Source: Candidatus Rokuibacteriota bacterium
Lineage (GTDB): Bacteria > Methylomirabilota > Methylomirabilia > Rokubacteriales > CSP1-6
Length of the DNA stretch: 64,000 bases
Direction of reading: 5' to 3'
Assembly (NCBI GenBank): GCA_003220615.1
Contig: QHTB01000139.1
Coordinates: 1,983 to 65,982 of the forward strand
Shown: one piece after another, positions 1 through 64,000 of the stretch
Layout: each line of letters begins with the position of its first letter
How positions within the stretch are numbered: position 1 is the stretch's first letter
Program-made: the position numbers and the translations under genes
The notes under the pieces: model-generated
Database searches by the model: none
Told to the model about the DNA's origin: nothing
The model's input: only the letters and a program-made list of their open reading frames with translations

Positions 1-942
1 CGGGAGCTGGCCGGCTTCCTCGGCATCAACACGAACACGGTCGCGCGTGTCGTCGAGGATCTGAAGCAGAGCGGATACGTGGAGGCTCGGCGGGGGAAGG
101 GCGTGTTCGTGGCCCCGGCGCCGCCCGTTCGCCCCGCCCCTCACCTCCGCGAGGGCTTTTTACAAGATACGGTGATGCGGGCGGCGGCCATCGGGATGAC
201 CGCCGACGACCTGGCGGTTGCCGTGCTGAGCGTGGCCAGCGTTCGGCCTGCCGCCGTCCAGGAGACCGTCGAGGTCCTCCTCGTGGAATGCAGCCCGCCG
301 GAGCTCGACTTCTTTGCCGGGCAGCTCGAAGCTCACCTCCCGGTTCGCGTCGACAAGGTGCTCCTCGGCGACCTGGCGACGGTCGCCCGCCAGAAGCAAG
401 CCGGTCGTTGGCGAGCCGCGGTCACGAGCTTTTGCCATCTCCCGGAGGTGGAGCGGCTGCTGAGCGGCCGGGGCGTCCCGGTCATCGCGCTCCTCGCCGA
501 GGCGCATCTCGAGACGCTCCACCGCTTGGCCCAGCTCCCGTCGGGCACGCGGGTGGGCGTCGCCTCCGCCGCCGTCGCGACGGCGCACAACCTGGAACAC
601 TCGATCGCCAACGCCGGCCTGCCCAACATCGTGCTGGTCGGGGCGAGTCCCGCCCAGGGGGCGCGCCTGGGTCGTCTGCTGCGACGAGTGGACGTCATCG
701 TGTGCTCCACCGCAGCCGCAGAGTGGGTCCGGGCGCTCGCGGGCCCCGCCGTGCAGGTGATGATCGACGACCGCGCCCTGGACCGGCGAGCGATCGAGAT
801 GCTCGCCGCCCTCCTGGTGCGGCAAAACGGCGACAGGCCGGCGGCGGCTCCCCCCGCCGGCCAGAGGCGCCTGAGCCCTCGTGCGTCCAGCGGGCGCAAA
901 CGGCGACGAGGCGGAACGCGTGCAACGGTGCGGGGGCAGTGA
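1..942 (+). CDS. GntR-family transcriptional regulator, 5' truncated by window edge
   Basis: The reading frame is open from base 1, so the true start lies upstream. The first residues (RELAGFLGINTNTVARVVED, then LKQSGYVEARRGKGVFVAP) are the end of a GntR winged helix: recognition helix plus the wing motif that closes with G-KG-F-V. About 230 residues follow that look like a ligand-sensing or effector domain with alternating hydrophobic strands; I do not recognise its family with confidence. It ends in a basic, arginine-rich tail. The next gene begins 40 bases downstream with its own strong ribosome-binding site. Confidence is high for a GntR-type DNA-binding protein and low for its ligand. 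Confidence 0.8.
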   Translation, partial: RELAGFLGINTNTVARVVEDLKQSGYVEARRGKGVFVAPAPPVRPAPHLREGFLQDTVMRAAAIGMTADDLAVAVLSVASVRPAAVQETVEVLLVECSPPELDFFAGQLEAHLPVRVDKVLLGDLATVARQKQAGRWRAAVTSFCHLPEVERLLSGRGVPVIALLAEAHLETLHRLAQLPSGTRVGVASAAVATAHNLEHSIANAGLPNIVLVGASPAQGARLGRLLRRVDVIVCSTAAAEWVRALAGPAVQVMIDDRALDRRAIEMLAALLVRQNGDRPAAAPPAGQRRLSPRASSGRKRRRGGTRATVRGQ

Positions 943-982
943 TGCGGGCGCGTCGTAACGGAGTGACGAAGGAGGACGAGTC

Positions 983-1816
983 ATGAGTTTCACTATGTTC
1001 GTGACGTGGGTTCTCGTCGGAGTGCTGGCAGGCGTGCTGGCCGGACTGGCCATGAAACGCGGAGGCTACGGGCTCAAGAAGGACATCATCCTCGGTCTCG
1101 TCGGGGCCATCGGATTGAGTTGGATCTTCCGTGCCGTCGGGCTGTTTCCGCAGGCCGGGATCGTCGCGATGGCCTTCGTGGCGGCCGTCGGCGCGGTCAT
1201 TCCGATCGCCGCTCAACGCAAGTTCTGGCCGACCGAGAGTGCTGGCGAGGAGAAGGCCGATAAGTGGTGGCGGTGGGGGCTGGGCGCGGCGGTCGTGGCC
1301 GTGGTGGTCTGGATGACCCTCGGCCCAGTGCCGCAGCCGGCAGCGACGGCCGCGGTGATAGAAGAACGGACGTACGCCGTGACGCCCGCGTCCGTGAAGG
1401 TGCAGGCCGGGATCGTGACGGGCGAGGTCACCGCGATGAAGGTCGCGGAGCGAATCGAGAAGGGATCCGACCGGATCGTCACCCCGGCGAAGCTGACCGC
1501 GACGCTCACGCTGAAGAACACGTCGGCCAATCAGACCGTCCGGCTGCTCGACGGAAAGCTCCTCTACATCGACGCCCAGGGGCAGCCGATCAAGCTTGAG
1601 GACGGGCGGACCGAACCGACCCTCAAGTTCGCTTCGTACGGCAGCGAGCGGCTCGATCCAGGGCAGGAAGCGACCCAGACCGTGGACGTGGAGTTTCCCG
1701 TCGAAGCGCTGAAGGCGAAGAGGCTGAAGGAGATCCGGCTCGCCTTCGCGTATATCCCGTCACCGTACCGGGCGGAGACGGTCAACTTCGCCGTCTCGCT
1801 CGGCGCGGGTAAGTGA
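983..1816 (+). CDS. Membrane protein, GlsB/YeaQ/YmgE-like N-terminus plus extracytoplasmic domain
   Basis: Start chosen at ATG 983, preceded by GAAGGAGG. Residues 1-80 hold three glycine-rich membrane segments with a GxLAGxxMKRGGYG-type turn and end in QRKFW, the pattern of the GlsB/YeaQ/YmgE (transglycosylase-associated) family, normally about 80-90 residues. A fourth membrane segment (about 93-110) leads into a 170-residue beta-rich domain with alternating polar/apolar strands (TLTLKNTSANQTVRLLDGKL), probably outside the cytoplasm and resembling a DUF4352-type or immunoglobulin-like fold. Two shorter relatives of the N-terminal part lie at 2112 and 3451. The function is unknown; this fused architecture is longer than the usual family member. 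Confidence 0.75.
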   Translation: MSFTMFVTWVLVGVLAGVLAGLAMKRGGYGLKKDIILGLVGAIGLSWIFRAVGLFPQAGIVAMAFVAAVGAVIPIAAQRKFWPTESAGEEKADKWWRWGLGAAVVAVVVWMTLGPVPQPAATAAVIEERTYAVTPASVKVQAGIVTGEVTAMKVAERIEKGSDRIVTPAKLTATLTLKNTSANQTVRLLDGKLLYIDAQGQPIKLEDGRTEPTLKFASYGSERLDPGQEATQTVDVEFPVEALKAKRLKEIRLAFAYIPSPYRAETVNFAVSLGAGK

Positions 1817-1822
1817 GCTCCG

Positions 1823-1851
1823 GGAGGTGGCTCCGCCCAGGAGCCACCTCC
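1823..1851 (+). terminator. Hairpin after the membrane-protein gene
   Basis: A 12-bp perfect inverted repeat (GGAGGTGGCTCC / GGAGCCACCTCC, five-base loop) starts seven bases after the stop at 1816. No T-tract follows, so it is either a terminator without a U-tail, common in GC-rich genomes, or a 3'-end stabilising hairpin. Confidence 0.6.
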
Positions 1852-1881
1852 GAGGCCCACGATCGGGCACCGAGGGTATCG

Positions 1882-2079
1882 ATGAACGTCAGTGAATACC
1901 GTGACGGTGATTCGCAGCGGCTCGCGACCTCCAGCGAGGCACCGGCGAAGTTCATCCAAATCTGTGCATCGCAAAACGACCTCTTCGCCCTCGATAAGCA
2001 CGGGAACATCTACCAGTATGACTTCAACGCGAAGACGTGGGGCAAGCTCGTCGCGAGCCGCTCGATGGACTCTCGCTAG
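1882..2079 (+). CDS. Small protein, single propeller-like repeat
   Basis: A 65-residue frame starting at ATG 1882 (MNVSEYRDGDSQRLAT). The C-terminal half (FIQICASQNDLFALDKHGNIYQYDF, read in two parts) resembles one blade of a beta-propeller or tectonin/RCC1-like repeat: hydrophobic strand, Asn-Asp turn, aromatic strand, then KTWGKL. One blade cannot close a propeller, so this is either a stand-alone oligomerising blade or a fragment of a longer gene. The start has no strong ribosome-binding site. It ends just before the next small membrane protein. Treat it as hypothetical. Confidence 0.5.
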   Translation: MNVSEYRDGDSQRLATSSEAPAKFIQICASQNDLFALDKHGNIYQYDFNAKTWGKLVASRSMDSR

Positions 2080-2111
2080 CCAGCCTGAAACGGCAGAGAG
2101 GGGCAGGCTTC

Positions 2112-2450
2112 ATGCTTGAACACGTCCTGCAGATGGGTCCGATGCTGGTCCTCGCCGGGCTCGTGGCCGGGTGGGTGGCTGAAGTGGTCTCACGGGCGGA
2201 CGGCCACGGCTTCATTCGCGATCTGGCGGTCGGTCTCGTCGGGAGTGTGGTCGGGGGCGCGACGCTCTGGGTCGTCGTCTCCAGCGAAGCTGGAATGCTG
2301 GTGATGTTCCTGATCGGGTGCGGAGGCGCAACGCTCGCGATCCTCGCTCAGCGGCGGTTCTGGCGCTCGGTCCGACTCGGGACCGAGCATCATGTCGGCA
2401 CTGTTCTGATTCCTTCACGACCTGACGGCGGAGGGCGCGCAGGTCACTGA
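2112..2450 (+). CDS. GlsB/YeaQ/YmgE-like small membrane protein
   Basis: ATG 2112 follows GAGAGGGGCAGG, and the product then has the family's layout: segment 1 with LAGLVAGWVAEVV, a short loop with HGFIRDLAVG, segment 2 with VGSVVGGATLW, and segment 3 ending in QRRFW. This is 112 residues including a 25-residue polar tail that the shorter relatives lack. It is the second of three such proteins within 2.8 kb. The family is linked to stress responses and the envelope in other bacteria, but no molecular function is established; nothing here adds to that. Confidence 0.72.
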   Translation: MLEHVLQMGPMLVLAGLVAGWVAEVVSRADGHGFIRDLAVGLVGSVVGGATLWVVVSSEAGMLVMFLIGCGGATLAILAQRRFWRSVRLGTEHHVGTVLIPSRPDGGGRAGH

Positions 2451-2551
2451 TCGGAACGCGGTCCGGCGGGCGTAAGCCGCGGCCGGCGCTCGGGCCCGCG
2501 GGGCGGCGTGGCGCTGGAATTCGCTGACCAGGTCGGCGAGGAGGAGAGGCT

Positions 2552-3043
2552 ATGGCACGGTGCGAAACGTGTGGGACGGAACTCCAGGATGCCTCGCAGC
2601 GGTTTTGTGGCGGCGACCGGTGTCGCGCTGTGTTCATGAAACGCCTCGGCCCCTGGGGAAGCGCTGCGCATCATGAGCCACTTCGAAGGGAGTACGACAT
2701 GACCAGGCTGGACAAAGTTGTGACCGTGCTCGCCCTTATTCTTCTCGGTTCGCTCGCGACGACGCGGATGGCCGACGGCGAGGTCCCCTCCAGCGCCGAC
2801 TTCGCCGCCTGCAATGCCGCAGCGCCCCACACGGTGAAAGCAGGAACCGTTTCACCGACGATGGCCGACCACGCCCGGGCCGATCGCGTACGCGGCGGCG
2901 CGTTGGCGACGAACTCGCCAGATTTCCCGGGCACCGTCATCGAGTCGGCCGATCCGCAAATCCACGGCATGGAGGCCGAAGGAGCAAAGAACGCGAGCTA
3001 TCAGGCCGCCTATCGCGCGTGCATGAGACGGAAGGGATTCTGA
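2552..3043 (+). CDS. Secreted small protein with possible N-terminal zinc-ribbon extension
   Basis: Two starts are plausible. ATG 2552 follows GAGGAGAGG and encodes a cysteine ribbon (C4, C7, C19, C24: CETCGTEL and FCGGDRC), which runs in frame into the second part. ATG 2699 follows AAGGGAG and begins a clear signal peptide (MTRLDKVVTVLALILLGSLA) followed by an 80-residue exported domain with two cysteines (ACNAAAP and YRACMRR near the end). The secreted 114-residue form from 2699 is the safer product. A cytoplasmic zinc ribbon fused ahead of a signal peptide makes little sense, so the long frame may join two genes whose stop was lost. Function unknown. Confidence 0.55.
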   Translation: MARCETCGTELQDASQRFCGGDRCRAVFMKRLGPWGSAAHHEPLRREYDMTRLDKVVTVLALILLGSLATTRMADGEVPSSADFAACNAAAPHTVKAGTVSPTMADHARADRVRGGALATNSPDFPGTVIESADPQIHGMEAEGAKNASYQAAYRACMRRKGF

Positions 3044-3062
3044 CGTCCGCCCTGCGCGCGGG

Positions 3063-3329
3063 TCATGTCCGGCGCTTGGCGTGCGTCGCTCGATCGCGCT
3101 GGCGCGCCACCCTCCGGATGTGGCGGACGACGTGGACCTGCCGTTCGATGTTGGCAAGAAGCGTCCCGTCGTTCCCACGCTTCAGCCCCTCCTCGATGAG
3201 GGCGCGGAGGACGATCTGCAGGCTCACGGGTAGCTTGAGCGTCGTCGTCGCTCGCCCGGCGGCGACCCGAGCCCGATCCAGAACCTCCTGGGACAGGATG
3301 AGGAGAACCCGTGTCTTGTTCGCGAACAT
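3063..3329 (-). CDS. Small basic protein, ribbon-helix-helix-like
   Basis: An 88-residue protein starting at ATG 3329, with GGGAGGTG placed seven bases upstream. The N-terminus forms a strand (TRVLLILSQEVLDRARVAAG) followed by two predicted helices (LPVSLQIVLRALIEEGLKRG), the usual layout of ribbon-helix-helix DNA-binding proteins, and the tail is strongly basic (RHIRRVARQRDRATHAKRR). It is transcribed away from the small membrane protein at 3451 and shares an AT-rich promoter stretch with it. Related proteins are often antitoxins or autoregulators, but no toxin partner is visible next door. Confidence 0.55.
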   Translation of the reverse strand: MFANKTRVLLILSQEVLDRARVAAGRATTTLKLPVSLQIVLRALIEEGLKRGNDGTLLANIERQVHVVRHIRRVARQRDRATHAKRRT

Positions 3330-3400
3330 CGCACCTCCCGTTCATCTCATGACCTTGGCGAGCACGGCGAGCATCCTCGTCCGGCTCGACCACACTCCAC

Positions 3401-3420
3401 TTGTTATATAAATTATGAAT
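3401..3420. promoter_or_regulatory. AT-rich divergent promoter stretch
   Basis: TTGTTATATAAATTATGAAT is the most AT-rich 20 bases in this part of the window and lies between the minus-strand gene starting at 3329 and the plus-strand gene starting at 3451. It contains a -10-like TATAAA on the plus strand (3407-3412) and a TATAAC on the minus strand. No convincing -35 element was found. Confidence 0.45.
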
Positions 3421-3450
3421 GCCATACGTCAACACGCCAGGAGGCGAGTG

Positions 3451-3711
3451 ATGACTGCCGGGATGTTCGCGACGTGGCTGGTGGTTGGACTTCTCACGGG
3501 CTGGCTGGCCGGGGTGGCGATGCCGCAGGGAGGCCACGGGCTCCTTCGCGACATCCTCCTCGCGCTGGTGGGGAGCAGCGCAGCGGGCGCGACCCTCACG
3601 GCCCTCGACCTCGCGCCTGACGCCGGACCGTTCACGATGGCGCTCGTCGCGTTCCTGGGTGCCGCCCTCGTGATCGTCGGCCAGCGCAAGATCGGGCATG
3701 CGCACTCCTGA
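3451..3711 (+). CDS. GlsB/YeaQ/YmgE-like small membrane protein
   Basis: ATG 3451 is preceded by AGGAGG at ideal spacing, which decides against the upstream ATG at 3415. The 86-residue product has three glycine-rich hydrophobic segments, the turn PQGGHGLLRDILLALVGS, and ends in GQRKIGHAHS, a good match to the family in length and layout. It is the shortest and most typical of the three relatives in this region. Its cellular role is not known. Confidence 0.78.
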   Translation: MTAGMFATWLVVGLLTGWLAGVAMPQGGHGLLRDILLALVGSSAAGATLTALDLAPDAGPFTMALVAFLGAALVIVGQRKIGHAHS

Positions 3712-3777
3712 CGGGCCCGTGGCACCTTCGGCCAGCGTTCACAACGGGAAGGTTCCTCTCTGCGGGGTTGGACTGGC

Positions 3778-4104
3778 ATGCCACTGAACGACATCCAGCG
3801 AACGCTGGTCGCAACGAAGTTCGAGATCCTCCGGAAGGTGAGCTTCGGATTCACTGAAGATCGACTCCTGCATCTTCAGGGAGCGGACGTTTCGCGGTGG
3901 ACGGATGAGTGCACGGCTGACCTCCGCAGAGAGATCGCCTCGGCCGCACCACCCCGCGTCGACATCTCGCTCCTCGACTTCCCCGAGCTCAGGTGTCTCT
4001 CTCGAATCCCTGACCGACAGTTCGCGCCCGAGCTTCAAGGTCGGAGCAGGCGCGCCTCGGCGCGCTGGGCGAAGCGGGTCAGCGGGAAGCAGATCACGAA
4101 GTAG
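3778..4104 (+). CDS. Doubtful small gene, 3' end overlapping the ABC permease
   Basis: A 108-residue frame from ATG 3778. The first 55 residues (LNDIQRTLVATKFEILRKVS and on) have protein-like amphipathic composition, but the last third is arginine/serine-rich and lies antisense to the end of the permease gene at 4035. No good ribosome-binding site is present. It may be a real N-terminus whose end was replaced, or chance coding. The stretch 3712-4034 otherwise shows no gene. Confidence 0.25.
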   Translation: MPLNDIQRTLVATKFEILRKVSFGFTEDRLLHLQGADVSRWTDECTADLRREIASAAPPRVDISLLDFPELRCLSRIPDRQFAPELQGRSRRASARWAKRVSGKQITK

Positions 4105-4682
4105 ATCGCCGCCGCCGTCAGGTAGATCTCGAAGGATCGGAACGTCCGCTCGATCGTCTCCTGGGCGGCGCGCGTCAGCTCGAACACCCCGATGATGGCG
4201 GCGAGCGAGGTGTCCTTGATCAGGATCGTGCACAGCCCCACGAAGGGCGGGATCATCCGCCGCACCGCCTGCGGGAAGACCACGTAGGCCATCGCCTGGA
4301 CCTCACTGAGGCCGATCGAGCGGGCGGCTTCGAACTGGCCGCGTGGGATCGACTGGATGCCGCCGCGCACCACCTCGGCTGTGTTCACCGCCATCCACAG
4401 GCTCATGGCCAGGACGGCGGCCGGGAAGGTCGGGATCCTGATGGCCAGGGCCGGCAGGCCGAAGAAGATGAAGAACAGCAGGAGCAGCAGCGGCACCGCT
4501 CGGACCAGCTCGACCAGCCAGGCCACCACCGCGCCGACCCCGCGCCAGGGCGCGAAGCGGAGCAGGCCGAGCGCGACGCCGCCGGCCGTGCCCACCACGA
4601 TCACCGCAGCCGCGATGGCAACGGTGCTCAGCGTCCCCCGCAGCAGATAGGGAAGCGTCTGCACGACGACCTGAACACTCAT
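4035..4682 (-). CDS. Amino-acid-type ABC transporter permease (HisM/GlnP family)
   Basis: A 215-residue inner-membrane permease, the usual size. Five hydrophobic segments are visible, and the conserved cytoplasmic loop that docks with the ATPase reads RGGIQSIPRGQFEAARSIGL with a following PQAVRRMIPP. It is the last gene of an operon transcribed from about 9849, 13 bases after the sister permease. Together they should form a heterodimeric channel for a polar amino acid or similar organic anion or zwitterion. No ATP-binding subunit is encoded in this operon, so the ATPase must come from elsewhere or beyond what I can identify here. Confidence 0.92.
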   Translation of the reverse strand: MSVQVVVQTLPYLLRGTLSTVAIAAAVIVVGTAGGVALGLLRFAPWRGVGAVVAWLVELVRAVPLLLLLFFIFFGLPALAIRIPTFPAAVLAMSLWMAVNTAEVVRGGIQSIPRGQFEAARSIGLSEVQAMAYVVFPQAVRRMIPPFVGLCTILIKDTSLAAIIGVFELTRAAQETIERTFRSFEIYLTAAAIYFVICFPLTRFAQRAEARLLRP

Positions 4683-4695
4683 GCGGGCTGACCGC

Positions 4696-5364
4696 TCACG
4701 CGGGCGCGCGCAGCAGGCGGCCCTCGGCCGCTCGCAAGAGCCGGGTCAGGGCCAGCACGATGACGACGTACATGACGGCGGCGGTGCCGTAGATCTCGAA
4801 CGTGCGGAAGTTGTTGAACGAGATGTCGTTGGCCACGAACATCAGCTCGACCATCCCGATCGTCGACACGAGCGACGAGTTCTTCACGAGCGAGACCAGG
4901 TTGTTGCCGAGCGCCGGGAAGCAGATGCGCACGGCCTGGGGCATGATCACGTAGCGCAGGATCTGCAGCTCGCCGAGCCCGGCCGAGCGTGCGGCCTCGA
5001 ACTGCCCGTGGGGCACCGCCTCCAGCCCCGCCCGAAAGATCTCGGTGTTGTAGGCGGCGGCGTAGAGCACCAGCGCGGCGAGGCCGGACAGGAACGGCGA
5101 CAGCTTGACGCCGAGCTGGGGCAATCCGAAGTAGACGATGAAGATCTGGATCAGGAGCGGCGTGTTGCGGAAGACCTCGACGTACGCGGCCACCAGGCGG
5201 CGCGCCACCGGGCCGGGAGCCTGGGAGATGGCGGCCAGCGCGAGCCCGAGCACCAGGGCGAGCACCATCGCCACGCTCGAGATCATCACCGTGAGGCCGG
5301 CCCCCTCGAGGAGGTAGGGCAGCCCTCGCGCAATGGCCGCCCACTCGAAGCCGTAGGCGGTCAA
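4696..5364 (-). CDS. Amino-acid-type ABC transporter permease (HisM/GlnP family)
   Basis: A 222-residue permease starting at TTG 5364, whose start overlaps the TGA of the binding-protein gene (TTGA), implying translational coupling. The ATPase-docking loop is AGLEAVPHGQFEAARSAGLG followed by IMPQAVRICFP, and VFRNTPLLIQIFIVYFGLPQ is the family hallmark after the second helix. It pairs with the permease downstream. Substrate cannot be read from permeases; the adjoining dehydratase suggests an organic acid rather than a protein amino acid, but this is inference. Confidence 0.92.
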   Translation of the reverse strand: MTAYGFEWAAIARGLPYLLEGAGLTVMISSVAMVLALVLGLALAAISQAPGPVARRLVAAYVEVFRNTPLLIQIFIVYFGLPQLGVKLSPFLSGLAALVLYAAAYNTEIFRAGLEAVPHGQFEAARSAGLGELQILRYVIMPQAVRICFPALGNNLVSLVKNSSLVSTIGMVELMFVANDISFNNFRTFEIYGTAAVMYVVIVLALTRLLRAAEGRLLRAPA

Positions 5365-6161
5365 GGCTTGATGAGGAACTGCTCCACGTCCGCGAAGTAC
5401 TTCTTCCAGAGCCGATCGTACGTCCCGTCCGTGTGCATCTTCTTGAGCTCGGCGTTCACCCAGTTGATGAACTCGGTGTCGCCCTTACGCACGGCGATCC
5501 CGTACGGCCTCGGCACGAAGGTCTTGCCGACCGCCTTGAGATCGGCGTTCTCCTTGGCCAGGCTGAGAATCACGATGTCGTCGTGGACGTAGGCGTCGGC
5601 GCGCCCGCCCTTCAACGCCAGCACCGCCTCCGACACCTTGCCGAACTTCACGCGGCTGGCCTTCGGCTGGAGCTGCTCGACGTCCTTGTCCTGAATCGCG
5701 CCCTGGATGACTGCCACCGTCTTGCCGCCCAGGTCGTCGAGGCTCGTCACGGCGCTCGCCCTGGGCACGAGGATCAGCGAGCCCGACATGAAGTAGGGCT
5801 CGGAGAACTCCACCACCTGGCGGCGCTCGTCCGTGATCGTCACCGTCGCGATGATGATGTCGATCTTGCTCGACTGGAGGAACGGAATGCGGTTGCCCGA
5901 CGTCACCGCGACCAGCTCGACTTGTTGCTCGTCGTTGAAGAGTGCCTTGGCGAAGCGGTGGGCCACGTCGACGTCGAAGCCCACGTTCTTGCCGGCGGCG
6001 TCGACGGTGCCGAAGGGCGGAAAGTCGGTCTTCACGCCGGCGATGAGCTTGCCGCGCTTCTTGACCGTCTCGAGCGTGGACTGGGCGCCGGCGGGGGCGG
6101 CCACCGTTGCGATCAGCGCGGTGGCCAGCGCAACCAGGATGGAGCGTCGAATGGGGCTCAT
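5361..6161 (-). CDS. ABC transporter substrate-binding protein (SBP_bac_3 family)
   Basis: A 266-residue exported protein with signal peptide to about residue 27 (LIATVAAPAGAQ) and a mature start typical of polar amino-acid receptors: TLETVKKRGKLIAGVKTDFP then PPFGTVDAAGKNVGFDVDVA. The hinge motif EFSEPYF is present near residue 119. The gene overlaps the dehydratase upstream (ATGA) and the permease downstream (TTGA), so the three are co-translated. It captures the solute in the periplasm for the two permeases. The ligand is unknown. Confidence 0.92.
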   Translation of the reverse strand: MSPIRRSILVALATALIATVAAPAGAQSTLETVKKRGKLIAGVKTDFPPFGTVDAAGKNVGFDVDVAHRFAKALFNDEQQVELVAVTSGNRIPFLQSSKIDIIIATVTITDERRQVVEFSEPYFMSGSLILVPRASAVTSLDDLGGKTVAVIQGAIQDKDVEQLQPKASRVKFGKVSEAVLALKGGRADAYVHDDIVILSLAKENADLKAVGKTFVPRPYGIAVRKGDTEFINWVNAELKKMHTDGTYDRLWKKYFADVEQFLIKP

Positions 6162-7858
6162 GCCTGTCCTCCTCGCAGGAAATCGAAGTCGCAGCCGAGA
6201 TCGGCCTGGAGCACGTGGTCGAGATAGAGGCGCCGGTAGCCCCGCTTCGGCGCCGCTGCCTGCCCTCCGTTCGCGCGGCGCCGCAGCTCGGCGTCGTCCA
6301 CCAGCAGGTCGAGTTTGCGGGCCTTCACACTCAGCCTGATCCGGTCACCGCTCTTCACGAGGCCGAGCGGGCCGCCGTCGGCAGACTCGGGCGTGACGTG
6401 CAGCACGATGGTGCCATAGGCGGTGCCGCTCATGCGCGCGTCGGAGATCCTCACCATGTCCGTGACACCTGCGCGCGAGAGCTTCTGCGGAATCGGCAGA
6501 TAGCCCGCCTCCGGCATTCCGGGGGCGCCCTTGGGCCCGGCGTTCTGCAGCACGAGGAAGTCGTCGGCGGTCACGTCGAGCGCGGGATCGTCGACGCGGT
6601 TCGACAGGTCTTCGAGCGACGTGAAGACCACGGCGCGGCCCTCCCGCTCGAAGAGCCGGGCATCGGCCGCCGAGCGTTTCAGGATGGCACCCCGAGGCGC
6701 CAGCGAGCCGAAGAGCGCGACGAGCCCGCCGACCGGCTGGAAGGGTTCGGCCGCGCTTCGGATCACCTGGCGATCCACCCAGGCGCCGTCGCCGTTCAAC
6801 CGATCGCCGAGCTTCTGCCCGGTGACCGTCACGCAGTCGAGATGGAGCTTGGGCTTCAGCTCGCGGAGAACGCCACCCATACCGCCCGCGGCGAAGAAGT
6901 CCTCCATGTAGTGCTGGCCGGAGGGCTTCAGATCGACCAGCACCGGCGTGTCGTCGCTGAGGCGGTTGACCGTCTCGAGCGAGATCGGAATGCCGAGCCG
7001 CCCGGCGATCGCCGTGAGGTGGACGATCGCGTTGGTCGAGCCTCCGATGCAGAGCAGCACGCGCAGCGCGTTCTCGATCGCGTGCGCAGTGACGATGCGG
7101 TCGGGCGTCAGTCGCGAGTGGGCCAGCGCCACGGCCGCCTCGCCGGTCGCCTCGGCCGCGCGTAGCCGGTCGGCGTGAACCGCCGGAATGGCCGCCGTCC
7201 CCGGCAGCGCCATGCCGAGCGCTTCGGTGATGCACGCCATCGTGCTCGCCGTGCCCATCACCGCGCACGTCCCCGCCGTCGTCGCGAGCCGACCTTCGAT
7301 CCCGTCGATCTGCTGCGGCGTCAGCTTGCCGGCGCGGTACTGACCCCAGAAGCGGCGGCAGTCGGTGCACGCGCCGAGCCGCTCACCCTCGTGGCGTCCC
7401 GTCATCATCGGCCCGGCCAGGAGCTGAATCGCCGGAACGCCCGCCGATGCGGCGCCCATCAACTGGGCGGGGACCGTCTTGTCGCAGCCGCCGACGAGCA
7501 CGGCCGCGTCCATCGGCTGCGCGCGCACCATCTCCTCGACGTCCATCGACATGAGGTTGCGGTACAGCATGCTCGTCGGGTCGAGAAAGACCTCGCCCAG
7601 CGAGATCGTCGGAAACGTGATCGGCGTCCCGCCGGCGGCGAGCACGCCGCGCTTGACGGCCTCGATGAGCTCGGGGAAGTGGCGGTGGCAGTTGTTGAAG
7701 CCGCTCGCCGAATCCGCGATGCCCACGATTGGCCGCGCCAGCGCCCGGGTCGAGTAGCCCATCGACCGCGCGAACGACCGCCGCAGGTAGAGCGCGAAGT
7801 CGCGATCGCCGTAGTTGGTGAGTCCGCGGGCGAGTCCGGGCAGTCCATGGTCGGCCAT
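6158..7858 (-). CDS. IlvD/EDD-family dehydratase, probably sugar-acid type
   Basis: A 566-residue protein from ATG 7858. Three iron-sulfur cysteines sit at the expected places: C57 (FNNCHRHF), C125 (GGCDKTVP) and C198 (TAGTCAVMGTAS). The C-terminal motif SDARMSGTAYGTIVLHVTPE is closer to aldonate dehydratases such as L-arabinonate dehydratase than to branched-chain DHAD, which ends SDGRFSG. It should remove water from a 2,3-dihydroxy acid to give a 2-keto-3-deoxy acid. It lies between DUF1015 and the ABC importer and overlaps the latter by four bases, suggesting the importer feeds it. Substrate assignment is inference. Confidence 0.88.
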   Translation of the reverse strand: MADHGLPGLARGLTNYGDRDFALYLRRSFARSMGYSTRALARPIVGIADSASGFNNCHRHFPELIEAVKRGVLAAGGTPITFPTISLGEVFLDPTSMLYRNLMSMDVEEMVRAQPMDAAVLVGGCDKTVPAQLMGAASAGVPAIQLLAGPMMTGRHEGERLGACTDCRRFWGQYRAGKLTPQQIDGIEGRLATTAGTCAVMGTASTMACITEALGMALPGTAAIPAVHADRLRAAEATGEAAVALAHSRLTPDRIVTAHAIENALRVLLCIGGSTNAIVHLTAIAGRLGIPISLETVNRLSDDTPVLVDLKPSGQHYMEDFFAAGGMGGVLRELKPKLHLDCVTVTGQKLGDRLNGDGAWVDRQVIRSAAEPFQPVGGLVALFGSLAPRGAILKRSAADARLFEREGRAVVFTSLEDLSNRVDDPALDVTADDFLVLQNAGPKGAPGMPEAGYLPIPQKLSRAGVTDMVRISDARMSGTAYGTIVLHVTPESADGGPLGLVKSGDRIRLSVKARKLDLLVDDAELRRRANGGQAAAPKRGYRRLYLDHVLQADLGCDFDFLRGGQA

Positions 7859-7886
7859 CAGGTTCTCCCGTCGCGTCGACGTCGCG

Positions 7887-9125
7887 TCAGACGCCGTCCA
7901 GGCGATGCCACACGAGCCCGTCCAGCATCTTCGGATAGAAGTGCGTCGATTTCTGAGGCATGAGCTCACCCGCGTTCACGACGGCCGACAGCTCGGCGCC
8001 GGTCGTCGGCGCGATCAGGAATGCGACCTGACAGCGGCCCTCGCGGGCGGCGCGCACGGCGGCCGCCTGGTCGGCGGTGTAGTCCACGTGGGTGCGGGCG
8101 TCGAGCTTGTCGTCGGTGATGCCGAGCAACGGCTTGAGCAGGGCCTCGTGGAGGACGGAGACGGACAGCTCGCGCCACGCCCGGCTCGTCCGGGCCGGCC
8201 ACGCGATCGTGCGAGCGGCGTCGTCGCGCAACCGGAACACCATCGCCTTGCCCCCCGCCACCACGCCGATCGTGCGGGACGTCGGCGTCATCGTCGTGGG
8301 ATCGCCGCCGAAGGGCGCCACGTCGAACCAGGCGCGGGCCGCCGTCGCCAACTTGTCGAGCGAGAATCCGGGCACGCCGTGGACGAGTCGATGGTTGGCC
8401 AGGATCGTCAGCCCCGGCGCCTCCAGCGTGCAGAACGCCATCATCTTGTCGGTGGCGCCCGGATGGTTCTTCGCGAACGCCACCGCCGTCTCGTACCGGT
8501 GGTGGCCGTCGGCGATGATCACGGGCTTGGGCGCCATCAGCCGTCGGATCGTCGCGATCGCCGCGTCATCGGTGATGCGCCACAGACGATGGAGCTCGCC
8601 CTTGAGGTCGCGGGCCTCGGCGATGGGCTCGCCCGTCGGCGCCGTCGCGACGAGGATGGCCCGATCGGGATCGCTCACCAGTATGAAGAGCAGACCGGCA
8701 TCGGCCCCGGTCGCCTCCAGGAGCTGCATGCGATCCTTCTTCGGGCCGCTGTGAGTCCGTTCGTGAGGCAGGACGACGCCCCGGGCGTACTCGCTCACTT
8801 CACCGAGCGCGATGAACGAGCTGCGGGTGATGGTCTTGCCGCCGATCGTGTACGTCTGCTGATAGGGATAGATGGCCGGACGGTCGTCGGCGGCCCACAC
8901 GCGCTGGGTGAGCCAGGCGTCGAGCACGTGCCGCGCCCCCTGATAGCGATCGACGTCGGGCTCGTCGCGCGGCAAGGTGATCCGCACGACGTTGTGCGGG
9001 CTCATCGCGAGGAGCGTGTCCTGGGTCGGGGCGTCGATCTGATCGTATGGCGGAGCGACGACCGCGGAGACGTCGGCGCCGGTCGCCTCGGCGTAGCGGT
9101 ATCCGCCGAAGGGCTTCACGTTCAT
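7887..9125 (-). CDS. DUF1015 family protein
   Basis: A 412-residue protein starting at ATG 9125 (MNVKPFGGYRY). It carries the family's landmarks: N-terminal VVAPPYDQID, VRITLPRDEPDVDRYQGA, YPYQQTY, the central LPHERTHSGPKKDR, and IADGHHRYETAVAFAKNHPG. The enzymatic role of DUF1015 is not established; members are often near serine, amino-acid or hydroxy-acid metabolism genes. Here it is the second gene of the regulator-dehydratase-importer operon, 13 bases after the regulator and 28 bases before the dehydratase, which ties it to the same substrate. Confidence 0.88.
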   Translation of the reverse strand: MNVKPFGGYRYAEATGADVSAVVAPPYDQIDAPTQDTLLAMSPHNVVRITLPRDEPDVDRYQGARHVLDAWLTQRVWAADDRPAIYPYQQTYTIGGKTITRSSFIALGEVSEYARGVVLPHERTHSGPKKDRMQLLEATGADAGLLFILVSDPDRAILVATAPTGEPIAEARDLKGELHRLWRITDDAAIATIRRLMAPKPVIIADGHHRYETAVAFAKNHPGATDKMMAFCTLEAPGLTILANHRLVHGVPGFSLDKLATAARAWFDVAPFGGDPTTMTPTSRTIGVVAGGKAMVFRLRDDAARTIAWPARTSRAWRELSVSVLHEALLKPLLGITDDKLDARTHVDYTADQAAAVRAAREGRCQVAFLIAPTTGAELSAVVNAGELMPQKSTHFYPKMLDGLVWHRLDGV

Positions 9126-9138
9126 CGGAACGCGGCCC

Positions 9139-9849
9139 TTATGACGTCCGGCGCTCCCGGCGTGCCAGACGCCGCTGCACGTCCATGATGTGGGCTTCCA
9201 TGGCCTCGCCTGCCCGCTCGGGCTGATGCTTGAGGATCGCCTCGAAGATCTCGCGATGGGCGGCCGCCACCTGGGCGCTGTCGTCGGCGGTGAGCGCGGG
9301 CTGCGGCCCGACGGCGTCGAACTCCAGATCCATGACCGTATCGACGAGCAGCGAATGCACCGGGTTCCTGGCCGCGCCGCCCACGAGACGGTGGAAGGCG
9401 ATGTCGTGCAGGCGCGGGTGGACACCGTCGCGGACGACGTCGGCGCGCTCCTCGAGAGCGCCGCGGAGCGTCTTCACGTCCTCCTCGCTCGCGCGCCGCG
9501 CGGCCAGCCGCGCGACCTCCGGCTCGATGAACAGCCGCGCCTCGATGAGCTCGGAGACCCCGACCCGGCCGAGCCGGAGCAGCGTGGTGAAGTCGCGGCG
9601 GAGGAGGCCGACGTCGACCGCGCGCACGAAGTGGCCGCCACTCGAGCCGTGGCGCACGTCGATCAGGCCACGATGCTCGAGGGTGCGCAGCGCCTCGCGA
9701 ACGGCCACGCGGCTGGCCCGGAATTGACGCACCAGCTCGCGCTCGGGGGGCAAGCGATCACCGCACCCCAGCCGTCGTTCGAAGATCGCCGCTTCGATCT
9801 GCTCGACGATGTGCTCGTAAACGCGTGGCGTACGAACTGAGCTGAACAC
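9139..9849 (-). CDS. FadR-type GntR transcriptional regulator
   Basis: A 236-residue protein. The helix-turn-helix is plain: HIVEQIEAAIFERRLGCGDR, LPPERELVRQFRASRVAVRE, ALRTLEHRGLIDVRHGSSGG. An all-helical FCD effector domain follows, with likely metal/ligand residues in D-x3-H form (LHDIAFHRLVGGAARNPV) and a late AAHREIFEAI plus EAHIMD. The frame is open far upstream, so the start is uncertain; GTG 9849 is the last start before the winged helix. It heads the dehydratase-importer operon and most likely represses it until the substrate acid is present. Confidence 0.85.
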   Translation of the reverse strand: MFSSVRTPRVYEHIVEQIEAAIFERRLGCGDRLPPERELVRQFRASRVAVREALRTLEHRGLIDVRHGSSGGHFVRAVDVGLLRRDFTTLLRLGRVGVSELIEARLFIEPEVARLAARRASEEDVKTLRGALEERADVVRDGVHPRLHDIAFHRLVGGAARNPVHSLLVDTVMDLEFDAVGPQPALTADDSAQVAAAHREIFEAILKHQPERAGEAMEAHIMDVQRRLARRERRTS

Positions 9850-9924
9850 GGCGCGGCTACTGTCAGACTGCCGAGCGCAGAAGTCAAGCGGAAGCCCGGC
9901 GATACACCGGATCGCCCACCGGCA

Positions 9925-9930
9925 TATAAT
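9925..9930 (+). promoter_or_regulatory. -10 element TATAAT, nine bases from the ATG
   Basis: A perfect TATAAT ends nine bases before ATG 9940, so transcription should begin within a few bases of the start codon and give a leaderless or near-leaderless message. No clear -35 was found. It lies in the divergent gap between the FadR-type regulator and the plus-strand operon. Confidence 0.5.
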
Positions 9931-9939
9931 CACGGGCCG

Positions 9940-10926
9940 ATGACGAAACGTGAGCGGATCGTCGCCACGCTCGCGCGGCGGCCTGTGGATCGACCGGCGG
10001 TCGCCTTCTGGCGTCACGTCCCGGACTGTGATCACGATCCCAACTTGCTGGCCGACGCGATGCTCGCGTTCCACCGGCGCTTCGACCTCGACCTCATCAA
10101 GGTGATGTCGAGCGGCGTCTACTGCGTGGAGGACTGGGGCTGCCGTGTCGCCTACACGGGCTCGCCGAACGGCGCCAAGCGGTGCACCGAACACGCCGTC
10201 ACGACGGCCGCTGACTGGGAGCGGATCCGCCCGCTCGATCCCGGCCGCGGCGCGTTCGGCCGTGAGCTGGAGGCGGTGCGCCTGATCGCGCGCGGCCGCG
10301 ACGACGACGCGCCCGTGCTCCACACGGTGTTCTCGCCTCTGACCATCGCGCGCAAGCTCGCTGGCGATCGGCTGCGCGAGGATCTGAAGGCGGCACCGGC
10401 CGCGGTCGGGCCGGCGCTGAGCGCGATTCAGGAGACGGCGACGCGCCACGCGCTGGCCGCCCTCGACGCCGGCGCCGACGGACTCTTCTTCGCGACTCAG
10501 ACGGCCACGCCGGAAGCGTGCACCGCCGAGGAGTACGCCACCTGGGACGCGCCGTGGATGACGCGCATGCTCGAAGCGCTGCGGTCGCGCTCGTCGTTCA
10601 CGATCCTCCACGTGCACGGCAGCGACATTTACTTCGACGCCGTCAGCGGGCTGCCCGCTCACGCGCTCAACTGGCACGACCGCCGTACCAAGCCGTCGCT
10701 CGCCGACGCCAAGGCGCGTCGCGGCGGCGCCGTGGTCGGCGGCCTCGCCGAATGGGGAACGCTGCGCCACGGACCACGCGACGCGATCGTGGCCGAGGTG
10801 AGGGACGCGATTCGTCAGACGGAGGGCGCGGGGCTCATCGTCGCGCCGGGGTGCGTGCTGCCGCTCGATCTTCCCGACACGCATCTCGACGTCGTCGTCG
10901 CGGCCGTCAAAGGCGGGGTACACTAG
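9940..10926 (+). CDS. Uroporphyrinogen decarboxylase (URO-D)-like protein
   Basis: A 328-residue TIM-barrel protein of the URO-D/methyltransferase superfamily. Family features are the N-terminal TKRERIVATLARRPVDRPAV, the alternating barrel strands, GADGLFFATQ, HVHGSDIYF, GGAVVGGLAEWGTL and the closing VAPGCVLPLD. It lacks the typical heme-pathway context, and such paralogs often act as corrinoid- or folate-linked methyltransferases or have unknown roles. As first gene of a run that includes a LigAB-type dioxygenase, a demethylation step on an O-methylated aromatic is an attractive guess only. Confidence 0.78.
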   Translation: MTKRERIVATLARRPVDRPAVAFWRHVPDCDHDPNLLADAMLAFHRRFDLDLIKVMSSGVYCVEDWGCRVAYTGSPNGAKRCTEHAVTTAADWERIRPLDPGRGAFGRELEAVRLIARGRDDDAPVLHTVFSPLTIARKLAGDRLREDLKAAPAAVGPALSAIQETATRHALAALDAGADGLFFATQTATPEACTAEEYATWDAPWMTRMLEALRSRSSFTILHVHGSDIYFDAVSGLPAHALNWHDRRTKPSLADAKARRGGAVVGGLAEWGTLRHGPRDAIVAEVRDAIRQTEGAGLIVAPGCVLPLDLPDTHLDVVVAAVKGGVH

Positions 10927-10947
10927 CCCTCCATCCGGGGAGATCCG

Positions 10948-11313
10948 ATGGACGACGAATCCGCGGTCCCGACCACCACCGGCGTCGCGCAGGTCTTTGA
11001 CCTCCACGCGATCAAGGACTTCGCCGCCGACAAGCGCGTGCGCAAGATGCTCTTCAAGACCGATCAGCTCTGGTCGGAGATCGCCTGTTACGAGCCCGGC
11101 CAGTCGACGGTCATGCACCATCACCCCAAGGAGGAAGAGGCGATCTTCGTGCTGCAGGGCACCGCCAACATGAGCGTGGCCGGCGAGGAATACGTCGTGC
11201 CGGCCGGCGCCATCATCAAGTTCCCGGCCAACGTGCCCCACGACGTGCGCAATCTGCAGTCGGAGCGCTGCGTGATCATGTTCCTCAAGTGCAATCCCAG
11301 GGTGCTCAAGTAG
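10948..11313 (+). CDS. Cupin-domain protein
   Basis: A 121-residue single-domain cupin. Motif 1 reads MHHHPKEEEAIFVLQGTANM (metal-binding histidines and glutamate) and motif 2 is FPANVPHDVRNL, so a mononuclear metal site is expected. It starts at ATG 10948, 21 bases after the URO-D-like gene, with GGGGAGAT upstream, and its stop overlaps the next start by one base. It could be a small dioxygenase, isomerase or binding protein for the aromatic pathway intermediates; substrate unknown. Confidence 0.82.
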   Translation: MDDESAVPTTTGVAQVFDLHAIKDFAADKRVRKMLFKTDQLWSEIACYEPGQSTVMHHHPKEEEAIFVLQGTANMSVAGEEYVVPAGAIIKFPANVPHDVRNLQSERCVIMFLKCNPRVLK

Positions 11314-11663
11314 TGGGTCACGTCGACCGCACGGACAAGACGCTGCCGCTGAACGAGATGATGTTCTACATCCGCCGCGACGCCCGGCTGCGTGAGCGCT
11401 GGAACACGGACCTCGAAGGCATCGCCCGCGAGTTCGGTCTCTCACGCGCGGAGTACGAGGCGCTCCGCGACAAAGACGTGCGGCGCCTCCACGAGATGGG
11501 CGTCCATCAATATTACGTGCCGCAGATCCTGCGCCTCTTCTACGGCGCGTCGATGAACACGAACAACCACCCGGCGCTGGAGGCCTACAAGCTCGCCTAC
11601 CCCGAAGAGGCGGCCCGGGCGCTGGCCGAAGCCGAGCAGCGCGAGCGGCGCGCCGGGCGCTGA
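11313..11663 (+). CDS. Extradiol dioxygenase LigA-type (alpha) subunit
   Basis: A 116-residue helical protein starting at GTG 11313, which overlaps the cupin stop (TAGTG). It matches the LigA-type subunit of protocatechuate 4,5-dioxygenase-like enzymes: NEMMFYIRRDARLRERW, then EGIAREFGLSRAEYEALRDK and a final DVRRLHEMGVHQYYVPQILR segment. LigA subunits cap the active site of the LigB catalytic subunit, which is the next gene three bases on. It ends in a charged helix rich in Ala/Glu/Arg. Confidence rests largely on this adjacency. Confidence 0.82.
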   Translation: MGHVDRTDKTLPLNEMMFYIRRDARLRERWNTDLEGIAREFGLSRAEYEALRDKDVRRLHEMGVHQYYVPQILRLFYGASMNTNNHPALEAYKLAYPEEAARALAEAEQRERRAGR

Positions 11664-11666
11664 GCG

Positions 11667-12509
11667 ATGGCGCAGATCGTCGCCGCCATGGCCATGACGC
11701 ACTCGCCCGGGCTCACCGGCTGGTTCGAGCGCGCGCCCGAGGAGCAGCAGAAGCACGCGCTGAGGGCCACGGCCGAGATGCGCGAGCGGCTCATCGCCGC
11801 CCGGCCCGACGTCATCGTCGCGTTCAGCAACGACCATCTGCTCAACTGGCCGATCAACAACACGCCGGAGTACACGGTCGGCATCGGCGCCGAGCACCTC
11901 GGCCCCGCCGACTGGTACGACGAGTGGCTCGGCATGGCGACGAAGTACCGCATCCCCGGCCATCCGGAGCTCGCGCGCTTCATCGTCAACGAGAGCGTGC
12001 GCCGGCGGCTGGCCCTCGCTTACTTACGCACGATGGAGTTCGACGACGGCATCTCGGTCCCGATGCACTTCCTGAATCCGGAAGGCACGATCCCGCTCGT
12101 GCCGGTCACGATGAATTGCACGGTGCCGCCGGTGCCGACGCCCGAGCGCTCGTATCAGGTCGGCGCGATCCTGCGCGACGTGGTGAAGGCGTTTCCCGGC
12201 AACGAGCGCGTCGCGGTCGTGGCGACGGGCGGGCTCAGCCACGAGCCGGGCGGGCCGCGCTATTTCTGGGTGGACGAGGCGTTCGATCTCTGGTTCCTCG
12301 ATCTGCTCAAGCGCGGCGACCACGAAGCGCTGCTGCGCGAGTGCACGCTCGAGAAGATGGAGGAGGCCGGCTCCGGCGGCACCGCCGAGCTGAACGCCTG
12401 GGTCCTCGTCATGGCGTTCACGCGCGGCCCCGCCGACGTGCTGGCCTACATGCCGGCGGTGGCCTGGCGCAGCGGCACCGGCATGGTCGCGTGGAACGAG
12501 CTGGCCTGA
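11667..12509 (+). CDS. Extradiol dioxygenase LigB-type (catalytic) subunit
   Basis: A 280-residue LigB-fold enzyme. Likely iron ligands and catalytic residues are visible: H12 (AMAMTHSPGLTG), H57 (FSNDHLLNW), the histidine in ATGGLSHEPGG and the glutamate in GGTAELNAW, corresponding to the His-His-Glu triad plus catalytic His of LigB. With the preceding alpha subunit it should cleave a catecholic ring meta to the hydroxyls using Fe(II) and O2. Protocatechuate, gallate or a related acid are candidate substrates; the sequence alone does not decide. Confidence 0.87.
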   Translation: MAQIVAAMAMTHSPGLTGWFERAPEEQQKHALRATAEMRERLIAARPDVIVAFSNDHLLNWPINNTPEYTVGIGAEHLGPADWYDEWLGMATKYRIPGHPELARFIVNESVRRRLALAYLRTMEFDDGISVPMHFLNPEGTIPLVPVTMNCTVPPVPTPERSYQVGAILRDVVKAFPGNERVAVVATGGLSHEPGGPRYFWVDEAFDLWFLDLLKRGDHEALLRECTLEKMEEAGSGGTAELNAWVLVMAFTRGPADVLAYMPAVAWRSGTGMVAWNELA

Positions 12510-12515
12510 TCGCCG

Positions 12516-12983
12516 ATGGGCGACCATCCGGCGTGGGGCGTGGCGCTGCTGCGCATGATGCTGGGCGTGATCTTCGTCATGCACGGCTGGTACGCGTGGG
12601 CGATCATCGGTCCCCGTGACCTGACCGACCTGATGGTGCGCGTCGGCAATCCGCCCGGTATCGCCACCCTCCTCGCCTGGTACACGATCGCCGCGCATCA
12701 GATCGGCGGCGCGCTGCTCATCGTCGGCTTTCTCACCCCGTGGGCGGCGCTCGGTCAGGTGCCGATCACGGCCGGTGGCCTGTTCCTCTTTCGCTGGCCC
12801 CAGGGTTTTTTCCTGCACGGCACGCTCACCGAACCGGCCTCCGGACTCCCGGTCGTCAGCGGCTACGAGTACTCGCTACTCATCCTGGTCGGGACGCTCG
12901 CCCTCGTGATGACCGGCGGCGGAGCGCTCTCGATCGATCACGCCCGCGGCCATCGCATCCACAAGCGGATGGAGGTCCCCTGA
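12516..12983 (+). CDS. DoxX-family membrane protein
   Basis: A 155-residue inner-membrane protein with four hydrophobic helices and the family's opening LLRMMLGVIFVMHGWYAW, HQIGGALLIVGFLTPWAA and a final YSLLILVGTLALVMTGGGAL. DoxX relatives are quinone-linked or oxidoreductase-associated membrane proteins. It begins six bases after the dioxygenase and one base before the acetamidase-like gene, so it belongs to the same transcript; it could supply reducing equivalents or protect the oxygen-sensitive iron site, but that is speculation. Confidence 0.82.
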   Translation: MGDHPAWGVALLRMMLGVIFVMHGWYAWAIIGPRDLTDLMVRVGNPPGIATLLAWYTIAAHQIGGALLIVGFLTPWAALGQVPITAGGLFLFRWPQGFFLHGTLTEPASGLPVVSGYEYSLLILVGTLALVMTGGGALSIDHARGHRIHKRMEVP

Positions 12984-12984
12984 C

Positions 12985-14693
<1,709 letters not shown>

Positions 14694-14711
14694 CCACCGA
14701 GAGGAGTCACC

Positions 14712-15545
14712 ATGGACATCGGCGTCTTCATCTTCGCGACCGAATACTCGATGCGCCTCGACGAGCTGGCCCGAGAGCTGGAGGCCCGCCGCTTCGAGTC
14801 GCTGTTCGTGCCCGAGCACACCCACATCCCGACGAGCCGGCGCAGCCCGTTCGCCACGGGCGGCGAGCTGCCCGAGGAATACAAGCACACACACGATCCG
14901 TTCGTGTCCCTCGCCTATGCGGCCGCCGTGACCACGCGCCTGAAGATCGGCACCGGCATCTGCCTGATCATCGAGCGCGACACGATCACCACGGCCAAGT
15001 CGGTGGCCAGCCTGGATTTAATGTCAGGCGGACGATTCCAGTTCGGGATCGGGGCCGGCTGGAACGCCGAGGAGATGGAGCACCACGGCACCGTTTTCAA
15101 GACGCGCTTCAAGAAGCTGCGCGAGCAGATCCGGGCCGTGAAGGAGATCTGGACCAAGGACGTGGCCGAGTTCCACGGTGAGTTCGTGAACTTCGACCCG
15201 AGCTGGTGCTGGCCCAAGCCAGCCCAGAAGCCGCACCCGCCGATCCTGCTGGGCGGCGAGGGCCCGAACACGCTGCAGCGCGTGGTCGACCTGTGCAACG
15301 GCTGGTTCCCGCGCGGCCGCAATCCCGAGCTGGTGCTCACGGCGCTCGGCGATCTCAAGCAGCGCGCGGCCAAGGCCGGACGCGACATGAAGACGATCTC
15401 CGTCTCCGCGTTCGCGGCGCCCGCCGATCGTGCGGTGCTCGATCGCTTTGCTGCCGCTGGGGTGACCCGGTCGATCCTCCGGCTGCCGTCCGAAGGACGC
15501 GACAAGATCCTGCCGCTGCTCGACCAGTACGCCAAGCTCCTCTAG
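14712..15545 (+). CDS. LLM-class (F420-type) oxidoreductase
   Basis: A 277-residue luciferase-like TIM barrel of the F420-dependent group (TIGR03619-like). Typical motifs: RRFESLFVPEHTHIPTSRRS, LKIGTGICLIIERDTITTAK, LDLMSGGRFQFGIGAGWNAE and PPILLGGEGPNTLQRVVD. It should use reduced F420 or FMN to reduce or oxygenate a substrate. GAGAGGAG precedes the ATG. It is followed with one-base overlap by a PPOX-class F420 enzyme, which strengthens the F420 assignment, though no F420 biosynthesis gene is in the window. Confidence 0.87.
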   Translation: MDIGVFIFATEYSMRLDELARELEARRFESLFVPEHTHIPTSRRSPFATGGELPEEYKHTHDPFVSLAYAAAVTTRLKIGTGICLIIERDTITTAKSVASLDLMSGGRFQFGIGAGWNAEEMEHHGTVFKTRFKKLREQIRAVKEIWTKDVAEFHGEFVNFDPSWCWPKPAQKPHPPILLGGEGPNTLQRVVDLCNGWFPRGRNPELVLTALGDLKQRAAKAGRDMKTISVSAFAAPADRAVLDRFAAAGVTRSILRLPSEGRDKILPLLDQYAKLL

Positions 15546-15979
15546 TGGCCAGTGACGCGCCGGCCTGGGCGCTCGCGCTCCTGCGCGAGGCCCGGGTCGG
15601 CCGCCTGGCGACGGCCGACGCCGACGGTCGCCCACTCGTCGTGCCGGTGTGTTACGCGCTCGACGCCGACGGCCAGCGCCTCTACTCGGCCATCGACGCC
15701 AAGCCCAAGCGCACTCGCCAGCTCCGCCGGTTGAGGAACATCAGGGAGAATCCGCAGGTGTCGGTCGTCGTCGACCAGTACGACGAGGACTGGACGCGCC
15801 TCTGCTACGTGATCGTGGAGGGCCGTGCCGAGATCGTCGAGGCGGGGCCGCTGCGCGAGCGCGCGATCGACCTGTTGCTCGCGAAGTATCCGCAGTATCT
15901 GGCGTTGGGACTGGCCGCCGGCGATGGGCCCGTCATCGTCATCGCCGTCGAGCGGATCGTCGCCTGGCGCTTCGCCTGA
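15545..15979 (+). CDS. PPOX-class F420-dependent oxidoreductase (TIGR03668-like)
   Basis: A 144-residue split-barrel protein starting at GTG 15545, overlapping the previous stop by one base. Features: LLREARVGRLATADADGRPL, VPVCYALDADG, AKPKRTRQLRRLRNIRENPQ and VSVVVDQYDEDWTRLCYVIV, the flavin/F420-binding split-barrel layout. Members of this group are usually F420-linked and their substrates are unknown. It ends in a four-base overlap with the DUF2332 reading frame. Confidence 0.87.
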   Translation: MASDAPAWALALLREARVGRLATADADGRPLVVPVCYALDADGQRLYSAIDAKPKRTRQLRRLRNIRENPQVSVVVDQYDEDWTRLCYVIVEGRAEIVEAGPLRERAIDLLLAKYPQYLALGLAAGDGPVIVIAVERIVAWRFA

Positions 15980-17039
15980 GCGACCCGCTGGACCACCTGG
16001 CCGAGACGTTTCGTCGCTTCGCCGAGCGCGAGTGCGGTGGCTCGTCGCCGCTCTACGAGGCGCTCGCGCTTACCACTGCCGACGATGCCGAGCTCGGTCG
16101 ATCGCCGGAGCGGCGCCCGCCGGCCAACCTGTCCCCAATCTCTTCTTCGCCGCCGTGCACTACCTCCTGCTGGCCGGCCCGAGCGACCGTCTCGCGGAGT
16201 TCTATCCGACCCTGACCGCGACACCACGACCGCCGGACGAGGCGTTCCCGTCGTTCAGGGCCTTCTGTCTCGATCGGCGGCCAGCGATCGAACGCCTGCT
16301 CAGAACCGGACGCGTGCAAACCAACGAGGTCGGTCGCTGCGCGTATCTCTATCCCGCCTTTGCGCTCGTGGCCGAGTGGAGTCGCCGTCCGCTCGTCATC
16401 ATCGAGCTGGGCGCCAGCGCGGGCCTGAACTTGATGTGGGACCAGTACCGCTACGAGTACGAGGGCGACGCGTCCTGCGGCCCGTCGGACGCCACGGTGG
16501 TGATCCGGAGCGCGTTTCGCGGCGATCGTCGTCCACGCTTGCCGGAGCGAGCGCCTGCCGTGGTGGGCCGCGTCGGCGTCGATCTCGTGCCGATCGACGT
16601 GCGCGACGAGGATCAGACCTCGTGGCTACGGGCGCTGGTGTGGCCGGAGCACCGAGAGCGGGCGGCGCTCCTGGCGAGCGCGCTGGCGCTCGCGCAGAGG
16701 ACTCCCCCGCGGGTCGTCCGCGGGGATGCGCTGGCCTGCCTGCCCGATCTCCTGCGTGAGGCTCGTCGCGACGCCGCCGTGTGCGTGACCCACACCCACA
16801 CTCTCAATCAGATGACCGAGGGGCGTCGGGCTGCCCTCACCGCCGTCCTGAGCGAGTCAAGCCGCGATCTCCCACTCTATCGTCTCTCGGCGGAGTGGCT
16901 CACGGGGATCCATCCCCTCGTGGAGCTCACGTCCTGGGCTGGCGCCAACGTCACTACGCGGCGTCTCGCCTTCTCTGATCCGCACGGGCGGTGGATCGAA
17001 TGGCTCGGGGACAGGACGGCGGCCCGGCCATTCGAGTGA
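15976..17039 (+). pseudogene. DUF2332 family gene with a frameshift near 16095
   Basis: The N-terminal part (LDHLAETFRRFAERECGGSS, then PLYEALALTTADDAEL) lies in one frame from about CTG 15976, and the rest (AGQPVPNLFFAAVHYLLL to the end, including RPLVIIELGASAGLNLMWDQ) lies in another. Adding one C after 16095 would join them as ADDAELRSIAGAAPAGQPVP, a smooth family-like sequence. DUF2332 proteins have unknown function; the IELGASAGLNL motif suggests a methyltransferase-like nucleotide fold. The four-base overlap with the preceding gene supports its membership in the operon. Could be a sequencing error rather than a true lesion. Confidence 0.72.
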
Positions 17040-17390
17040 AAGAGCCGAGCGAGGCGTGCACGCGTCTGATCACCCGGCTCCGCACCGACCGCCGGAGCGT
17101 GAAGACGGCGCCCTGGACGAGCATCGCCGGATCGCAGCCCGGCAAGAGCACGATCGCCACCAGCGTCGTGGACACGGTGCGGCTCAACGCAGAGGCCTCT
17201 CGGGCAGTGCGGCTGGCGATCGTGCAGAGCCGCGCGAGCATGATCTTGTTCGTATCAACGGACGTGCCACGGCATACACGGTGCACGGACGGCCCGGTCG
17301 GAACCCCCGGTGGGTGATTCAGTACCCAATTGGGGAGGTGGCGGAAGCAAACAGGGTGGCGCGTTGCAGCGTCACCCTGGCGTGGAGTGA
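17040..17390. other. Convergent intergenic region
   Basis: A 351-base gap between the end of the DUF2332 frame (plus) and the end of the nitroreductase gene (minus). An open frame crosses it on the plus strand, but its composition is not protein-like and it has no ribosome-binding site. The only structure I can support is the hairpin at 17352-17379. Confidence 0.5.
17352..17379 (-). terminator. Hairpin terminator for the nitroreductase transcript
   Basis: CAGGGTGGCGC pairs with GCGTCACCCTG around a six-base loop (11 pairs, one G-T). Read on the minus strand it lies 12 bases after the nitroreductase stop and is followed by TTTGCTT, a short U-run. It could also stop plus-strand transcripts. 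Confidence 0.65.
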
Positions 17391-18122
17391 TCAGTCGATC
17401 TTCGACTCGTCGCGGTACATGACCTTGTGCCGCGTGGTCTTGATCCACTCGTCGATGTCGGCGTCGGTCATGAAGTGCTCGGGAGCGAAGCGATCCCAGC
17501 TCATGATCTGGTCGAGCCGCTTCTTCCACCGCTTGTAGGAGGGCTTGAGCGGCGGCCCGAAGCACATGACGTCGATGATGGCCAGCTCGTCGGGCACCCC
17601 GAGCAGCGGCTTGATCCTCTGCTGGATCTCCTCCTGGCCGATGGCGGTGATCCACCACACCGCGTAGCCGAGGGCGGCCGCGGCCAGGTGGGCGCACATG
17701 GTGGACGCGGCCACCGACTGGAGCAGGATGCGCTCGGCGTTCTTCTTGTAGAGGCGGTCCAACTCCGAGTCGTCGTTGAGCACCGGGAAGGCACGGATGA
17801 AGCGGAAGTCAGCCACGATCACGATGAGCCCCGGGGCCGTCGTCACGCCGTGGTAGTTCGGCGTGGGAAAGCCCATGTGCAGCCGGGCGCGCCGCTGCTG
17901 CTCGTCGACGAAGGCCTGGCCGATCACCCGCTTCACCGCGGGGTCGGTCACGACGACGTAGTGCCAGGGCTGGGCGTTGGCGCCCGACGGCGCGTGACGC
18001 GCCGCCTCCAGGATCAGCTCGAAGTGGTCGCGCGGGATCTCGGAGGAGGCGAAGGCGCGGTTGGTCATGCGATGGCGGACCACGTCCATGAAGGACTGGT
18101 AGCGGGCGAGCTCACCGGCCAT
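17391..18122 (-). CDS. Nitroreductase-family flavoprotein
   Basis: A 243-residue protein starting at ATG 18122, whose A overlaps the stop of the upstream gene (TGATG). Nitroreductase-fold features are VVRHRMTNRAFASSEIPRDH (FMN phosphate arginines), AARHAPSGANAQPWHYVVVT, an AERILLQSVAASTMCAHLAA helix and LGYAVWWITAIG. The central insert with PNYHGVTTAPGLIVIVADFR is longer than in small nitroreductases. It is expected to reduce a nitro, quinone or enone group with a nicotinamide donor. It is co-transcribed with the MetE-like gene. Confidence 0.85.
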   Translation of the reverse strand: MAGELARYQSFMDVVRHRMTNRAFASSEIPRDHFELILEAARHAPSGANAQPWHYVVVTDPAVKRVIGQAFVDEQQRRARLHMGFPTPNYHGVTTAPGLIVIVADFRFIRAFPVLNDDSELDRLYKKNAERILLQSVAASTMCAHLAAAALGYAVWWITAIGQEEIQQRIKPLLGVPDELAIIDVMCFGPPLKPSYKRWKKRLDQIMSWDRFAPEHFMTDADIDEWIKTTRHKVMYRDESKID

Positions 18123-19216
18123 CACGAGCCCCAGACGCGTCGCGCCGTCTCGACGACGAGGCGGAGCTTGGCTTCCTGGTCGGCCGGCGTCAGCGGATTG
18201 CCGGGCGCCGTGCTGGCGAAGCCGCACTGCGGGCTCAGCGACAGCCGCGCAACGTCGATCAGCCGGCTGGCCTCGTCGATGCGCTTGGCGAGCGCGTCGG
18301 CCGATTCGAGGGCGGGCGTCTTGCTCGTGACCAGGCCGAGCACGACGTGGCGATCCCTGGGCACGAAGCGCAACGGTGCGAAGCTCCCGGCGCGCGGCGA
18401 ATCGTACTCGAGGAAGAACGCATCGACGGCGAGCCCGGTGAAAATCCGCTCGGCCACGGCGTCGTAGCCACCCTCGCCGATCCACTTGCCCTGGTTGTTC
18501 CCGCGGCAGAGGTGGATGCCGACCGTCATGCCGGCGGGCCGGTCGCGGAGCGCATCGTTGACGAGGCTCACGTAGCGGCCCACCATCGCGTCGGGATCGT
18601 GGCCGCGCCGCCGGAACCCGTCGCGGAACTTCGCGTCACACAGCAGCGGGAACGAGACGTCGTCGAGCTGGACGTAGGTCGCCCCGCGCGCGCCGAGATC
18701 CGCCAGCTCGTCGCGGTAGATGCCGGCGACGTCCGCGAAGAACTCCTCCACGTCGGGATATGCGCGCTCGGAGACGCCCTCACGCCACCGAAACGCGTGC
18801 TGCGAGCAGGGGCTCGGCAGGGTGACCTTCGGCGTGCGCGTCGTCAGGCCGCGCACGAACTCGAACTCGTCGGTGGCGATGCCGTGCCTCCGCGCGAGCT
18901 TCCCGGTCACCACGGGCGTGCGATACGTCATCGCGCCGCCCCGCGCGTCCTGGAAGGTGATCTCGGCGTCCATCTCGGTGAAGCCGCTCACCGCGGCCGG
19001 GAAATGTCCGAAGTAGATGACGCGGCGATACTCGCCGTCGGTGATGACCTCGAGGCCGACGCGCTCCTGGAGAGCCACCGCGTCCCGGATGAAGCGATCC
19101 TCGGTGTCGCGAAGGGCCTGAGCGGAAAGACTGCCGCCGTCGAATTCGCGGCGGGCCGCCAGCAGGGCCGCAGGCCGGAGGAGGCTGCCGATGTGCTCGG
19201 CCCGGAACGGCCTCAT
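18122..19216 (-). CDS. MetE-like (cobalamin-independent methionine synthase C-terminal) protein
   Basis: A 364-residue protein with only the catalytic C-terminal barrel of MetE; full MetE is about 750 residues. Zinc/homocysteine-site features: FRAEHIGSLLRP at the start, ITDGEYRRVIYFGHFPAAVS, YVQLDDVSF, GIHLCRGNNQGKW (His and Cys ligands), FFLEYDSPRAGSF and LSPQCGFASTAPGNPLTP with the final Cys. It should transfer a methyl group to or from a thiol, but the acceptor may not be homocysteine. It is divergent from the MOSC gene and overlaps the nitroreductase downstream. Confidence 0.85.
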   Translation of the reverse strand: MRPFRAEHIGSLLRPAALLAARREFDGGSLSAQALRDTEDRFIRDAVALQERVGLEVITDGEYRRVIYFGHFPAAVSGFTEMDAEITFQDARGGAMTYRTPVVTGKLARRHGIATDEFEFVRGLTTRTPKVTLPSPCSQHAFRWREGVSERAYPDVEEFFADVAGIYRDELADLGARGATYVQLDDVSFPLLCDAKFRDGFRRRGHDPDAMVGRYVSLVNDALRDRPAGMTVGIHLCRGNNQGKWIGEGGYDAVAERIFTGLAVDAFFLEYDSPRAGSFAPLRFVPRDRHVVLGLVTSKTPALESADALAKRIDEASRLIDVARLSLSPQCGFASTAPGNPLTPADQEAKLRLVVETARRVWGS

Positions 19217-19235
19217 GGCGCCGGATCATAGCGTA

Positions 19236-19241
19236 TATACT
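19236..19241 (+). promoter_or_regulatory. -10 element TATACT, seven bases from the ATG
   Basis: TATACT ends seven bases before ATG 19249, within the 32-base gap between divergent genes. A start site at normal distance would coincide with the A of the ATG, so the MOSC message is probably leaderless; no Shine-Dalgarno sequence is present between the two. Confidence 0.5.
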
Positions 19242-19248
19242 TCGCGCC

Positions 19249-19743
19249 ATGTGGCAGGGCAGCGTGCTTTCGATCCACATCGCGCCGGCGGCGTCGGCAC
19301 CGATGGTCACGCTCGCGGAAGTCCGCGCGCTTCCGGGCCGCGGGCTCGACGGTGACCGCTACGCGCTCGGCACCGGCCACTACTCGGCGCGTCCGAGCGC
19401 CGGCGGCCGCGAGGTCACATTGATCGAGATGGAGTCGGTCGAGGCGCTCGAGCACGGCATTGTCAACGCCGCCGGTGAGCGCCTGGGTATCAAGCTCACG
19501 GCGGCCGAGACCCGGCGCAACATCGCGACCTCCGGTGTTCCGCTCAATCACCTCGTGGACCGCACGTTCCAGGTCGGCACGGTGCGCATGCGCGGCACGC
19601 GTCTCTGCGAGCCGTGCCAGTACCTCGAAGGCCTCACCGCACGGCCTCGGCTGATGAGCGGCCTCCTCCACCGCGGCGGGCTGCGCGCCCAGATCCTGAC
19701 CGAAGGCCTGATCCGCGTCGGCGACGTCGTCCGCCCCGCCTGA
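19249..19743 (+). CDS. MOSC-domain protein
   Basis: A 164-residue single MOSC domain. It shows the family's start (SIHIAPAASAPMVTLAEVRA), LPGRGLDGDRYALGTGHYS, VTLIEMESVEAL, RRNIATSGVPLNHLVDRTF and the conserved cysteine segment RLCEPCQYLEG. MOSC domains bind molybdenum cofactor and hand over or use the metal sulfur centre. Stand-alone proteins of this type are possible carriers for Mo enzymes, and a CoxL-type Mo enzyme is encoded further on at 38200. Expressed from its own promoter. Confidence 0.88.
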   Translation: MWQGSVLSIHIAPAASAPMVTLAEVRALPGRGLDGDRYALGTGHYSARPSAGGREVTLIEMESVEALEHGIVNAAGERLGIKLTAAETRRNIATSGVPLNHLVDRTFQVGTVRMRGTRLCEPCQYLEGLTARPRLMSGLLHRGGLRAQILTEGLIRVGDVVRPA

Positions 19744-19759
19744 TCGCTCGACCCGGTCG

Positions 19760-19765
19760 TATAAT
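19760..19765 (+). promoter_or_regulatory. -10 element TATAAT of the 19.8-28.4 kb operon
   Basis: A perfect TATAAT lies 17 bases after the MOSC stop and 29 bases before ATG 19795. The leader that would result carries GAGGTGA at the right distance for ribosome binding. No clear -35 was seen. It probably drives the following ten-gene run. Confidence 0.5.
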
Positions 19766-19794
19766 CGCGCCAGCACTGCGCCGAGGTGAGCGCC

Positions 19795-20478
19795 ATGAGC
19801 CCAGCGAGCGCGTTCCGCCAGCAACTGGAAGCCGCCGTCAACGCCCGCCACAGCCGCATGAACCCGTTCACGGAGAAGTGGGTGAAGGGCGAGCTCACGC
19901 GGCCTCAGCTCGGCGCCTGGGCGGCCCAGCACTACCAGTACGTCTCGCAGTTCCCGCGCTGGTGTGCCGCCGTCTACGCGGAATGTCCGTACCCCGACGC
20001 GCGTGACTTCCTGCTGGAGAACATCGTCGAGGAGGAATCCGGCGTGAAGCACGTCGATCTCCTCATCCGCTTCGCCGAGGCGTGTGGCGTGGGCCGGGCC
20101 GAGGTGGAGCGCACGGTCCAGCTCCCGACCACGCGCGCGCTGACCGCCTGGTGCTACGAGATGGCCCACAAGCCGTTCACCGAAGCCGCGGCCGGGCTCC
20201 TGGTCGGCCTCGAGTCTCAGGTGCCGGGCATCTATCGTCGCAACCTGCCGCCACTCAAGCCGCTCTACGGCTTCAGCGATCACGAGATCGAGTTCTTCGC
20301 GGTGCACATCGAGGCCGACGAGGTTCACGGTGAGCGCGGGTACGAGATCGTCGAGACGTACTCGAAGACTGCCGAGCAGCGTGAGCGCGCCGTGGACGCC
20401 GTCCGTCAGGCGACGGAGATGCGCTGGCAGTACATGACGGGACTCCATCGCGCCCATGTCCTCAAGGAGGACACATGA
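19795..20478 (+). CDS. PqqC/TenA-like (heme-oxygenase fold) protein
   Basis: A 227-residue all-helical protein; ATG 19795 is preferred because GAGGTGA stands six bases before it. Features: RHSRMNPFTEKWVKGELTRP, AWAAQHYQYVSQFPRWCAAV, NIVEEESGVKHVDLLIRFAE and HIEADEVHGERGYEIV, with His/Glu residues placed as in iron-containing redox enzymes of this superfamily. It could be an oxygen-using di-iron or cofactor-free oxidase. It is followed by a Rieske ferredoxin and a GlcG-like protein, suggesting that the three form an oxidation unit. Confidence 0.82.
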   Translation: MSPASAFRQQLEAAVNARHSRMNPFTEKWVKGELTRPQLGAWAAQHYQYVSQFPRWCAAVYAECPYPDARDFLLENIVEEESGVKHVDLLIRFAEACGVGRAEVERTVQLPTTRALTAWCYEMAHKPFTEAAAGLLVGLESQVPGIYRRNLPPLKPLYGFSDHEIEFFAVHIEADEVHGERGYEIVETYSKTAEQRERAVDAVRQATEMRWQYMTGLHRAHVLKEDT

Positions 20479-20506
20479 TCGATCCTCAAAGAGGACGCGT
20501 GAGCTG

Positions 20507-20815
20507 ATGGCCGAGGTCCGCGTGGCGAGCCTGGCCGACCTCGCCCCGGGTCAGCCAGTGCGCGCGGAGGCAGCGGGCGCCGCGATCGTCCTCGCTCGCG
20601 TGGGCGATCAGGTGTTCGCGTGCGGCGACACCTGCGCCCACAAGGGCGGCCCGCTCTCCGGCGGCAGGCTCACGGGCGCGCGGCTCGCCTGTCCCTGGCA
20701 CGGCTGGATGTACGACGTCCGCACCGGCGAATGCGTCTTCCCGGGTCGCGGCGCTCGTGTCCCGACCTATCCCGTTCGCATCGAGGCCGACGAGGTCTTC
20801 GTCGAGTGCCCCTGA
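20507..20815 (+). CDS. Rieske [2Fe-2S] ferredoxin
   Basis: A 102-residue small Rieske protein. The cluster ligands are both present: CAHKGGPLSG and CPWHGWMYD, separated by the usual loop. It resembles ferredoxin components of ring-hydroxylating dioxygenases and NirD-type proteins. The start at ATG 20507 follows an imperfect duplication of a 24-base segment (copies at 20459 and 20483, each holding a GAGGAC-type ribosome-binding site), of which the second serves this gene. No Rieske oxygenase lies nearby, so its electron acceptor may be the upstream helical oxidase. Confidence 0.88.
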   Translation: MAEVRVASLADLAPGQPVRAEAAGAAIVLARVGDQVFACGDTCAHKGGPLSGGRLTGARLACPWHGWMYDVRTGECVFPGRGARVPTYPVRIEADEVFVECP

Positions 20816-21228
20816 CGCTGAAGCACGCGCGCGAGTGCATCGAGCGGGGCATCGCCAAGGCCCACGCGCTCGGCTTCAACGTGGCCATCGCGATCGTCGA
20901 CGAGAGCGGGCACCTGGTGATCTGTGAGCGGATGGACGGCGCGCTCTGGGTCACGCCCGAAATCGCGCGGGCCAAGGCCAACGCCGCGGCTGGCTTTCAG
21001 GCCACCACGCTCGACCTCGAGGAGCGCTTCAGCAAGCGCATGCTCTTCGCCGACAACGTGGCCACGCTCGGCGACTATCGCTTCGTCTTCGGCAAGGGCG
21101 GCGTGCCGATCGTGGAGCACGGCCACGTCGTCGGCGCCGTCGGTGTCAGCGGCGCCGTCCCCGCCGAGAACGACCACACGATCGCCGACGCAGCGGCCGG
21201 CCACCCGACACTTTCGAAGAGCCACTGA
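20806..21228 (+). CDS. GlcG/HbpS-family (heme-binding-like) protein
   Basis: A 140-residue protein, start GTG 20806 overlapping the Rieske gene by ten bases. Family motifs are present: LKHARECIERGIAKAHALGF, NVAIAIVDESGHLVICERMD, AKANAAAGFQATTLDLEE and GKGGVPIVEHGHVVGAVGVS followed by GAVPAENDHTIADAA. HbpS binds heme in Streptomyces and GlcG is found in the glycolate locus; function elsewhere is unclear. The neighbouring Rieske and heme-oxygenase-fold proteins make a redox or heme role plausible. Confidence 0.85.
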   Translation: MPLTLKHARECIERGIAKAHALGFNVAIAIVDESGHLVICERMDGALWVTPEIARAKANAAAGFQATTLDLEERFSKRMLFADNVATLGDYRFVFGKGGVPIVEHGHVVGAVGVSGAVPAENDHTIADAAAGHPTLSKSH

Positions 21229-21235
21229 CACGAGC

Positions 21236-21391
21236 ATGAAATTCGAGGTCGAGGTCGCCCAGGACGACACCGGCCAGTGGCTGGCGACCGCCATCGAGTA
21301 CCAGGTGAGCGCCACCGGCCGCACCGAAAAGGAAGCGCTGGCCCGGGTCATGGAGGCGCTGGCCGCTCACATCAAGAAGGCCGCGAAGTGA
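21236..21391 (+). CDS. HicB-like small protein
   Basis: A 51-residue protein (MKFEVEVAQDDTGQWLATAI, ending AALAAHIKKAAK). It has the partial RNase H-fold layout of HicB antitoxins: strand, DDTG-WLA turn, EYQVSATGRTEKEALARV helix. No HicA toxin gene is beside it, and there is no DNA-binding tail. The stop overlaps the CoA-transferase start (GTGA), so it is translated as part of the metabolic operon. It is more likely a domesticated HicB-fold protein than half of a toxin pair. Confidence 0.68.
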   Translation: MKFEVEVAQDDTGQWLATAIEYQVSATGRTEKEALARVMEALAAHIKKAAK

Positions 21392-22572
21392 GCCGCGCGC
21401 TCGAGGGCCTGCGGGTCATCGACTGCTCGCGGCTCATCGCCGGTGGCGTGCTGGCCACGGTGCTCGCCGATCACGGCGCCGACGTCGTCAAGGTCGAGAA
21501 CCCGCGTGGCGGCGATCCGCTGCGCACGTGGCTGGGCGACCGCGGCCAGCTCTGGTGGAAGGTCTACGCGCGCGGCAAGCGGTCGGTGACGCTCAACCTC
21601 ACGAACCCGCGAGGCCAGGATCTGCTGAAGCGCCTCATCCGCGACGCCGACGTCTTCATCGAGAATTTCGTCCCCGGCACGCTGGAGAAGTGGGGCCTGG
21701 GCCCCGACGTCCTGCTCGGCCTCAATCGGCGGCTCATCGTCGCTCGCGTCTCGGGTTGGGGCCAGGACGGTCCGTATCGCGATCGGCCCGGCTTCGGCAC
21801 GATGGTGGAAGCCATGAGCGGGTTCGCCATCACCACCGGTCAGGCCGAGGGCCCGCCGACGCTGCCGTCGTTCCCGATGGCCGACATGGTGGCGGCCCTG
21901 GCGGGCGCGTCCGCCGTGCTGGCGGCGCTTCGTCACCGTGATCAGGTCTCCGGCGTTGGCCAGGTCGTCGACATCTCGCTCTACGAGCCGCTGCTCGCGC
22001 TGCTCGGCCCAGACGCGGCGCGCCACGCGATCGACGGTACCGTGCGCACGCGCCAGGGCAACCGCAGCGACAACGCGAGCCCGCGCGGCACCTATCGGAC
22101 GCGCGACGGCAAGTGGGTCGCGCTCTCGGCGTCCACGCCGGCGTCGGCCGCCGCGCTCTTCAAGAACCTCGGCCTCGGTCATCTCCTCGACGATCCGCGC
22201 TTCGCCACCAACGATTCGCGGGTCGCCAACAACGACCTCGTCGATGAGGCTCTGACCGGGGCGATCGGCGCGCGCACCCTCGCGGAGATGCAGCAGCTCT
22301 TCGAGGCGAGCGATCTGACGGCCAGTCCCATCTACGACATCGCCGACATCGCCAAGGACCCGCACGTGATCGCCCGCGGCATCCTGCTCGACGTGCCCGA
22401 CCCCGAACTCGGCGCGGTCAGGATGGTCGCGCCGACGCCGCGGCTCGCCGACACGCCGGCCGCCGTCGCATGGGCGGGCCCGGCCCTCGGCGCTCACAAC
22501 CAGCTCGTGTACGGCGCGCTCGGCCTCTCGTCGGCCGAGATCAGCGCGCTCGCACGCGAAGGAGTGATCTGA
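21388..22572 (+). CDS. CaiB/BaiF-type CoA transferase
   Basis: A 394-residue family III CoA transferase from GTG 21388. Features: LEGLRVIDCSRLIAGGVLAT, LADHGADVVKVENPRGGDPL, GKRSVTLNLTNPRGQDLLKR and ISGWGQDGPYRDRPGF-like segment (here VSGWGQDGPYRDRPGFGTMV). The aspartate that carries the acyl group in characterised enzymes is expected shortly after this point; here the stretch reads GFGTMVEAMSGF with no Asp. A missing nucleophile may mark a subfamily with altered chemistry or an alignment shift. It should activate an organic acid as its CoA ester. Confidence 0.85.
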   Translation: MSRALEGLRVIDCSRLIAGGVLATVLADHGADVVKVENPRGGDPLRTWLGDRGQLWWKVYARGKRSVTLNLTNPRGQDLLKRLIRDADVFIENFVPGTLEKWGLGPDVLLGLNRRLIVARVSGWGQDGPYRDRPGFGTMVEAMSGFAITTGQAEGPPTLPSFPMADMVAALAGASAVLAALRHRDQVSGVGQVVDISLYEPLLALLGPDAARHAIDGTVRTRQGNRSDNASPRGTYRTRDGKWVALSASTPASAAALFKNLGLGHLLDDPRFATNDSRVANNDLVDEALTGAIGARTLAEMQQLFEASDLTASPIYDIADIAKDPHVIARGILLDVPDPELGAVRMVAPTPRLADTPAAVAWAGPALGAHNQLVYGALGLSSAEISALAREGVI

Positions 22573-22574
22573 CC

Positions 22575-23414
22575 GTGGTGCTCGCCTTCGTCCTGCTCGT
22601 CCTGCTCGCGCTCCCGTCGGCCGTGGCCGCCCAGTACACGGGGCCCTTGATCGACGCACATTCGCACGTCCCCAACGCCACCGCCATCAACGCCTACGCC
22701 GCGGCGGCCAAGCGCCACAACGTCAGCAAGGTGCTGCTGCTGGGCGTGGGAGGCGTTCAGAAGAACGACTCCGCGTGGATCACCGACGCCCAGAAGAAAT
22801 ATCCCGACCTCGTGATCGCCGGCGCGCCAGTCGCCGAGCCGGCCGCCGTCGACGGCCTCGAGAGCGAGATCGACCGGCTCGGCGCGCGCGCGCTCGGCGA
22901 GGTGCACGTCCGCCAGCTCTCGCGGAAGATCGACCGTGATCCGAGCGGGCCGGAGTTCCAGAAGCTCCTCGAGATCGCCGCCAAGCGGAAGCTTCCCGTC
23001 GTGATCCACGACGACCTCGACGTCCGCGCCACCGAGCGCCTGGACCGCGCGCTCACGGCCCGGCCCGACGCGACGATCATCCTGGCCCACGCGGGAGAAT
23101 CGGCGCCGCCGCGCATCGAATCGCTGCTCGGTCGCCACCCGAATCTGATGGTGGATCTCTCGGGCATGCACTTCCAGCGCAAGCCTCCGCTGGCCACGGA
23201 GACCGGTCCCATCGATCCGACCTGGAAGGCGCTGATCGAGAAAATGCCTGACCGCTTTCTCTTCGGCGTCGACGTGTGGGCGCCGCGGCTGTTCGAGCCG
23301 GCCATGCTCGATCGCCTCATGACGTGGGCGCGGCGCGTGCTCGGGGAGCTCAAGCCGGACGTGGCCGAGAAGGTCGCCTACACGAACGCCGCGACGCTGC
23401 TCGGCGTCAAGTAA
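22575..23414 (+). CDS. Secreted amidohydrolase-like protein
   Basis: A 279-residue protein starting at GTG 22575 (or 22578) with a signal peptide (VVLAFVLLVLLALPSAVAAQ). The mature part begins with a metal site LIDAHSHVPN (HxH), followed by a TIM-barrel layout: KLPVVIHDDLD, IILAHAGESAPP, NLMVDLSGMHF and a late FLFGVDVWAPRLFEP with the catalytic Asp. It belongs to the amidohydrolase_2/TatD-like group. An exported enzyme in an otherwise cytoplasmic CoA operon is noteworthy; it may release a substrate acid in the periplasm. Confidence 0.8.
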   Translation: MVLAFVLLVLLALPSAVAAQYTGPLIDAHSHVPNATAINAYAAAAKRHNVSKVLLLGVGGVQKNDSAWITDAQKKYPDLVIAGAPVAEPAAVDGLESEIDRLGARALGEVHVRQLSRKIDRDPSGPEFQKLLEIAAKRKLPVVIHDDLDVRATERLDRALTARPDATIILAHAGESAPPRIESLLGRHPNLMVDLSGMHFQRKPPLATETGPIDPTWKALIEKMPDRFLFGVDVWAPRLFEPAMLDRLMTWARRVLGELKPDVAEKVAYTNAATLLGVK

Positions 23415-23421
23415 GCGGGCT

Positions 23422-25074
23422 GTGATCGGCGGCAATCCATTCGAGACCGCCACCGCCGCGGACCTCGTCGACGCGGTCGCGGTGCGACATCCCGCCCGCG
23501 AGGCGATCGTCTTCGCCGACGAGCGCGTGACGTTCGGCGAGCTCCGCGACCGCTCGCGTCGGCTGGCGCGAGGGCTGGCCGCCATCGGGATCCGCCGCGG
23601 CGACAAGGTGGGCATCTGGCTGCCCAACCGGCCGGCGTGGTTCGTCGCCCAGCTCGCCTGCGCGCGGCTCGGCGCCGTGGTCGTCGCCTTGAATCCGCGC
23701 TACCGCGGTCACGAGCTCACCTACATCCTCGGCCAGTCCGGGGCGAGCGCGCTGCTGCTGACCGATCACCTCGGCGGGATCGATTACTTCGAGACGCTCG
23801 CCGACGTGCTGCCGAACCTCGCGCAGGCGATCCCGGGTGAGATCGACGACATCCGATTCCCGAATCTCCGTCACGTGATCGTGGACGCCGACGACGAGTA
23901 CCCCGGCTGCGTTCGCCTGCGTGACGTATTCGACGCTGGGAACGAGGCGACGGCCGGTCACGGCCCCGCTCTGACTGCCGACGACGTCTTCACGCTACTG
24001 TACACGTCGGGGACGACGTCGTTTCCCAAGGGCGCGATGATCTCGCACGAGAACTGCGTGCCCCACGCGTGGAACGTCGCCGAGGTGCTGCGCCTCACTC
24101 CCGACGACCGGGTCCTGCACGCGTTGCCCGCGGCCGGCACGTGGGGTGGCGTCAACATCCCGCTCTCCACGTGGTCGCACGGCGCCTGCGTGGTCCTCAT
24201 GGACGTGTTCGACCCCGGCCGCGCGCTGTGGCTGGTGGAGCGCGAGCGGTGCACGGTGTGGAACTGTGTCGATCAGATGGCGCGCGCCGTCCTCGACTCT
24301 CCCGAGCTCGATCGCTACGATCGCTCATCGCTCCGCACCGGCGCGTTCGCCGCCGTCGGTGGTGGCGGCCACGGGATGTTCGAGGCGGTCGTCGAGCGCA
24401 TGGCCATTCCCCTCGCCTACCAGCCGTACGGGATGACCGAGGTCAACGCGATGGCGCTCGTCCACGACCTCGACGAGCCGGCAGCATTACGCGCCGTGCC
24501 CGGGATTCACACGGTGCCCGGCCTCGACGTCCGCATCGCGCACCCCGAGACCGGTGCGCGCTGCCGCGCCGGCGAAGAGGGCGAGCTGCAATTTCGCGGT
24601 CCACGCGTCACGCGCGGCTACTGGGAGAAGCCCGAGGAGACGGCGAAGGCATTCACCGACGACGGCTGGTTCAGGTCGGGCGATCTCGGCGTCGTGAACG
24701 ACGCCGGCCACGTCATCTTCAAGAGCCGGCTCCGGGAAGTCCTGCGCATCAGCCACCACATGGTGTCGCCCGGCGAGATCGAGGCGTTCCTGATGTCGCA
24801 TCCCGACGTGGACCAGGCCTTCGTCGTCGGCATCCCCGACGCTCGCAGCAACGAGGCGGCCGCCGCTTACGTCATCGTGAAGGAGGGCGCGCGCGTGACC
24901 GAGACGGCTTTGGCCGACTTCTGCCGGGGAAAGATCGCCTCGTTCAAGATTCCCCGCCTGATCCGCTTCGTGAAGGACGTCCCGCGCACCCCCGGGCCCC
25001 ACGGGGACAAGGTGCAGCGCGGCCGCCTGCGCGAGCAGGCGATCGCCGAGCTCGAGCGTGGAGGAAGGTCATGA
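23422..25074 (+). CDS. AMP-forming acyl-CoA synthetase
   Basis: A 550-residue ANL-family ligase from GTG 23422. The AMP-binding loop is LLYTSGTTSFPKGAMISHEN, followed by AYQPYGMTEVNAMALV, GWFRSGDLGVVNDAGHVIFK and RLREVLRISHHMVSPGEIEA; the C-terminal lysine appears in PHGDKVQRGRLRE. CaiC-like layout. It should adenylate an organic acid and transfer it to CoA. It overlaps the nitronate monooxygenase gene by four bases and, with the CoA transferase and CCR homologue, points to catabolism of an unusual carboxylic acid. Confidence 0.9.
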   Translation: MIGGNPFETATAADLVDAVAVRHPAREAIVFADERVTFGELRDRSRRLARGLAAIGIRRGDKVGIWLPNRPAWFVAQLACARLGAVVVALNPRYRGHELTYILGQSGASALLLTDHLGGIDYFETLADVLPNLAQAIPGEIDDIRFPNLRHVIVDADDEYPGCVRLRDVFDAGNEATAGHGPALTADDVFTLLYTSGTTSFPKGAMISHENCVPHAWNVAEVLRLTPDDRVLHALPAAGTWGGVNIPLSTWSHGACVVLMDVFDPGRALWLVERERCTVWNCVDQMARAVLDSPELDRYDRSSLRTGAFAAVGGGGHGMFEAVVERMAIPLAYQPYGMTEVNAMALVHDLDEPAALRAVPGIHTVPGLDVRIAHPETGARCRAGEEGELQFRGPRVTRGYWEKPEETAKAFTDDGWFRSGDLGVVNDAGHVIFKSRLREVLRISHHMVSPGEIEAFLMSHPDVDQAFVVGIPDARSNEAAAAYVIVKEGARVTETALADFCRGKIASFKIPRLIRFVKDVPRTPGPHGDKVQRGRLREQAIAELERGGRS

Positions 25075-26183
25075 GCCTGCGGACGCGTCTCTGCTCGCTG
25101 CTCGGCATCGAGCACCCGATCCTCCAGTCGGGCATGGGTGGCGTGGCCGGTCCCGAGCTGGTGGCGGAGGTGTGCAGCGCGGGCGGCCTTGGAATCCTGG
25201 CCGGACTGAACGTGCCCGCCGGCGATCTTCAGAAGGCGATGCGCCGGGTGCGCGAGCTGACCAACCGGCCGTTCGGCGTGAACCTGTGGCTGCACAGCGG
25301 CCTGCGCCCGCCCATCGATCCGGCGACGATCCCTGACGCCACGCTGGACCAGGCTCAGCGCGTGCTGAACCAGTTCCGTTCGCGGCTGGGAGCGCGCTCC
25401 GTCGTCGAGCGTCCGCCCCGCGGCCCGGATCTGGTCGCCGAGGCGTTCGAGGTGATCCTCGAGGAGCGGCCGGCCGTCTTCTCGTCGGCGCTCGGCTTCG
25501 ACGCGACGATGATCGAGCGCTGCCACGAGCGCGGGATCAAGGCCATGACGATGGCGACGACCGTGGAGGACGCGCGCACGATGGCGGCGGCCGGCGCCGA
25601 CGTCATCGTCGCTCAGGGCGGCGAGGCCGGCGGCCATCGCTCGGTCGACGGCAAGCCGGCGTCGCCCGAGAGCGCCAGCGTCGGCACGATCGTGCTGGTC
25701 CCGCAAGTGGTGGAGGCGGTCCGCGTCCCGGTGGTGGCGGCGGGTGGAATCGCCGACGGCCGGGGCCTCGTCGCCGCGCTCGCGCTCGGCGCCAGCGGCA
25801 TCCTGCTCGGCACCCGCTTCGTCGCCACCCGCGAGTCCATGGCCGCCGAGATCTACAAGAAGCGCGTGCTGGAGAGCGACAGCACGGCCACGACGCTGAC
25901 CGACACGATCAGCGGCCTGTGGGCGCGCGCGTTGCGCAACCGGTTCACCGAGGAGTATCGCGCGTCGGGCGCGCCCGTCTTGCCGCCGCACGTCCAGCGG
26001 GTCGCCGCCGGCGACGTCTACCAGGCATCGCTCAAGAACCAGGATCCCGATTACTATCCGATGATGACGGGCCAGAGCACGGGGCTCATCCACGACCTGC
26101 CCGGCGCCGCCGAGGTCGTGGGGACGATCGTGCGCGAGGCGCAGGGCGTGCTCGAGCGCCTGCGCCGGGGAGATCTCTCGTGA
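25071..26183 (+). CDS. Nitronate monooxygenase (2-nitropropane dioxygenase-like)
   Basis: A 370-residue FMN TIM barrel, start ATG 25071 overlapping the previous stop (ATGA). Motifs: GIEHPILQSGMGGVAGPELV, SAGGLGILAGLNVPAGDLQK, DVIVAQGGEAGGHRS and VPVVAAGGIADGRGLVAALA followed by GASGILLGTRFVATRES, all typical of class I nitronate monooxygenases and enoyl reductase-like relatives. The catalytic His is expected in GGEAGGHRS. It could oxidise a nitronate or act as a flavin enoyl-type enzyme. Next gene overlaps by four bases. Confidence 0.88.
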   Translation: MSLRTRLCSLLGIEHPILQSGMGGVAGPELVAEVCSAGGLGILAGLNVPAGDLQKAMRRVRELTNRPFGVNLWLHSGLRPPIDPATIPDATLDQAQRVLNQFRSRLGARSVVERPPRGPDLVAEAFEVILEERPAVFSSALGFDATMIERCHERGIKAMTMATTVEDARTMAAAGADVIVAQGGEAGGHRSVDGKPASPESASVGTIVLVPQVVEAVRVPVVAAGGIADGRGLVAALALGASGILLGTRFVATRESMAAEIYKKRVLESDSTATTLTDTISGLWARALRNRFTEEYRASGAPVLPPHVQRVAAGDVYQASLKNQDPDYYPMMTGQSTGLIHDLPGAAEVVGTIVREAQGVLERLRRGDLS

Positions 26184-27196
26184 AGCTCGACTGCTACATG
26201 CTCACGCACGACCTCAAGTCGGTGCCGGCGTACTCCCGCAAGGTGGAGGCGCTCGGCTTCGACTGCCTGTGGACGGCCGAGACCCAGCACGATCCGTTCC
26301 TGCCTCTGGCCATCGCCGCCACCGCGACCACTCGTCTCAAGCTCGGCACCGCCATCGCGGTCGCGTTCCCACGCAGCCCGATGATCACCGCCCACATCGC
26401 GTGGGACCTCCAGAAGGCGTCCGACGGCCGCTTCTGCCTCGGCCTCGGTTCGCAGATCAAGGGCCACAACGAGCGCCGCTTCTCGGTGAAGTTCGAGTCG
26501 CCGGGGCCGCGGCTGCGCGAGGTCGTCCTGGCGCTGAGGACCATCTGGGACTGCTGGCAGAACAGAACGAAGCTGAACTTCGCCGGCCAGTTCTATCGGT
26601 TCGATCTCATGACGCCGTTCTTCGACCCGGGGCCGATCGAACACCCGACGATTCCCATCTACATCGCCGGCGTGAATCGGCTCATGTGCCGGATCGCGGG
26701 CGAGGTGTGCGACGGCCTGCACGTCCATCCCTTCAACAGCCCGAAGTACCTGCGCGAGTACGTCCAGCCGGCGGTGGAGGAGGGACTCGCGGCGGGCCGG
26801 CGCCAGCGTCACGAGTTCTCCTACGTCACGTCGACATTCACGATCGTCGGCGACACCGAGCAGGAGCGCGCCGATGCGCGCGAGGCCGTGCGCCAGCAGA
26901 TCGCCTTCTACGCGTCCACCCGCACGTACGAGCCGGTGCTGGCCAGCCACGGCTGGCAGGATCTGGCCAAGAGCCTCCATCGCAAGTCGGTCGAGGGTGA
27001 CTGGGTGGGCATGGCCAAGCTCATCACCGACGAGATGGTCGACACGTACGCGGTGACGGGGACGTGGGACACGATCGGAGCGAAGATCCGCGAGCGCTAC
27101 GCCGGGCTCCTCGATCGCACCTCGTTCTACCAGCCGTACCAGCCCGGCCTCGACGACCCGCGCCTGCCGCGGGTCATAAAGGAATTCAACGGATGA
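26180..27196 (+). CDS. LLM-class (F420-type) oxidoreductase
   Basis: A 338-residue luciferase-like barrel from GTG 26180 (GTGA overlap). Motifs: [60 protein letters not shown] and [20 protein letters not shown]. It is closest to the TIGR03617 type of F420-dependent enzymes. It is the second LLM enzyme in the window and is not a recent duplicate of the one at 14712, with which it shares only family motifs. It is expected to catalyse a hydride transfer or monooxygenation on a pathway intermediate. Confidence 0.87.
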
Positions 27197-28434
27197 AAGA
27201 CCTCTACGACCTCGGAGAACGCCCGCCGCTCGGCCAGGTGCCGGCGCGGATGTACGCCTACGTCGTGCGCCAGAGCCGCTTCGGCCCGCCTCGCGACGCC
27301 TGGAAGCGGGAGGTCATCACCACGCCGGTGATCGGCCCCGACGAGGTGCTCGTCTACGTGATGGCCTCCGGCATCAACTACAACAACGTGTGGGCGGCAC
27401 TCGGCTATCCGCTCGACGTCATCGCCGAGCGGCAGAAAGCCGGTGAGCCCGAGGACTTCCACGCCGGAGGCAGTGACTGCTCGGGCATCGTGTGGGCGGT
27501 CGGCAAGGACGTGCGCAACGTCAAGGTCGGCGACGAGGTCGTCGTCCACAGCGGCTGGTGGCGGCCCGACGACCCGTGGGTGAAATCGGGCAAGGATCCG
27601 ATGCTGGCCGAGTCCACGCGCATCTGGGGCTACCAGACGAACTACGGATCGTTCTGTCAGTTCGCGCGAGCGCAGGCCCACCAGTGCGTGGCGAAGCCCC
27701 GGCGCCTCACCTGGGAAGAGTCAGGGTGCTTTCTCCTCTGCGCCTCGACGGCGTACCGGATGCTCATGGGCTGGCCGCCGCACACCGTCGAGAAGGGTGA
27801 CGCCGTGCTGGTGTGGGGCGCCGCCGGCGGTCTCGGCAGCATGGCGCTCGAGATCACGCGCGCGGTCGGCGGGCGCCCGATCGCCGTGGTATCGGACGAC
27901 GACAAGCGCAAGTTCTGCATGGATCACGGCGCGGCCGGCGTGGTCAATCGCACGCAGTTCACCCACTGGGGGAAGATGCCGGACACCGGTGACGCCAAGG
28001 CCTACGGCGAGTGGGCCAAGGGAGCGCGCGGCTTCGGCAAGGCCATCTGGGACGCGCTCGGCGATCGCGTGAGCCCGAAGATCGTCTTCGAGCATCCGGG
28101 TGAGTCGACGCTGCCGACGTCGGAGTTCGTCTGCGCCACGGGCGGGATGATCGTGATCTGCGCCGGCACGACCGGTTACAACGTCACGCTCGATCTCCGC
28201 TATCACTGGATGCGGCAGAAGCGCTTCCAGGGCAGCCACCTCTCCAACGACGAGCAGGCTGCCGCGGTGACGAAGCTGGTCGCCGACGGGAAGGTCGACC
28301 CGTGTCTCTCGAAGACGTACGACTTCGACGAGATTCCGCTGTGTCACCAGTTGATGCTCGACAACAAGCATCCCTACGGCAACATGGCGGTGATGGTGAA
28401 CGCTCGCCAGCCTGGTCAGGGCCGGAGCGTATGA
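27193..28434 (+). CDS. Crotonyl-CoA carboxylase/reductase-like enzyme
   Basis: A 413-residue MDR-superfamily enoyl-CoA reductase of the CCR group, start ATG 27193. Features: [30 protein letters not shown], the NADP fold [20 protein letters not shown] and [12 protein letters not shown]. Residues that hold CO2 in the Kitasatospora enzyme are Asn81, Phe170, Glu171 and His365; here N64 and H349 are kept but the Phe-Glu pair aligns by eye to Y147-Q148 ([11 protein letters not shown]). Loss of that glutamate may weaken carboxylation. It closes the operon; the downstream genes run the other way. Confidence 0.88.
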
Positions 28435-28438
28435 CGGG

Positions 28439-29719
28439 TTAGTGCCGGCCGCTCCGCTCGGGCCGGTCGATGCGCTCGCGCCGCTCGACGCGCTCGACGC
28501 GCTCCACTTTCTCGACACGCTCGACTTTCTCGACGCGCTCGGGCCGATCGACCCTGTCGACTTTCTCGGCGCGATCGATCCGATCGGAACGGCCGGCGCG
28601 GTCTTGACGATCCACCGGCTCGGCACGATCGAGCCGCGTCACGCCTCGAGTCGTGATCGTCGGCGCCCCGCTCCGAGCACCTCGATCCACCATCCGCGGG
28701 CCTCGTCCTTCGTCGCGGCGGTCCCCGCCCCCGCCCTTTTCGGAGTGATCGGCCTCCACAACCGCCGGTCCGCTCGTGGACTCGCGCCGTGGGCCCTGAC
28801 GCTTGTCAGGATCGGGTGACGATCCTCCGCGCTCGAGCTTGTTGTCTCCATCACCCAGCACACCGTCTCCTCGCGGCACCACACTCACACTCGCCGGCCG
28901 ACCGCCAGGGGGCGCGCCCAGTCCGAACGGAGGGCCCGACGTGTCGACGACCGGGCTCTCCGGCACCGCGGGGCTCGACGGCGGTGAGATGGCGGAAACG
29001 GCTGGGACGTCGAATTGTGGCGTCCGCTCGGCGACCGCCTGTCGAGACGGCGTGGGTGGCGACGCCGGGCGCGTCACCGGCCGGTCAGGGGCTGGCGCGG
29101 GAGCGCTCGCGACGTCACCGTTCGACGCGGGAGACTGCTGCTTCGGTGGCGAGGGCTCGGGCGTCGTCGCGCGAATCTCGCGACTCGTCACCGTGTGGGG
29201 GAGCACCGATCGCACCGTCGTTCTCACGTCTCGCTCGGGGAGCGCCGACGCCGCGGGCGTGTTCGAGACGGGAGCGCGGTCCGGCAGCGTGATCGCAGCG
29301 CGATCGGTGTGGCTGCGCTCGCCGCGATCGATCGCCGCGGTGGGAGTCTCGGCACGCCTGGGCGCCGGCATCCAGTCGCCGACGTGAACGCGCAGATGGT
29401 CGGCCAGATCGGCGATGTGTCCGAGCCGCGTCGTCATGTCACCCAGGCGGCCACGCAGCGCCTCGAGCTGTGGTTGGAGCGACGGTGCTCGGGACGGCGA
29501 CGCCGCAACGCCCACGACGCCTAACAGCGCGGCGAGACCGAACCCCGTGCCGGCCACCAGCCGACCGATCCGCGCGAAGCGCTCGCGGCGGGCCACCTCG
29601 TCGGGTTGACCTTCCGCCGGGGTGAAGCCGAAGGCGGCGAGGACGAGGCAGAAGGTCAGCGCGCCGATCGCGGCGGCCACCATGCTGCCGAACAGCAGGA
29701 CATGCGCAATCGAATGCAT
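28439..29719 (-). CDS. Two-helix membrane protein with Pro-rich stalk and Arg/Asp/Glu repeat tail
   Basis: A 426-residue protein from ATG 29719 (GTG 29737 is possible). Residues 1-35 and 55-75 are membrane helices (LLFGSMVAAAIGALTFCLVL; GTGFGLAALLGVVGVAA), followed by a short coil (LEALRGRLGDMTTRLGHIAD), a long Pro/Ser/Ala-rich stalk (about 120-330), and a final 60 residues of alternating Arg with Asp/Glu (for example VEKVERVERVERRERIDRPE) ending in DRPERSGRH. The same final nine residues end the protein at 31138. The N-terminal part resembles the next gene (29782). Function unknown; the tail looks like a polyampholyte interaction module. Confidence 0.7.
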   Translation of the reverse strand: MHSIAHVLLFGSMVAAAIGALTFCLVLAAFGFTPAEGQPDEVARRERFARIGRLVAGTGFGLAALLGVVGVAASPSRAPSLQPQLEALRGRLGDMTTRLGHIADLADHLRVHVGDWMPAPRRAETPTAAIDRGERSHTDRAAITLPDRAPVSNTPAASALPERDVRTTVRSVLPHTVTSREIRATTPEPSPPKQQSPASNGDVASAPAPAPDRPVTRPASPPTPSRQAVAERTPQFDVPAVSAISPPSSPAVPESPVVDTSGPPFGLGAPPGGRPASVSVVPRGDGVLGDGDNKLERGGSSPDPDKRQGPRRESTSGPAVVEADHSEKGGGGDRRDEGRGPRMVDRGARSGAPTITTRGVTRLDRAEPVDRQDRAGRSDRIDRAEKVDRVDRPERVEKVERVEKVERVERVERRERIDRPERSGRH

Positions 29720-29781
29720 ATGCGTCGCGTGACCCACCAGGCATGACAGCAAATCGAGCGCCAGCCAGCGGGCGGGATGGT

Positions 29782-30171
29782 TCAGCGAGGCGACGAGCGG
29801 CCGGCGGCTCCTGCGTCGGTGTGGTCCACGCGCTCCAGCACCGCATCGATGGACCGTGCAATATCACGGACCTTGGCCTCGATCGATCCGATACGGCCTT
29901 CGAGGGCGCGGACGTCCTGCGAGACCGAGCGGTCAGCGACGCCCGAGCGTGAGGTCAGGGCGACCACGCTGAGGAATGCCGTGACTGCGAAGCAGACTGC
30001 AGCCGCAGCGTGGCCGATGCGGATCAGGAAGAGACGCCGCCGTGCGGAATCAGGCGTCTCGTCGTCGGCCGAGGTGAACCCGTAGCCGACGATCAGCAGC
30101 GACAGGGTGATGCCCCCGAGGGCGCTGGCGACGACACTGCCGGTCAGAGCGTATTGAGCCGTCTGCTCCAA
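29782..30171 (-). CDS. Two-helix membrane protein, paralog of the 28439 gene's N-terminus
   Basis: A 129-residue protein, apparently starting at TTG 30171 without a clear ribosome-binding site. Two membrane helices (TGSVVASALGGITLSLLIVG and HAAAAVCFAVTAFLSVVALT) are followed by a short amphipathic coil (DVRALEGRIGSIEAKVRDIA, RSIDAVLERVD). The helix-GFTSADDETPDSARRR-helix arrangement parallels HVLLFG...GFTPAEGQPDEVARRE in the neighbouring longer protein, so the two derive from one ancestor, the longer having gained the stalk and repeat tail. It lies 11 bases after the barrel gene's end and is likely in one transcript. Confidence 0.65.
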   Translation of the reverse strand: MEQTAQYALTGSVVASALGGITLSLLIVGYGFTSADDETPDSARRRLFLIRIGHAAAAVCFAVTAFLSVVALTSRSGVADRSVSQDVRALEGRIGSIEAKVRDIARSIDAVLERVDHTDAGAAGRSSPR

Positions 30172-30182
30172 TCGCGACGAGC

Positions 30183-31061
30183 TTACCAGCGACCGAACTT
30201 CCAGGACAGCTCGATGCCGCCGCCCCAGTCGGGACTGCCGTTGGTCAGCCCGACGAAGACGTTCGGCGTCACGGAGATCGTTCGCGAGACCTTGAAGGTG
30301 ACCATGCCGTTCAGCTCGAGCGGATCGTTGCCGCGGGAAATCGCACGGCGCCAGTCGAGCAGCGCGCTGACGGTGATGGTGGGCGTCACACGGTAGCCGG
30401 CACCGACGCTCGCCCCTGGGCGATTGTGAAAGTCTTGACCGGGCGGATCACCCATGAACGTGTAGCTCGCGTCGCCGTAAATGAAGAACGCTCCGAAGGT
30501 CTTGTCCCACTCGAGGCCGAAGCCCCAGTCCACCTCGCCGGTGCCCAGCCCTTTGTTCTCGTCAGCGGTCGGGAGCTTCAGCTTCAGGAAGGGCGCCAGC
30601 GTCGGCAGCCACGAGTCGGGGCCGGGATCGTCCACGACGTAGTAGCGGCCCTTGAGGATCATGTCACCGAAACCCGAGTTGACCTCGCGCGCCCCGGCAG
30701 CCCCCTGCGTGTTCTGGGGCTGGCCGTCGACGATGACGACGTTGCCGGGCGCGTCGAGCCGGACGAACGACGTGGTGACGCCGAGGTCCCACCGCTCGCC
30801 CAGGTACCTCAGCGTGAACGGGAAGAAGAAGGTCCGCGTCTTCTGGGACGTCCCGAAGTCACCCTCGTCGTACGAGGGGCCGATCTTGAGCTGGAAGTGC
30901 TCGCGCTCTGCGGCCCGAGCCTCGATGACGGGCCGGTCTTCGATGGAAGGCGCCGAGGGCTGATTCGGCCGTGCCTGAGCCCCGACGGGCGCCGAAGACG
31001 CGAGATGAAGGAAGACGAGACCAAGAAGGACGGCAATCAGAGCAGCACGGCGGTCTGGCAC
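30183..31061 (-). CDS. Outer-membrane beta-barrel, MetA-type transporter family
   Basis: A 292-residue exported protein from GTG 31061 with signal peptide (LIAVLLGLVFLHLASSAPVG). The mature part is a run of alternating amphipathic strands ending in the outer-membrane signature phenylalanine-tryptophan (GGIELSWKFGRW). Strand motifs such as GSGF-D/GLK (VNSGFGDMILKGRYYVVDD), TLAPFLKLKLPTADENKGLG and WGFGLEWDKTFGAFFIYGDA match the putative phenol-degradation outer-membrane (MetA_deg) family. It may be a small-molecule channel. It sits between the membrane protein at 29782 and the secreted repeat-tail protein. Confidence 0.8.
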   Translation of the reverse strand: MPDRRAALIAVLLGLVFLHLASSAPVGAQARPNQPSAPSIEDRPVIEARAAEREHFQLKIGPSYDEGDFGTSQKTRTFFFPFTLRYLGERWDLGVTTSFVRLDAPGNVVIVDGQPQNTQGAAGAREVNSGFGDMILKGRYYVVDDPGPDSWLPTLAPFLKLKLPTADENKGLGTGEVDWGFGLEWDKTFGAFFIYGDASYTFMGDPPGQDFHNRPGASVGAGYRVTPTITVSALLDWRRAISRGNDPLELNGMVTFKVSRTISVTPNVFVGLTNGSPDWGGGIELSWKFGRW

Positions 31062-31137
31062 TCAGGGCTCCTTGTGCCGCGATGGTGACACGGCGAATCT
31101 CGCCGCCCACCACCGCGGATGTCAAGAAATTCCGGCT

Positions 31138-31819
31138 CTAGTGGCGGCCGCTCCGCTCCGGCCGGTCGAGTCGATCGGCGCGTTCGGTGCGTTCGACACG
31201 CTCGACGCGGTCGCTTCGGTCGTTGCGCTCGACCCGGTCGGGCCGATCGCCGCGGTCGCCGCGACCCGAGCGGTCGTCGCGATCGCCCCGCGCCTGATCT
31301 CGGCCGCTGTGCTCGCTGCCCGGGCCGCGATTGCCGTCACGCACCTCGGTGCGCACGCGGCCGTCCTCGAACTTCGCAATCATCCGCGTCCCGTTGACGA
31401 CGGCCTGAACCCTGAGCTCGCGGAGATTGTTCTGAGCTCCGAGCCTCGTCACGAACGCGTTGAAGTCGGCTTGATTGGCGAAGCTCAACCCCTGGAGCTT
31501 CACCTCGCCACGCTCGATCTTGGCTTCGAACGGCGTGCCCTCGACCGTTCCCACGAGCTTCACCTCCGTGCCGGGCTTGGTCTGCACGGTGCTGACCAGC
31601 GTGGTGAAGGGCGCTGAGCTGAACGCGTTCGCGTCGGTCACCACCAGCCCGCGCACCTGCAGCTCGCCACCGTTGGGCAGGTTGTTCAGGGGCCCCTGCA
31701 CGTCGGCCAGGCTCGTGGCGGTCACCTTGTTCCGGCCGGGAAGAAGTTTGCGCCGCCGCTGGAACGCCGATCCCTATCGCAAGCATCAGGACCCACAGTG
31801 CTGTGGCGCGTCGTTTCAT
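31138..31819 (-). CDS. Secreted protein with Arg/Asp/Glu repeat tail, apparent frameshift after signal peptide
   Basis: The signal peptide (MKRRATALWVLMLAIGIGVP, then AAAQ) starts at ATG 31819 with GGAGGAAGCC before it, but the mature domain is in another frame that becomes open at GTG 31725. The switch lies at about 31727-31745. The domain (LPNGGELQVRGLVVTDANAF, LVSTVQTKPGTEVKLVGTVE, GTPFEAKIERGEVKLQG, ELRVQAVVNG) has the OB-like strand pattern of DUF5666-type exported proteins. The last 55 residues are Arg/Asp/Glu repeats (RVERNDRSDRVERVERTERA) ending DRPERSGRH, identical to the end of the protein at 28439. Either a sequencing error or a truncated, cytoplasmic product. Confidence 0.68.
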
Positions 31820-32014
31820 GGCTTCCTCCAGGGCGCTCCCCCCTGGTTGGCGAGGGAGACGAGAAGGCGAGGCTCCAAACGACGTGCCAGACGGGAAGTG
31901 TCGGTCGAACAGGGATTTACGCGCGAGTCTCGCAGGGCGCTCGTCAGCGACCGGTCGTCACGGTGTCTATGACGGGCGACCGACTGTCACCGAAAGATCC
32001 TGAAACGAACTGCG

Positions 32015-32542
32015 CTAGGGGCTGACCTCGAGCGCCGGATGACGGAGCCAGAAGTAGCCTCCCATCGCAGCGGCCGCCAGGAGATTCGCCACCAGCACGG
32101 CCGGCCAGGTCAGCGCCTTCAACACCGGAGCCGCGAAGAGCATCGCCGTCACCGTGAACCCGAACTCGAAGACGACGAAGAGCAGCAGCACGCCGAAGCC
32201 GATGTTCGGGTTGCGCTCCGCCATCGCGAGCAGGCGCGACGCCACTCCGCCGATCGCGGCGAAGGTGAGCCCGTGGACCCACGTGAACATCAGCACCATG
32301 TCCATCGAGACCGGCAGCGTGTCGTACGACCCGACCACGGTGGCCCGGCCGAAGAGCGCCGTCCCCAGGACGGTCGGTGTGTAGAGCGGCCGTCCGTGGA
32401 GGACATCCACGACGAGGAACCAGAGGGCGACGGTGAGGGCTCCGATAATGCCGGCGACGAGGCCTTCCTGGTAGAGGCGCGCGGTGTCGGCGGCGGGAGC
32501 GGAAACCCGTGCGGTTGCGGTCGCGTCGGTCTGAGCGGTCAT
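32015..32542 (-). CDS. Four-helix membrane protein, tandem paralog A
   Basis: A 175-residue protein from ATG 32542 (GTG 32545 just upstream is possible), AAAGGGG before the start. After a polar N-terminus it has YQEGLVAGIIGALTVALWFL (helix 1), a loop DVLHGRPLYTPTVLGTALFG, and three more helices (FTWVHGLTFAAIGGVASRLL, LLLFVVFEFGFTVTAMLFAA, VLVANLLAAAAMGGYFWLRH). The neighbour at 32633 shares every landmark. The family is known to me only as uncharacterised membrane proteins; the conserved DVLHG-P loop may be the active face. Confidence 0.72.
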   Translation of the reverse strand: MTAQTDATATARVSAPAADTARLYQEGLVAGIIGALTVALWFLVVDVLHGRPLYTPTVLGTALFGRATVVGSYDTLPVSMDMVLMFTWVHGLTFAAIGGVASRLLAMAERNPNIGFGVLLLFVVFEFGFTVTAMLFAAPVLKALTWPAVLVANLLAAAAMGGYFWLRHPALEVSP

Positions 32543-32632
32543 CACCCAACCCCTTTCCGGGTGCGATCCAACCCTACGACGGTGGGCCGAAGTATAGGCC
32601 CGACCGACGCGCTCCGCAAACGCGAGGAATTC

Positions 32633-33157
32633 TCAGGGGTGCATCGTCAGCTGCGGGTGGCACCGCCGGAAATATCCGGCCATCGCCGTCGCCGCGAACA
32701 GGTTGCCGACCAGCGCGACCGGCCACATGAGGCCGTGGAGGATCGGCGCGGCGAAGATCATGTTGACGACCGTGAAGGCGAAGCCGAACACCGTGGCCAG
32801 CAGCACGAAGCAGAAGCCGAGGCTCGGATGGCGATCGACGCGCCCGAGGAGGTGCGCGGCGAGCCCGCCGATGGCCATGAACGCCAGCGCGCGGAGCCAG
32901 ATGAACATCATCGCCATCTCCATGGAGACGGGCGCCTTCTGCACTGCGTCGAACGGCATGCTGTGGTCGAAGAGCGCCGTGCCGAGCGCGCTTGCCGTGT
33001 AGAACAGGCGGCCGGTGACAACGTCCACGACCAGGCCCCAGAGCGTGATCGTGGCGGCGCCGATGATGCCGGCGGTGATGCCCTCTTGATAGGGCCGGGC
33101 CGCCTCCGAGGCAACTGCCGCGGGTACGCCGGTGGTGAGGTGGGTCCGAACAGCCAT
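32633..33157 (-). CDS. Four-helix membrane protein, tandem paralog B
   Basis: A 174-residue protein from ATG 33157, GAGGAG at nine bases. It follows paralog A segment by segment: YQEGITAGIIGAATITLWGL, DVVTGRLFYTASALGTALFD, FIWLRALAFMAIGGLAAHLL, VFGFAFTVVNMIFAAPILHG, and a final GNLFAATAMAGYFRRCHP. The two are about half identical by eye and are separated by 90 bases, so they arose by an old tandem duplication and could form a heterodimer. Function unknown. Confidence 0.72.
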   Translation of the reverse strand: MAVRTHLTTGVPAAVASEAARPYQEGITAGIIGAATITLWGLVVDVVTGRLFYTASALGTALFDHSMPFDAVQKAPVSMEMAMMFIWLRALAFMAIGGLAAHLLGRVDRHPSLGFCFVLLATVFGFAFTVVNMIFAAPILHGLMWPVALVGNLFAATAMAGYFRRCHPQLTMHP

Positions 33158-33483
33158 GCGCGAGCTCCTCTCTAGGTTACGGAAGGGAGGCGTACGGAGT
33201 GCCTCGCTGCCCTGTCCCCCCCGTTCGAGTTCACGAATCCAGGACAGTGTGCGAGCCGCGGCTCCTGGCGTCGCCGCGCCGCGCAAGGGAAATGCAACAA
33301 CGATGACAATCGCGGAATCGCCCGCCAACAGCGGGGTTATAGAACGCGGGCCAGAATCGGCGACGATCTCGTCAGCTGCACCGGCTCTACCGAACAGCAG
33401 AGGCACGACGGCGAGAAGCACGGATCGTGAGCAACCCAGATTGACTGCACGGGTAGGATAGGCTGCGTAGTAGGCTGAGGGGC
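33158..33483. other. Divergent intergenic region
   Basis: A 326-base gap between paralog B (minus) and the phosphofructokinase (plus). I see no supported gene, repeat or clear hairpin. TTGACT at 33441 and a TAGGAT at 33454 are too close to form one promoter. The plus-strand leader ends in GAGG at 33476, a usable ribosome-binding site. Confidence 0.4.
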
Positions 33484-34731
33484 GTGGTGTCGAACAGCGG
33501 AAAGACTCTGGCCATTCTCGTCGGAGGCGGGCCGGCGCCGGGCATCAACGCGGTCATCGCGGCGGCGACCATCGAAGCGCGCAATCACGGCATTCGCGTC
33601 CTCGGGTGCTACGACGGCTTTCGCTGGCTGGTGCAGGGCGATACGCGGCACGTCGTCGAGCTGGGCATCGACGACCTCTCACGCATCCATTTCGAGGGCG
33701 GCTCCATCCTCCGCACGTCGCGCACGAATCCCACGCGGACTCCCGACGGCGTGAAGACCGTGGCGGCAACGCTCCAGAAGCTGAACGTGAACTACCTGAT
33801 CACGATCGGCGGCGACGACACCGCCTACGCGGCGTCGCAGCTCGCCCGGGTGCTGCCCGGTCTCACCGTGGCCCACGTGCCGAAGACCATCGACAACGAT
33901 CTGCCCCTGCCCAGCGACATCGTCACCTTCGGCTTCACCACGGCCACCAACCTGGGCAAGGAGCTCGTCCGGAATCTCATGCAGGACGCGGCCACCACCG
34001 AGCGCTGGTTCTTCGTCACCGTGATGGGCCGGCACGCCGGGCATCTGGCCCTCGGCATCGGCGGCTCGGCGGCCGCCACGCTGACCGTCATCGGCGAAGA
34101 GTTCACCGGCAAGCACGTGACCCTCGATCGTCTGGTCGACATCCTGGAAGGCGCCATCATCAAGCGCCGGGCGCTCGGCCGCGACCACGGCGTGGCGATC
34201 CTCTCCGAAGGCCTCGCCGAAAAACTCGACCCGTCGACGCTCGGCCCGGTGGAAAACGATCCGTTTGGCAACGTGCGGTTGTCCGAGCTCGAGCTCGGAC
34301 GCGTGCTCAAGGACCGGGTGACGGCCAGCCTGCGCACACGCGGCCTCGACGTGACGATCGTGGCCAAGGAGCTGGGCTACGAGCTCCGCTGTGCGCCGCC
34401 GGGCGCTCACGACATCCAGTACAGCCGCAGCCTCGGCTACTGGGCGACGCGCTTTCTCATGGACGGCGGCAGCAACGCGATGGTCACGATCCAGGCGGGC
34501 CGCCTCGTGCCCATCCCCTTCGGCCTCATGATGGACGCCAAGACGGGCAAGATCCGCGTGCGCTACGTCGACGTGGATTCCGAGATGTATCAGACGCTGT
34601 GGGCGTACATGATCCGGCTCAAGCCCGAGGATTTCGACGATCTCGACATGCTGGCGTCGCTCGCCAAGGCCGCCAACCTCAGCGAGCCGGAATTCGTCGC
34701 GCGCTTCGGTCCGCTCGTCGGCCGCAGCTGA
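33484..34731 (+). CDS. 6-phosphofructokinase, probably pyrophosphate-dependent
   Basis: A 415-residue PFK-A-family enzyme from GTG 33484. It contains the phosphate loop VGGGPAPGINAVI, the donor-site motif IGGDDTAY (residues 109-112 GGDD), PKTIDND (133-139) and MGRHAGHLA (181-189). ATP-dependent enzymes have GGDGS; Asp in the fourth position blocks ATP and is the hallmark of PPi-using enzymes. It should phosphorylate fructose 6-phosphate reversibly with pyrophosphate in central metabolism. It stands alone; the next gene converges, its stop abutting this one. Confidence 0.9.
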   Translation: MVSNSGKTLAILVGGGPAPGINAVIAAATIEARNHGIRVLGCYDGFRWLVQGDTRHVVELGIDDLSRIHFEGGSILRTSRTNPTRTPDGVKTVAATLQKLNVNYLITIGGDDTAYAASQLARVLPGLTVAHVPKTIDNDLPLPSDIVTFGFTTATNLGKELVRNLMQDAATTERWFFVTVMGRHAGHLALGIGGSAAATLTVIGEEFTGKHVTLDRLVDILEGAIIKRRALGRDHGVAILSEGLAEKLDPSTLGPVENDPFGNVRLSELELGRVLKDRVTASLRTRGLDVTIVAKELGYELRCAPPGAHDIQYSRSLGYWATRFLMDGGSNAMVTIQAGRLVPIPFGLMMDAKTGKIRVRYVDVDSEMYQTLWAYMIRLKPEDFDDLDMLASLAKAANLSEPEFVARFGPLVGRS

Positions 34732-35136
34732 TCACTTCTTCTCGATCTTGTCGAGGCCGAGCTCGTAGTTGTCGTTGTCCGCTCCGGCCCGGCGCAACCC
34801 ATAGAGCCGCTTCCCCTGCAGCGTGAGCGCGGTCTCGAAGCATCCCGTGTAGAACGTGAGCGTATTGCCGCGGAGCGTTCCCACGAAGCTCGACGGGGGT
34901 CCGGTCTCCGGCATATCGGCGCGGCCATAGACCTTGCCGCCTTCGACCTTCTCGATCGTCAACATGTACGCGCCCCGCGCCGCCCCCGCGCGCGCGGCGA
35001 TGCGGGTGGCCACACCAGCCCACTCGCCGACCAGCGCTTGCGGATCGGGCGTGGTCGGAGCAGGAACGGTCTGAGCGAGGGCGGCTGACCCGGTGACGAG
35101 CAGGAGCAGAGCGAGCGCGAAGGCAAGAGCGGGCAT
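34732..35136 (-). CDS. Small exported protein of unknown function
   Basis: A 134-residue protein with a clear signal peptide (FALALLLLVTGSAALAQ). The mature domain is beta-rich: ALVGEWAGVATRIAARAGAA, YMLTIEKVEGGKVYGRADMP, SFVGTLRGNTLTFYTG and TALTLQGKRLYGLRRAGADN, resembling a small lipocalin-like or DUF-type ligand barrel in which strands alternate W/G and K/R turns. Its ribosome-binding site is buried in a 13-bp hairpin (35141-35173), suggesting regulated translation. It converges on the phosphofructokinase with adjacent stop codons. Confidence 0.68.
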   Translation of the reverse strand: MPALAFALALLLLVTGSAALAQTVPAPTTPDPQALVGEWAGVATRIAARAGAARGAYMLTIEKVEGGKVYGRADMPETGPPSSFVGTLRGNTLTFYTGCFETALTLQGKRLYGLRRAGADNDNYELGLDKIEKK

Positions 35137-35140
35137 GTCT

Positions 35141-35173
35141 TCCTCCGGACGCCGAGTTTAGGCGTCCGGAGGA
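35141..35173 (-). promoter_or_regulatory. Hairpin that pairs with the Shine-Dalgarno site
   Basis: On the minus strand TCCTCCGGACGCC is followed by a seven-base loop and GGCGTCCGGAGGA, a perfect 13-bp stem. The right arm ends in GGAGGA, the ribosome-binding site of ATG 35136 (five bases on). The left arm is thus an anti-Shine-Dalgarno. It could equally end the transcript of the lipoprotein gene upstream. Confidence 0.6.
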
Positions 35174-35185
35174 GGACAGGTCAAT

Positions 35186-35422
35186 TTACTTCTGACCTTC
35201 CGGGCAGGATCCGAAGTTGGTTCCACCAAGGGGCGCGTAGGCACCCGCACATGCGATCACCGTGGGCGGCGCCGTGACAGTGACGACGGTCGTGCCGGGC
35301 GTGGTCGTCACGACCGTGGCCGACGGAGTCACCGTGGTATCGCGCTCCACCACCCGCCTGACGCAGCCGGTCGTGGCGGCCACGGCGGCGAGGAAACAAA
35401 CGCTGGCTGCAAAGGCTTTCAT
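35186..35422 (-). CDS. Small lipoprotein
   Basis: A 78-residue protein starting at ATG 35422, preceded by GGAGGTG. The signal sequence MKAFAASVCFLAAVAATTGC ends in a lipobox cysteine at residue 20. The mature part is short: RRVVERDTT, then a Thr/Val/Pro-rich stretch (TTTPGTTVVTVTAPP) and a C-terminal CAGAYAPLGGTNFGSCPEG with two cysteines that could pair. It is probably anchored in the envelope. Function unknown. It lies upstream of the hairpin-controlled gene. Confidence 0.7.
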   Translation of the reverse strand: MKAFAASVCFLAAVAATTGCVRRVVERDTTVTPSATVVTTTPGTTVVTVTAPPTVIACAGAYAPLGGTNFGSCPEGQK

Positions 35423-35482
35423 TGTCGACACCTCCGAGGGAATTCCAAGCAACGACGCTGCCAGCGAGGACCGGCCGCGCGA

Positions 35483-36274
35483 TCAGTGGTAGCCGGGTTC
35501 TCCAGGCAGGATCGCGCGACGCTGGCCGTCCTCGATGACCAGGCGCGGGCGGATGGCCGTGATCGTGCGCCCGACGACACCGTCGATGGCCTCGTCGGCT
35601 GATGGCGCGCCATCGAACAACATCAGGCTCTTGAGCGTGGGCAGCCGCAGACCAATCTCGCCGCGCTCGCGGGCCGCGGCCGCCTCGGCGGGCGCCAGCC
35701 AGCGGACGGCGACGATCTCGTGCTGGTCGGGCACCGGCGTCTGCGCGGGAGGCATGACCGCCGCGAAGAACCGCGTGTCGAAGCGCAGCGGATTTTCCTC
35801 GGGCGTGATCCAGTGGGCAAAGTACGTGAGGCGATCGGTGGCCAGGCGCAAGCCCTCGGCGCGCAGAAACTCCCAGAACGTCCGGTGGTCCTGCTGGCAC
35901 GAGCGGCGCTGGGCGGAAAAGCGCGCGGGATCACGGACGAAGCCGCCGTCCGAGCCGTACGCCATCAGCGCGCCGACTTCCTCGAAGGCTTCCCGGATGG
36001 CGCCGATCCAGTAGCCGAGCGCGGCGTGGCCCTCGCCCACCCCCAGACGCCGCGCGGCCGTCGCCTCGTCGAGGCCGACGCACCACGCCGCCGCATCGGT
36101 GGGAGTGTCGTCGCGCTCGACGCGGCCGCCGGGGAAGACGAAGTCACCGGCGGCGAACCGGCTCTTGTGGTGGCGCTGGATCAGCAGCGTCTCGACGCCG
36201 CCCCCGGCCCGGTCCCGCAGCAGCACGAGCGTCGCTGCCGGCGACGGAACCGCAGGCGCAGGTTTGACGGACAC
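35483..36274 (-). CDS. NUDIX hydrolase
   Basis: A 263-residue NUDIX protein; GTG 36274 chosen as the first start before the domain (the frame is open further upstream antisense to other genes). The NUDIX box is split by an insert: FVFPGGRVERDD begins it and IREAFEEVGALM supplies the catalytic REx2EE, with about 35 residues between, as in the long NUDT19-like group. A later LTYFAHWITPEENPLRFDTR and FFAAVMPP match that group, which is proposed to hydrolyse CoA-type diphosphates. It is divergent from RidA. Confidence 0.85.
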   Translation of the reverse strand: MSVKPAPAVPSPAATLVLLRDRAGGGVETLLIQRHHKSRFAAGDFVFPGGRVERDDTPTDAAAWCVGLDEATAARRLGVGEGHAALGYWIGAIREAFEEVGALMAYGSDGGFVRDPARFSAQRRSCQQDHRTFWEFLRAEGLRLATDRLTYFAHWITPEENPLRFDTRFFAAVMPPAQTPVPDQHEIVAVRWLAPAEAAAARERGEIGLRLPTLKSLMLFDGAPSADEAIDGVVGRTITAIRPRLVIEDGQRRAILPGEPGYH

Positions 36275-36328
36275 CCGGGCAGTGTGACACGATGCTCGCG
36301 CTCTGTCATCGCTTCGAGGAGGAAACCG

Positions 36329-36793
36329 ATGGCCGCCGAGTCTCGCCTCAAGGAAAAAAACATCACGCTCCCCACGCCGAACACGCCGGTGGCGAACTAC
36401 GTCGGCGCCGTCCGCGCCGGCAACCTCCTCTTCGTCTCCGGCCACGGCCCGCTCCGCGCCGACGGCAAACCCGCGGTGCGCGGCAAGGTGGGCCGCGAGC
36501 TCTCCGTCGAGCAGGGCTACCAGGTCGCGCGCGAGGTGGGACTCAACCTGCTCGCGACGACACGCGCCTCGCTCGGGAGTCTCGACAAGGTCAAGCGCGT
36601 GGTGAAGGTCCTCGGCATGGTGAACTCGGCCGATGGCTTCGGCGACCAGCCGAAGGTGATCAACGGCTTCTCCGATCTGATGGTCGAGGTCTTCGGCGAG
36701 GCGATCGGCAAGCACGCCCGCTCCGCCGTCGGCATGGCCGAACTGCCGATGGGCATCCCCGTCGAGATCGAAATGGTGCTGGAGGTCGAGTAG
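36329..36793 (+). CDS. RidA-family protein
   Basis: A 154-residue Rid protein from ATG 36329 with GAGGAGG nine bases before it. Features: LPTPNTPVANYVGAVRAGNL, LFVSGHGPLRADGKP, VGLNLLATTRASLGSLDKVK and the end GMAELPMGIPVEIEMVLEVE, which is the group with an extended loop (YjgH/LysR-linked type) rather than archetypal RidA. The arginine that hydrolyses imines in RidA is not obvious: the aligned segment reads SAVGMAELPMG with no Arg. Function may be binding rather than deamination. The next reading frame follows directly in frame. Confidence 0.82.
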   Translation: MAAESRLKEKNITLPTPNTPVANYVGAVRAGNLLFVSGHGPLRADGKPAVRGKVGRELSVEQGYQVAREVGLNLLATTRASLGSLDKVKRVVKVLGMVNSADGFGDQPKVINGFSDLMVEVFGEAIGKHARSAVGMAELPMGIPVEIEMVLEVE

Positions 36794-36841
36794 ACGGCCC
36801 CCATCGACCTGCACGACATCGTCGAAGCAGCCGGGATCATC

Positions 36842-38047
36842 GTGTTCGGCGTTCTCTTCTATTCGTACACCTACCAGTGGTTCACGCCCGGGCAGGCCGG
36901 CCAGCGGCGGTGGCACGTGCTGGCCAACGGTTGCGTCTTCGGCGTGCTCGCCGTCGTCCTGATGATCGCGCGCATCCAGCTCACCGGTGACGTCTACATC
37001 GACGCGCGCGCCGTTCCGGTCGCGCTCATCGGCCTGCTCGAAGGCTGGCCGGCCGGCCTGCTGGCCGCGATCCTGCCCGCGGCGTACCGCGTGTGGCTGG
37101 GTGGCCCCGGCGCGCCCGCGGGAGTCCTCGGCGTCGTCGGTGCGGCGCTGATCGCCGGCGGCGTGCACGCGTGGGCACGCCGGCACGGCGGGCTGGGGCC
37201 CCGGCACGCGTTCGCCGTCGCGGGTCTCGTGTTCGCGTGGACGTTCACCACGTTCGTCCTGGTCGGGCCCTATGCGCGTGAGCTGTTCGGCCGCGTGTGG
37301 TTCCCCGTCCTCGTCGCTCACGTCGTCGGCGTCGGCTTCACCGCCCGCCTGCTGTACGACGTCCAGGATCAGGCCCGGCTCGGTGCCGAGCGGGCGCGCT
37401 TCCGCGCCATCCTCGATGAGGCCTCCGACGCCATCCGCATCGTCGACGCCGACACGTTCGAGATCATCGACATCAATCGCCGTGATTGCCGCCTGTCCGG
37501 CTATCACCGCGAGGAATTGATCGGGCACGACAGCCGAACGTTCTGGCCGCAGGATCCCGAGGAGCGAAGCCGGCACGAGGCCTCCGCGGCGGAGGCGCGG
37601 GCGCGCGGCATCGCGCGCGCGTTCAGCGTGCCGTATCGCACGCGGACCGGCGACACGATCTCCGTCGATTCCACGCGCCGGGTCGTCGAGCATCAGGGGC
37701 GGCGCTACGAGATCATCATGTTCCGCGAGGCGGCTGATCGCGAAGCGGCCGAAGCGGCCGAGCGCGACGCGGCGGAGCTCCGCGCGGTCACGTTGCTGGC
37801 CGGCGCGGCCGCTCACGAGATCAACAATCCGCTGGCCGTCGTGGTGGGCGCCCTCGGCCTGCTCGAGAAGCGCCTCGCCAACGGCAGCGAGGAGTCGACG
37901 CGCGTGGCCCAGGCGATGGGCGGCGCCAGCCGCATCCGCGACATCGTGGCTCGCATGACGCACATCACCAGAATCGAGAGCACCCCCGAGATCGGCCACC
38001 TGCCGCCGATCCTCGACATCAGGAAATCGAGCGAGGAGATTTCATGA
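36842..38047 (+). CDS. Membrane PAS protein with histidine-kinase phospho-acceptor domain, no ATPase domain
   Basis: A 401-residue protein (GTG 36842). It begins with five or six membrane helices of the 5TMR-LYT/MASE type (residues 1-165), then a PAS domain (FRAILDEASDAIRIVDADTF; ...FSVPYRTRTGDTISVDSTRR), then a DHp helix with the phospho-acceptor His (LAGAAAHEINNPLAVVVGAL). It ends 60 residues later at LPPILDIRKSSEEIS; no HATPase_c N, G1 or G2 box follows. The true start may be further up, since the frame is open from the RidA stop and the first helix is cut by GTG. A paralog without ATPase lies at 41806. Confidence 0.8.
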   Translation: MFGVLFYSYTYQWFTPGQAGQRRWHVLANGCVFGVLAVVLMIARIQLTGDVYIDARAVPVALIGLLEGWPAGLLAAILPAAYRVWLGGPGAPAGVLGVVGAALIAGGVHAWARRHGGLGPRHAFAVAGLVFAWTFTTFVLVGPYARELFGRVWFPVLVAHVVGVGFTARLLYDVQDQARLGAERARFRAILDEASDAIRIVDADTFEIIDINRRDCRLSGYHREELIGHDSRTFWPQDPEERSRHEASAAEARARGIARAFSVPYRTRTGDTISVDSTRRVVEHQGRRYEIIMFREAADREAAEAAERDAAELRAVTLLAGAAAHEINNPLAVVVGALGLLEKRLANGSEESTRVAQAMGGASRIRDIVARMTHITRIESTPEIGHLPPILDIRKSSEEIS

Positions 38048-38193
38048 ACGACCTGGGCGCCATTGCGGCCACCGTCATCTCTCTCATCTTTCTCGCCATC
38101 GTGGGCATCGTCGCCGGCGTCGCGATCCCCGGCCTCTTCATGGCCGTGGTGGCGCCGTGGCTCGACTGGATCTTTCCCGCCCGCAACAAGTAG
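38044..38193 (+). CDS. 49-residue membrane microprotein
   Basis: A short gene from ATG 38044, overlapping the previous stop (ATGA), encoding MNDLGAIAATVISLIFLAIV, then a second hydrophobic stretch (GIVAGVAIPGLFMAVVAPWL) and a basic end DWIFPARNK. It is one long or two short membrane helices. Translational coupling to the kinase-like gene and seven-base spacing to the CoxL-type gene support it as real. It may be a partner of the sensor or a membrane anchor for the molybdenum enzyme. Confidence 0.7.
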   Translation: MNDLGAIAATVISLIFLAIVGIVAGVAIPGLFMAVVAPWLDWIFPARNK

Positions 38194-38199
38194 CGCGCG

Positions 38200-40539
38200 A
38201 TGGGCGCGAAGTATTTCGGCGCCGCCGTCCGCCGGCGCGAGGACCCGCGCTTCTTGCGGGGCGAGGGCCGCTTTCTCGATGACGTGAGGGTCGCCGGCCT
38301 GCTCCACGTCGCCTTCCTCCGCTCGCCCTACGCTCACGCGATGATCCGCGCGATCCGCACCGAGCGGGCGCGCGCGGCCCCCGGGGTGGTGGCGGTCTTC
38401 ACCTTCGCCGATCTCGAGAGCTGGATGAAGCCGCTGCCGCTCTTCGGCGCGCCGCCACCTGGCCTGGCCGCCGCCATCGCCTTCGAGATCCGCCAGGCCC
38501 CGCAGTTCGCGCTCTGCCGCGATCGCGCCCGCTACGTCGGGGAGATCGTCGCGATGGTGGTGGCCGAGAGCCGCGCGCGGGCCGAGGACGCCGCCGAGGC
38601 GATCGAGGTCGACTGGGAGCCTCGGTCCGTGGTGACCGACATGCGGCAAGCGGCCGAGCCGGGGACGCCGCTCGTGCACGAGGCGTGGGGCACGAACGTC
38701 GGCGTGGGCTTCACCCACGCGATCGGCGATGTCGAGGCCGCGTTCGCGCGCGCCGACCTCGTGATGAGCGAGACGTTTCACATCCAGCGCTACGTGGGGA
38801 TGCCGCTCGAGTCGCGGGGCGCCGTGGCCGTCTGGGATCGCCGCGACGGCACGCTCACGACGTGGAACAGCACGCAGGTGTCGCACTTCGTCCAGCAGGG
38901 CCTGGCCGGGGCACTCGGGCTTCCGCACCACAAGGTGCGCGTGATCGCGCCCGATCTCGGTGGCGGCTTCGGCACCAAGGCGTCGGGCTATCCCGAGGAT
39001 CACCTGGTGCCGATCGCCGCCATCGTCCTGAACCGTCCGGTGAAGTGGGTGGAAGATCGGCGCGAGCACATGATGAGCGCCGCGCACGCCCGCCACCAGG
39101 TCCACGCGATCAGCCTGGCCGCCCAGCGTGACGGCACCATCGTCGGCCTGCGTGACCGCATCTGGCTCGACCTCGGCGCCTACAACGTCTGGGGCATCGT
39201 GCTGCCCTACAACACCGTGGCCCATCTCATCGGCCCGCATCGCATCGCGAACATGCGCGTCGACGTCCAGGCGGTCACGACGCACAAGACGCCGAACGCG
39301 CCGTATCGAGGCGCCGGCCGGCCCGAGACCGTCTTCGCCATGGACCGCGCCGTCGATTGTCTCGCCCGCGAGCTGCGGATCGACCCCGCCGAGATCAGGC
39401 GGCGTAATTACATCCGGTCCGATGAGCTGCCCTACGACTTCGGGATGCCCTATCGCGACGGCAATCCGCTCGTCTACGACAGCGGGGATTTCCCGGCGGC
39501 GCTCGAGGCCGCGCTGAAGGCGGCCGACTACGACGAATTCCGTCGCGATCAACCGGCCCTGCGCGCACGGTCCATCTTCCGCGGCATCGGCATCTCGGGC
39601 TACGTCGAAGGCACCGCGATCGGTCCGTTCGAAGGCGCGACGGTGAAGGTCGACCTCGGCGGCCGTGTGCTCGTCGCTACCGGGGCCGTCAATTCCGGCC
39701 AGGGTCACGAGACGTCGTTCGCCCAGGTGTGCGCCGACGCGCTCGACGTGCCGCTCGAGCACGTGACCGTCGTCGGAGGCGACACGGCCACCGTGCCCTT
39801 CGGCGTCGGCACCTTCGCCAGCCGCAGCGGAGTGACGGCGGGCAACTCGATCGCCGACGCGTGTCAGCAGGTGCGAGCGAAGCTGGTGAAGGCGGCGGCC
39901 GCGCTGCTCGAGGCGGCGCCCGGCGACATCGAGATCGAGGACGGCCAGGCGTTCGTGCGCGGTGTGCGAGCCTCCGCGGTTCCGCTGGCGCGCGTGGTGC
40001 AGGCCTCGATCCCGACGTTCGCCCGACCGGGCGTGGCCTCGCCGGATTTCGAAGCCACGGCCTATCACCACGTGCCGACGGTCACGTTCGCGAGCGCCGT
40101 GCACGTCGCGCGGGTCGAGGTCGACGTCGGCACCGGTCACGTGACGCTGCTGCGCTACGTCGTGGCCCACGACTGCGGCAAGGTCATCAACCCGCTGATC
40201 GTGGAGGGTCAGGTGCACGGAGGCGTCGCGCAGGGCGTGGGCGGAGCGCTCTACGAGGAGATGGTGTACGACGAGCAGGGCCAGCTCCTCACCGGCAGCC
40301 TCATGGACTACCTGGTCCCCACCGCGATGGAGCTGCCGCCGCTCGAGACCGTGCATCTCGAGTTTCCGTCGCCGCGCAATCCGCTCGGGATGAAGGGCCT
40401 CGGCGAGGGCGGCGCGATCTCGCCGCCGGCCGCCATCGCCAACGCCATCGAGGACGCGCTCGAGCCGTTCGGCGTCCGCATCACGGCGACACCGGTGAGC
40501 CCCGCCCGCCTGCTCGCGTTGCTCCACGAGACGGCGTGA
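38200..40539 (+). CDS. Molybdopterin-binding subunit, CoxL-like (form II) hydroxylase
   Basis: A 779-residue large subunit of the xanthine oxidase family, usual length. It has RRREDPRFLRGEGRFLDDVR, the Moco/active-site motifs GGGFGTKASGYPEDHLVPIA and PYRGAGRPETVFAMDRAVDC, QGHETSFAQVCADALDV, and the final GMKGLGEGGAISPPAAIANA with the catalytic glutamate. The loop is AYRGAGR-type (form II), not the AYRCSFR loop of true CO dehydrogenase, so CO is unlikely to be the substrate. With the FAD and Fe-S subunits it should hydroxylate an aldehyde or N-heterocycle, electrons leaving to a carrier. Confidence 0.9.
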   Translation: MGAKYFGAAVRRREDPRFLRGEGRFLDDVRVAGLLHVAFLRSPYAHAMIRAIRTERARAAPGVVAVFTFADLESWMKPLPLFGAPPPGLAAAIAFEIRQAPQFALCRDRARYVGEIVAMVVAESRARAEDAAEAIEVDWEPRSVVTDMRQAAEPGTPLVHEAWGTNVGVGFTHAIGDVEAAFARADLVMSETFHIQRYVGMPLESRGAVAVWDRRDGTLTTWNSTQVSHFVQQGLAGALGLPHHKVRVIAPDLGGGFGTKASGYPEDHLVPIAAIVLNRPVKWVEDRREHMMSAAHARHQVHAISLAAQRDGTIVGLRDRIWLDLGAYNVWGIVLPYNTVAHLIGPHRIANMRVDVQAVTTHKTPNAPYRGAGRPETVFAMDRAVDCLARELRIDPAEIRRRNYIRSDELPYDFGMPYRDGNPLVYDSGDFPAALEAALKAADYDEFRRDQPALRARSIFRGIGISGYVEGTAIGPFEGATVKVDLGGRVLVATGAVNSGQGHETSFAQVCADALDVPLEHVTVVGGDTATVPFGVGTFASRSGVTAGNSIADACQQVRAKLVKAAAALLEAAPGDIEIEDGQAFVRGVRASAVPLARVVQASIPTFARPGVASPDFEATAYHHVPTVTFASAVHVARVEVDVGTGHVTLLRYVVAHDCGKVINPLIVEGQVHGGVAQGVGGALYEEMVYDEQGQLLTGSLMDYLVPTAMELPPLETVHLEFPSPRNPLGMKGLGEGGAISPPAAIANAIEDALEPFGVRITATPVSPARLLALLHETA

Positions 40540-41336
40540 AGCCGGCGCCGTTCGACTACGTCGATCCGCGCACGGTCGACGAGGCGCTCGACCACCTGAG
40601 TCGCCACGGCGACGAGGCGAAGGTCCTGGCCGGCGGCCAGAGCCTGGCCCCGATGCTGAACTTCCGGCTGGCCCGGCCGGCCGTGCTCGTCGACATCAAT
40701 CGCGTGGCCGGACTCGACGGCGTGACGGAGTCGAGCGGAGCGTTGCGGGTCGGCGCCCTCGTGCGCCAGCGCCAGCTCGAGCGCACGCTCGATCGTCGAT
40801 TCCCCCTGCTCACGGCCGGCCTCGGGCTCGTCGGTCACACCGCCATTCGGGTGCGTGGAACCGTGGGAGGCTCGATCGCCCACGCCGATCCCGCCGCCGA
40901 GCTGCCGGCGCTCCTCGCGTGCTACGACGGCGTCGTGGTGACGCGCGGCCGGCGCGGGGAGCGGAGCATCGCCGCGGCCGAGTTCTTCCTCGGGCCACTC
41001 ATGACGGCGCTGGCGGCCGACGAGCTGCTCGTCGAGACACGCTGGCCCGTGCCGACGCCCGGGACCGGGTGGGGACTGCACGAGGTGGCCCGCCGCCATG
41101 GTGATTTCGCGCTCGTCGGTGCTGCGGCGCTCGTCACGCTCAGCGACGGAAAAGTCGCCCGCGCCCGCGTGGCCGTGTTCGGCTGTGGCGCGACGCCGAC
41201 GCTGGCGGCGGTCGAGGCCGCGCTCGCCGGCTGCGCTCCGACTCGAATACCGCCGGCGGGTGGCGCGCACCTTGATGGTCCGAGCGCTGAGCGATGCCGT
41301 CGGCCGGGCGGCGCCGTGATCGCGAGGTGCCGATGA
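40536..41336 (+). CDS. FAD-binding subunit, CoxM-like, C-terminus altered
   Basis: A 266-residue subunit from GTG 40536 (GTGA overlap). FAD motifs are intact: VLAGGQSLAPMLNFRLARPA and RVRGTVGGSIAHADPAAELP. The family's C-terminus is not in frame: after ALAGCAPT the frame turns into Pro/Gly/Arg-rich sequence, while the expected ending EYRRRVARTLMVRALSDAVG lies in another frame at about 41247-41310. About 35 residues that normally lie between are missing. The shifted frame ends in an ATGA overlap with the next gene. A deletion or an assembly error; the enzyme may still fold since the FAD part is complete. Confidence 0.82.
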   Translation: MKPAPFDYVDPRTVDEALDHLSRHGDEAKVLAGGQSLAPMLNFRLARPAVLVDINRVAGLDGVTESSGALRVGALVRQRQLERTLDRRFPLLTAGLGLVGHTAIRVRGTVGGSIAHADPAAELPALLACYDGVVVTRGRRGERSIAAAEFFLGPLMTALAADELLVETRWPVPTPGTGWGLHEVARRHGDFALVGAAALVTLSDGKVARARVAVFGCGATPTLAAVEAALAGCAPTRIPPAGGAHLDGPSAERCRRPGGAVIARCR

Positions 41337-41806
41337 CCTCTCGGACCGTCCGCCTCACCGTCAACGGCCGCACGTATACGCGGACGGTCGAGCCCCGGAC
41401 GACGCTGGCCGACTTCCTCCGCGACGACCTCGACCTCACCGGCACCCACGTCGGCTGCGAGCACGGCGTGTGCGGCGCCTGCACGGTGCTGCTCGACGGC
41501 CAGCCGGTGCGAAGCTGCCTGCTCTTCGCGATCCAGCTCGACGGCACGGTGCTGACGACCGTCGAAGGCCTGGCCGACGGCGAGCGGCTCCATCCCATCC
41601 AGGAGGCCTTCCGCGAGCACCACGGGCTGCAGTGCGGTTTCTGTACCCCGGGGCTCCTGCTGACCGCCAAGGCCTTGCTCGAAGAGAACCCGGCACCGAC
41701 CGATCGGGAGATCCGTGAAGCAATTGCCGGCAATCTCTGCCGGTGCACCGGCTATCATTTCATCGTGGATGCGATTCGGGCGGCGGCGCGAGGGCCTCAG
41801 CGCTGA
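41333..41806 (+). CDS. [2Fe-2S] subunit, CoxS-like
   Basis: A 157-residue iron-sulfur subunit from ATG 41333 (ATGA overlap). The plant-type cluster motif is GCEHGVCGACTVLLDGQPVR with the last Cys in RSCLLF, and the second cluster is QCGFCTPGLLL with CRCTGYH. Length and order are normal. It carries electrons from the Moco subunit toward the FAD subunit. The stop overlaps the next ATG (TGATG), so the kinase-like gene at 41806 is translationally coupled to this enzyme subunit. Confidence 0.92.
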   Translation: MTSRTVRLTVNGRTYTRTVEPRTTLADFLRDDLDLTGTHVGCEHGVCGACTVLLDGQPVRSCLLFAIQLDGTVLTTVEGLADGERLHPIQEAFREHHGLQCGFCTPGLLLTAKALLEENPAPTDREIREAIAGNLCRCTGYHFIVDAIRAAARGPQR

Positions 41807-43530
41807 TGGGTGATCCCGAGGCGCGGATCGAGCGTCTTCGTCTGCTGGCCCGGCTCAATCAACGCATCTCCTCGTCGCTCGACTACGACGAGGCGCTCAC
41901 CGCGATCGCCAGGGCGGCCAGCGAGATCATGGCGGTGCCGTCGGTGTCGGTGTGGGTGGCCGACGCGGAGACCAGCACGGTGACGGTGCGCGCCTTCTCC
42001 GACAATCGCCTCGGCAGCGGCTTCGATCCCAAGCCGATCGCGTTCGGCGAGCACGGAATCGGCTGGGTGGCGCTCCACCGCAAGCCGCTGCACGTGCCCG
42101 ACATCCACGCGCCCGACTCGCCGGTCGGGCAGCGCGAGTGGTTTCGCGCCCGCGACTTGCACAGCGCGTACGCCGTGCCGATTCTCTTCCAGGACCAGAT
42201 CCTGGGCGTGCTCTCGCTCACCCGGACCACACCGTTCGATCTCGACGACGACGACACCGAGCTGCTGGACAGCCTGGTGGCCCAGGCGGCGGTGGCGATC
42301 CGGAACGCGCGGCTGTTCGCGGGCAGCGAGACGCGCCGCCGCACGGCCGAGGCTCTGGCCGACCTCCTGCGCCTGCTCTCGCAGACCCTCGAGGTCGAGA
42401 CGGTGGCGCAGCGGATCGCCGAAGACGTGCGCGATCTGCTCCACGTCGGAGCGGCCAGCGTCTACCACCTCGAGCCGGAGACCGACGACCTCGTGGTGAT
42501 CGCCAGCTCGGTGTCGCCCGACAGCGCATTCGACTGGGTCCTCGTGCTGCCGCGCGGCTACGGGACGTGCGGGCTCGCCGTGCAGCAGAAGGCGCCGATC
42601 GCGTCGTCCGACGTGCTGGCCGATCCGCGCATCGTCTACAGCGAGGGCGCCCGCGAGCAGCTCCAGCGCACCGACTACCGCGCGGTGCTGGCCGTGCCCC
42701 TGCTCGTCCAGAACCGTCCGATCGGCGCCATCGCCGTCGCCGACGGCTTCGGCCGCGTCTTCAGCGAGACGGCGGTCCAGCTCCTCCAGGCGTTCGCCGA
42801 CCAGGCCGCCGTCGCCCTCGAGCACGCCCGCCTCTACGACGAGGCCGAGCACCGCCGCCGCCAGGCCGAGGACACGGAAGAACGGCTGCGGGGACTGTTC
42901 GAGCGTGTGCCCGTCGGCATCTATCGGACGACGCCCGAGGGACGGATCCTCGACGTCAACCGGGCGCTGATCACGATGCTCGGCTATCCGGATCGCGCGA
43001 CCCTGCTGGCCATGAACGCGACCGACGTCTACGCGCGTGTGGAGGATCGCCAGCGCTGGCGGAGCACGATCGAGCGGGACGGCGTGATCCGCGACATGGA
43101 GGTGGAGCTGCGTCGTCACGACGGAAGCGTCATCTCGGCGCGCGAGAGCGCCCGGGCCGTCTGCGCGGCCAGCGGGCGCGTGCTGCACTACGAGGGCACG
43201 CTGGAGGACGTCACCGAGCGCAAGCGCGCCGAGATCGCTCAGCGCCAGGCGGAGGCCTTGCGCTCGGTCACCGAGCTGGCCAACGCGGCGGCCCACGAGA
43301 TCAACAATCCGCTGCTCGTCATCACCGGCAACCTCGAGCTCATGGCCCGCCGTCTCGGCCCCGACGATCCCAACCGCGACTCGATCCAGCGCACGCTCGA
43401 GGCCTGCCAGCGGATCAGCGAGATGGTGCAGCACATGGGCAAGATCACGCGCCTCGAAGTCCGTAACGAGTGGCCGGGGCTGTCGGCCATCCTCGACCTC
43501 AAGAAGTCGGCGGACGCCGGCGAGGGTTAG
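41806..43530 (+). CDS. GAF-GAF-PAS protein with phospho-acceptor domain, no ATPase domain
   Basis: A 574-residue soluble protein. Domains: GAF 1 (about 25-175; ARLNQRISSSLDYDEALTAI), GAF 2 (195-345; LLVQNRPIGAIAVADGFG), PAS (365-490; LFERVPVGIYRTTPEGRILD, ending EGTLEDVTERKRAE), and a DHp helix with the His (LANAAAHEINNPLLVITGNL). It stops about 60 residues later at WPGLSAILDLKKSADAGEG with no ATP-binding domain, as in the membrane paralog at 36842 (LPPILDIRKSSEE). It is coupled to the Cox-like Fe-S gene by a one-base overlap. It could be phosphorylated in trans or act as a sensor scaffold. Confidence 0.85.
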   Translation: MGDPEARIERLRLLARLNQRISSSLDYDEALTAIARAASEIMAVPSVSVWVADAETSTVTVRAFSDNRLGSGFDPKPIAFGEHGIGWVALHRKPLHVPDIHAPDSPVGQREWFRARDLHSAYAVPILFQDQILGVLSLTRTTPFDLDDDDTELLDSLVAQAAVAIRNARLFAGSETRRRTAEALADLLRLLSQTLEVETVAQRIAEDVRDLLHVGAASVYHLEPETDDLVVIASSVSPDSAFDWVLVLPRGYGTCGLAVQQKAPIASSDVLADPRIVYSEGAREQLQRTDYRAVLAVPLLVQNRPIGAIAVADGFGRVFSETAVQLLQAFADQAAVALEHARLYDEAEHRRRQAEDTEERLRGLFERVPVGIYRTTPEGRILDVNRALITMLGYPDRATLLAMNATDVYARVEDRQRWRSTIERDGVIRDMEVELRRHDGSVISARESARAVCAASGRVLHYEGTLEDVTERKRAEIAQRQAEALRSVTELANAAAHEINNPLLVITGNLELMARRLGPDDPNRDSIQRTLEACQRISEMVQHMGKITRLEVRNEWPGLSAILDLKKSADAGEG

Positions 43531-44312
43531 GGCGCCAGCAGCGCGGGGATCGAGCGCAGCGCCTCGGCGATGCGCGGCCCGTGCCAGGAAAACGGCTTGC
43601 CGTCGACGAGCTGCACGCGCGCTCCGCACGCCGCGAAGTCGCCGACGTGGGCGGGCCTGAAACGGAACGGTTCGTCGGGAAGCAGGATCACGGCGGGCCG
43701 GCGCGCGACGATCTCATCGAGCGTCACCGTCGGATAGCGCTCGGGACGGTCGGCGAAGACGTTGGCCCCTCCGCACACGCTCAGCATGTCGTGAACGTAC
43801 GTGTCGCGGCCGATCGTCATGTACGGATCCCGCCAGATCGCGTAGAAGACCGTCACGGGCGGGCGCCGCTCCACGCGCGCTCGCGTGGCCGCGTAGAGCT
43901 CGTCGAGCTCGCTGGCGATGGCAGTGGCCCTCGCGGCGGTGTCGGTCACCGCCCCGAGCTCGCGCACCATCGCGATGCCCTCGGCCACCGTGCGCGGATA
44001 CGTGACCCACACGGGGATCCCCCACGCCCGCAGCGTCGCCACGTGCTCGGCGTGATTCTCCTCCACGTTGGCGATGACCAGATCGGGATCGAGCGCGCGG
44101 ATCTTCGCGAGGTCGGGATCCTTCTCACCGCCGATCCGGGTCTTGTCGCGCAGGAGGACGGCCGGTTCGCGGCAGTAGACGGTGATGCCGACGAGGGCGT
44201 CGGCCAGGCCCAGCGCGCACAGCGTCTCGGTCGTGCTCGGGATCAAGGAGACGATGCGCCGCGGCGGGTGCGCTGATCGCAGCGCCGTGCCCGACGCGTC
44301 GACGAGCCTCAC
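43527..44312 (-). CDS. BtuF-like cobalamin/metal-binding protein
   Basis: A 261-residue two-lobed helical-backbone receptor from GTG 44312, chosen because GAGAGAGGTGGGG precedes it. Features: RRIVSLIPSTTETLCALGLA, VGITVYCREPAVLLRDKTRI, LIANVEENHAEHVATL, and the second lobe YMTIGRDTYVHDMLSVCGGA plus RPERYPTVTLDEIVA. No signal peptide is seen, so it would act in the cytoplasm, unlike classical BtuF; such soluble forms are widespread and unexplained. It converges on the GAF protein with a four-base overlap of stops. Confidence 0.83.
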   Translation of the reverse strand: MRLVDASGTALRSAHPPRRIVSLIPSTTETLCALGLADALVGITVYCREPAVLLRDKTRIGGEKDPDLAKIRALDPDLVIANVEENHAEHVATLRAWGIPVWVTYPRTVAEGIAMVRELGAVTDTAARATAIASELDELYAATRARVERRPPVTVFYAIWRDPYMTIGRDTYVHDMLSVCGGANVFADRPERYPTVTLDEIVARRPAVILLPDEPFRFRPAHVGDFAACGARVQLVDGKPFSWHGPRIAEALRSIPALLAP

Positions 44313-44343
44313 GTCCCCCACCTCTCTCAGGCCACCCACTGTG

Positions 44344-44401
44344 AATCCGGGCACGCGCTCCGTTACAGAATCAATCCCGGCAAGCGCTCCATTACAAAAT
44401 C
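44344..44401. repeat. Tandem 29-bp duplication
   Basis: Two adjacent 29-base copies (44344-44372 and 44373-44401), 25 of 29 identical, core GCGCTCC-TTACA-AATC. The second copy holds the stop of the small minus-strand gene at 44392, so the gap was made by local duplication of that gene's end. Confidence 0.7.
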
Positions 44402-44574
44402 CGTCGGCTGCGCAGGCGCTCCACGAAGTCGATGACGTCACGGGTGCGATCGGCCAGCTCGGCGTCGAGCTTCGTGATCTGCTCGACCGGCGAGTGCTGG
44501 TCGATGGCGTCCTCGAGGTTGGTCACCGCCACGCCGAAGAGCTTGAGCAACCGGCGCGTCTCGTCGCTGGGCAT
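44392..44574 (-). CDS. Small helical protein
   Basis: A 60-residue protein from ATG 44574 with GAGGAGGG six bases before. It is entirely helical and charged (RRLLKLFGVAVTNLEDAIDQ, ITKLDAELADRTRDVIDFVE, RLRSRRIL), the look of a short coiled-coil protein. Its start lies nine bases after the stop of the gene at 44584, so both are on one transcript. No family recognised. Confidence 0.6.
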   Translation of the reverse strand: MPSDETRRLLKLFGVAVTNLEDAIDQHSPVEQITKLDAELADRTRDVIDFVERLRSRRIL

Positions 44575-44583
44575 GCGCCCTCC

Positions 44584-44952
44584 TCAGTCGAGGGCCAGCT
44601 CGGCCACGTCACGCCAGCGCGGCTCGCCCTCCGGCTTGAAGTTCTTCGTGTTCACGAAGTGGAGGCCGCGATGGAGGTTCATCTTGAACTTCCCGCCGCC
44701 ATAGCGGTCGTGGAGGTAGGCCATGGGGTCGTCGAGGAACGGGCCCATCGCGTCACTGCTGAGCCGGACGAGCCACTTGAACCTGATCGTGCCGGCGAAG
44801 GGTTCCTGGACGCCGAGGGTGGCCGTGAACTCGGGCCACACGCGCGTGAATTCCTCGAGGAGCTGGCGGCGCGTCGGTCGCTCGACGCCGTGATTCACGA
44901 GATTACGGCGGAGATAGGGCTCGAGGAGCTCCCAGCACCAGGCGGCAATCAC
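44584..44952 (-). CDS. Conserved-looking hypothetical protein
   Basis: A 122-residue soluble protein starting at GTG 44952. Visible segments: AWCWELLEPYLRRNLVNHGV, EFTRVWPEFTATLGVQEPFA, TIRFKWLVRLSSDAMGPFLD and GGGKFKMNLHRGLHFVNTKN, a mixed fold rich in aromatic residues. No family recognised. Divergent from PolX with only 28 bases between the starts, and followed by the small helical gene. Confidence 0.6.
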   Translation of the reverse strand: MIAAWCWELLEPYLRRNLVNHGVERPTRRQLLEEFTRVWPEFTATLGVQEPFAGTIRFKWLVRLSSDAMGPFLDDPMAYLHDRYGGGKFKMNLHRGLHFVNTKNFKPEGEPRWRDVAELALD

Positions 44953-44965
44953 TGCGGCGCGAGTG

Positions 44966-44971
44966 TATCAT
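44966..44971 (+). promoter_or_regulatory. -10-like TATCAT, nine bases from the PolX start
   Basis: TATCAT ends nine bases before GTG 44981 in a 28-base divergent gap. As at 9925, 19236 and 54343, the distance leaves no room for a leader with a ribosome-binding site. Confidence 0.4.
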
Positions 44972-44980
44972 GGGCGCAGG

Positions 44981-46705
44981 GTGCAGAACTTCGAGCTGGC
45001 GCGCCTGTTTTACGAGATGGCGACGCTCCTCGAGGTCCGGAACGAGAGCGTCTTCCGCGTCCGAGCCTACCAGCGGGCGGCCCAGATGCTGGAGTCCCTG
45101 ACCGAGGACATTGCGGCCGTCGCCGCGCGTGGCGGTCTCCAGAAGCTTCCCGGCATCGGCAAGGATCTGGCGGTCCGCGTCGAGGAGTTCCTGCACACGG
45201 GACGCATCGACCAGCTCGAGGCGATGCGGCGCGACGTGCCTCCGCGCTTCCTCACGCTCCTCGAGATCCGCGGCCTGGGGCCGCGCACGGCGAAGCTCTT
45301 GTGGGATCGGCTCGGCGTGGACTCGGTCGAACGCCTGGAGGAGCTCTGCCGCACGAAGGAAATCCTCAACGTCGCCGGGATTCGCGAGAAGACGTGCGAG
45401 AACATCCTGAAGGGCATCGCGATCTGGCGCGCGGGACGAACGCGCACGCTCCTGCCCGCGGCGCGCGCCGTGGCCGAGCAGGTCGCCAGCGCCCTGCGGG
45501 CTCACGGCGGCGTCGAGCGGCTGGAGGTGGCGGGCTCGCTGCGCCGGATGCGCGAGACCGTGAAGGACGTCGACATCCTGGTGACCTCCACCGAGCCGGC
45601 GCGCGTCATCGAGACGCTGACGTCCCTCCCCTCGGTCACCGAGGTGATCGCGCGCGGCGACACCAAGGTCTCGGTCCGCCACCAGGACGGGCTCCAGGTC
45701 GATCTCCGCGTCGTCGAGCCCAGCGCGTTCGGAGCCGCGCTCCAGTACTTCACGGGCTCCAAAGACCACAACGTCCGCGTCCGCGAGCTGGCCAAGCGCC
45801 GTGGGCTGACCATCAGCGAGTACGGCGTGTTCGAGGAGAAAAGCGGGACGCGCGTGGCCGGCGAGACCGAGGACGAGGTCTACGCCGCCGTGGGGCTTCC
45901 GTGGATCCCGCCGGAGCTGCGCGAGAACACCGGCGAGATCGACGCGGCCCGCAACGGTGGGCTGCCCGAGCTGATCACCGCGGATCGCATCCGCGGTGAT
46001 CTCCATGCCCACACCGATTGGTCCGACGGCCACCTCTCGCTCGAGAAGCTGGTGACCGCAGCCGAGGATCGGGGTTACGAGTACATCGCCGTCTCCGACC
46101 ACTCGCGGTCGGATACCATTGCTGGCGGATTGAGCATCGATGAGCTCCGCGCCCAAATCCAACAGATCCGCCAGCTCCAGGCGTCGCACCGAATCCGCAT
46201 CCTGGCCGCCAGCGAGTGCGCTATCCTGGCGGATGGCACCATGGACTTCCCCGACGAGGTCCTGGACGAGCTCGACGTCGTCCTGGCCGCCGTCCACTCG
46301 CGCTTCAAGCAAACGCGCGAGGAGATGACGACGCGAATCGTGCGAGCGCTCGGTCACCCAAAGGTCCACATTCTGGCGCACCCCACCGGCCGGCGTCTGG
46401 GTTCACGGGACCCGTATGATGTGGACATGGAGGCGGTGTTCGCCGCCGCACGGCAGCATGGCAAGGCTCTGGAGATCAATGCCTCTCCCGAGCGGCTGGA
46501 TCTCGCCGACGTCCACGCCCGGCGCGCTGCCGAGCTGGGCATTCCCATCGCCATCAACACGGACACCCACTACCTGAACAACTTCGACAACCTCGCGCTG
46601 GGGGTGGCCGTCGCCCGGCGGGCCTGGATCGGCCCGTCGCAGGTCCTGAACGCCCGCCCCCTCGCCGAGCTCGTGGGCTGGACGCAGCGAGCACGCTCGG
46701 CGTAA
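44981..46705 (+). CDS. polX: DNA polymerase/3'-5' exonuclease PolX
   Basis: A 574-residue protein of the bacterial PolX type, start GTG 44981. Order: N-terminal helix-hairpin-helix (LQKLPGIGKDLAVRVEEFLH and LEIRGLGPRTAKLLWDRLGV), polymerase X catalytic core (VAGSLRRMRETVKDVDILVT with the metal Asp pair; a later VDLRVVEPSAFGAALQYFTG), and C-terminal PHP domain (GDLHAHTDWSDGHLSLEKLV, AVSDHSRSD, a late INTDTHYLNNF). It fills and proofreads small DNA gaps during base-excision repair. All active-site residues that I can place are present. Confidence 0.93.
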   Translation: MQNFELARLFYEMATLLEVRNESVFRVRAYQRAAQMLESLTEDIAAVAARGGLQKLPGIGKDLAVRVEEFLHTGRIDQLEAMRRDVPPRFLTLLEIRGLGPRTAKLLWDRLGVDSVERLEELCRTKEILNVAGIREKTCENILKGIAIWRAGRTRTLLPAARAVAEQVASALRAHGGVERLEVAGSLRRMRETVKDVDILVTSTEPARVIETLTSLPSVTEVIARGDTKVSVRHQDGLQVDLRVVEPSAFGAALQYFTGSKDHNVRVRELAKRRGLTISEYGVFEEKSGTRVAGETEDEVYAAVGLPWIPPELRENTGEIDAARNGGLPELITADRIRGDLHAHTDWSDGHLSLEKLVTAAEDRGYEYIAVSDHSRSDTIAGGLSIDELRAQIQQIRQLQASHRIRILAASECAILADGTMDFPDEVLDELDVVLAAVHSRFKQTREEMTTRIVRALGHPKVHILAHPTGRRLGSRDPYDVDMEAVFAAARQHGKALEINASPERLDLADVHARRAAELGIPIAINTDTHYLNNFDNLALGVAVARRAWIGPSQVLNARPLAELVGWTQRARSA

Positions 46706-46718
46706 AAAGGACATCGGC

Positions 46719-47306
46719 ATGGGCGTGAAGCTCTTCGTGGGTGGACTCTCCTTCACGACGTCGAATGACAGCCTGCGGGGCGCGTTCGCGCGCTACGGCA
46801 TGGTGCAGTCGGCGATGGTCATGACCGACCGTGAGACCCAGCGTTCGCGCGGCTTCGGCTTCGTCGAGATGGGCTCCCAGGACGAGGCTGATAGAGCGAT
46901 CGCCGGCATGAATGGCGCCAACCTCGATGGCCGCATGATCCGGGTCGACAAGGCGACGCCGCGCGGCACTGCGCCGGCGTCCCGAGGACCACGACCGATG
47001 GGTGGGGGTGGGCGGCCCGCCGGTGGGCCTCCCGGCGCTGGGGGACCGCGTCCGTGGACCCCGCGGCCGCCTGGCGGCGGCTTCGGCGGAGGGGGTGGCC
47101 CGGGCGGCGGCGGAGGTGGCGGCTTCGGCGGAGGCCCACCCCGCTTCGGTGAGCCACCCCGAGGCGGCGACACCCGGGGTGGCGGTCGTGGCGCCAAGCG
47201 CCGTGACGAAGGCGAGCGGCGGCCGGGCGGCCCGAAACGTGGGAAGCCAACAGGGGAGCGCCGAACTCAGGACAAGGGACGCCGCAACGAAGACTTCCGC
47301 TGGTAA
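46719..47306 (+). CDS. RRM RNA-binding protein with glycine-rich tail
   Basis: A 195-residue protein. Residues 1-85 are an RNA recognition motif with RNP2 LFVGGLSF and RNP1 RSRGFGFVEM; the remaining 110 are Gly/Pro/Arg-rich (GGGFGGGGGPGGGGGGGFGG), followed by a basic end with KRRDEGERR. Small RRM proteins of this type occur in cyanobacteria and many other phyla, where they act in cold or RNA-localisation functions. The tail is low complexity and could promote condensate formation. It lies 13 bases after PolX. Confidence 0.88.
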   Translation: MGVKLFVGGLSFTTSNDSLRGAFARYGMVQSAMVMTDRETQRSRGFGFVEMGSQDEADRAIAGMNGANLDGRMIRVDKATPRGTAPASRGPRPMGGGGRPAGGPPGAGGPRPWTPRPPGGGFGGGGGPGGGGGGGFGGGPPRFGEPPRGGDTRGGGRGAKRRDEGERRPGGPKRGKPTGERRTQDKGRRNEDFRW

Positions 47307-47313
47307 GGGCGGC

Positions 47314-48267
47314 GTGAGGCGCGTCGGGCTCCTCACGCCCCTGGCTCTCGTCGTGCTCGTCGCGATTCTCGCCGCGCCGGTGTCCCGTGCCTCGGCCCAG
47401 CCCTCGTCGAGCGGGGCGCCCTCCGACGTGTCGGTCACCGTCGGTGGACGCACGGTGTTCACGTCCGGCTTCACGAAGTGGAGCACCGGCGCTCAATCCG
47501 GAGGCCCCAACATCCTCTCCGAGCTGACGTGGCGAGGCGTCGACGCCGTCGTGCCCGAGGTCAACGCCGAAGTCGTGTGGAAGCGCCTCGTCCTGCTCGG
47601 CGCGTTCGGCGGCGGCTTCATCCGCGACGGCGTGCTGAACGACGACGACTTCCTCGGCAACGATCGACAGGGACGCTTCTCGCATACGCGCTCGAGCGTC
47701 GGTGGCGACGGCCTGTTCTACGGCAGCGTCGACCTCGGGTTCCGGGCCTTCTCGTGGACGGCAACCGGAGGGTTGCCCGGCTACGTCGACGCGTTCGCCG
47801 GTTTCCAGTACTGGCAGGAGAACTACGACGCGTTCGGCGCCACCGGCACGTTCGGCATCTCGCCCTCGACCAGCGTGATCCGCGAAGAGTTCACCTGGAA
47901 GAGCCTGAGAGTCGGCGTGCGCGGTCAGGTGCCGATCACGCCGCGACTGGCCGCGCGCATCAACGCGGCGGCGGTCCCCTGGACGCGCGCCGAGGTGGTG
48001 GACGTCCATCCACTCCGCACCGACGTCCGTCACGATCCATCGTTCACGGGGAGCGCCGACGGGGGTATCGGCGTGCAGGCCGACGGCGGCCTCGCGTTCA
48101 TGCTGAGGCCGCGCCTCGCCCTCGAAGCGGGATTTCGCTACTGGCGGATCGACTCGGGCACCGGAACGGAAACGGCGCGCGGCGTGACGGTCACCACGCA
48201 CGAGCGCGTGAACGCGATCCGGATCGAGCGCTACGGCCCGTTCGTGGGAGTCACCTACCGGTTCTGA
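47314..48267 (+). CDS. Outer-membrane beta-barrel protein
   Basis: A 317-residue exported protein from GTG 47314 with signal peptide (LALVVLVAILAAPVSRASAQ). The mature protein is a series of amphipathic strands with aromatic girdles (FRAFSWTATGGLPGYVDAFA, LALEAGFRYWRIDSG) and ends YGPFVGVTYRF, the C-terminal Phe used for barrel insertion. The layout resembles omptin- or protease-like barrels of about ten strands, but catalytic residues cannot be placed. It begins seven bases after the RRM gene stop. Function unknown. Confidence 0.75.
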   Translation: MRRVGLLTPLALVVLVAILAAPVSRASAQPSSSGAPSDVSVTVGGRTVFTSGFTKWSTGAQSGGPNILSELTWRGVDAVVPEVNAEVVWKRLVLLGAFGGGFIRDGVLNDDDFLGNDRQGRFSHTRSSVGGDGLFYGSVDLGFRAFSWTATGGLPGYVDAFAGFQYWQENYDAFGATGTFGISPSTSVIREEFTWKSLRVGVRGQVPITPRLAARINAAAVPWTRAEVVDVHPLRTDVRHDPSFTGSADGGIGVQADGGLAFMLRPRLALEAGFRYWRIDSGTGTETARGVTVTTHERVNAIRIERYGPFVGVTYRF

Positions 48268-48270
48268 TGA

Positions 48271-51200
48271 TCAGGCGGGCGTGATCGGCTTGCGCCCGTT
48301 GCCCCAGAGACGCTCGAGACGCTGGATGCGCTTGCGCAGCCGGCCCGTCATGTGACCGCCAACCAGGCTGGGCCGCCCCCACTGCAGCACCGCCGCCATG
48401 TCCTCGAAGATCGAGTACGCCACGGGCGTCACCAGCAGCGTCAACAGGAGCGAGAGCATCTGGCCACCGATGACGACGACCGCGATGGCGCGCCGCTCCT
48501 CGGCCCCGGGGCCGGTGCCGACGGCGAGCGGCAGCATGCCGGCCACCAGCGCGAGCGTCGTCATGAGGATCGGGCGGAGCCGGTCGCGGTTGCCCTGCAT
48601 GATCGCGGCGAGCCGCTCCATCCCTTCGGCGCGCAGGTTGTTCATGTGGTCGATCTGCAGGATGGCGTTCTTCTTCACGACGCCGAAGAGCACGAGAATG
48701 CCGAGCGCCGAGTAGAGGTTGAGCGTGTTGCCCGTGTACCAGAGCGAGAACAGCGCGAACGGCACCGACAGCGGCAGCGAGAGGAGAATCGTCAGCGGGT
48801 GGATCACACTCTCGAACTGGGACGCGAGGATCATGTACATGAAGATGACCGAGAGCAGGAACACCCACAGGAACTCGGTGAACGTCTTCTCCAGCTCGCG
48901 GGCCCGCCCGGACACCGCCGTGGTATAGCCGGCGGGCAGGTTCATCTTGGCCACTTCCTCACGCAGCGCCTGGATGCGGTCGGCCTGGCCGAACCCGGGC
49001 ACGATTGACGCACGTAACCGTACCTCGCGCTGCCGTTCCGAACGGTCGATGCGCGACGGCGTCACCGACGGCACCAGCTTGACGAGGTTGTCCAGCCGCA
49101 CCAGGCCGCCGCCGGGCGCGAGCCCGATCTGGGGTTGGGCTCCCGTGCCAGTGGCGGTCGTCACCGCCGAGCGCGCGACGTAGAGTCGCGAGATCACGTC
49201 GGCGCGGCCCCGATAATCGGCGGTCAGCCGGACGGTGACGTCGTAGTCCTCGTTGACGACCGGGTCGTGGAAGCGCGAGACCTCGTCGTCGCCGCCGACG
49301 CCCAGGCGGAGCGCCGTCGCGATCTGCTCCGTTTCCACGCGCAGATCGGCGGCGCGCTCGCGATCGATCTCCACGCGCCACTCCGGGCGGTCGAGCCGCA
49401 GCGTCGTATCGGCGTCCACGATGCCACCGAGCTCAGGCGTGCTGCGGCGTAGCCGCTCGCCGTAGTCGGCCAGAGCCACGAGATCGGGTCCGCGGATGAC
49501 GAAGTCGATGTCGAAGGAGCCGCCGCCGATGTTGAAGCCCGGGATGTTGCGCACCGTCACCCGGATGTCCCGGAACTTTCGCAGACGCTGGCGGACCTGC
49601 TGGATGACGTCGCGCTGGCTGATGTTGCCGCGGAAGGCGGCCATCGGCTCGCCGCGGAGCGTCGAGCGGAGCAGGCGGCTCAGGCTCCAGACGCGATCGT
49701 CGTACGGGGTCATCCGCACGTAGGCGTAGCCCTGGTTGACGCGGTTCAGGAAGTTGCCGCCCGACTGGGCCAGCACGTAGCGCACGCCGGGCGTCGCCTT
49801 CACCTCGCGGGCCATCGCCTGCATGGCCTCGTCCATGGCGGCAAGGCTCATGCCCTCCGGGGCAATGACGATCATCTCGAACTCGCCCTCGTCCACGTCG
49901 CTCGGCACGTACTCCTGCTTGACCAGCCGGTAGAGCGGCACCGACGACGCGATGACGGCGATGGAGAGCACGACGATGACGAACCGGAAGCGCATCGACA
50001 GCGCCAGGGTCCACGCGTAGCCGCGATCGAGCCAGGCGTAGAAGCCCGTGCGCGAGCGGGCCCCCGCGTCGGCGCCGCCGTGGCCGCCGTGACCTTCGCC
50101 CCCGCCGGCGTGGGCGTCTTCCGTGCGCAGGAAGCGGGCGCTCATCATCGGCGTGAGCGTGAAGGACACGAGCAGGCTGACCATCACGGAGGCGGCGGCG
50201 GTGAGACCGAACTGGTAGAGGAAGCGCCCCGAGATCGACGACATGAACGACACGGGCACGAAGATGACGACCAGGGACAGCGTGGTGGCCATGACGGCCA
50301 GGCCGATGTCGGCGGTGGCCGCGCGGGCCGCCTCGAACGGCCGCATCTTCTTCTCCTCGACAAAGCGGAAGATGTTCTCGAGGACGACGATGGCGTCGTC
50401 GATGACGATGCCGACCATCAGCACGAGCGCGAGCATGGTCACGCTGTTCAGCGTGAAGTTGAGGAAGAACATCATGGCGAAGGCGGCGATGACCGAGGCC
50501 GGGATGGCAATCCCGGCGATGATCGTGGAGCGCCACGAGCGCATGAAGGCCAGCACCACCAGCGAGGCCAGGATCGAGCCGAGCACCAGGTGCAGGTTGA
50601 TCTCGTGGAGCGCCTGGTAAATGTAGCGCGACTGGTCGCGGATGATGTCGACGCGCACGTCGGCGGGCAGCCGGGCGGCCAGCTTCTCGAGGTTGGCCTT
50701 GGCCGCCTCGATGACGGCCACCGTGTTCTCGCCCGATTGACGGCGAACCTCCAGCACCACCGTGGGCACGCCGTCCAGGCGCGCCGCCGAACGCTGCTCC
50801 TTGGTGCCGTCCTCGGCCCAGCCGATGTCGCGCACGCGCACGGGCGCGCCGTTGATCGTGGCCACCACCAGGTCGTTGAACGACTTCGGATCGGCGACCC
50901 GTCCCATGGTCCGCAGCGACTGCTCGTTCAGCCCCCGGGTGACGTTGCCGCCGGGCAGGTCGGCGTTCTGGCGCACCACGGCGTCGCGCACGGCCGTGAT
51001 CGGGATCTGGTAGGCGGCCAGGCGGTCGGCGTCGACCCAGACGTTGACCGCTCGGAGCAGGCCCCCGACGATCCGGACGTCGCCGACGCCGGATGACCGC
51101 TCGAGCTCCACCTTCACCGTCTTGTCGGCGATCTCGGTCAGCTCGCGCAGCGAGCGGTTGCCGACGATGGCGACGGTGAGCACGGGCGTCTGGTCGTTGT

Positions 51201-51597
51201 CGGTCTTGGCGATGATCGGCGCCTTGATGTCGCGCGGCAGGTTGCGGATCGCGATGGCGACCTTGTCGCGGACGTCCTGGGCGGCGACGTCGATGTTGCG
51301 CTTGAGATCGAAGGTGACGATGAGGAGCGAGTTGCCCGGGCTCGAGATCGAGCGCAGCTCGTTGATGCCCTGGATGGTGTTGACGACTTCCTCGATCTTC
51401 TGGGAGACCTGCGTCTCCATCTCCTCGGTGGAGGCGCCCGGCAGCTCGGTGCGGACGGTCACGGTCGGCAGGTCAACCGACGGGAAGCGATCGACGCCGA
51501 GGCGGAAGTAGCTGGCGCCGCCGACGACGACCAGCGCCAGCACGATCATCGAGGCGAAGACCGGACGGCGGATGCAGACTTCGGCGAGTTTTTGCAT
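48271..51597 (-). CDS. RND efflux transporter, inner-membrane pump
   Basis: An 1108-residue HAE1-type pump, typical AcrB length. It has RPVFASMIVLALVVVGGASY, the proton-relay aspartates in MVGIVIDDAIVVLENIFRFV, the loop PFEAARAATADIGLAVMATT, and the second repeat ending in GILVLFGVVKKNAILQIDHM with GNRDRLRPILMTTLALVAGM. A His/Gly-rich insertion (GGGEGHGGHGGADAG, near 505-520) lies before the second half. It expels hydrophobic compounds across the envelope with its adaptor, encoded upstream in the same operon. No outer-membrane TolC is encoded beside it. Confidence 0.93.
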   Translation of the reverse strand: MQKLAEVCIRRPVFASMIVLALVVVGGASYFRLGVDRFPSVDLPTVTVRTELPGASTEEMETQVSQKIEEVVNTIQGINELRSISSPGNSLLIVTFDLKRNIDVAAQDVRDKVAIAIRNLPRDIKAPIIAKTDNDQTPVLTVAIVGNRSLRELTEIADKTVKVELERSSGVGDVRIVGGLLRAVNVWVDADRLAAYQIPITAVRDAVVRQNADLPGGNVTRGLNEQSLRTMGRVADPKSFNDLVVATINGAPVRVRDIGWAEDGTKEQRSAARLDGVPTVVLEVRRQSGENTVAVIEAAKANLEKLAARLPADVRVDIIRDQSRYIYQALHEINLHLVLGSILASLVVLAFMRSWRSTIIAGIAIPASVIAAFAMMFFLNFTLNSVTMLALVLMVGIVIDDAIVVLENIFRFVEEKKMRPFEAARAATADIGLAVMATTLSLVVIFVPVSFMSSISGRFLYQFGLTAAASVMVSLLVSFTLTPMMSARFLRTEDAHAGGGEGHGGHGGADAGARSRTGFYAWLDRGYAWTLALSMRFRFVIVVLSIAVIASSVPLYRLVKQEYVPSDVDEGEFEMIVIAPEGMSLAAMDEAMQAMAREVKATPGVRYVLAQSGGNFLNRVNQGYAYVRMTPYDDRVWSLSRLLRSTLRGEPMAAFRGNISQRDVIQQVRQRLRKFRDIRVTVRNIPGFNIGGGSFDIDFVIRGPDLVALADYGERLRRSTPELGGIVDADTTLRLDRPEWRVEIDRERAADLRVETEQIATALRLGVGGDDEVSRFHDPVVNEDYDVTVRLTADYRGRADVISRLYVARSAVTTATGTGAQPQIGLAPGGGLVRLDNLVKLVPSVTPSRIDRSERQREVRLRASIVPGFGQADRIQALREEVAKMNLPAGYTTAVSGRARELEKTFTEFLWVFLLSVIFMYMILASQFESVIHPLTILLSLPLSVPFALFSLWYTGNTLNLYSALGILVLFGVVKKNAILQIDHMNNLRAEGMERLAAIMQGNRDRLRPILMTTLALVAGMLPLAVGTGPGAEERRAIAVVVIGGQMLSLLLTLLVTPVAYSIFEDMAAVLQWGRPSLVGGHMTGRLRKRIQRLERLWGNGRKPITPA

Positions 51598-51630
51598 CTA
51601 GCGGGCGCGGGCCGCGTTCATCGGGCCCGG

Positions 51631-51842
51631 CCTCCGGGGGTGAGGTTCATCCCAGCATCACTGGCTGACGAGCGCCACGGGCTGGCCGCCGACATCCTCG
51701 GAGGGGGGCGACGCCCCCCTTCCGAATCCTCCCCCCAGAAACAGCTTGCGCGGGCAAAGCCCGCGCTCGAGCGCGCGCTCCTCCGGGGGTGAGGTTCATC
51801 CCAGCATCACTGGCTGACGATCGCCACGGGCTGGCCGCCGAC
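51631..51842. repeat. 63-bp direct repeat flanking a palindromic insert
   Basis: Copies at 51631-51693 and 51780-51842 differ by one base. The second is the 3' end of the adaptor gene including its stop; the first is a displaced duplicate. Between them lie 86 bases with two inverted repeats: AGGGGGGCG-A-CGCCCCCCT (51702-51720) and GCGCGGGC-AAA-GCCCGCGC (51748-51766). This resembles a small palindromic insertion that duplicated its flank, and it now sits between two co-transcribed genes. Confidence 0.72.
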
Positions 51843-53030
51843 GAGGTTGCCGGGCTCGACGATCACCGGCTCACCGGCAGTAATGCCCTCGACGATCTCG
51901 ACCTGATCCTTCTCCTTCCGGCCGGTCGTCACGCGCTTCTCCAGAGAGCGCCCGTCCTTGACGCTCAACACTTTCTCGATGCCGGCGAACACCACGATGG
52001 ACGACGTCGGGACGAACACGGCCGGCTGGTCGGTCCCCATGACGATCTCCGCCTTCGCGAACGAGCCCGGCCGCAGCACGCCGCGCTCGTTCGGCACCTC
52101 GGCTTCGATCGTCAGCGTCCGGTTCTGCTCCTGGATGGACGGCGACAACCGGACGACGCGGCCGCGATACGTGGTGGGATCGCCCTCGACCGTGACCATG
52201 ACGTCCTGGCCGACGTGCACGCTGACGGCTGCGCGCTCCGGAATCGCCAGCGCGAGTCGGATCGGGTGGACGCGGACGAGCGTGGCGACCGGCGTCCCCG
52301 CGATCAGGTACTCGCCCACGCCGGCGCGGCGCTCGCGAATGATCCCGTCGGCCGGCGCCAGCAACACGGTGTCGGTGAGCGCCTGGCGCGCCATGTCGAG
52401 CTCCGACCTCCGCTGGGCCAAGATCGCCTGGCGATTGCGCGCTTCCTCGAGGGCATCGTGGTACCTGGCTTCGGCGACTTGCTCGGCCGCCACCGCGGTG
52501 TCGAGCTGGGCGCGCGCCACGAGATCCTGCTGCGAGAGCTTCTCGGTACGCTCCCGCGTCAACACGGCGTCATCGAGCTGGGCCTTGGCCTGGCGGACGA
52601 CGGCGGTCCTCTCGACGGCGACACGATCGTCCGTGCCGTCGGGCATCAGTCCGAGTCTCGCGCGCGCCTGGTGCAACGCCGCCTGCGCCTGATCGACGCG
52701 CAGATTGAAATCGACGGGGTCGAGCCGGGCGATGACCTGGCCGCGATGGACGCGCGAACCGAGATCCACGGCCAGGTTGGCGAGACGGCCGGTGACCTTC
52801 AGGCTCAGCACGACCTGCTCTTCCGCGTTGAGCGTCCCGTTCACCGACACCGTGCGGACCACCTTGAGTTCCTTGGCGGGCACGACACGCACATCGCGCG
52901 GCTTGATGGCCGGCGGGGCACCCTTCTGCGGCGAGGCGGTCGCGGTGTGATCGGAGCTGCAGCCCGCCGAGGCGAGAACGACGAAGGCGACGAGCAGACA
53001 GCCAGAGCGGGCGAGGGCCATAGGCGCCAT
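51807..53030 (-). CDS. RND efflux periplasmic adaptor (membrane fusion protein)
   Basis: A 407-residue MFP with a probable lipoprotein signal (LLVAFVVLASAGCSSD, lipobox cysteine). Order: barrel-sandwich hybrid halves (NGTLNAEEQVVLSLKVTGRL and VLLAPADGIIRERRAGVGEY), a long helical hairpin (FNLRVDQAQAALHQARARLG to MARQALTDTV), and beta-barrel/membrane-proximal domains (RGRVVRLSPSIQEQNRTLTI). It links the pump to an outer-membrane channel. The gene is upstream of the pump in the same transcript; its 3' end is duplicated once downstream. Confidence 0.92.
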   Translation of the reverse strand: MAPMALARSGCLLVAFVVLASAGCSSDHTATASPQKGAPPAIKPRDVRVVPAKELKVVRTVSVNGTLNAEEQVVLSLKVTGRLANLAVDLGSRVHRGQVIARLDPVDFNLRVDQAQAALHQARARLGLMPDGTDDRVAVERTAVVRQAKAQLDDAVLTRERTEKLSQQDLVARAQLDTAVAAEQVAEARYHDALEEARNRQAILAQRRSELDMARQALTDTVLLAPADGIIRERRAGVGEYLIAGTPVATLVRVHPIRLALAIPERAAVSVHVGQDVMVTVEGDPTTYRGRVVRLSPSIQEQNRTLTIEAEVPNERGVLRPGSFAKAEIVMGTDQPAVFVPTSSIVVFAGIEKVLSVKDGRSLEKRVTTGRKEKDQVEIVEGITAGEPVIVEPGNLVGGQPVAIVSQ

Positions 53031-53088
53031 ATTCTGACTCAGATTCCGCTCGAATTGAACCCCCCGAAGGTTCGAGAACGGAACGATG

Positions 53089-54324
53089 CTACGGAGCGAG
53101 GGCGAGGATGAGCGCGCCCAGGAGCAGCGTGACGAGCGTCAGCGGCACGCCCACCCGGCAGTACTCGGCGAATCCGATGCGAACGCCCGAGCTCCGGGCC
53201 GCTTCGACGACGATGAGGTTGGCCACCGAGCCGAGGATCGTCAAGTTTCCCGACAGCGTGGACGCCATCGCCACCAGCAGCCACGCCCGCGTCGGCTCGG
53301 CGAGCTGCGGAACGATCGGCTTGAACACCAGCACCGCCGGCACGTTCGACACCAGATTGGAGAGCACCGCGGTCACCGCGGTCAGTACCGCCGGGCGCTC
53401 GAGGCCGGCGGCCAGCGGCGACGTGGTGATGGCGTCGGCGAGGCCAGTGCGCTCGGCGCCGCCGGTGAGCACGAAGAGCCCGGTGAACAGCACGAGCAGC
53501 TTCCAGTCGATCTCGCGATAGACCTTGTTCGGATTGACCCGGCGGGTGAGGAGCGTGGCGGCGGCGCCGGCGATGGCGACGATGGCGATGGGCACGCCAC
53601 CGAGGAACGCGGCCAGCATCACGAGGACGGCGACGAGGGTCTTGATCATCAGGGGATAGTGCACGGTGACCGGCGGCTCGACCGCCGCGGCGCCGAGCGC
53701 CGGCGGGAGCTGCCGGCGGTACACGAGCCAGACGACGACGAAGACACACCCGAGCCCGACCAGCGCCACCGGCGCCTCGCGCAGCAGAAAAGCACGGTAC
53801 GAGATGGCCGAGAAGCTGCCGATCAGCATGTTCTGGGGATTGCCGGTCAGCGTGGCGACGCTTCCCACGTTGGCCGCCGTCGCCAGCGCGATCAGGTATG
53901 GCACCGGCGGCAGGCCGAGTCGTCGCGTGAGATCGACGACGAGCGGCGCCATCACCACGCAGATCACGTCGTTCACGAAGAGCGCGGAGAGCGTGCCGGC
54001 CGCGACGACCACCGCGGCGAGCGCGCCGACGGGCGTGCCGGCGCGGCGCATGGCCCACGTGGTCACCAGCCCGAAGAAGCCGGAGAGCCGGAGGTAGGCC
54101 GCCACGATCATCATGCCGAAGAGCAGCGCGAGCGTGCGCGCGTCCACGGCGGCCACCGCGGCGTTCCAGTCGAGCACGCCGGCCACGACCATCGCGGTGG
54201 CGCCGACGATGGCCACCCCCGTGCGGTCGACGCGGAAGGGTGGCAGCCGGCCGAGGCCGAGGCCCACGTAGGCGCCGGCGAAGATGGTGAGCGCGAGCAT
54301 CGGCTTCAAAGACACCAGGGCCAT
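53089..54324 (-). CDS. ArsB/DASS-type anion permease
   Basis: A 411-residue inner-membrane transporter with about eleven helices from ATG 54324. Family signatures: TLSALFVNDVICVVMAPLVV, the clamshell loop ATAANVGSVATLTGNPQNML, IDWKLLVLFTGLFVLTGGAE, and the second-half NLVSNVPAVLVFKPIVPQ with LSGNLTILGSVANLIVVE. The N-x-P repeats match the CitM/SLC13/ArsB (ion transporter) superfamily. The substrate may be a di- or tricarboxylate, sulfate or arsenite; no ars genes are nearby. It is divergent from the membrane gene at 54357 with 32 bases between starts. Confidence 0.88.
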   Translation of the reverse strand: MALVSLKPMLALTIFAGAYVGLGLGRLPPFRVDRTGVAIVGATAMVVAGVLDWNAAVAAVDARTLALLFGMMIVAAYLRLSGFFGLVTTWAMRRAGTPVGALAAVVVAAGTLSALFVNDVICVVMAPLVVDLTRRLGLPPVPYLIALATAANVGSVATLTGNPQNMLIGSFSAISYRAFLLREAPVALVGLGCVFVVVWLVYRRQLPPALGAAAVEPPVTVHYPLMIKTLVAVLVMLAAFLGGVPIAIVAIAGAAATLLTRRVNPNKVYREIDWKLLVLFTGLFVLTGGAERTGLADAITTSPLAAGLERPAVLTAVTAVLSNLVSNVPAVLVFKPIVPQLAEPTRAWLLVAMASTLSGNLTILGSVANLIVVEAARSSGVRIGFAEYCRVGVPLTLVTLLLGALILALAP

Positions 54325-54342
54325 CGAGCCAGCATAGCGCGG

Positions 54343-54348
54343 TAGAAT
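54343..54348 (+). promoter_or_regulatory. -10-like TAGAAT, eight bases from the ATG
   Basis: TAGAAT ends eight bases before ATG 54357 in a 32-base divergent gap, again leaving no space for a leader. No ribosome-binding site precedes the ATG. Confidence 0.42.
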
Positions 54349-54356
54349 GCCCGGCC

Positions 54357-55460
54357 ATGAGCATTCGCGTCGAAGTCGCGGCGCCAACCGTCGCGATTGC
54401 CGGCGACCGCGCGCTGAGCATCGCCGGCTTCGTGGGCCTCCTGATCGCCATGGCCATCGGTGGCTGGGGCGTCCAGTGGGACATCCGCTGGCACCTCCTC
54501 ATCGGCCGCGATTCGTTCTGGATCGCGCCCCACGTGATGACGTACGCCGGCGTCACGCTGAGCGCGACGATCGCCTTCGGCATGCTGGCGCTCGAGCGGG
54601 TGCGAGGACGCGCGAGCCAGGGCTGGCGGCTCGCCGCGGTCGGGATGGCGTTGACGATCCTCGCCGCGCCGATCGATGACCTCTGGCACCGGCTCTTCGG
54701 CATCGACGTCACGGTGTGGAGTCCGCCGCACCTGCTCGGGCTCGCCGGCGCTCACCTCAACCTGCTCGGCGCGATGCTCGTCGCCGTCGAGTTGTGGCCG
54801 GGCTCGAGCCGGCGGCGAGCGATCGGCGTGCTGGTCGCCGGGACGCTGCTGCTCGGCACGTGTTACGTCACGGTCGATCCCGGCGTGCAGACGGCGTTTC
54901 GTCGCGGTGGCGCCTTCTTCTTCGCGTGGCCGCTGCTCGGAGCCCTCGGCTTCACGTTCATCTTGAGCCTGACCGCGCGGGCCAGCGGTCTTCGCCTCGC
55001 CCCGCTGGTGGTGACCGTGGCCGCGCTGGGACTGCACGTCGTCGGGCTCGGCATCTCGGACGCCGGGTTCGCGCTGACCCAGCCCGTTCCGGCCATCCAG
55101 GAGGCGATCGCCGCCGATCCGACGTCGCCGATCGCGATCGCTCACGAGATGGCTCGCCGCAGCGGCACCGTGGTCGGCCGCTCGTTCCTGCTGCGCTGGC
55201 TGCCGATCCTTCCCGCCGCCGTCCTGACCCTGGTCGATGCGCGGCGACGATGGATCGCCGGCGGGATCGCCTTCGGCGCCACGCTCTTCGTCAGCGCCGG
55301 CCACATGCTGGCGGGCGCCCCGTCGCTCCGTCATGCGCTCCCCGCCCCCGGCGACGTCGTGCTCGCGGCGCTCCTGATTCCTCCGGCGGCCCTCGCGGGC
55401 AGCGCGGCTGCGCGGTGGCTCGCCCGGCGCTGGCCATCCCCGATCACACCGCCGGCCTGA
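54357..55460 (+). CDS. Polytopic membrane protein, unknown family
   Basis: A 367-residue inner-membrane protein with about nine or ten hydrophobic helices. Polar residues inside helices cluster in the first half: [60 protein letters not shown] and [16 protein letters not shown], with several histidines (HLL, PH, WH, PPH, AH) that could bind a metal or heme. The later half is less conserved-looking. No family recognised; the His-rich pattern recalls membrane oxidases or desaturase-like proteins but no motif is complete. Confidence 0.7.
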
Positions 55461-55482
55461 GCCGGCCTACGAGGAGATCCCG

Positions 55483-56691
<1,209 letters not shown>

Positions 56692-56701
56692 AGGCGACGC
56701 C

Positions 56702-57571
56702 ATGGCCAAGCGACGCGTCGTCCTGACCGGAGCGTCCGGCTACATCGCCCAGCGCATGTTCAAGGAGCTCGGCGAGCGCTGGGACCTGGTGCCGATCGAC
56801 GTGCGGGCGACCGCGGCCGACGGCAAGCCCGTCCCTGGCCTCGCCGTCGTCGATCTCACCCAGCCCGATCGCAACGTGTATCGCCAGCACTTCCGGGGCG
56901 CCGACGCCGTCATCCACTGCGGCTACGTGCGGGCGCCCGGCCTGGACGCCACCACGTGGCAGAACAACAGCGACGCGAAATTCTGGGCCGAGCACCAGAA
57001 CGTGGCGCTCGCCTACAACGTCTACCGGACCGCGCTGGAGGAAGGCGTGCGCCGCGTCGTGGTGGCGAGCTCCAACCACGCCGCCGATTACTACGAGCGG
57101 CTGATCTGGGCCGGCCGGATGGAGATGGTCACGCCCGAGATGCCGCCGCGCTCCGACAACTGGTACGGCTGGGCGAAGGCCGCCTACGAGCTCCTCGGCT
57201 TCGTCTTCGCCACCGGCACCGTCGACGGCCGGAAGCTCGAGATCGTCCAGTGGCGGATCGGCGGGCCGCGCGACGACGACATCGATCACATCAAGCCCGG
57301 CGACATTCCCACGATGCATCGGGCGCTCGGCGCCTATCTCTCGCGGCGCGACCAGGTCCAGCAGGCGATCCGGATGGTGGAGACGGAGACGATCACCGAC
57401 GAGCACGGCGTCCCGTTCCTGATCGTCTACGGGATTAGCGGCAACACCCACCGCTTCTGGTCCATCGCCAACGCCCGTGACGCGATCGGCTATCGTCCCG
57501 AGGACGACAGCCAGGTCAACTTCGCGGACAAGATCGCGCAGATCGCGCGGACGGCAACGCCGCCCAGGTAA
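56702..57571 (+). CDS. NAD-dependent epimerase/dehydratase (extended SDR)
   Basis: A 289-residue Rossmann enzyme from ATG 56702, ten bases after the acyl-CoA dehydrogenase. Features: RRVVLTGASGYIAQRMFKEL (the GxxGxxG nucleotide loop), VVDLTQP, GADAVIHCGYVRAPG, VVVASSNHAADYYER and the catalytic YGWAKAAYELLGF (YxxxK). It resembles uronate dehydrogenase-like SDRs. It probably oxidises a hydroxyl group with NAD+ on a sugar acid or a related compound. Confidence 0.87.
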   Translation: MAKRRVVLTGASGYIAQRMFKELGERWDLVPIDVRATAADGKPVPGLAVVDLTQPDRNVYRQHFRGADAVIHCGYVRAPGLDATTWQNNSDAKFWAEHQNVALAYNVYRTALEEGVRRVVVASSNHAADYYERLIWAGRMEMVTPEMPPRSDNWYGWAKAAYELLGFVFATGTVDGRKLEIVQWRIGGPRDDDIDHIKPGDIPTMHRALGAYLSRRDQVQQAIRMVETETITDEHGVPFLIVYGISGNTHRFWSIANARDAIGYRPEDDSQVNFADKIAQIARTATPPR

Positions 57572-57595
57572 CCCTCAGCGCCCGGATCGTCTGGC

Positions 57596-57614
57596 TGTCG
57601 GATCATTTCCGACA
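57596..57614. promoter_or_regulatory. Inverted repeat TGTCGGA-N5-TCCGACA
   Basis: A perfect 7-bp inverted repeat with five-base spacer lies 25 bases after the epimerase stop and about 177 bases before the multicopper oxidase start. TGTCGGA also begins two motifs at 62034 and 62140. It may be an operator or a weak terminator stem. Confidence 0.4.
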
Positions 57615-57790
57615 CCCGGCTGCCCGCATTCCTACACCGTCGCGGCATGACGGCGGATTGTCCACACGCACGCACTCGCCGATAAGTTGTCCTGACCCGG
57701 TCGTGTCTCTGTCAGCTCATTGACCGCCCTCGTCCGAGTGCGGCACGGCACGGTCCTGGAGTTTGGAGCCGGGGTGAAAGCGAGAGTGCC

Positions 57791-59794
57791 ATGCCGAAAT
57801 TCCGCCCCAGCAGGCTTTCCGAGATTTCTCGAAGAAACCGCCAGGAGATCATCAAGGCGCGTCTCAGTCGGCGCGAGCTGTTCCGGATGGGGCTCATCAC
57901 GAGCTCCGGCTACCTGGTCCACAAGAGCGGCCTGAGCGCCTGGGCCGACGGAGGATGCAATCCGGGCGAATGCAAGCCCGGCTGCAGTCCGCCCACGATC
58001 GCGTTCGTCGACCCCATCACGTTCCCGCCGCTCCTGCCCGAACGAAATCCGGCCGTCGACCCGGCCTTCACGTTCTCGCCGCCGAATGCCGTGCCCAATC
58101 GCGCCACCAATCCGGCCACCGGGATTCCGTTCGAGGGACGCACCCAGGTCCACCAGTTCCGCGACCGCTTTCCCCCGCAGCAGTTCTTCGCCACGCGCAT
58201 GCGGCCCAATTTCAACGCCACCTTCAGCGACGATCCGAGAAATCTCGCCCGCATCGGGAAGAACTTGATCTGGGGATTCAACCGTGGCGGCGCGGAGGCA
58301 TCGGACGTCGCGGTCTCACCCGGCCCCTTGATCGCCCCTCGGTATGGCCGCCCGCTCGTGATCCGACGTTTCAACGAGCTGTCCTTCGACACGCGCGGTT
58401 TCGGCGTGCCCGAGGTCTCGACGCATACGCACAACTGGCACGCCGGGCCGGACAGTGACGGTGGCCCGTGTGATCCGACGACGGGAGCGGACAGCACCAA
58501 CCCGTTCAAGCAAGGCCGGTTCTTCTTCATCGGACAGTTCTACGACTACTTCGAGACGATGGCCCGCGCGGGGTTCGACACGCCCCAGTTCACGGCCACC
58601 AACGGCGACATCCGGGAGACGCTCACCACGCTCTGGTACCACGACCATCGCGTCGAGCACACGGCCGAGAACGTCTACAAGGGGCTGGCGGGCAACGAGT
58701 TCATCTTCAACGACTTCGACACCGGCGACGAGACGACGGGATTCCGGCTCCCCAGCTTCTTCCCCTACCCGGCGTTCGACCTTCCGCTCGTCCTCACCGA
58801 CAAGCTCTTCACGCCGGACGGCGAGCTGTGCTTCGACACCTTCGGGCTGGACGGCCTCGTCGGCGACAAGTTCCTCGTCAACGGCAAGATCCAACCGTTC
58901 ATGGAGGTGAAGCGGCGTCGCTATCGCTTCCGCGTCCTCGACGGCGGGCCATCACGCTTTTACGAGTTATTCCTCACCAACCCCGACAACCTGAATCAGA
59001 AGATCCCCCTAACCGCGATCACCACGACCGATGGCAACCTGCTCGACGATCCGATCCGGGTCCAGAGCGTGCGCCTGGCCGTTGCCGAACGTGCCGACAT
59101 CATCATCGACTTCGACGAGATCTTTCGGGCCACCGGCGCCCGGACGATCCGCCTGGAGAATCGTCTCGAGCAGGTCAACGGCCGGGCGCCGACGGACAAG
59201 ATCCTCCCGGCCGGCGACGGCGACTTCCTCATGGAATTCCGGATCGCCGGCAACACCCCGGCGCCCGACGCGAGCCTGTCGCCCGCCCAGATGATCGCCA
59301 ACGCCCGGGCGGCCGGCAAAGAGTGCACCTTCGCGCCGATCTGCACACCACCGAGGCCGACCGACAACGCCGCCGCCAAGGAAGATCGAATCCGCGTCAC
59401 GCGGACCTTCCGGTTCGAGCGCCGCAACGGCCAGTGGGCAATCAATCAGCAGTTCGCCGACTGCACGCGCTTCCGCTTCACGATCGAGCGCAACACCGCC
59501 GAGCGCTGGATCATCCAGAACAACTCCGGCGGCTGGCAGCATCCCATCCACATCCACCTGGAAGAGTTCCAGATGGTCCGCCGCAATAACAAGCTCATCC
59601 GGCGCGGCGACATCGAGTTTGGCCGCAAGGACGTCGCCCGGCTCGGGTTCAATGAGGAGATCGAGCTGCTCTTCCGCTTCCGTGACTTCCGCGGCGGCTG
59701 GCCCATGCACTGCCACAACACGATCCACGAGGACCACGCGATGCTCCTGCTGTTCCAGGTCGCCGACGAGGGCGACAAGAACAGGACGCCGTAA
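57791..59794 (+). CDS. Multicopper oxidase, Tat-exported
   Basis: A 667-residue enzyme. A twin-arginine motif SRRELFRMGLIT at residues 27-38 marks folded export. Copper motifs in order: THTHNWHAGP, TLWYHDHRVEHTAENVYKGL, WQHPIHIHLEEFQMVRR, and GGWPMHCHNTIHEDHAMLLL, giving the T1 ligands His, Cys, His, Met and the trinuclear histidines. It resembles CotA/bilirubin-oxidase-like laccases. It oxidises phenolics, Cu(I) or Mn(II) in the periplasm with O2. A SCO-like protein and a beta-propeller follow immediately (TAATG overlap), a likely copper-insertion unit. Confidence 0.9.
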   Translation: MPKFRPSRLSEISRRNRQEIIKARLSRRELFRMGLITSSGYLVHKSGLSAWADGGCNPGECKPGCSPPTIAFVDPITFPPLLPERNPAVDPAFTFSPPNAVPNRATNPATGIPFEGRTQVHQFRDRFPPQQFFATRMRPNFNATFSDDPRNLARIGKNLIWGFNRGGAEASDVAVSPGPLIAPRYGRPLVIRRFNELSFDTRGFGVPEVSTHTHNWHAGPDSDGGPCDPTTGADSTNPFKQGRFFFIGQFYDYFETMARAGFDTPQFTATNGDIRETLTTLWYHDHRVEHTAENVYKGLAGNEFIFNDFDTGDETTGFRLPSFFPYPAFDLPLVLTDKLFTPDGELCFDTFGLDGLVGDKFLVNGKIQPFMEVKRRRYRFRVLDGGPSRFYELFLTNPDNLNQKIPLTAITTTDGNLLDDPIRVQSVRLAVAERADIIIDFDEIFRATGARTIRLENRLEQVNGRAPTDKILPAGDGDFLMEFRIAGNTPAPDASLSPAQMIANARAAGKECTFAPICTPPRPTDNAAAKEDRIRVTRTFRFERRNGQWAINQQFADCTRFRFTIERNTAERWIIQNNSGGWQHPIHIHLEEFQMVRRNNKLIRRGDIEFGRKDVARLGFNEEIELLFRFRDFRGGWPMHCHNTIHEDHAMLLLFQVADEGDKNRTP

Positions 59795-60504
59795 TGTCAA
59801 CGATGACACGACGGGCGGGACTGGCGGCCTTCGGTCTGGGGACCGTCGCGGCCGGGATCGCGGCCTGGACCTGGAAGACCAGCTCGCACGCCGACGGCCG
59901 CGATCCGCTCCGGCCACGGACGGATCCCGTCGATTCCGCCCGGCCGCGCATGGATCCGCGAGAGCGGCTCCAGCGCTACCATCTCCCGAACGTGGCCCTG
60001 GTCACCCACGACGGCAAGCCGGTCCGCTTCTACGAGGACCTGGTCAAAGACCGCAAGGTCGTCATCAATTTCATGTACACGACCTGCGCCGATGGCACGT
60101 GCCCCATCACCACCGCGAACCTCGTCCAGGTCCAGAAGCTCCTCGGCGATCGGGTCGGCCGGGACGTCTTCTTCTACTCCATCACGCTCTCGCCCGATCA
60201 GGACACGCCGGTGGTGCTCGCACGCTACGCGCGGGCGTACGACGTCGGCCCTGGCTGGACGTTCCTGACCGGCACATCCGACGACATCGAACGTTTGCGC
60301 AAAGCGCTCGGCTTTGCCTACGCCGACCCCGTCGAAGACGCGAACAAGGCCAACCACGTCGGAATGGTCCGCTACGGCACGGAGCCGCTGATGATCTGGG
60401 GTACCGCTCAGGGCATGGCCAATCCCAAGCATCTCCTGACGATCTTCCTCTGGGAATTCGACCGGCCGCTCCCAGGTAAGGCGCTCCGCGCTCCCGTCGC
60501 ATAG
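59794..60504 (+). CDS. SCO1/SenC-like copper-handling protein
   Basis: A 236-residue protein with an N-terminal Tat-like or signal-anchor region (MTRRAGLAAFGLGTVAAGIA). The thioredoxin fold begins with HLPNVALVTHDGKPVRFYED. The metal motif is YTTCADGTCPITTANL: four residues separate the cysteines, not the usual three (CxxxC). The conserved distal His is present in NKANHVGMVRYG. SCO proteins deliver copper or act as disulfide reductases at CuA sites; here the customer is probably the adjacent multicopper oxidase. Start overlaps the oxidase stop by one base. Confidence 0.87.
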   Translation: MSTMTRRAGLAAFGLGTVAAGIAAWTWKTSSHADGRDPLRPRTDPVDSARPRMDPRERLQRYHLPNVALVTHDGKPVRFYEDLVKDRKVVINFMYTTCADGTCPITTANLVQVQKLLGDRVGRDVFFYSITLSPDQDTPVVLARYARAYDVGPGWTFLTGTSDDIERLRKALGFAYADPVEDANKANHVGMVRYGTEPLMIWGTAQGMANPKHLLTIFLWEFDRPLPGKALRAPVA

Positions 60505-61584
60505 GTGATGATGCGCCGACTCGCCAGGATCGCAGTGTGTGTCACAGTTCTGGGTGCCGCCGTTTGGCTGTGGTCGGTGACGTCGCAGCAGATGCCGCAT
60601 CACCGCCGCGCTGGCGGTGATGTCGACGTTCGAGCTGATGCGTCCGTCCCCCAGCACTCCGCAACGTCGAACGTCGCCGCAGCGCTTCGGCTCGAGCTGC
60701 CACCGATGCGACGTGCAGTTGCCGAGTCCGAATCCCGAGAACTGCCGGCGCTTCGTGACATCCAGCTGCCCCGGGGATCGGGAGGCGGCGCCGAGGCGCT
60801 CGCGTCCGACGGAATCTCACTCTGGATCGCCTCGCAGTTCCAGAACACCGTCACGCGCGTCCGGGCGAGCGACGGCAAAACGCTCGAGACCGTGTCCGTC
60901 GGCAGCCAGCCCGTCGCTGTGCTCGCGGATCCCTCCGGGATTTGGGTCGCCAACCTCGGTGACGACACCGTCGCCCAACTCGATCCCAGCGACGGGTCGA
61001 TGCTCGGCACGTTCCCGGTTGGCCACGGCCCTGGTGGCCTCGTCAGCGGTGGAAACAACATCTGGGTGCTGAACCGGAACGACTCCACCGTCACGAAGCT
61101 CGCACGCGATGGGACGACGCTGGCCACGTTCCGCGTCGGCACGCGGCCGACCGGGGCGGCCTGGGACGGCGTCAATCTGTGGGTCGCGAACAATATGAGC
61201 GATACGGTCACGAAGCTGGATGGCGCCACGGGCGCGCCGGTGGGAACGTTCCCGGCCGGCAAAGGTCCCTTTGGCGCTGCGTTCGATGGCGCCAACGTCT
61301 GGGTGACGAATTTCTTCGACGGGACGGTGAGCAAGCTCCGCGGGTCGGACGGCGCAACGCTCGCTGTCTTCCCCGTCGGCGACGGCGCGGCTGGCATCAC
61401 GTTCGACGGGGTGAGCATCTGGGTCACCAGCAACGGAGTCAACAGGGTGACACGGCTTCGGCCGACGGACGGCGCCGTGCTCGCCACCTACGCGACTGGC
61501 GCCGGGCCCTTCGGCGTGACATCGGACGGCGCCGCGGTCTGGGTGGCGAACTTCGCCAGCGCCTCGGTTTCGACGTCGCGCTAG
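60505..61584 (+). CDS. Secreted YncE-like beta-propeller
   Basis: A 359-residue protein from GTG 60505 (ATG 60508 or 60511 are alternatives) with a hydrophobic N-terminus (LARIAVCVTVLGAAVWLWSV). About six repeats of roughly 42 residues follow, each with the pattern G-x-x-P-x-G-x-x-x-D-G-x-x-I/V-W-V-x-N, for example GTRPTGAAWDGVNLWVANNM and GKGPFGAAFDGANVWVTNFF, which make a YVTN/YncE-type propeller. It ends with SVSTSR. Such proteins bind ligands or other proteins outside the cell. It may dock with the copper proteins encoded upstream. Confidence 0.85.
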   Translation: MMMRRLARIAVCVTVLGAAVWLWSVTSQQMPHHRRAGGDVDVRADASVPQHSATSNVAAALRLELPPMRRAVAESESRELPALRDIQLPRGSGGGAEALASDGISLWIASQFQNTVTRVRASDGKTLETVSVGSQPVAVLADPSGIWVANLGDDTVAQLDPSDGSMLGTFPVGHGPGGLVSGGNNIWVLNRNDSTVTKLARDGTTLATFRVGTRPTGAAWDGVNLWVANNMSDTVTKLDGATGAPVGTFPAGKGPFGAAFDGANVWVTNFFDGTVSKLRGSDGATLAVFPVGDGAAGITFDGVSIWVTSNGVNRVTRLRPTDGAVLATYATGAGPFGVTSDGAAVWVANFASASVSTSR

Positions 61585-61614
61585 CGAGTCCATCTCGATG
61601 TCGGGGCCGCAGAT

Positions 61615-61999
61615 GTCGACCACACGGGCGTCGAATGGCGGCTGGTCCGCGAGCCGATCCTGCCCGGCGGGGTGAGCGCTCAACCGGCCGCCGCCACCCT
61701 CACCCTGCCACCGCGTCAGGAAGTCGAGCGCGTAGCGCAGCATCCATCGCGGTTGTCCGGCGCGCTCGAGAATGACGATCGCCTCCCTGTCGGCGTCGGC
61801 CTCCTGGCTGCGACTGTAGGCCTGCAGGCCTGGGATCGCCGCCAGCGGCGCGAGCGGACTGCACATGGCCGAGCGTGTCGTGGGCGAGCTCGTGGGCCGC
61901 CACTCCGATCAAAAGGCACCGGTTGCCGGTCTCGACCAGACCTGACGTGACGATGAATCGCGAGCCGCCCGACGACGCGGCATTGATCACCGGACACAT
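61615..61999 (-). pseudogene. M48-family metallopeptidase remnant
   Basis: Two frames carry the family's parts. From ATG 61999: VINAASSGGSRFIVTSGLVE and the zinc site LIGVAAHELAHDTLGHV (HExxH). After a switch at about 61864 the other frame reads SRSQEADADREAIVILERAG, which holds the third-ligand Glu, then LSAHPAGQDRLADQPPF. About 20 residues separate the two zinc motifs where roughly 50-70 are usual, and no N-terminal membrane or signal region is found upstream. A frameshift and an internal deletion therefore appear to have removed the enzyme. Confidence 0.6.
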
Positions 62000-62033
62000 T
62001 CACTGTACCGCCGTCAGCAAGGGATGGCCCGAG

Positions 62034-62157
62034 TGTCGGAAAAGTTGTCGATCGCCAGCTCGTACCGGCCCGATTGGCCGTCGAGCCGGTCATTTTGCCG
62101 TCTCCCCCCGCCGTTTAGCGATCTAGAACGCTTTGTCTATGTCGGAAAACTTGACAG
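62034..62157 (+). promoter_or_regulatory. Repeated motif TGTCGGAAAA-N-TTG
   Basis: Two copies in the same orientation: TGTCGGAAAAGTTGTCG at 62034-62050 and TGTCGGAAAACTTGACA at 62140-62156, with 14 of 17 bases identical. The second lies about 60 bases above the -24 box at 62218, at the distance used by enhancer-binding activators of sigma-54. Similar TGTCGGAAA elements precede PEP-CTERM genes in other bacteria, as I recall, but no such gene is seen here. Confidence 0.4.
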
Positions 62158-62217
62158 ATTTCGCGGACGCGGAAGGGACCCCCTCATAACGCGTTGGCAT
62201 CGCGGACGAATCTGGCC

Positions 62218-62232
62218 TGGCGCTCATCTTGC
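62218..62232 (+). promoter_or_regulatory. Possible sigma-54 promoter
   Basis: TGGCGC, five bases, then TTGC matches TGGCAC-N5-TTGC with a single change, with GG and GC ten bases apart. It lies 83 bases before the start at 62315, so a leader of about 70 bases would result. Confidence 0.4.
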
Positions 62233-62314
62233 GCCAAACGTCGGCGGCTCCTGCAGGCACAGCTCGGTGTGCGCGCCCTGCGCTCGTGGCTCCTAAGGAT
62301 GGAGAGGAGACCAG

Positions 62315-62623
62315 GTGGCGAATCTCGCTCGGGCCGTCGTACTCGCCGCGGCGGCGACGCTCGTGATCGGTGCTCTCGGTCCGGCTGATCCCGAGGGCTC
62401 ACCCTGGGACGCCGGCTATCTTCCGGGTGTCCTGCAGGTCGCCCCGGACAGTCGCAGGATCCACTCGTACGACCTGGTCAAGGACGCGCACGTCCTGGTC
62501 ACGTTCACCGCAACGAACCACAACGTCTGGGAGCTCCAGACGGGAGTGTCCTTCGACGTTCACAACACCGGAACGACGCTCGATCGCGTGAAGATCTGCG
62601 AGGATCGCCGCACCAAGGATTAG
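62315..62623 (+). CDS. Small exported protein of unknown function
   Basis: A 102-residue protein from GTG 62315 preceded by GGAGAGGAGACC. The signal peptide is AVVLAAAATLVIGALGPA. The mature part is short and beta-rich: YLPGVLQVAPDSRRIHSYDL, VKDAHVLVTFTATNHNVWEL, SFDVHNTGTTLDRVKICEDR, with one cysteine. It may be controlled by the sigma-54-like promoter upstream. No family recognised. Converges on the APH kinase gene with a four-base overlap. Confidence 0.62.
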   Translation: MANLARAVVLAAAATLVIGALGPADPEGSPWDAGYLPGVLQVAPDSRRIHSYDLVKDAHVLVTFTATNHNVWELQTGVSFDVHNTGTTLDRVKICEDRRTKD

Positions 62624-63681
62624 CAGACACCGAAGCTCTGCTCGATGAGCCCCCAGCCGGCGTCGGCCAGCGGTCGGGCGCGACGACCGCGGTCGCGCGC
62701 GTTGGGATCGTTGGCGGTGCCCGCCACCACGCGCCCCATGATCCCCTGGGCGATGGCGCTCAGACGGAACATCGCGAACGCGATGTAGAAGTCCCACTGC
62801 GGAATGCCGTCCCGGCCTGCGCGCGCGCAGTAGGTCGCCAGATACGCCTCCTCGGTCGGGATGCCGGCCGGACGCTCCTGGCCGGCGAATCCCTCGAACT
62901 GATCGGGACGCAGCCGGAACGGCAGGCAGTTGTAGGCGAGATCGGCGAGCGGATGCCCCAGCGTCGAGAGCTCCCAGTCGAGCACGGCGACGATGCGTGG
63001 CTCGGTCGGATGAACCAGCGTGTTGCCGAGACGGAAATCACCGTGGACGAGCGTGGTGTGATCGTCGGGCGGGATGTGAGCGGGGAGCCACTCGATCAGC
63101 CGCTCCATCGTGTCGATCCGCTCGGTCTCCGACGCCCGGTACTGCTGCGTCCAGCGATGGATCTGCCGCGCGAAGTAATTGCCCGGCCGTCCGAAATCGG
63201 CGAGGCCGAGCTTTTGCCAGTCCACCGTGTGGAGCCGGGCCAGCACCTCGGTGAGGCTGTCGTAGAGGGCCGCCCGCTCGGCGGCCGACTGCTGGGGCAG
63301 CCGCGGATCGGTGAACACCCGACCGCGCACGTACTCCATGACATAGAACGGCGTGCCGACAACGGCCGGATCCTCGCAGAGCACGTACGTGCGCGGGACC
63401 GGCACGCCGGTATCGGCGAGCGCCGTGATCACTCGGTACTCACGGTCGACGGCGTGGGCCGACGGCAGGAGCTTGCCGGGAGGCTTGCGACGGACCACGT
63501 ACTCACCGCTGGGGCTGCTCACGTAGTAGGTGGGATTCGACTGGCCTCCCTGGAACTGGCGGACGGTCAACGGTCCGCGGAACCCGGTGACCCGCTCGAC
63601 GACGTAGCGCTCGAGCGCGCCGACGTCGAAGCGATGGCTCGGCAGGACGTCGATCGTGGCGGGCGACGACATGGGCCACAT
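62620..63681 (-). CDS. APH-family phosphotransferase (ACAD11-type kinase)
   Basis: A 353-residue protein-kinase-fold enzyme (start ATG 63681, or 63672). Features: RQFQGGQSNPTYYVSSPSGE, the ATP-lysine VVRRKPPGKLLPSAHAVDRE, the catalytic LVHGDFRLGNTLVH (HGDxxxxN) and VAVLDWELSTLGHPLADLAY (DxD magnesium site). The GGQSNPTY and LPSAHAVDREYRV motifs are those of the ACAD11/ACAD10 aminoglycoside-phosphotransferase-like group that phosphorylates 4-hydroxyacyl-CoA in eukaryotes. The partner dehydrogenase could be the ACAD at 55483. Confidence 0.87.
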   Translation of the reverse strand: MWPMSSPATIDVLPSHRFDVGALERYVVERVTGFRGPLTVRQFQGGQSNPTYYVSSPSGEYVVRRKPPGKLLPSAHAVDREYRVITALADTGVPVPRTYVLCEDPAVVGTPFYVMEYVRGRVFTDPRLPQQSAAERAALYDSLTEVLARLHTVDWQKLGLADFGRPGNYFARQIHRWTQQYRASETERIDTMERLIEWLPAHIPPDDHTTLVHGDFRLGNTLVHPTEPRIVAVLDWELSTLGHPLADLAYNCLPFRLRPDQFEGFAGQERPAGIPTEEAYLATYCARAGRDGIPQWDFYIAFAMFRLSAIAQGIMGRVVAGTANDPNARDRGRRARPLADAGWGLIEQSFGVC

Positions 63682-63708
63682 TGTAAGCTGGTCGCGGGTA
63701 AGCTGATC

Positions 63709-64000
63709 GTGGCGGTGAAGGGCGACAAGCAGTCGATCCGCGAGCGCGTCTGGGCGCTGCTCGAGCGCCGACGCGCCGGGAGGTTCCCCTTCCCTCTGGC
63801 CGGGCGCATTCCGAACTTCCGCGGCGCCGAGGCGGCCGCCGCTCGTGTCGCCACCCTGCCCGAGTGGAAAGCGGCTAAGCGTCTCAAGTGCAATCCCGAC
63901 GCGCCCCAGCGCGCCCTCCGGCTGCGTGCGCTGCGCGAGGGCAAGATCGTCTTCATGGCAGTGCCGCGGCTGCGCCGGGTGAAGTGTTTCCTGCGCCTCG
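63709..64000 (+). CDS. 5-formyltetrahydrofolate cyclo-ligase-like protein, 3' truncated by window edge
   Basis: The first 97 residues of a protein from GTG 63709 (or GTG 63715), divergent from the phosphotransferase with a 27-base gap. Visible: IRERVWALLERRRAGRFPFP, GRIPNFRGAEAAAARVATLP, EWKAAKRLKCNPDAPQRALR, LRALREGKIVFMAVPRL, which match the MTHFSD-like subgroup of cyclo-ligase-fold proteins rather than the classical YgfA. The ATP-binding loop lies beyond the window. It may act in folate interconversion, or the subgroup may have lost that activity. Confidence 0.78.
   Translation, partial: MAVKGDKQSIRERVWALLERRRAGRFPFPLAGRIPNFRGAEAAAARVATLPEWKAAKRLKCNPDAPQRALRLRALREGKIVFMAVPRLRRVKCFLRL

Follow-up and report, generated by a model that had tools for sequence, protein, structure and literature searches.

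Two neighbouring envelope proteins with unrelated bodies, here called A and B, carry the same kind of charged C-terminal tail, and the gene of an outer-membrane barrel lies between them. Similar tails recur on other protein bodies beside the same barrel subfamily in at least six phyla. The association holds in both directions, from the barrel to the tail and from the tail to the barrel. The tails end in a loosely conserved motif, x-G-[RK] followed by none to two residues. We suggest that the tail may be a periplasmic module which serves the barrel in trans.

The locus and its two tails

The window, that is the whole analysed stretch of 64,000 nucleotides, holds the four genes of interest on the minus strand in the order B, barrel, S, A (Table 1). 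This is the arrangement of the first-pass annotation, which had placed the barrel and a second membrane protein between the two tailed proteins. The second membrane protein, S, is indeed present; its description has to be corrected, as its sequence marks it as a tail-less paralogue of A (found with the N-terminal part of A as query, E = 3e-13).

Table 1. Positions of the genes and tail elements in the window
Feature	Position	Strand	Remark
Protein A	28439..29752	-	start probably ATG 29719 (426 aa) or TTG 29752 (437 aa)
Tail of A, polyampholyte	28439..28621	-	final 60 residues and stop
DRPERSGRH and stop of A	28439..28468	-	terminus of A
Protein S, two-helix membrane protein, 129 aa	29782..30171	-	A paralogue by sequence, without tail
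Predicted FapF-type outer-membrane barrel (Pfam Phenol_MetA_deg)	30183..31061	-	Pfam, profile, AlphaFold, Foldseek
Protein B	31138..31819	-	signal peptide, unnamed domain and tail; frame-broken as assembled
Tail of B, polyampholyte	31138..31320	-	final 60 residues and stop
DRPERSGRH and stop of B	31138..31167	-	terminus of B

Both tails were found where they had been annotated, and each runs into DRPERSGRH and a stop codon. The DNA of the two genes is similar at the ends, as had been claimed, with 90% identity over the last 30 nt and 72.5% over the last 120 nt. A shared suffix of nine residues has a p value of about 5e-6 in shuffles that preserve tail composition and the three-residue phase. 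The bodies are unrelated: with B as query the alignment to A is confined to residues 145-195, the tail. The tails are well-mixed polyampholytes of R, E and D whose net charge per residue is around 0.05. Over the final 50 residues of A the charged fraction amounts to 0.66, the net charge per residue to 0.06, and the longest run of same-sign charges is 2. Well-mixed tails of such low net charge are expected to be extended and disordered. The earlier idea of a charge zipper finds no specific support, since the charges are well mixed and AlphaFold shows no secondary structure in the equivalent tail of the exported family P (see below). We therefore dropped it in favour of a disordered polyampholyte.

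Protein A has two transmembrane helices close to its N-terminus, a short coiled-coil-like stretch, a linker of about 220 residues rich in Pro, Ser and Thr, and the R-x-E/D tail. The only hydrophobic windows are at residues 3 and 51. Orthologues with two helices, linker and tail are present in the sister species (G001) and in G044, G035 and G031, where they end in KPERIGRR, RPERGGKR, RVERGGKR and KPERRGRH, respectively. The topology prediction for A is not firm, as the loop contains 4 K/R against 4 D/E. From this weak loop charge together with the resemblance of the tail to tails of exported proteins, we infer that the tail faces the periplasm. In three genera the tail is carried by the inner-membrane protein A, which argues for a tail that acts in the periplasm. 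A third paralogue of the S/A two-helix family (L002, G000:C70) has another C-terminal domain in place of the tail. Upstream of B lie two neighbouring paralogues of a four-helix membrane protein (32015-32542 and 32633-33157); a Pfam scan of the first gave no match, and homologues adjoin S/A genes in G001, G031 and G013.

Protein B is less straightforward. Its ATG at 31819 is preceded by a good ribosome-binding sequence, GGAGGAAG, and opens a signal peptide; the body (31725-31138) is in another frame. Thus, of the exported protein annotated at this place the signal peptide and the tail are confirmed, whereas signal peptide and body do not form one reading frame. The assembly is a draft of 233 contigs, so that either a wrong base or decay of the gene may account for the break. 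A programmed frameshift was rejected: the stretch folds no better than its shuffles (z 1.0), and an assembly error or decay is the simpler explanation. B contains no hydrophobic windows. In the sister species G001 B is missing at the same site, with the DNA conserved on both flanks. B is probably a second, decayed carrier of the tail. Its body was also considered as a widespread partner or core and discarded, as we found it in only one tailed Rokubacterial protein and otherwise at the C-terminus of lipoproteins, where it has no tail. The B-like exported protein of G031 ends in SGSNSGRH.

A terminal motif on different bodies

The exact ending proved too strict as a search key. Among 148 genomes R-x-ERSGRH is confined to two sites, both in the window, so that the ending is absent from all 147 relatives, and the two sites are likewise the only ones in the genome itself with RPERSGRH before a stop. 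DRPERSGRH is thus not constant across the family. Judged by the sequences, the constant part is x-G-[RK] with 0-2 further residues, of which DRPERSGRH is one form, and the search was loosened accordingly. Degenerate patterns for the internal tail and the tail end were also run genome-wide; chance matches dominated and we do not use them as evidence.

G[RK] with 0-2 further residues ends 36 of 45 tail proteins (21 of 26 in the non-redundant set), compared with 30 of 257 ordinary called proteins (12%). Shuffling the tails of the reduced set of 26 in 20000 trials gave such an end to 1.0 of them on average and to 7 at most; tail proteins share descent within body types, and these figures are not strict probabilities. 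The terminus is conserved beyond chance and the tails are not random low-complexity sequence without positional or terminal conservation. Most tails contain hardly any Gly, yet it recurs near the end. Some members lack the motif, namely those of Thauera (PERR), Kiritimatiellae (KPNE) and Zoogloea.

As had been proposed, the tail is a C-terminal module that recurs on different bodies: next to the barrel family we find A, B, P, the Nitrospira type N1 and the Croceicoccus type C. Family P consists of exported proteins in which a signal peptide and a helical domain are followed by a K-P-E-K-P-E tail that mostly ends in PGR; in P homologues with Gly/Ser-rich tails, too, G[RK] or a near variant is the usual end. 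In the AlphaFold model of P the helical domain is confident (about 95) and the tail unstructured (50-68). The domain did not match any solved fold (best E = 0.25). At a Nitrospiraceae locus (L143) two adjoining tail proteins precede the barrel, the first ending in DRPERSGRH and the second in EKPERPGRN. The identity of the former with the window ending argues more strongly than anything else against a local copy. A small exported protein made almost entirely of R-x-E repeats was seen at L019 (G001:C15) and L027 (G000:C42); it ends in ERRGK in G001, and the G000 copy runs off the contig.

The barrel and its tailed neighbours

The window barrel is matched by the Pfam family Phenol_MetA_deg (PF13557) with E = 4.6e-9 and 37.1 bits against a gathering score of 22. 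A profile of ten barrel sequences compared with the PDB retrieved FapF (5o65) at E = 2e-13 and nothing else below 0.2. With the AlphaFold model of the barrel (pLDDT 85) as Foldseek query, the top 18 matches are all FapF chains (E = 1e-12, TM about 0.64); the COG4313 protein 4rl8 follows at rank 20, and FadL-like proteins match too. FapF has an N-terminal trimeric coiled coil, a linker and a helical plug, all of which are absent from the model of the window barrel. Only about 25 low-confidence residues separate its signal peptide from the first strand, and in most relatives inspected the barrel likewise begins close behind the signal peptide. By sequence and model, the window barrel is a predicted FapF-type channel devoid of coiled coil and plug.

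Whether such barrels co-occur with the tails was the check suggested by the first-pass annotation, and the answer is positive across at least six phyla. Starting from the barrel, a tailed exported or membrane neighbour is present at 17 of 21 strong homologous loci, the window locus excluded. The four exceptions are G055, where the contig ends, and G051, G030 and a more distant second copy in G025, which have no tail neighbour. For the opposite direction the internal tail pattern was searched in a collection of 84,980 species, which gave a sample of loci. These were confirmed with a tail-containing query, so that the set leans to similar tails; the barrels there were detected with Rokubacterial barrel queries and thus independently of the tail. 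At least 40 loci were confirmed, and at no fewer than 25 of them the gene of a FapF-like barrel lies next to the tail gene, either before or after it. They belong to Rokubacteria, Microbulbifer, Thauera, Zoogloea, Burkholderiales, another betaproteobacterium, a gammaproteobacterium, Croceicoccus, Nitrospira, Elusimicrobia, Kiritimatiellaeota and Persicirhabdus. Among the matches listed, all exported P-, N1-, C- and Z-type tail loci except the P-type L155 have the barrel adjacent, and the barrel-less loci are mostly other proteins with internal repeats. Tail proteins without an adjacent barrel are A and the B-like protein of G031, the protein at G001:C15 and the P protein of the window's own genome at C159.

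The link is specific for the subfamily. The scan also covered 40 barrels that fall outside the close subfamily, together with 6 from sphingomonad plasmids, and found no exported neighbour with such a tail beside them; its few matches there resemble wrong-frame open reading frames, a ribosomal-protein-like open reading frame or other charged ends. When the tail label is mapped onto a tree of 89 barrels, 8 changes suffice, compared with 29 for shuffled labels. The tail-linked barrels are spread over several subclades, and the barrel piece of L146 is poorly placed.

Some neighbourhoods deserve mention. Downstream of the barrel at L143 and L154 (Nitrospira) we named by eye an ECF-type sigma factor, two proteins with a glycogen-binding-like domain, of which the first is a likely anti-sigma protein, and a further tail protein ending in SGRGRD(H). 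The barrels of L171, L172 and L175 have no charged tail nearby; their neighbours end in GRGGRK (Gly-rich), MMGR (Gln/Asn/Met-rich) and SRSHR (Ser/Gly-rich). In most of the Microbulbifer species (L132-L141) the tail gene lies between the barrel gene and a gene for an ExbB-like proton channel, which may be coincidence.

Possible roles of the tail and relation to known systems

In FapF the periplasmic coiled coil and the plug regulate the channel (PMC5557850). We suggest tentatively, as the reading we favour, that the tail is a disordered docking or plug module which acts in trans on the short FapF-type barrel. The neighbouring tail protein would supply the coil and plug function that FapF has in cis. 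A mobile, intrinsically disordered tail facing the periplasm would reach the periplasmic mouth of the barrel, and the conserved end x-G-[RK]-x would enter the pore or dock in it. In most lineages the carrier would be a soluble exported protein of the P, N1, C or B type. In the lineage of the window it would be A, anchored in the inner membrane by its two helices, and its Pro-rich linker may suffice to cross the periplasm in a TonB-like manner. It is possible, and we put this forward with more reserve, that a widespread two-component envelope device is at hand, in which a coil-less FapF-type barrel is gated in trans by the disordered charged tail of its partner, with x-G-[RK] as the docking end and varied bodies serving the same pore. 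Contact of tail and barrel, be it plugging or gating, is what we infer here; the gene adjacency could instead be that of a substrate and its exporter. The barrel would then be a secretion pore and the tailed proteins its substrates, the tail with x-G-[RK] being the export signal of a reduced Fap-like system. FapF does export a polypeptide (PMC5557850), the barrel is its relative by profile and fold, and in many lineages the partner is an exported low-complexity protein, in some cases with a Gly/Ser- or Gln/Asn-rich tail. We nevertheless consider secretion rather unlikely. The same tail is present on A, whose two transmembrane helices make secretion of the whole protein impossible, the coil and plug critical for FapC secretion (PMC5557850) are missing, and the neighbours scanned gave no match to a Fap subunit or FapD-type protease family. 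Since plain secretion does not cover A and a periplasmic role at the barrel does, we favour docking or plugging.

Tail and barrel could also belong to the same envelope pathway without touching each other, the tail binding peptidoglycan, LPS or polysaccharide or keeping its protein extended, and the barrel moving a small molecule. The wider fold group contains solute channels (4rl8 and the FadL-like matches), small molecules are the presumed cargo of COG4313 and other Phenol_MetA_deg channels, and some tails have no adjacent barrel. This is quite doubtful in our view, as it leaves unexplained the tight, subfamily-specific pairing on several bodies and the conservation of the last residues. Finally, the tails might be mere low-complexity sequence from DNA repeat expansion. 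A and B would then owe their common end to recent copying from one gene to its neighbour, and the basic ends would result from general selection for charged, protease-resistant C-termini. The repetitive codons (GTCGAGCGC and similar), the similarity of the last 120 nt of A and B and the share of ordinary proteins with a G[RK] end would fit. We regard this as very improbable: the same ending is found in Nitrospirota on a different body beside the barrel, Gly is rare in most tails yet recurs near their end, and the association with a single barrel subfamily is reciprocal. The cross-phylum conservation of terminus and genomic context disfavours it.

The Fap system is the closest known relative, in barrel family and fold as well as in the position of the gene beside exported repetitive, low-complexity proteins. 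The barrel described here differs by the missing N-terminal coiled coil and plug, and its partners by the charged tail with the x-G-[RK] end. No NCBIfam or Pfam match to the FapB/FapC amyloid repeats, the FapD protease or FapE was found in A, S, the barrel or B. The window barrel shares with Phenol_MetA_deg/COG4313 (PF13557, PDB 4rl8) a score above the Pfam gathering score and the fold; it is nearer to FapF in both profile and fold and is genomically tied to the tails, whereas the distant members examined are not.

TonB has an inner-membrane anchor, a Pro-rich disordered periplasmic linker, charged repeats and a C-terminal end aimed at an outer-membrane barrel. The same elements are proposed for A, which in contrast has two helices and would make the contact by a disordered tail; a TonB C-terminal domain is not present in A, which has no Pfam match beyond noise. 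The PEP-CTERM and GlyGly-CTERM tags are short conserved C-terminal elements that recur, within one genome group, on many exported proteins without common ancestry, and the tail resembles them in being a short conserved C-terminal element common to unrelated exported proteins. A PEP-CTERM-like C-terminal transmembrane helix with basic residues is absent from A and B, which also gave no NCBIfam match.

Complete Fap systems have been reported only in Beta-, Gamma- and Deltaproteobacteria, and 69% of the matches to a FapF profile lie outside fap operons, from which a larger protein family was inferred (PMC3792158). We found no account of a function for the FapF-family barrels outside these operons, nor a published account of the tail or its pairing with the barrel, in a literature search that left preprints and most subscription journals aside. 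Taken with the gene pairing across phyla, this points to a tail-and-pore partnership that has not been described before.

In summary, the reciprocal link spans Rokubacteria, Nitrospirota, Pseudomonadota, Elusimicrobiota, Verrucomicrobiota and Kiritimatiellota and gives a genetic handle on FapF-family barrels, with culturable hosts such as Microbulbifer, Thauera and Croceicoccus. The partnership would bring in a C-terminal module that has no helix and yet addresses a pore of the outer membrane, and would show that low-complexity charged tails, which annotation usually ignores, can have a conserved function.
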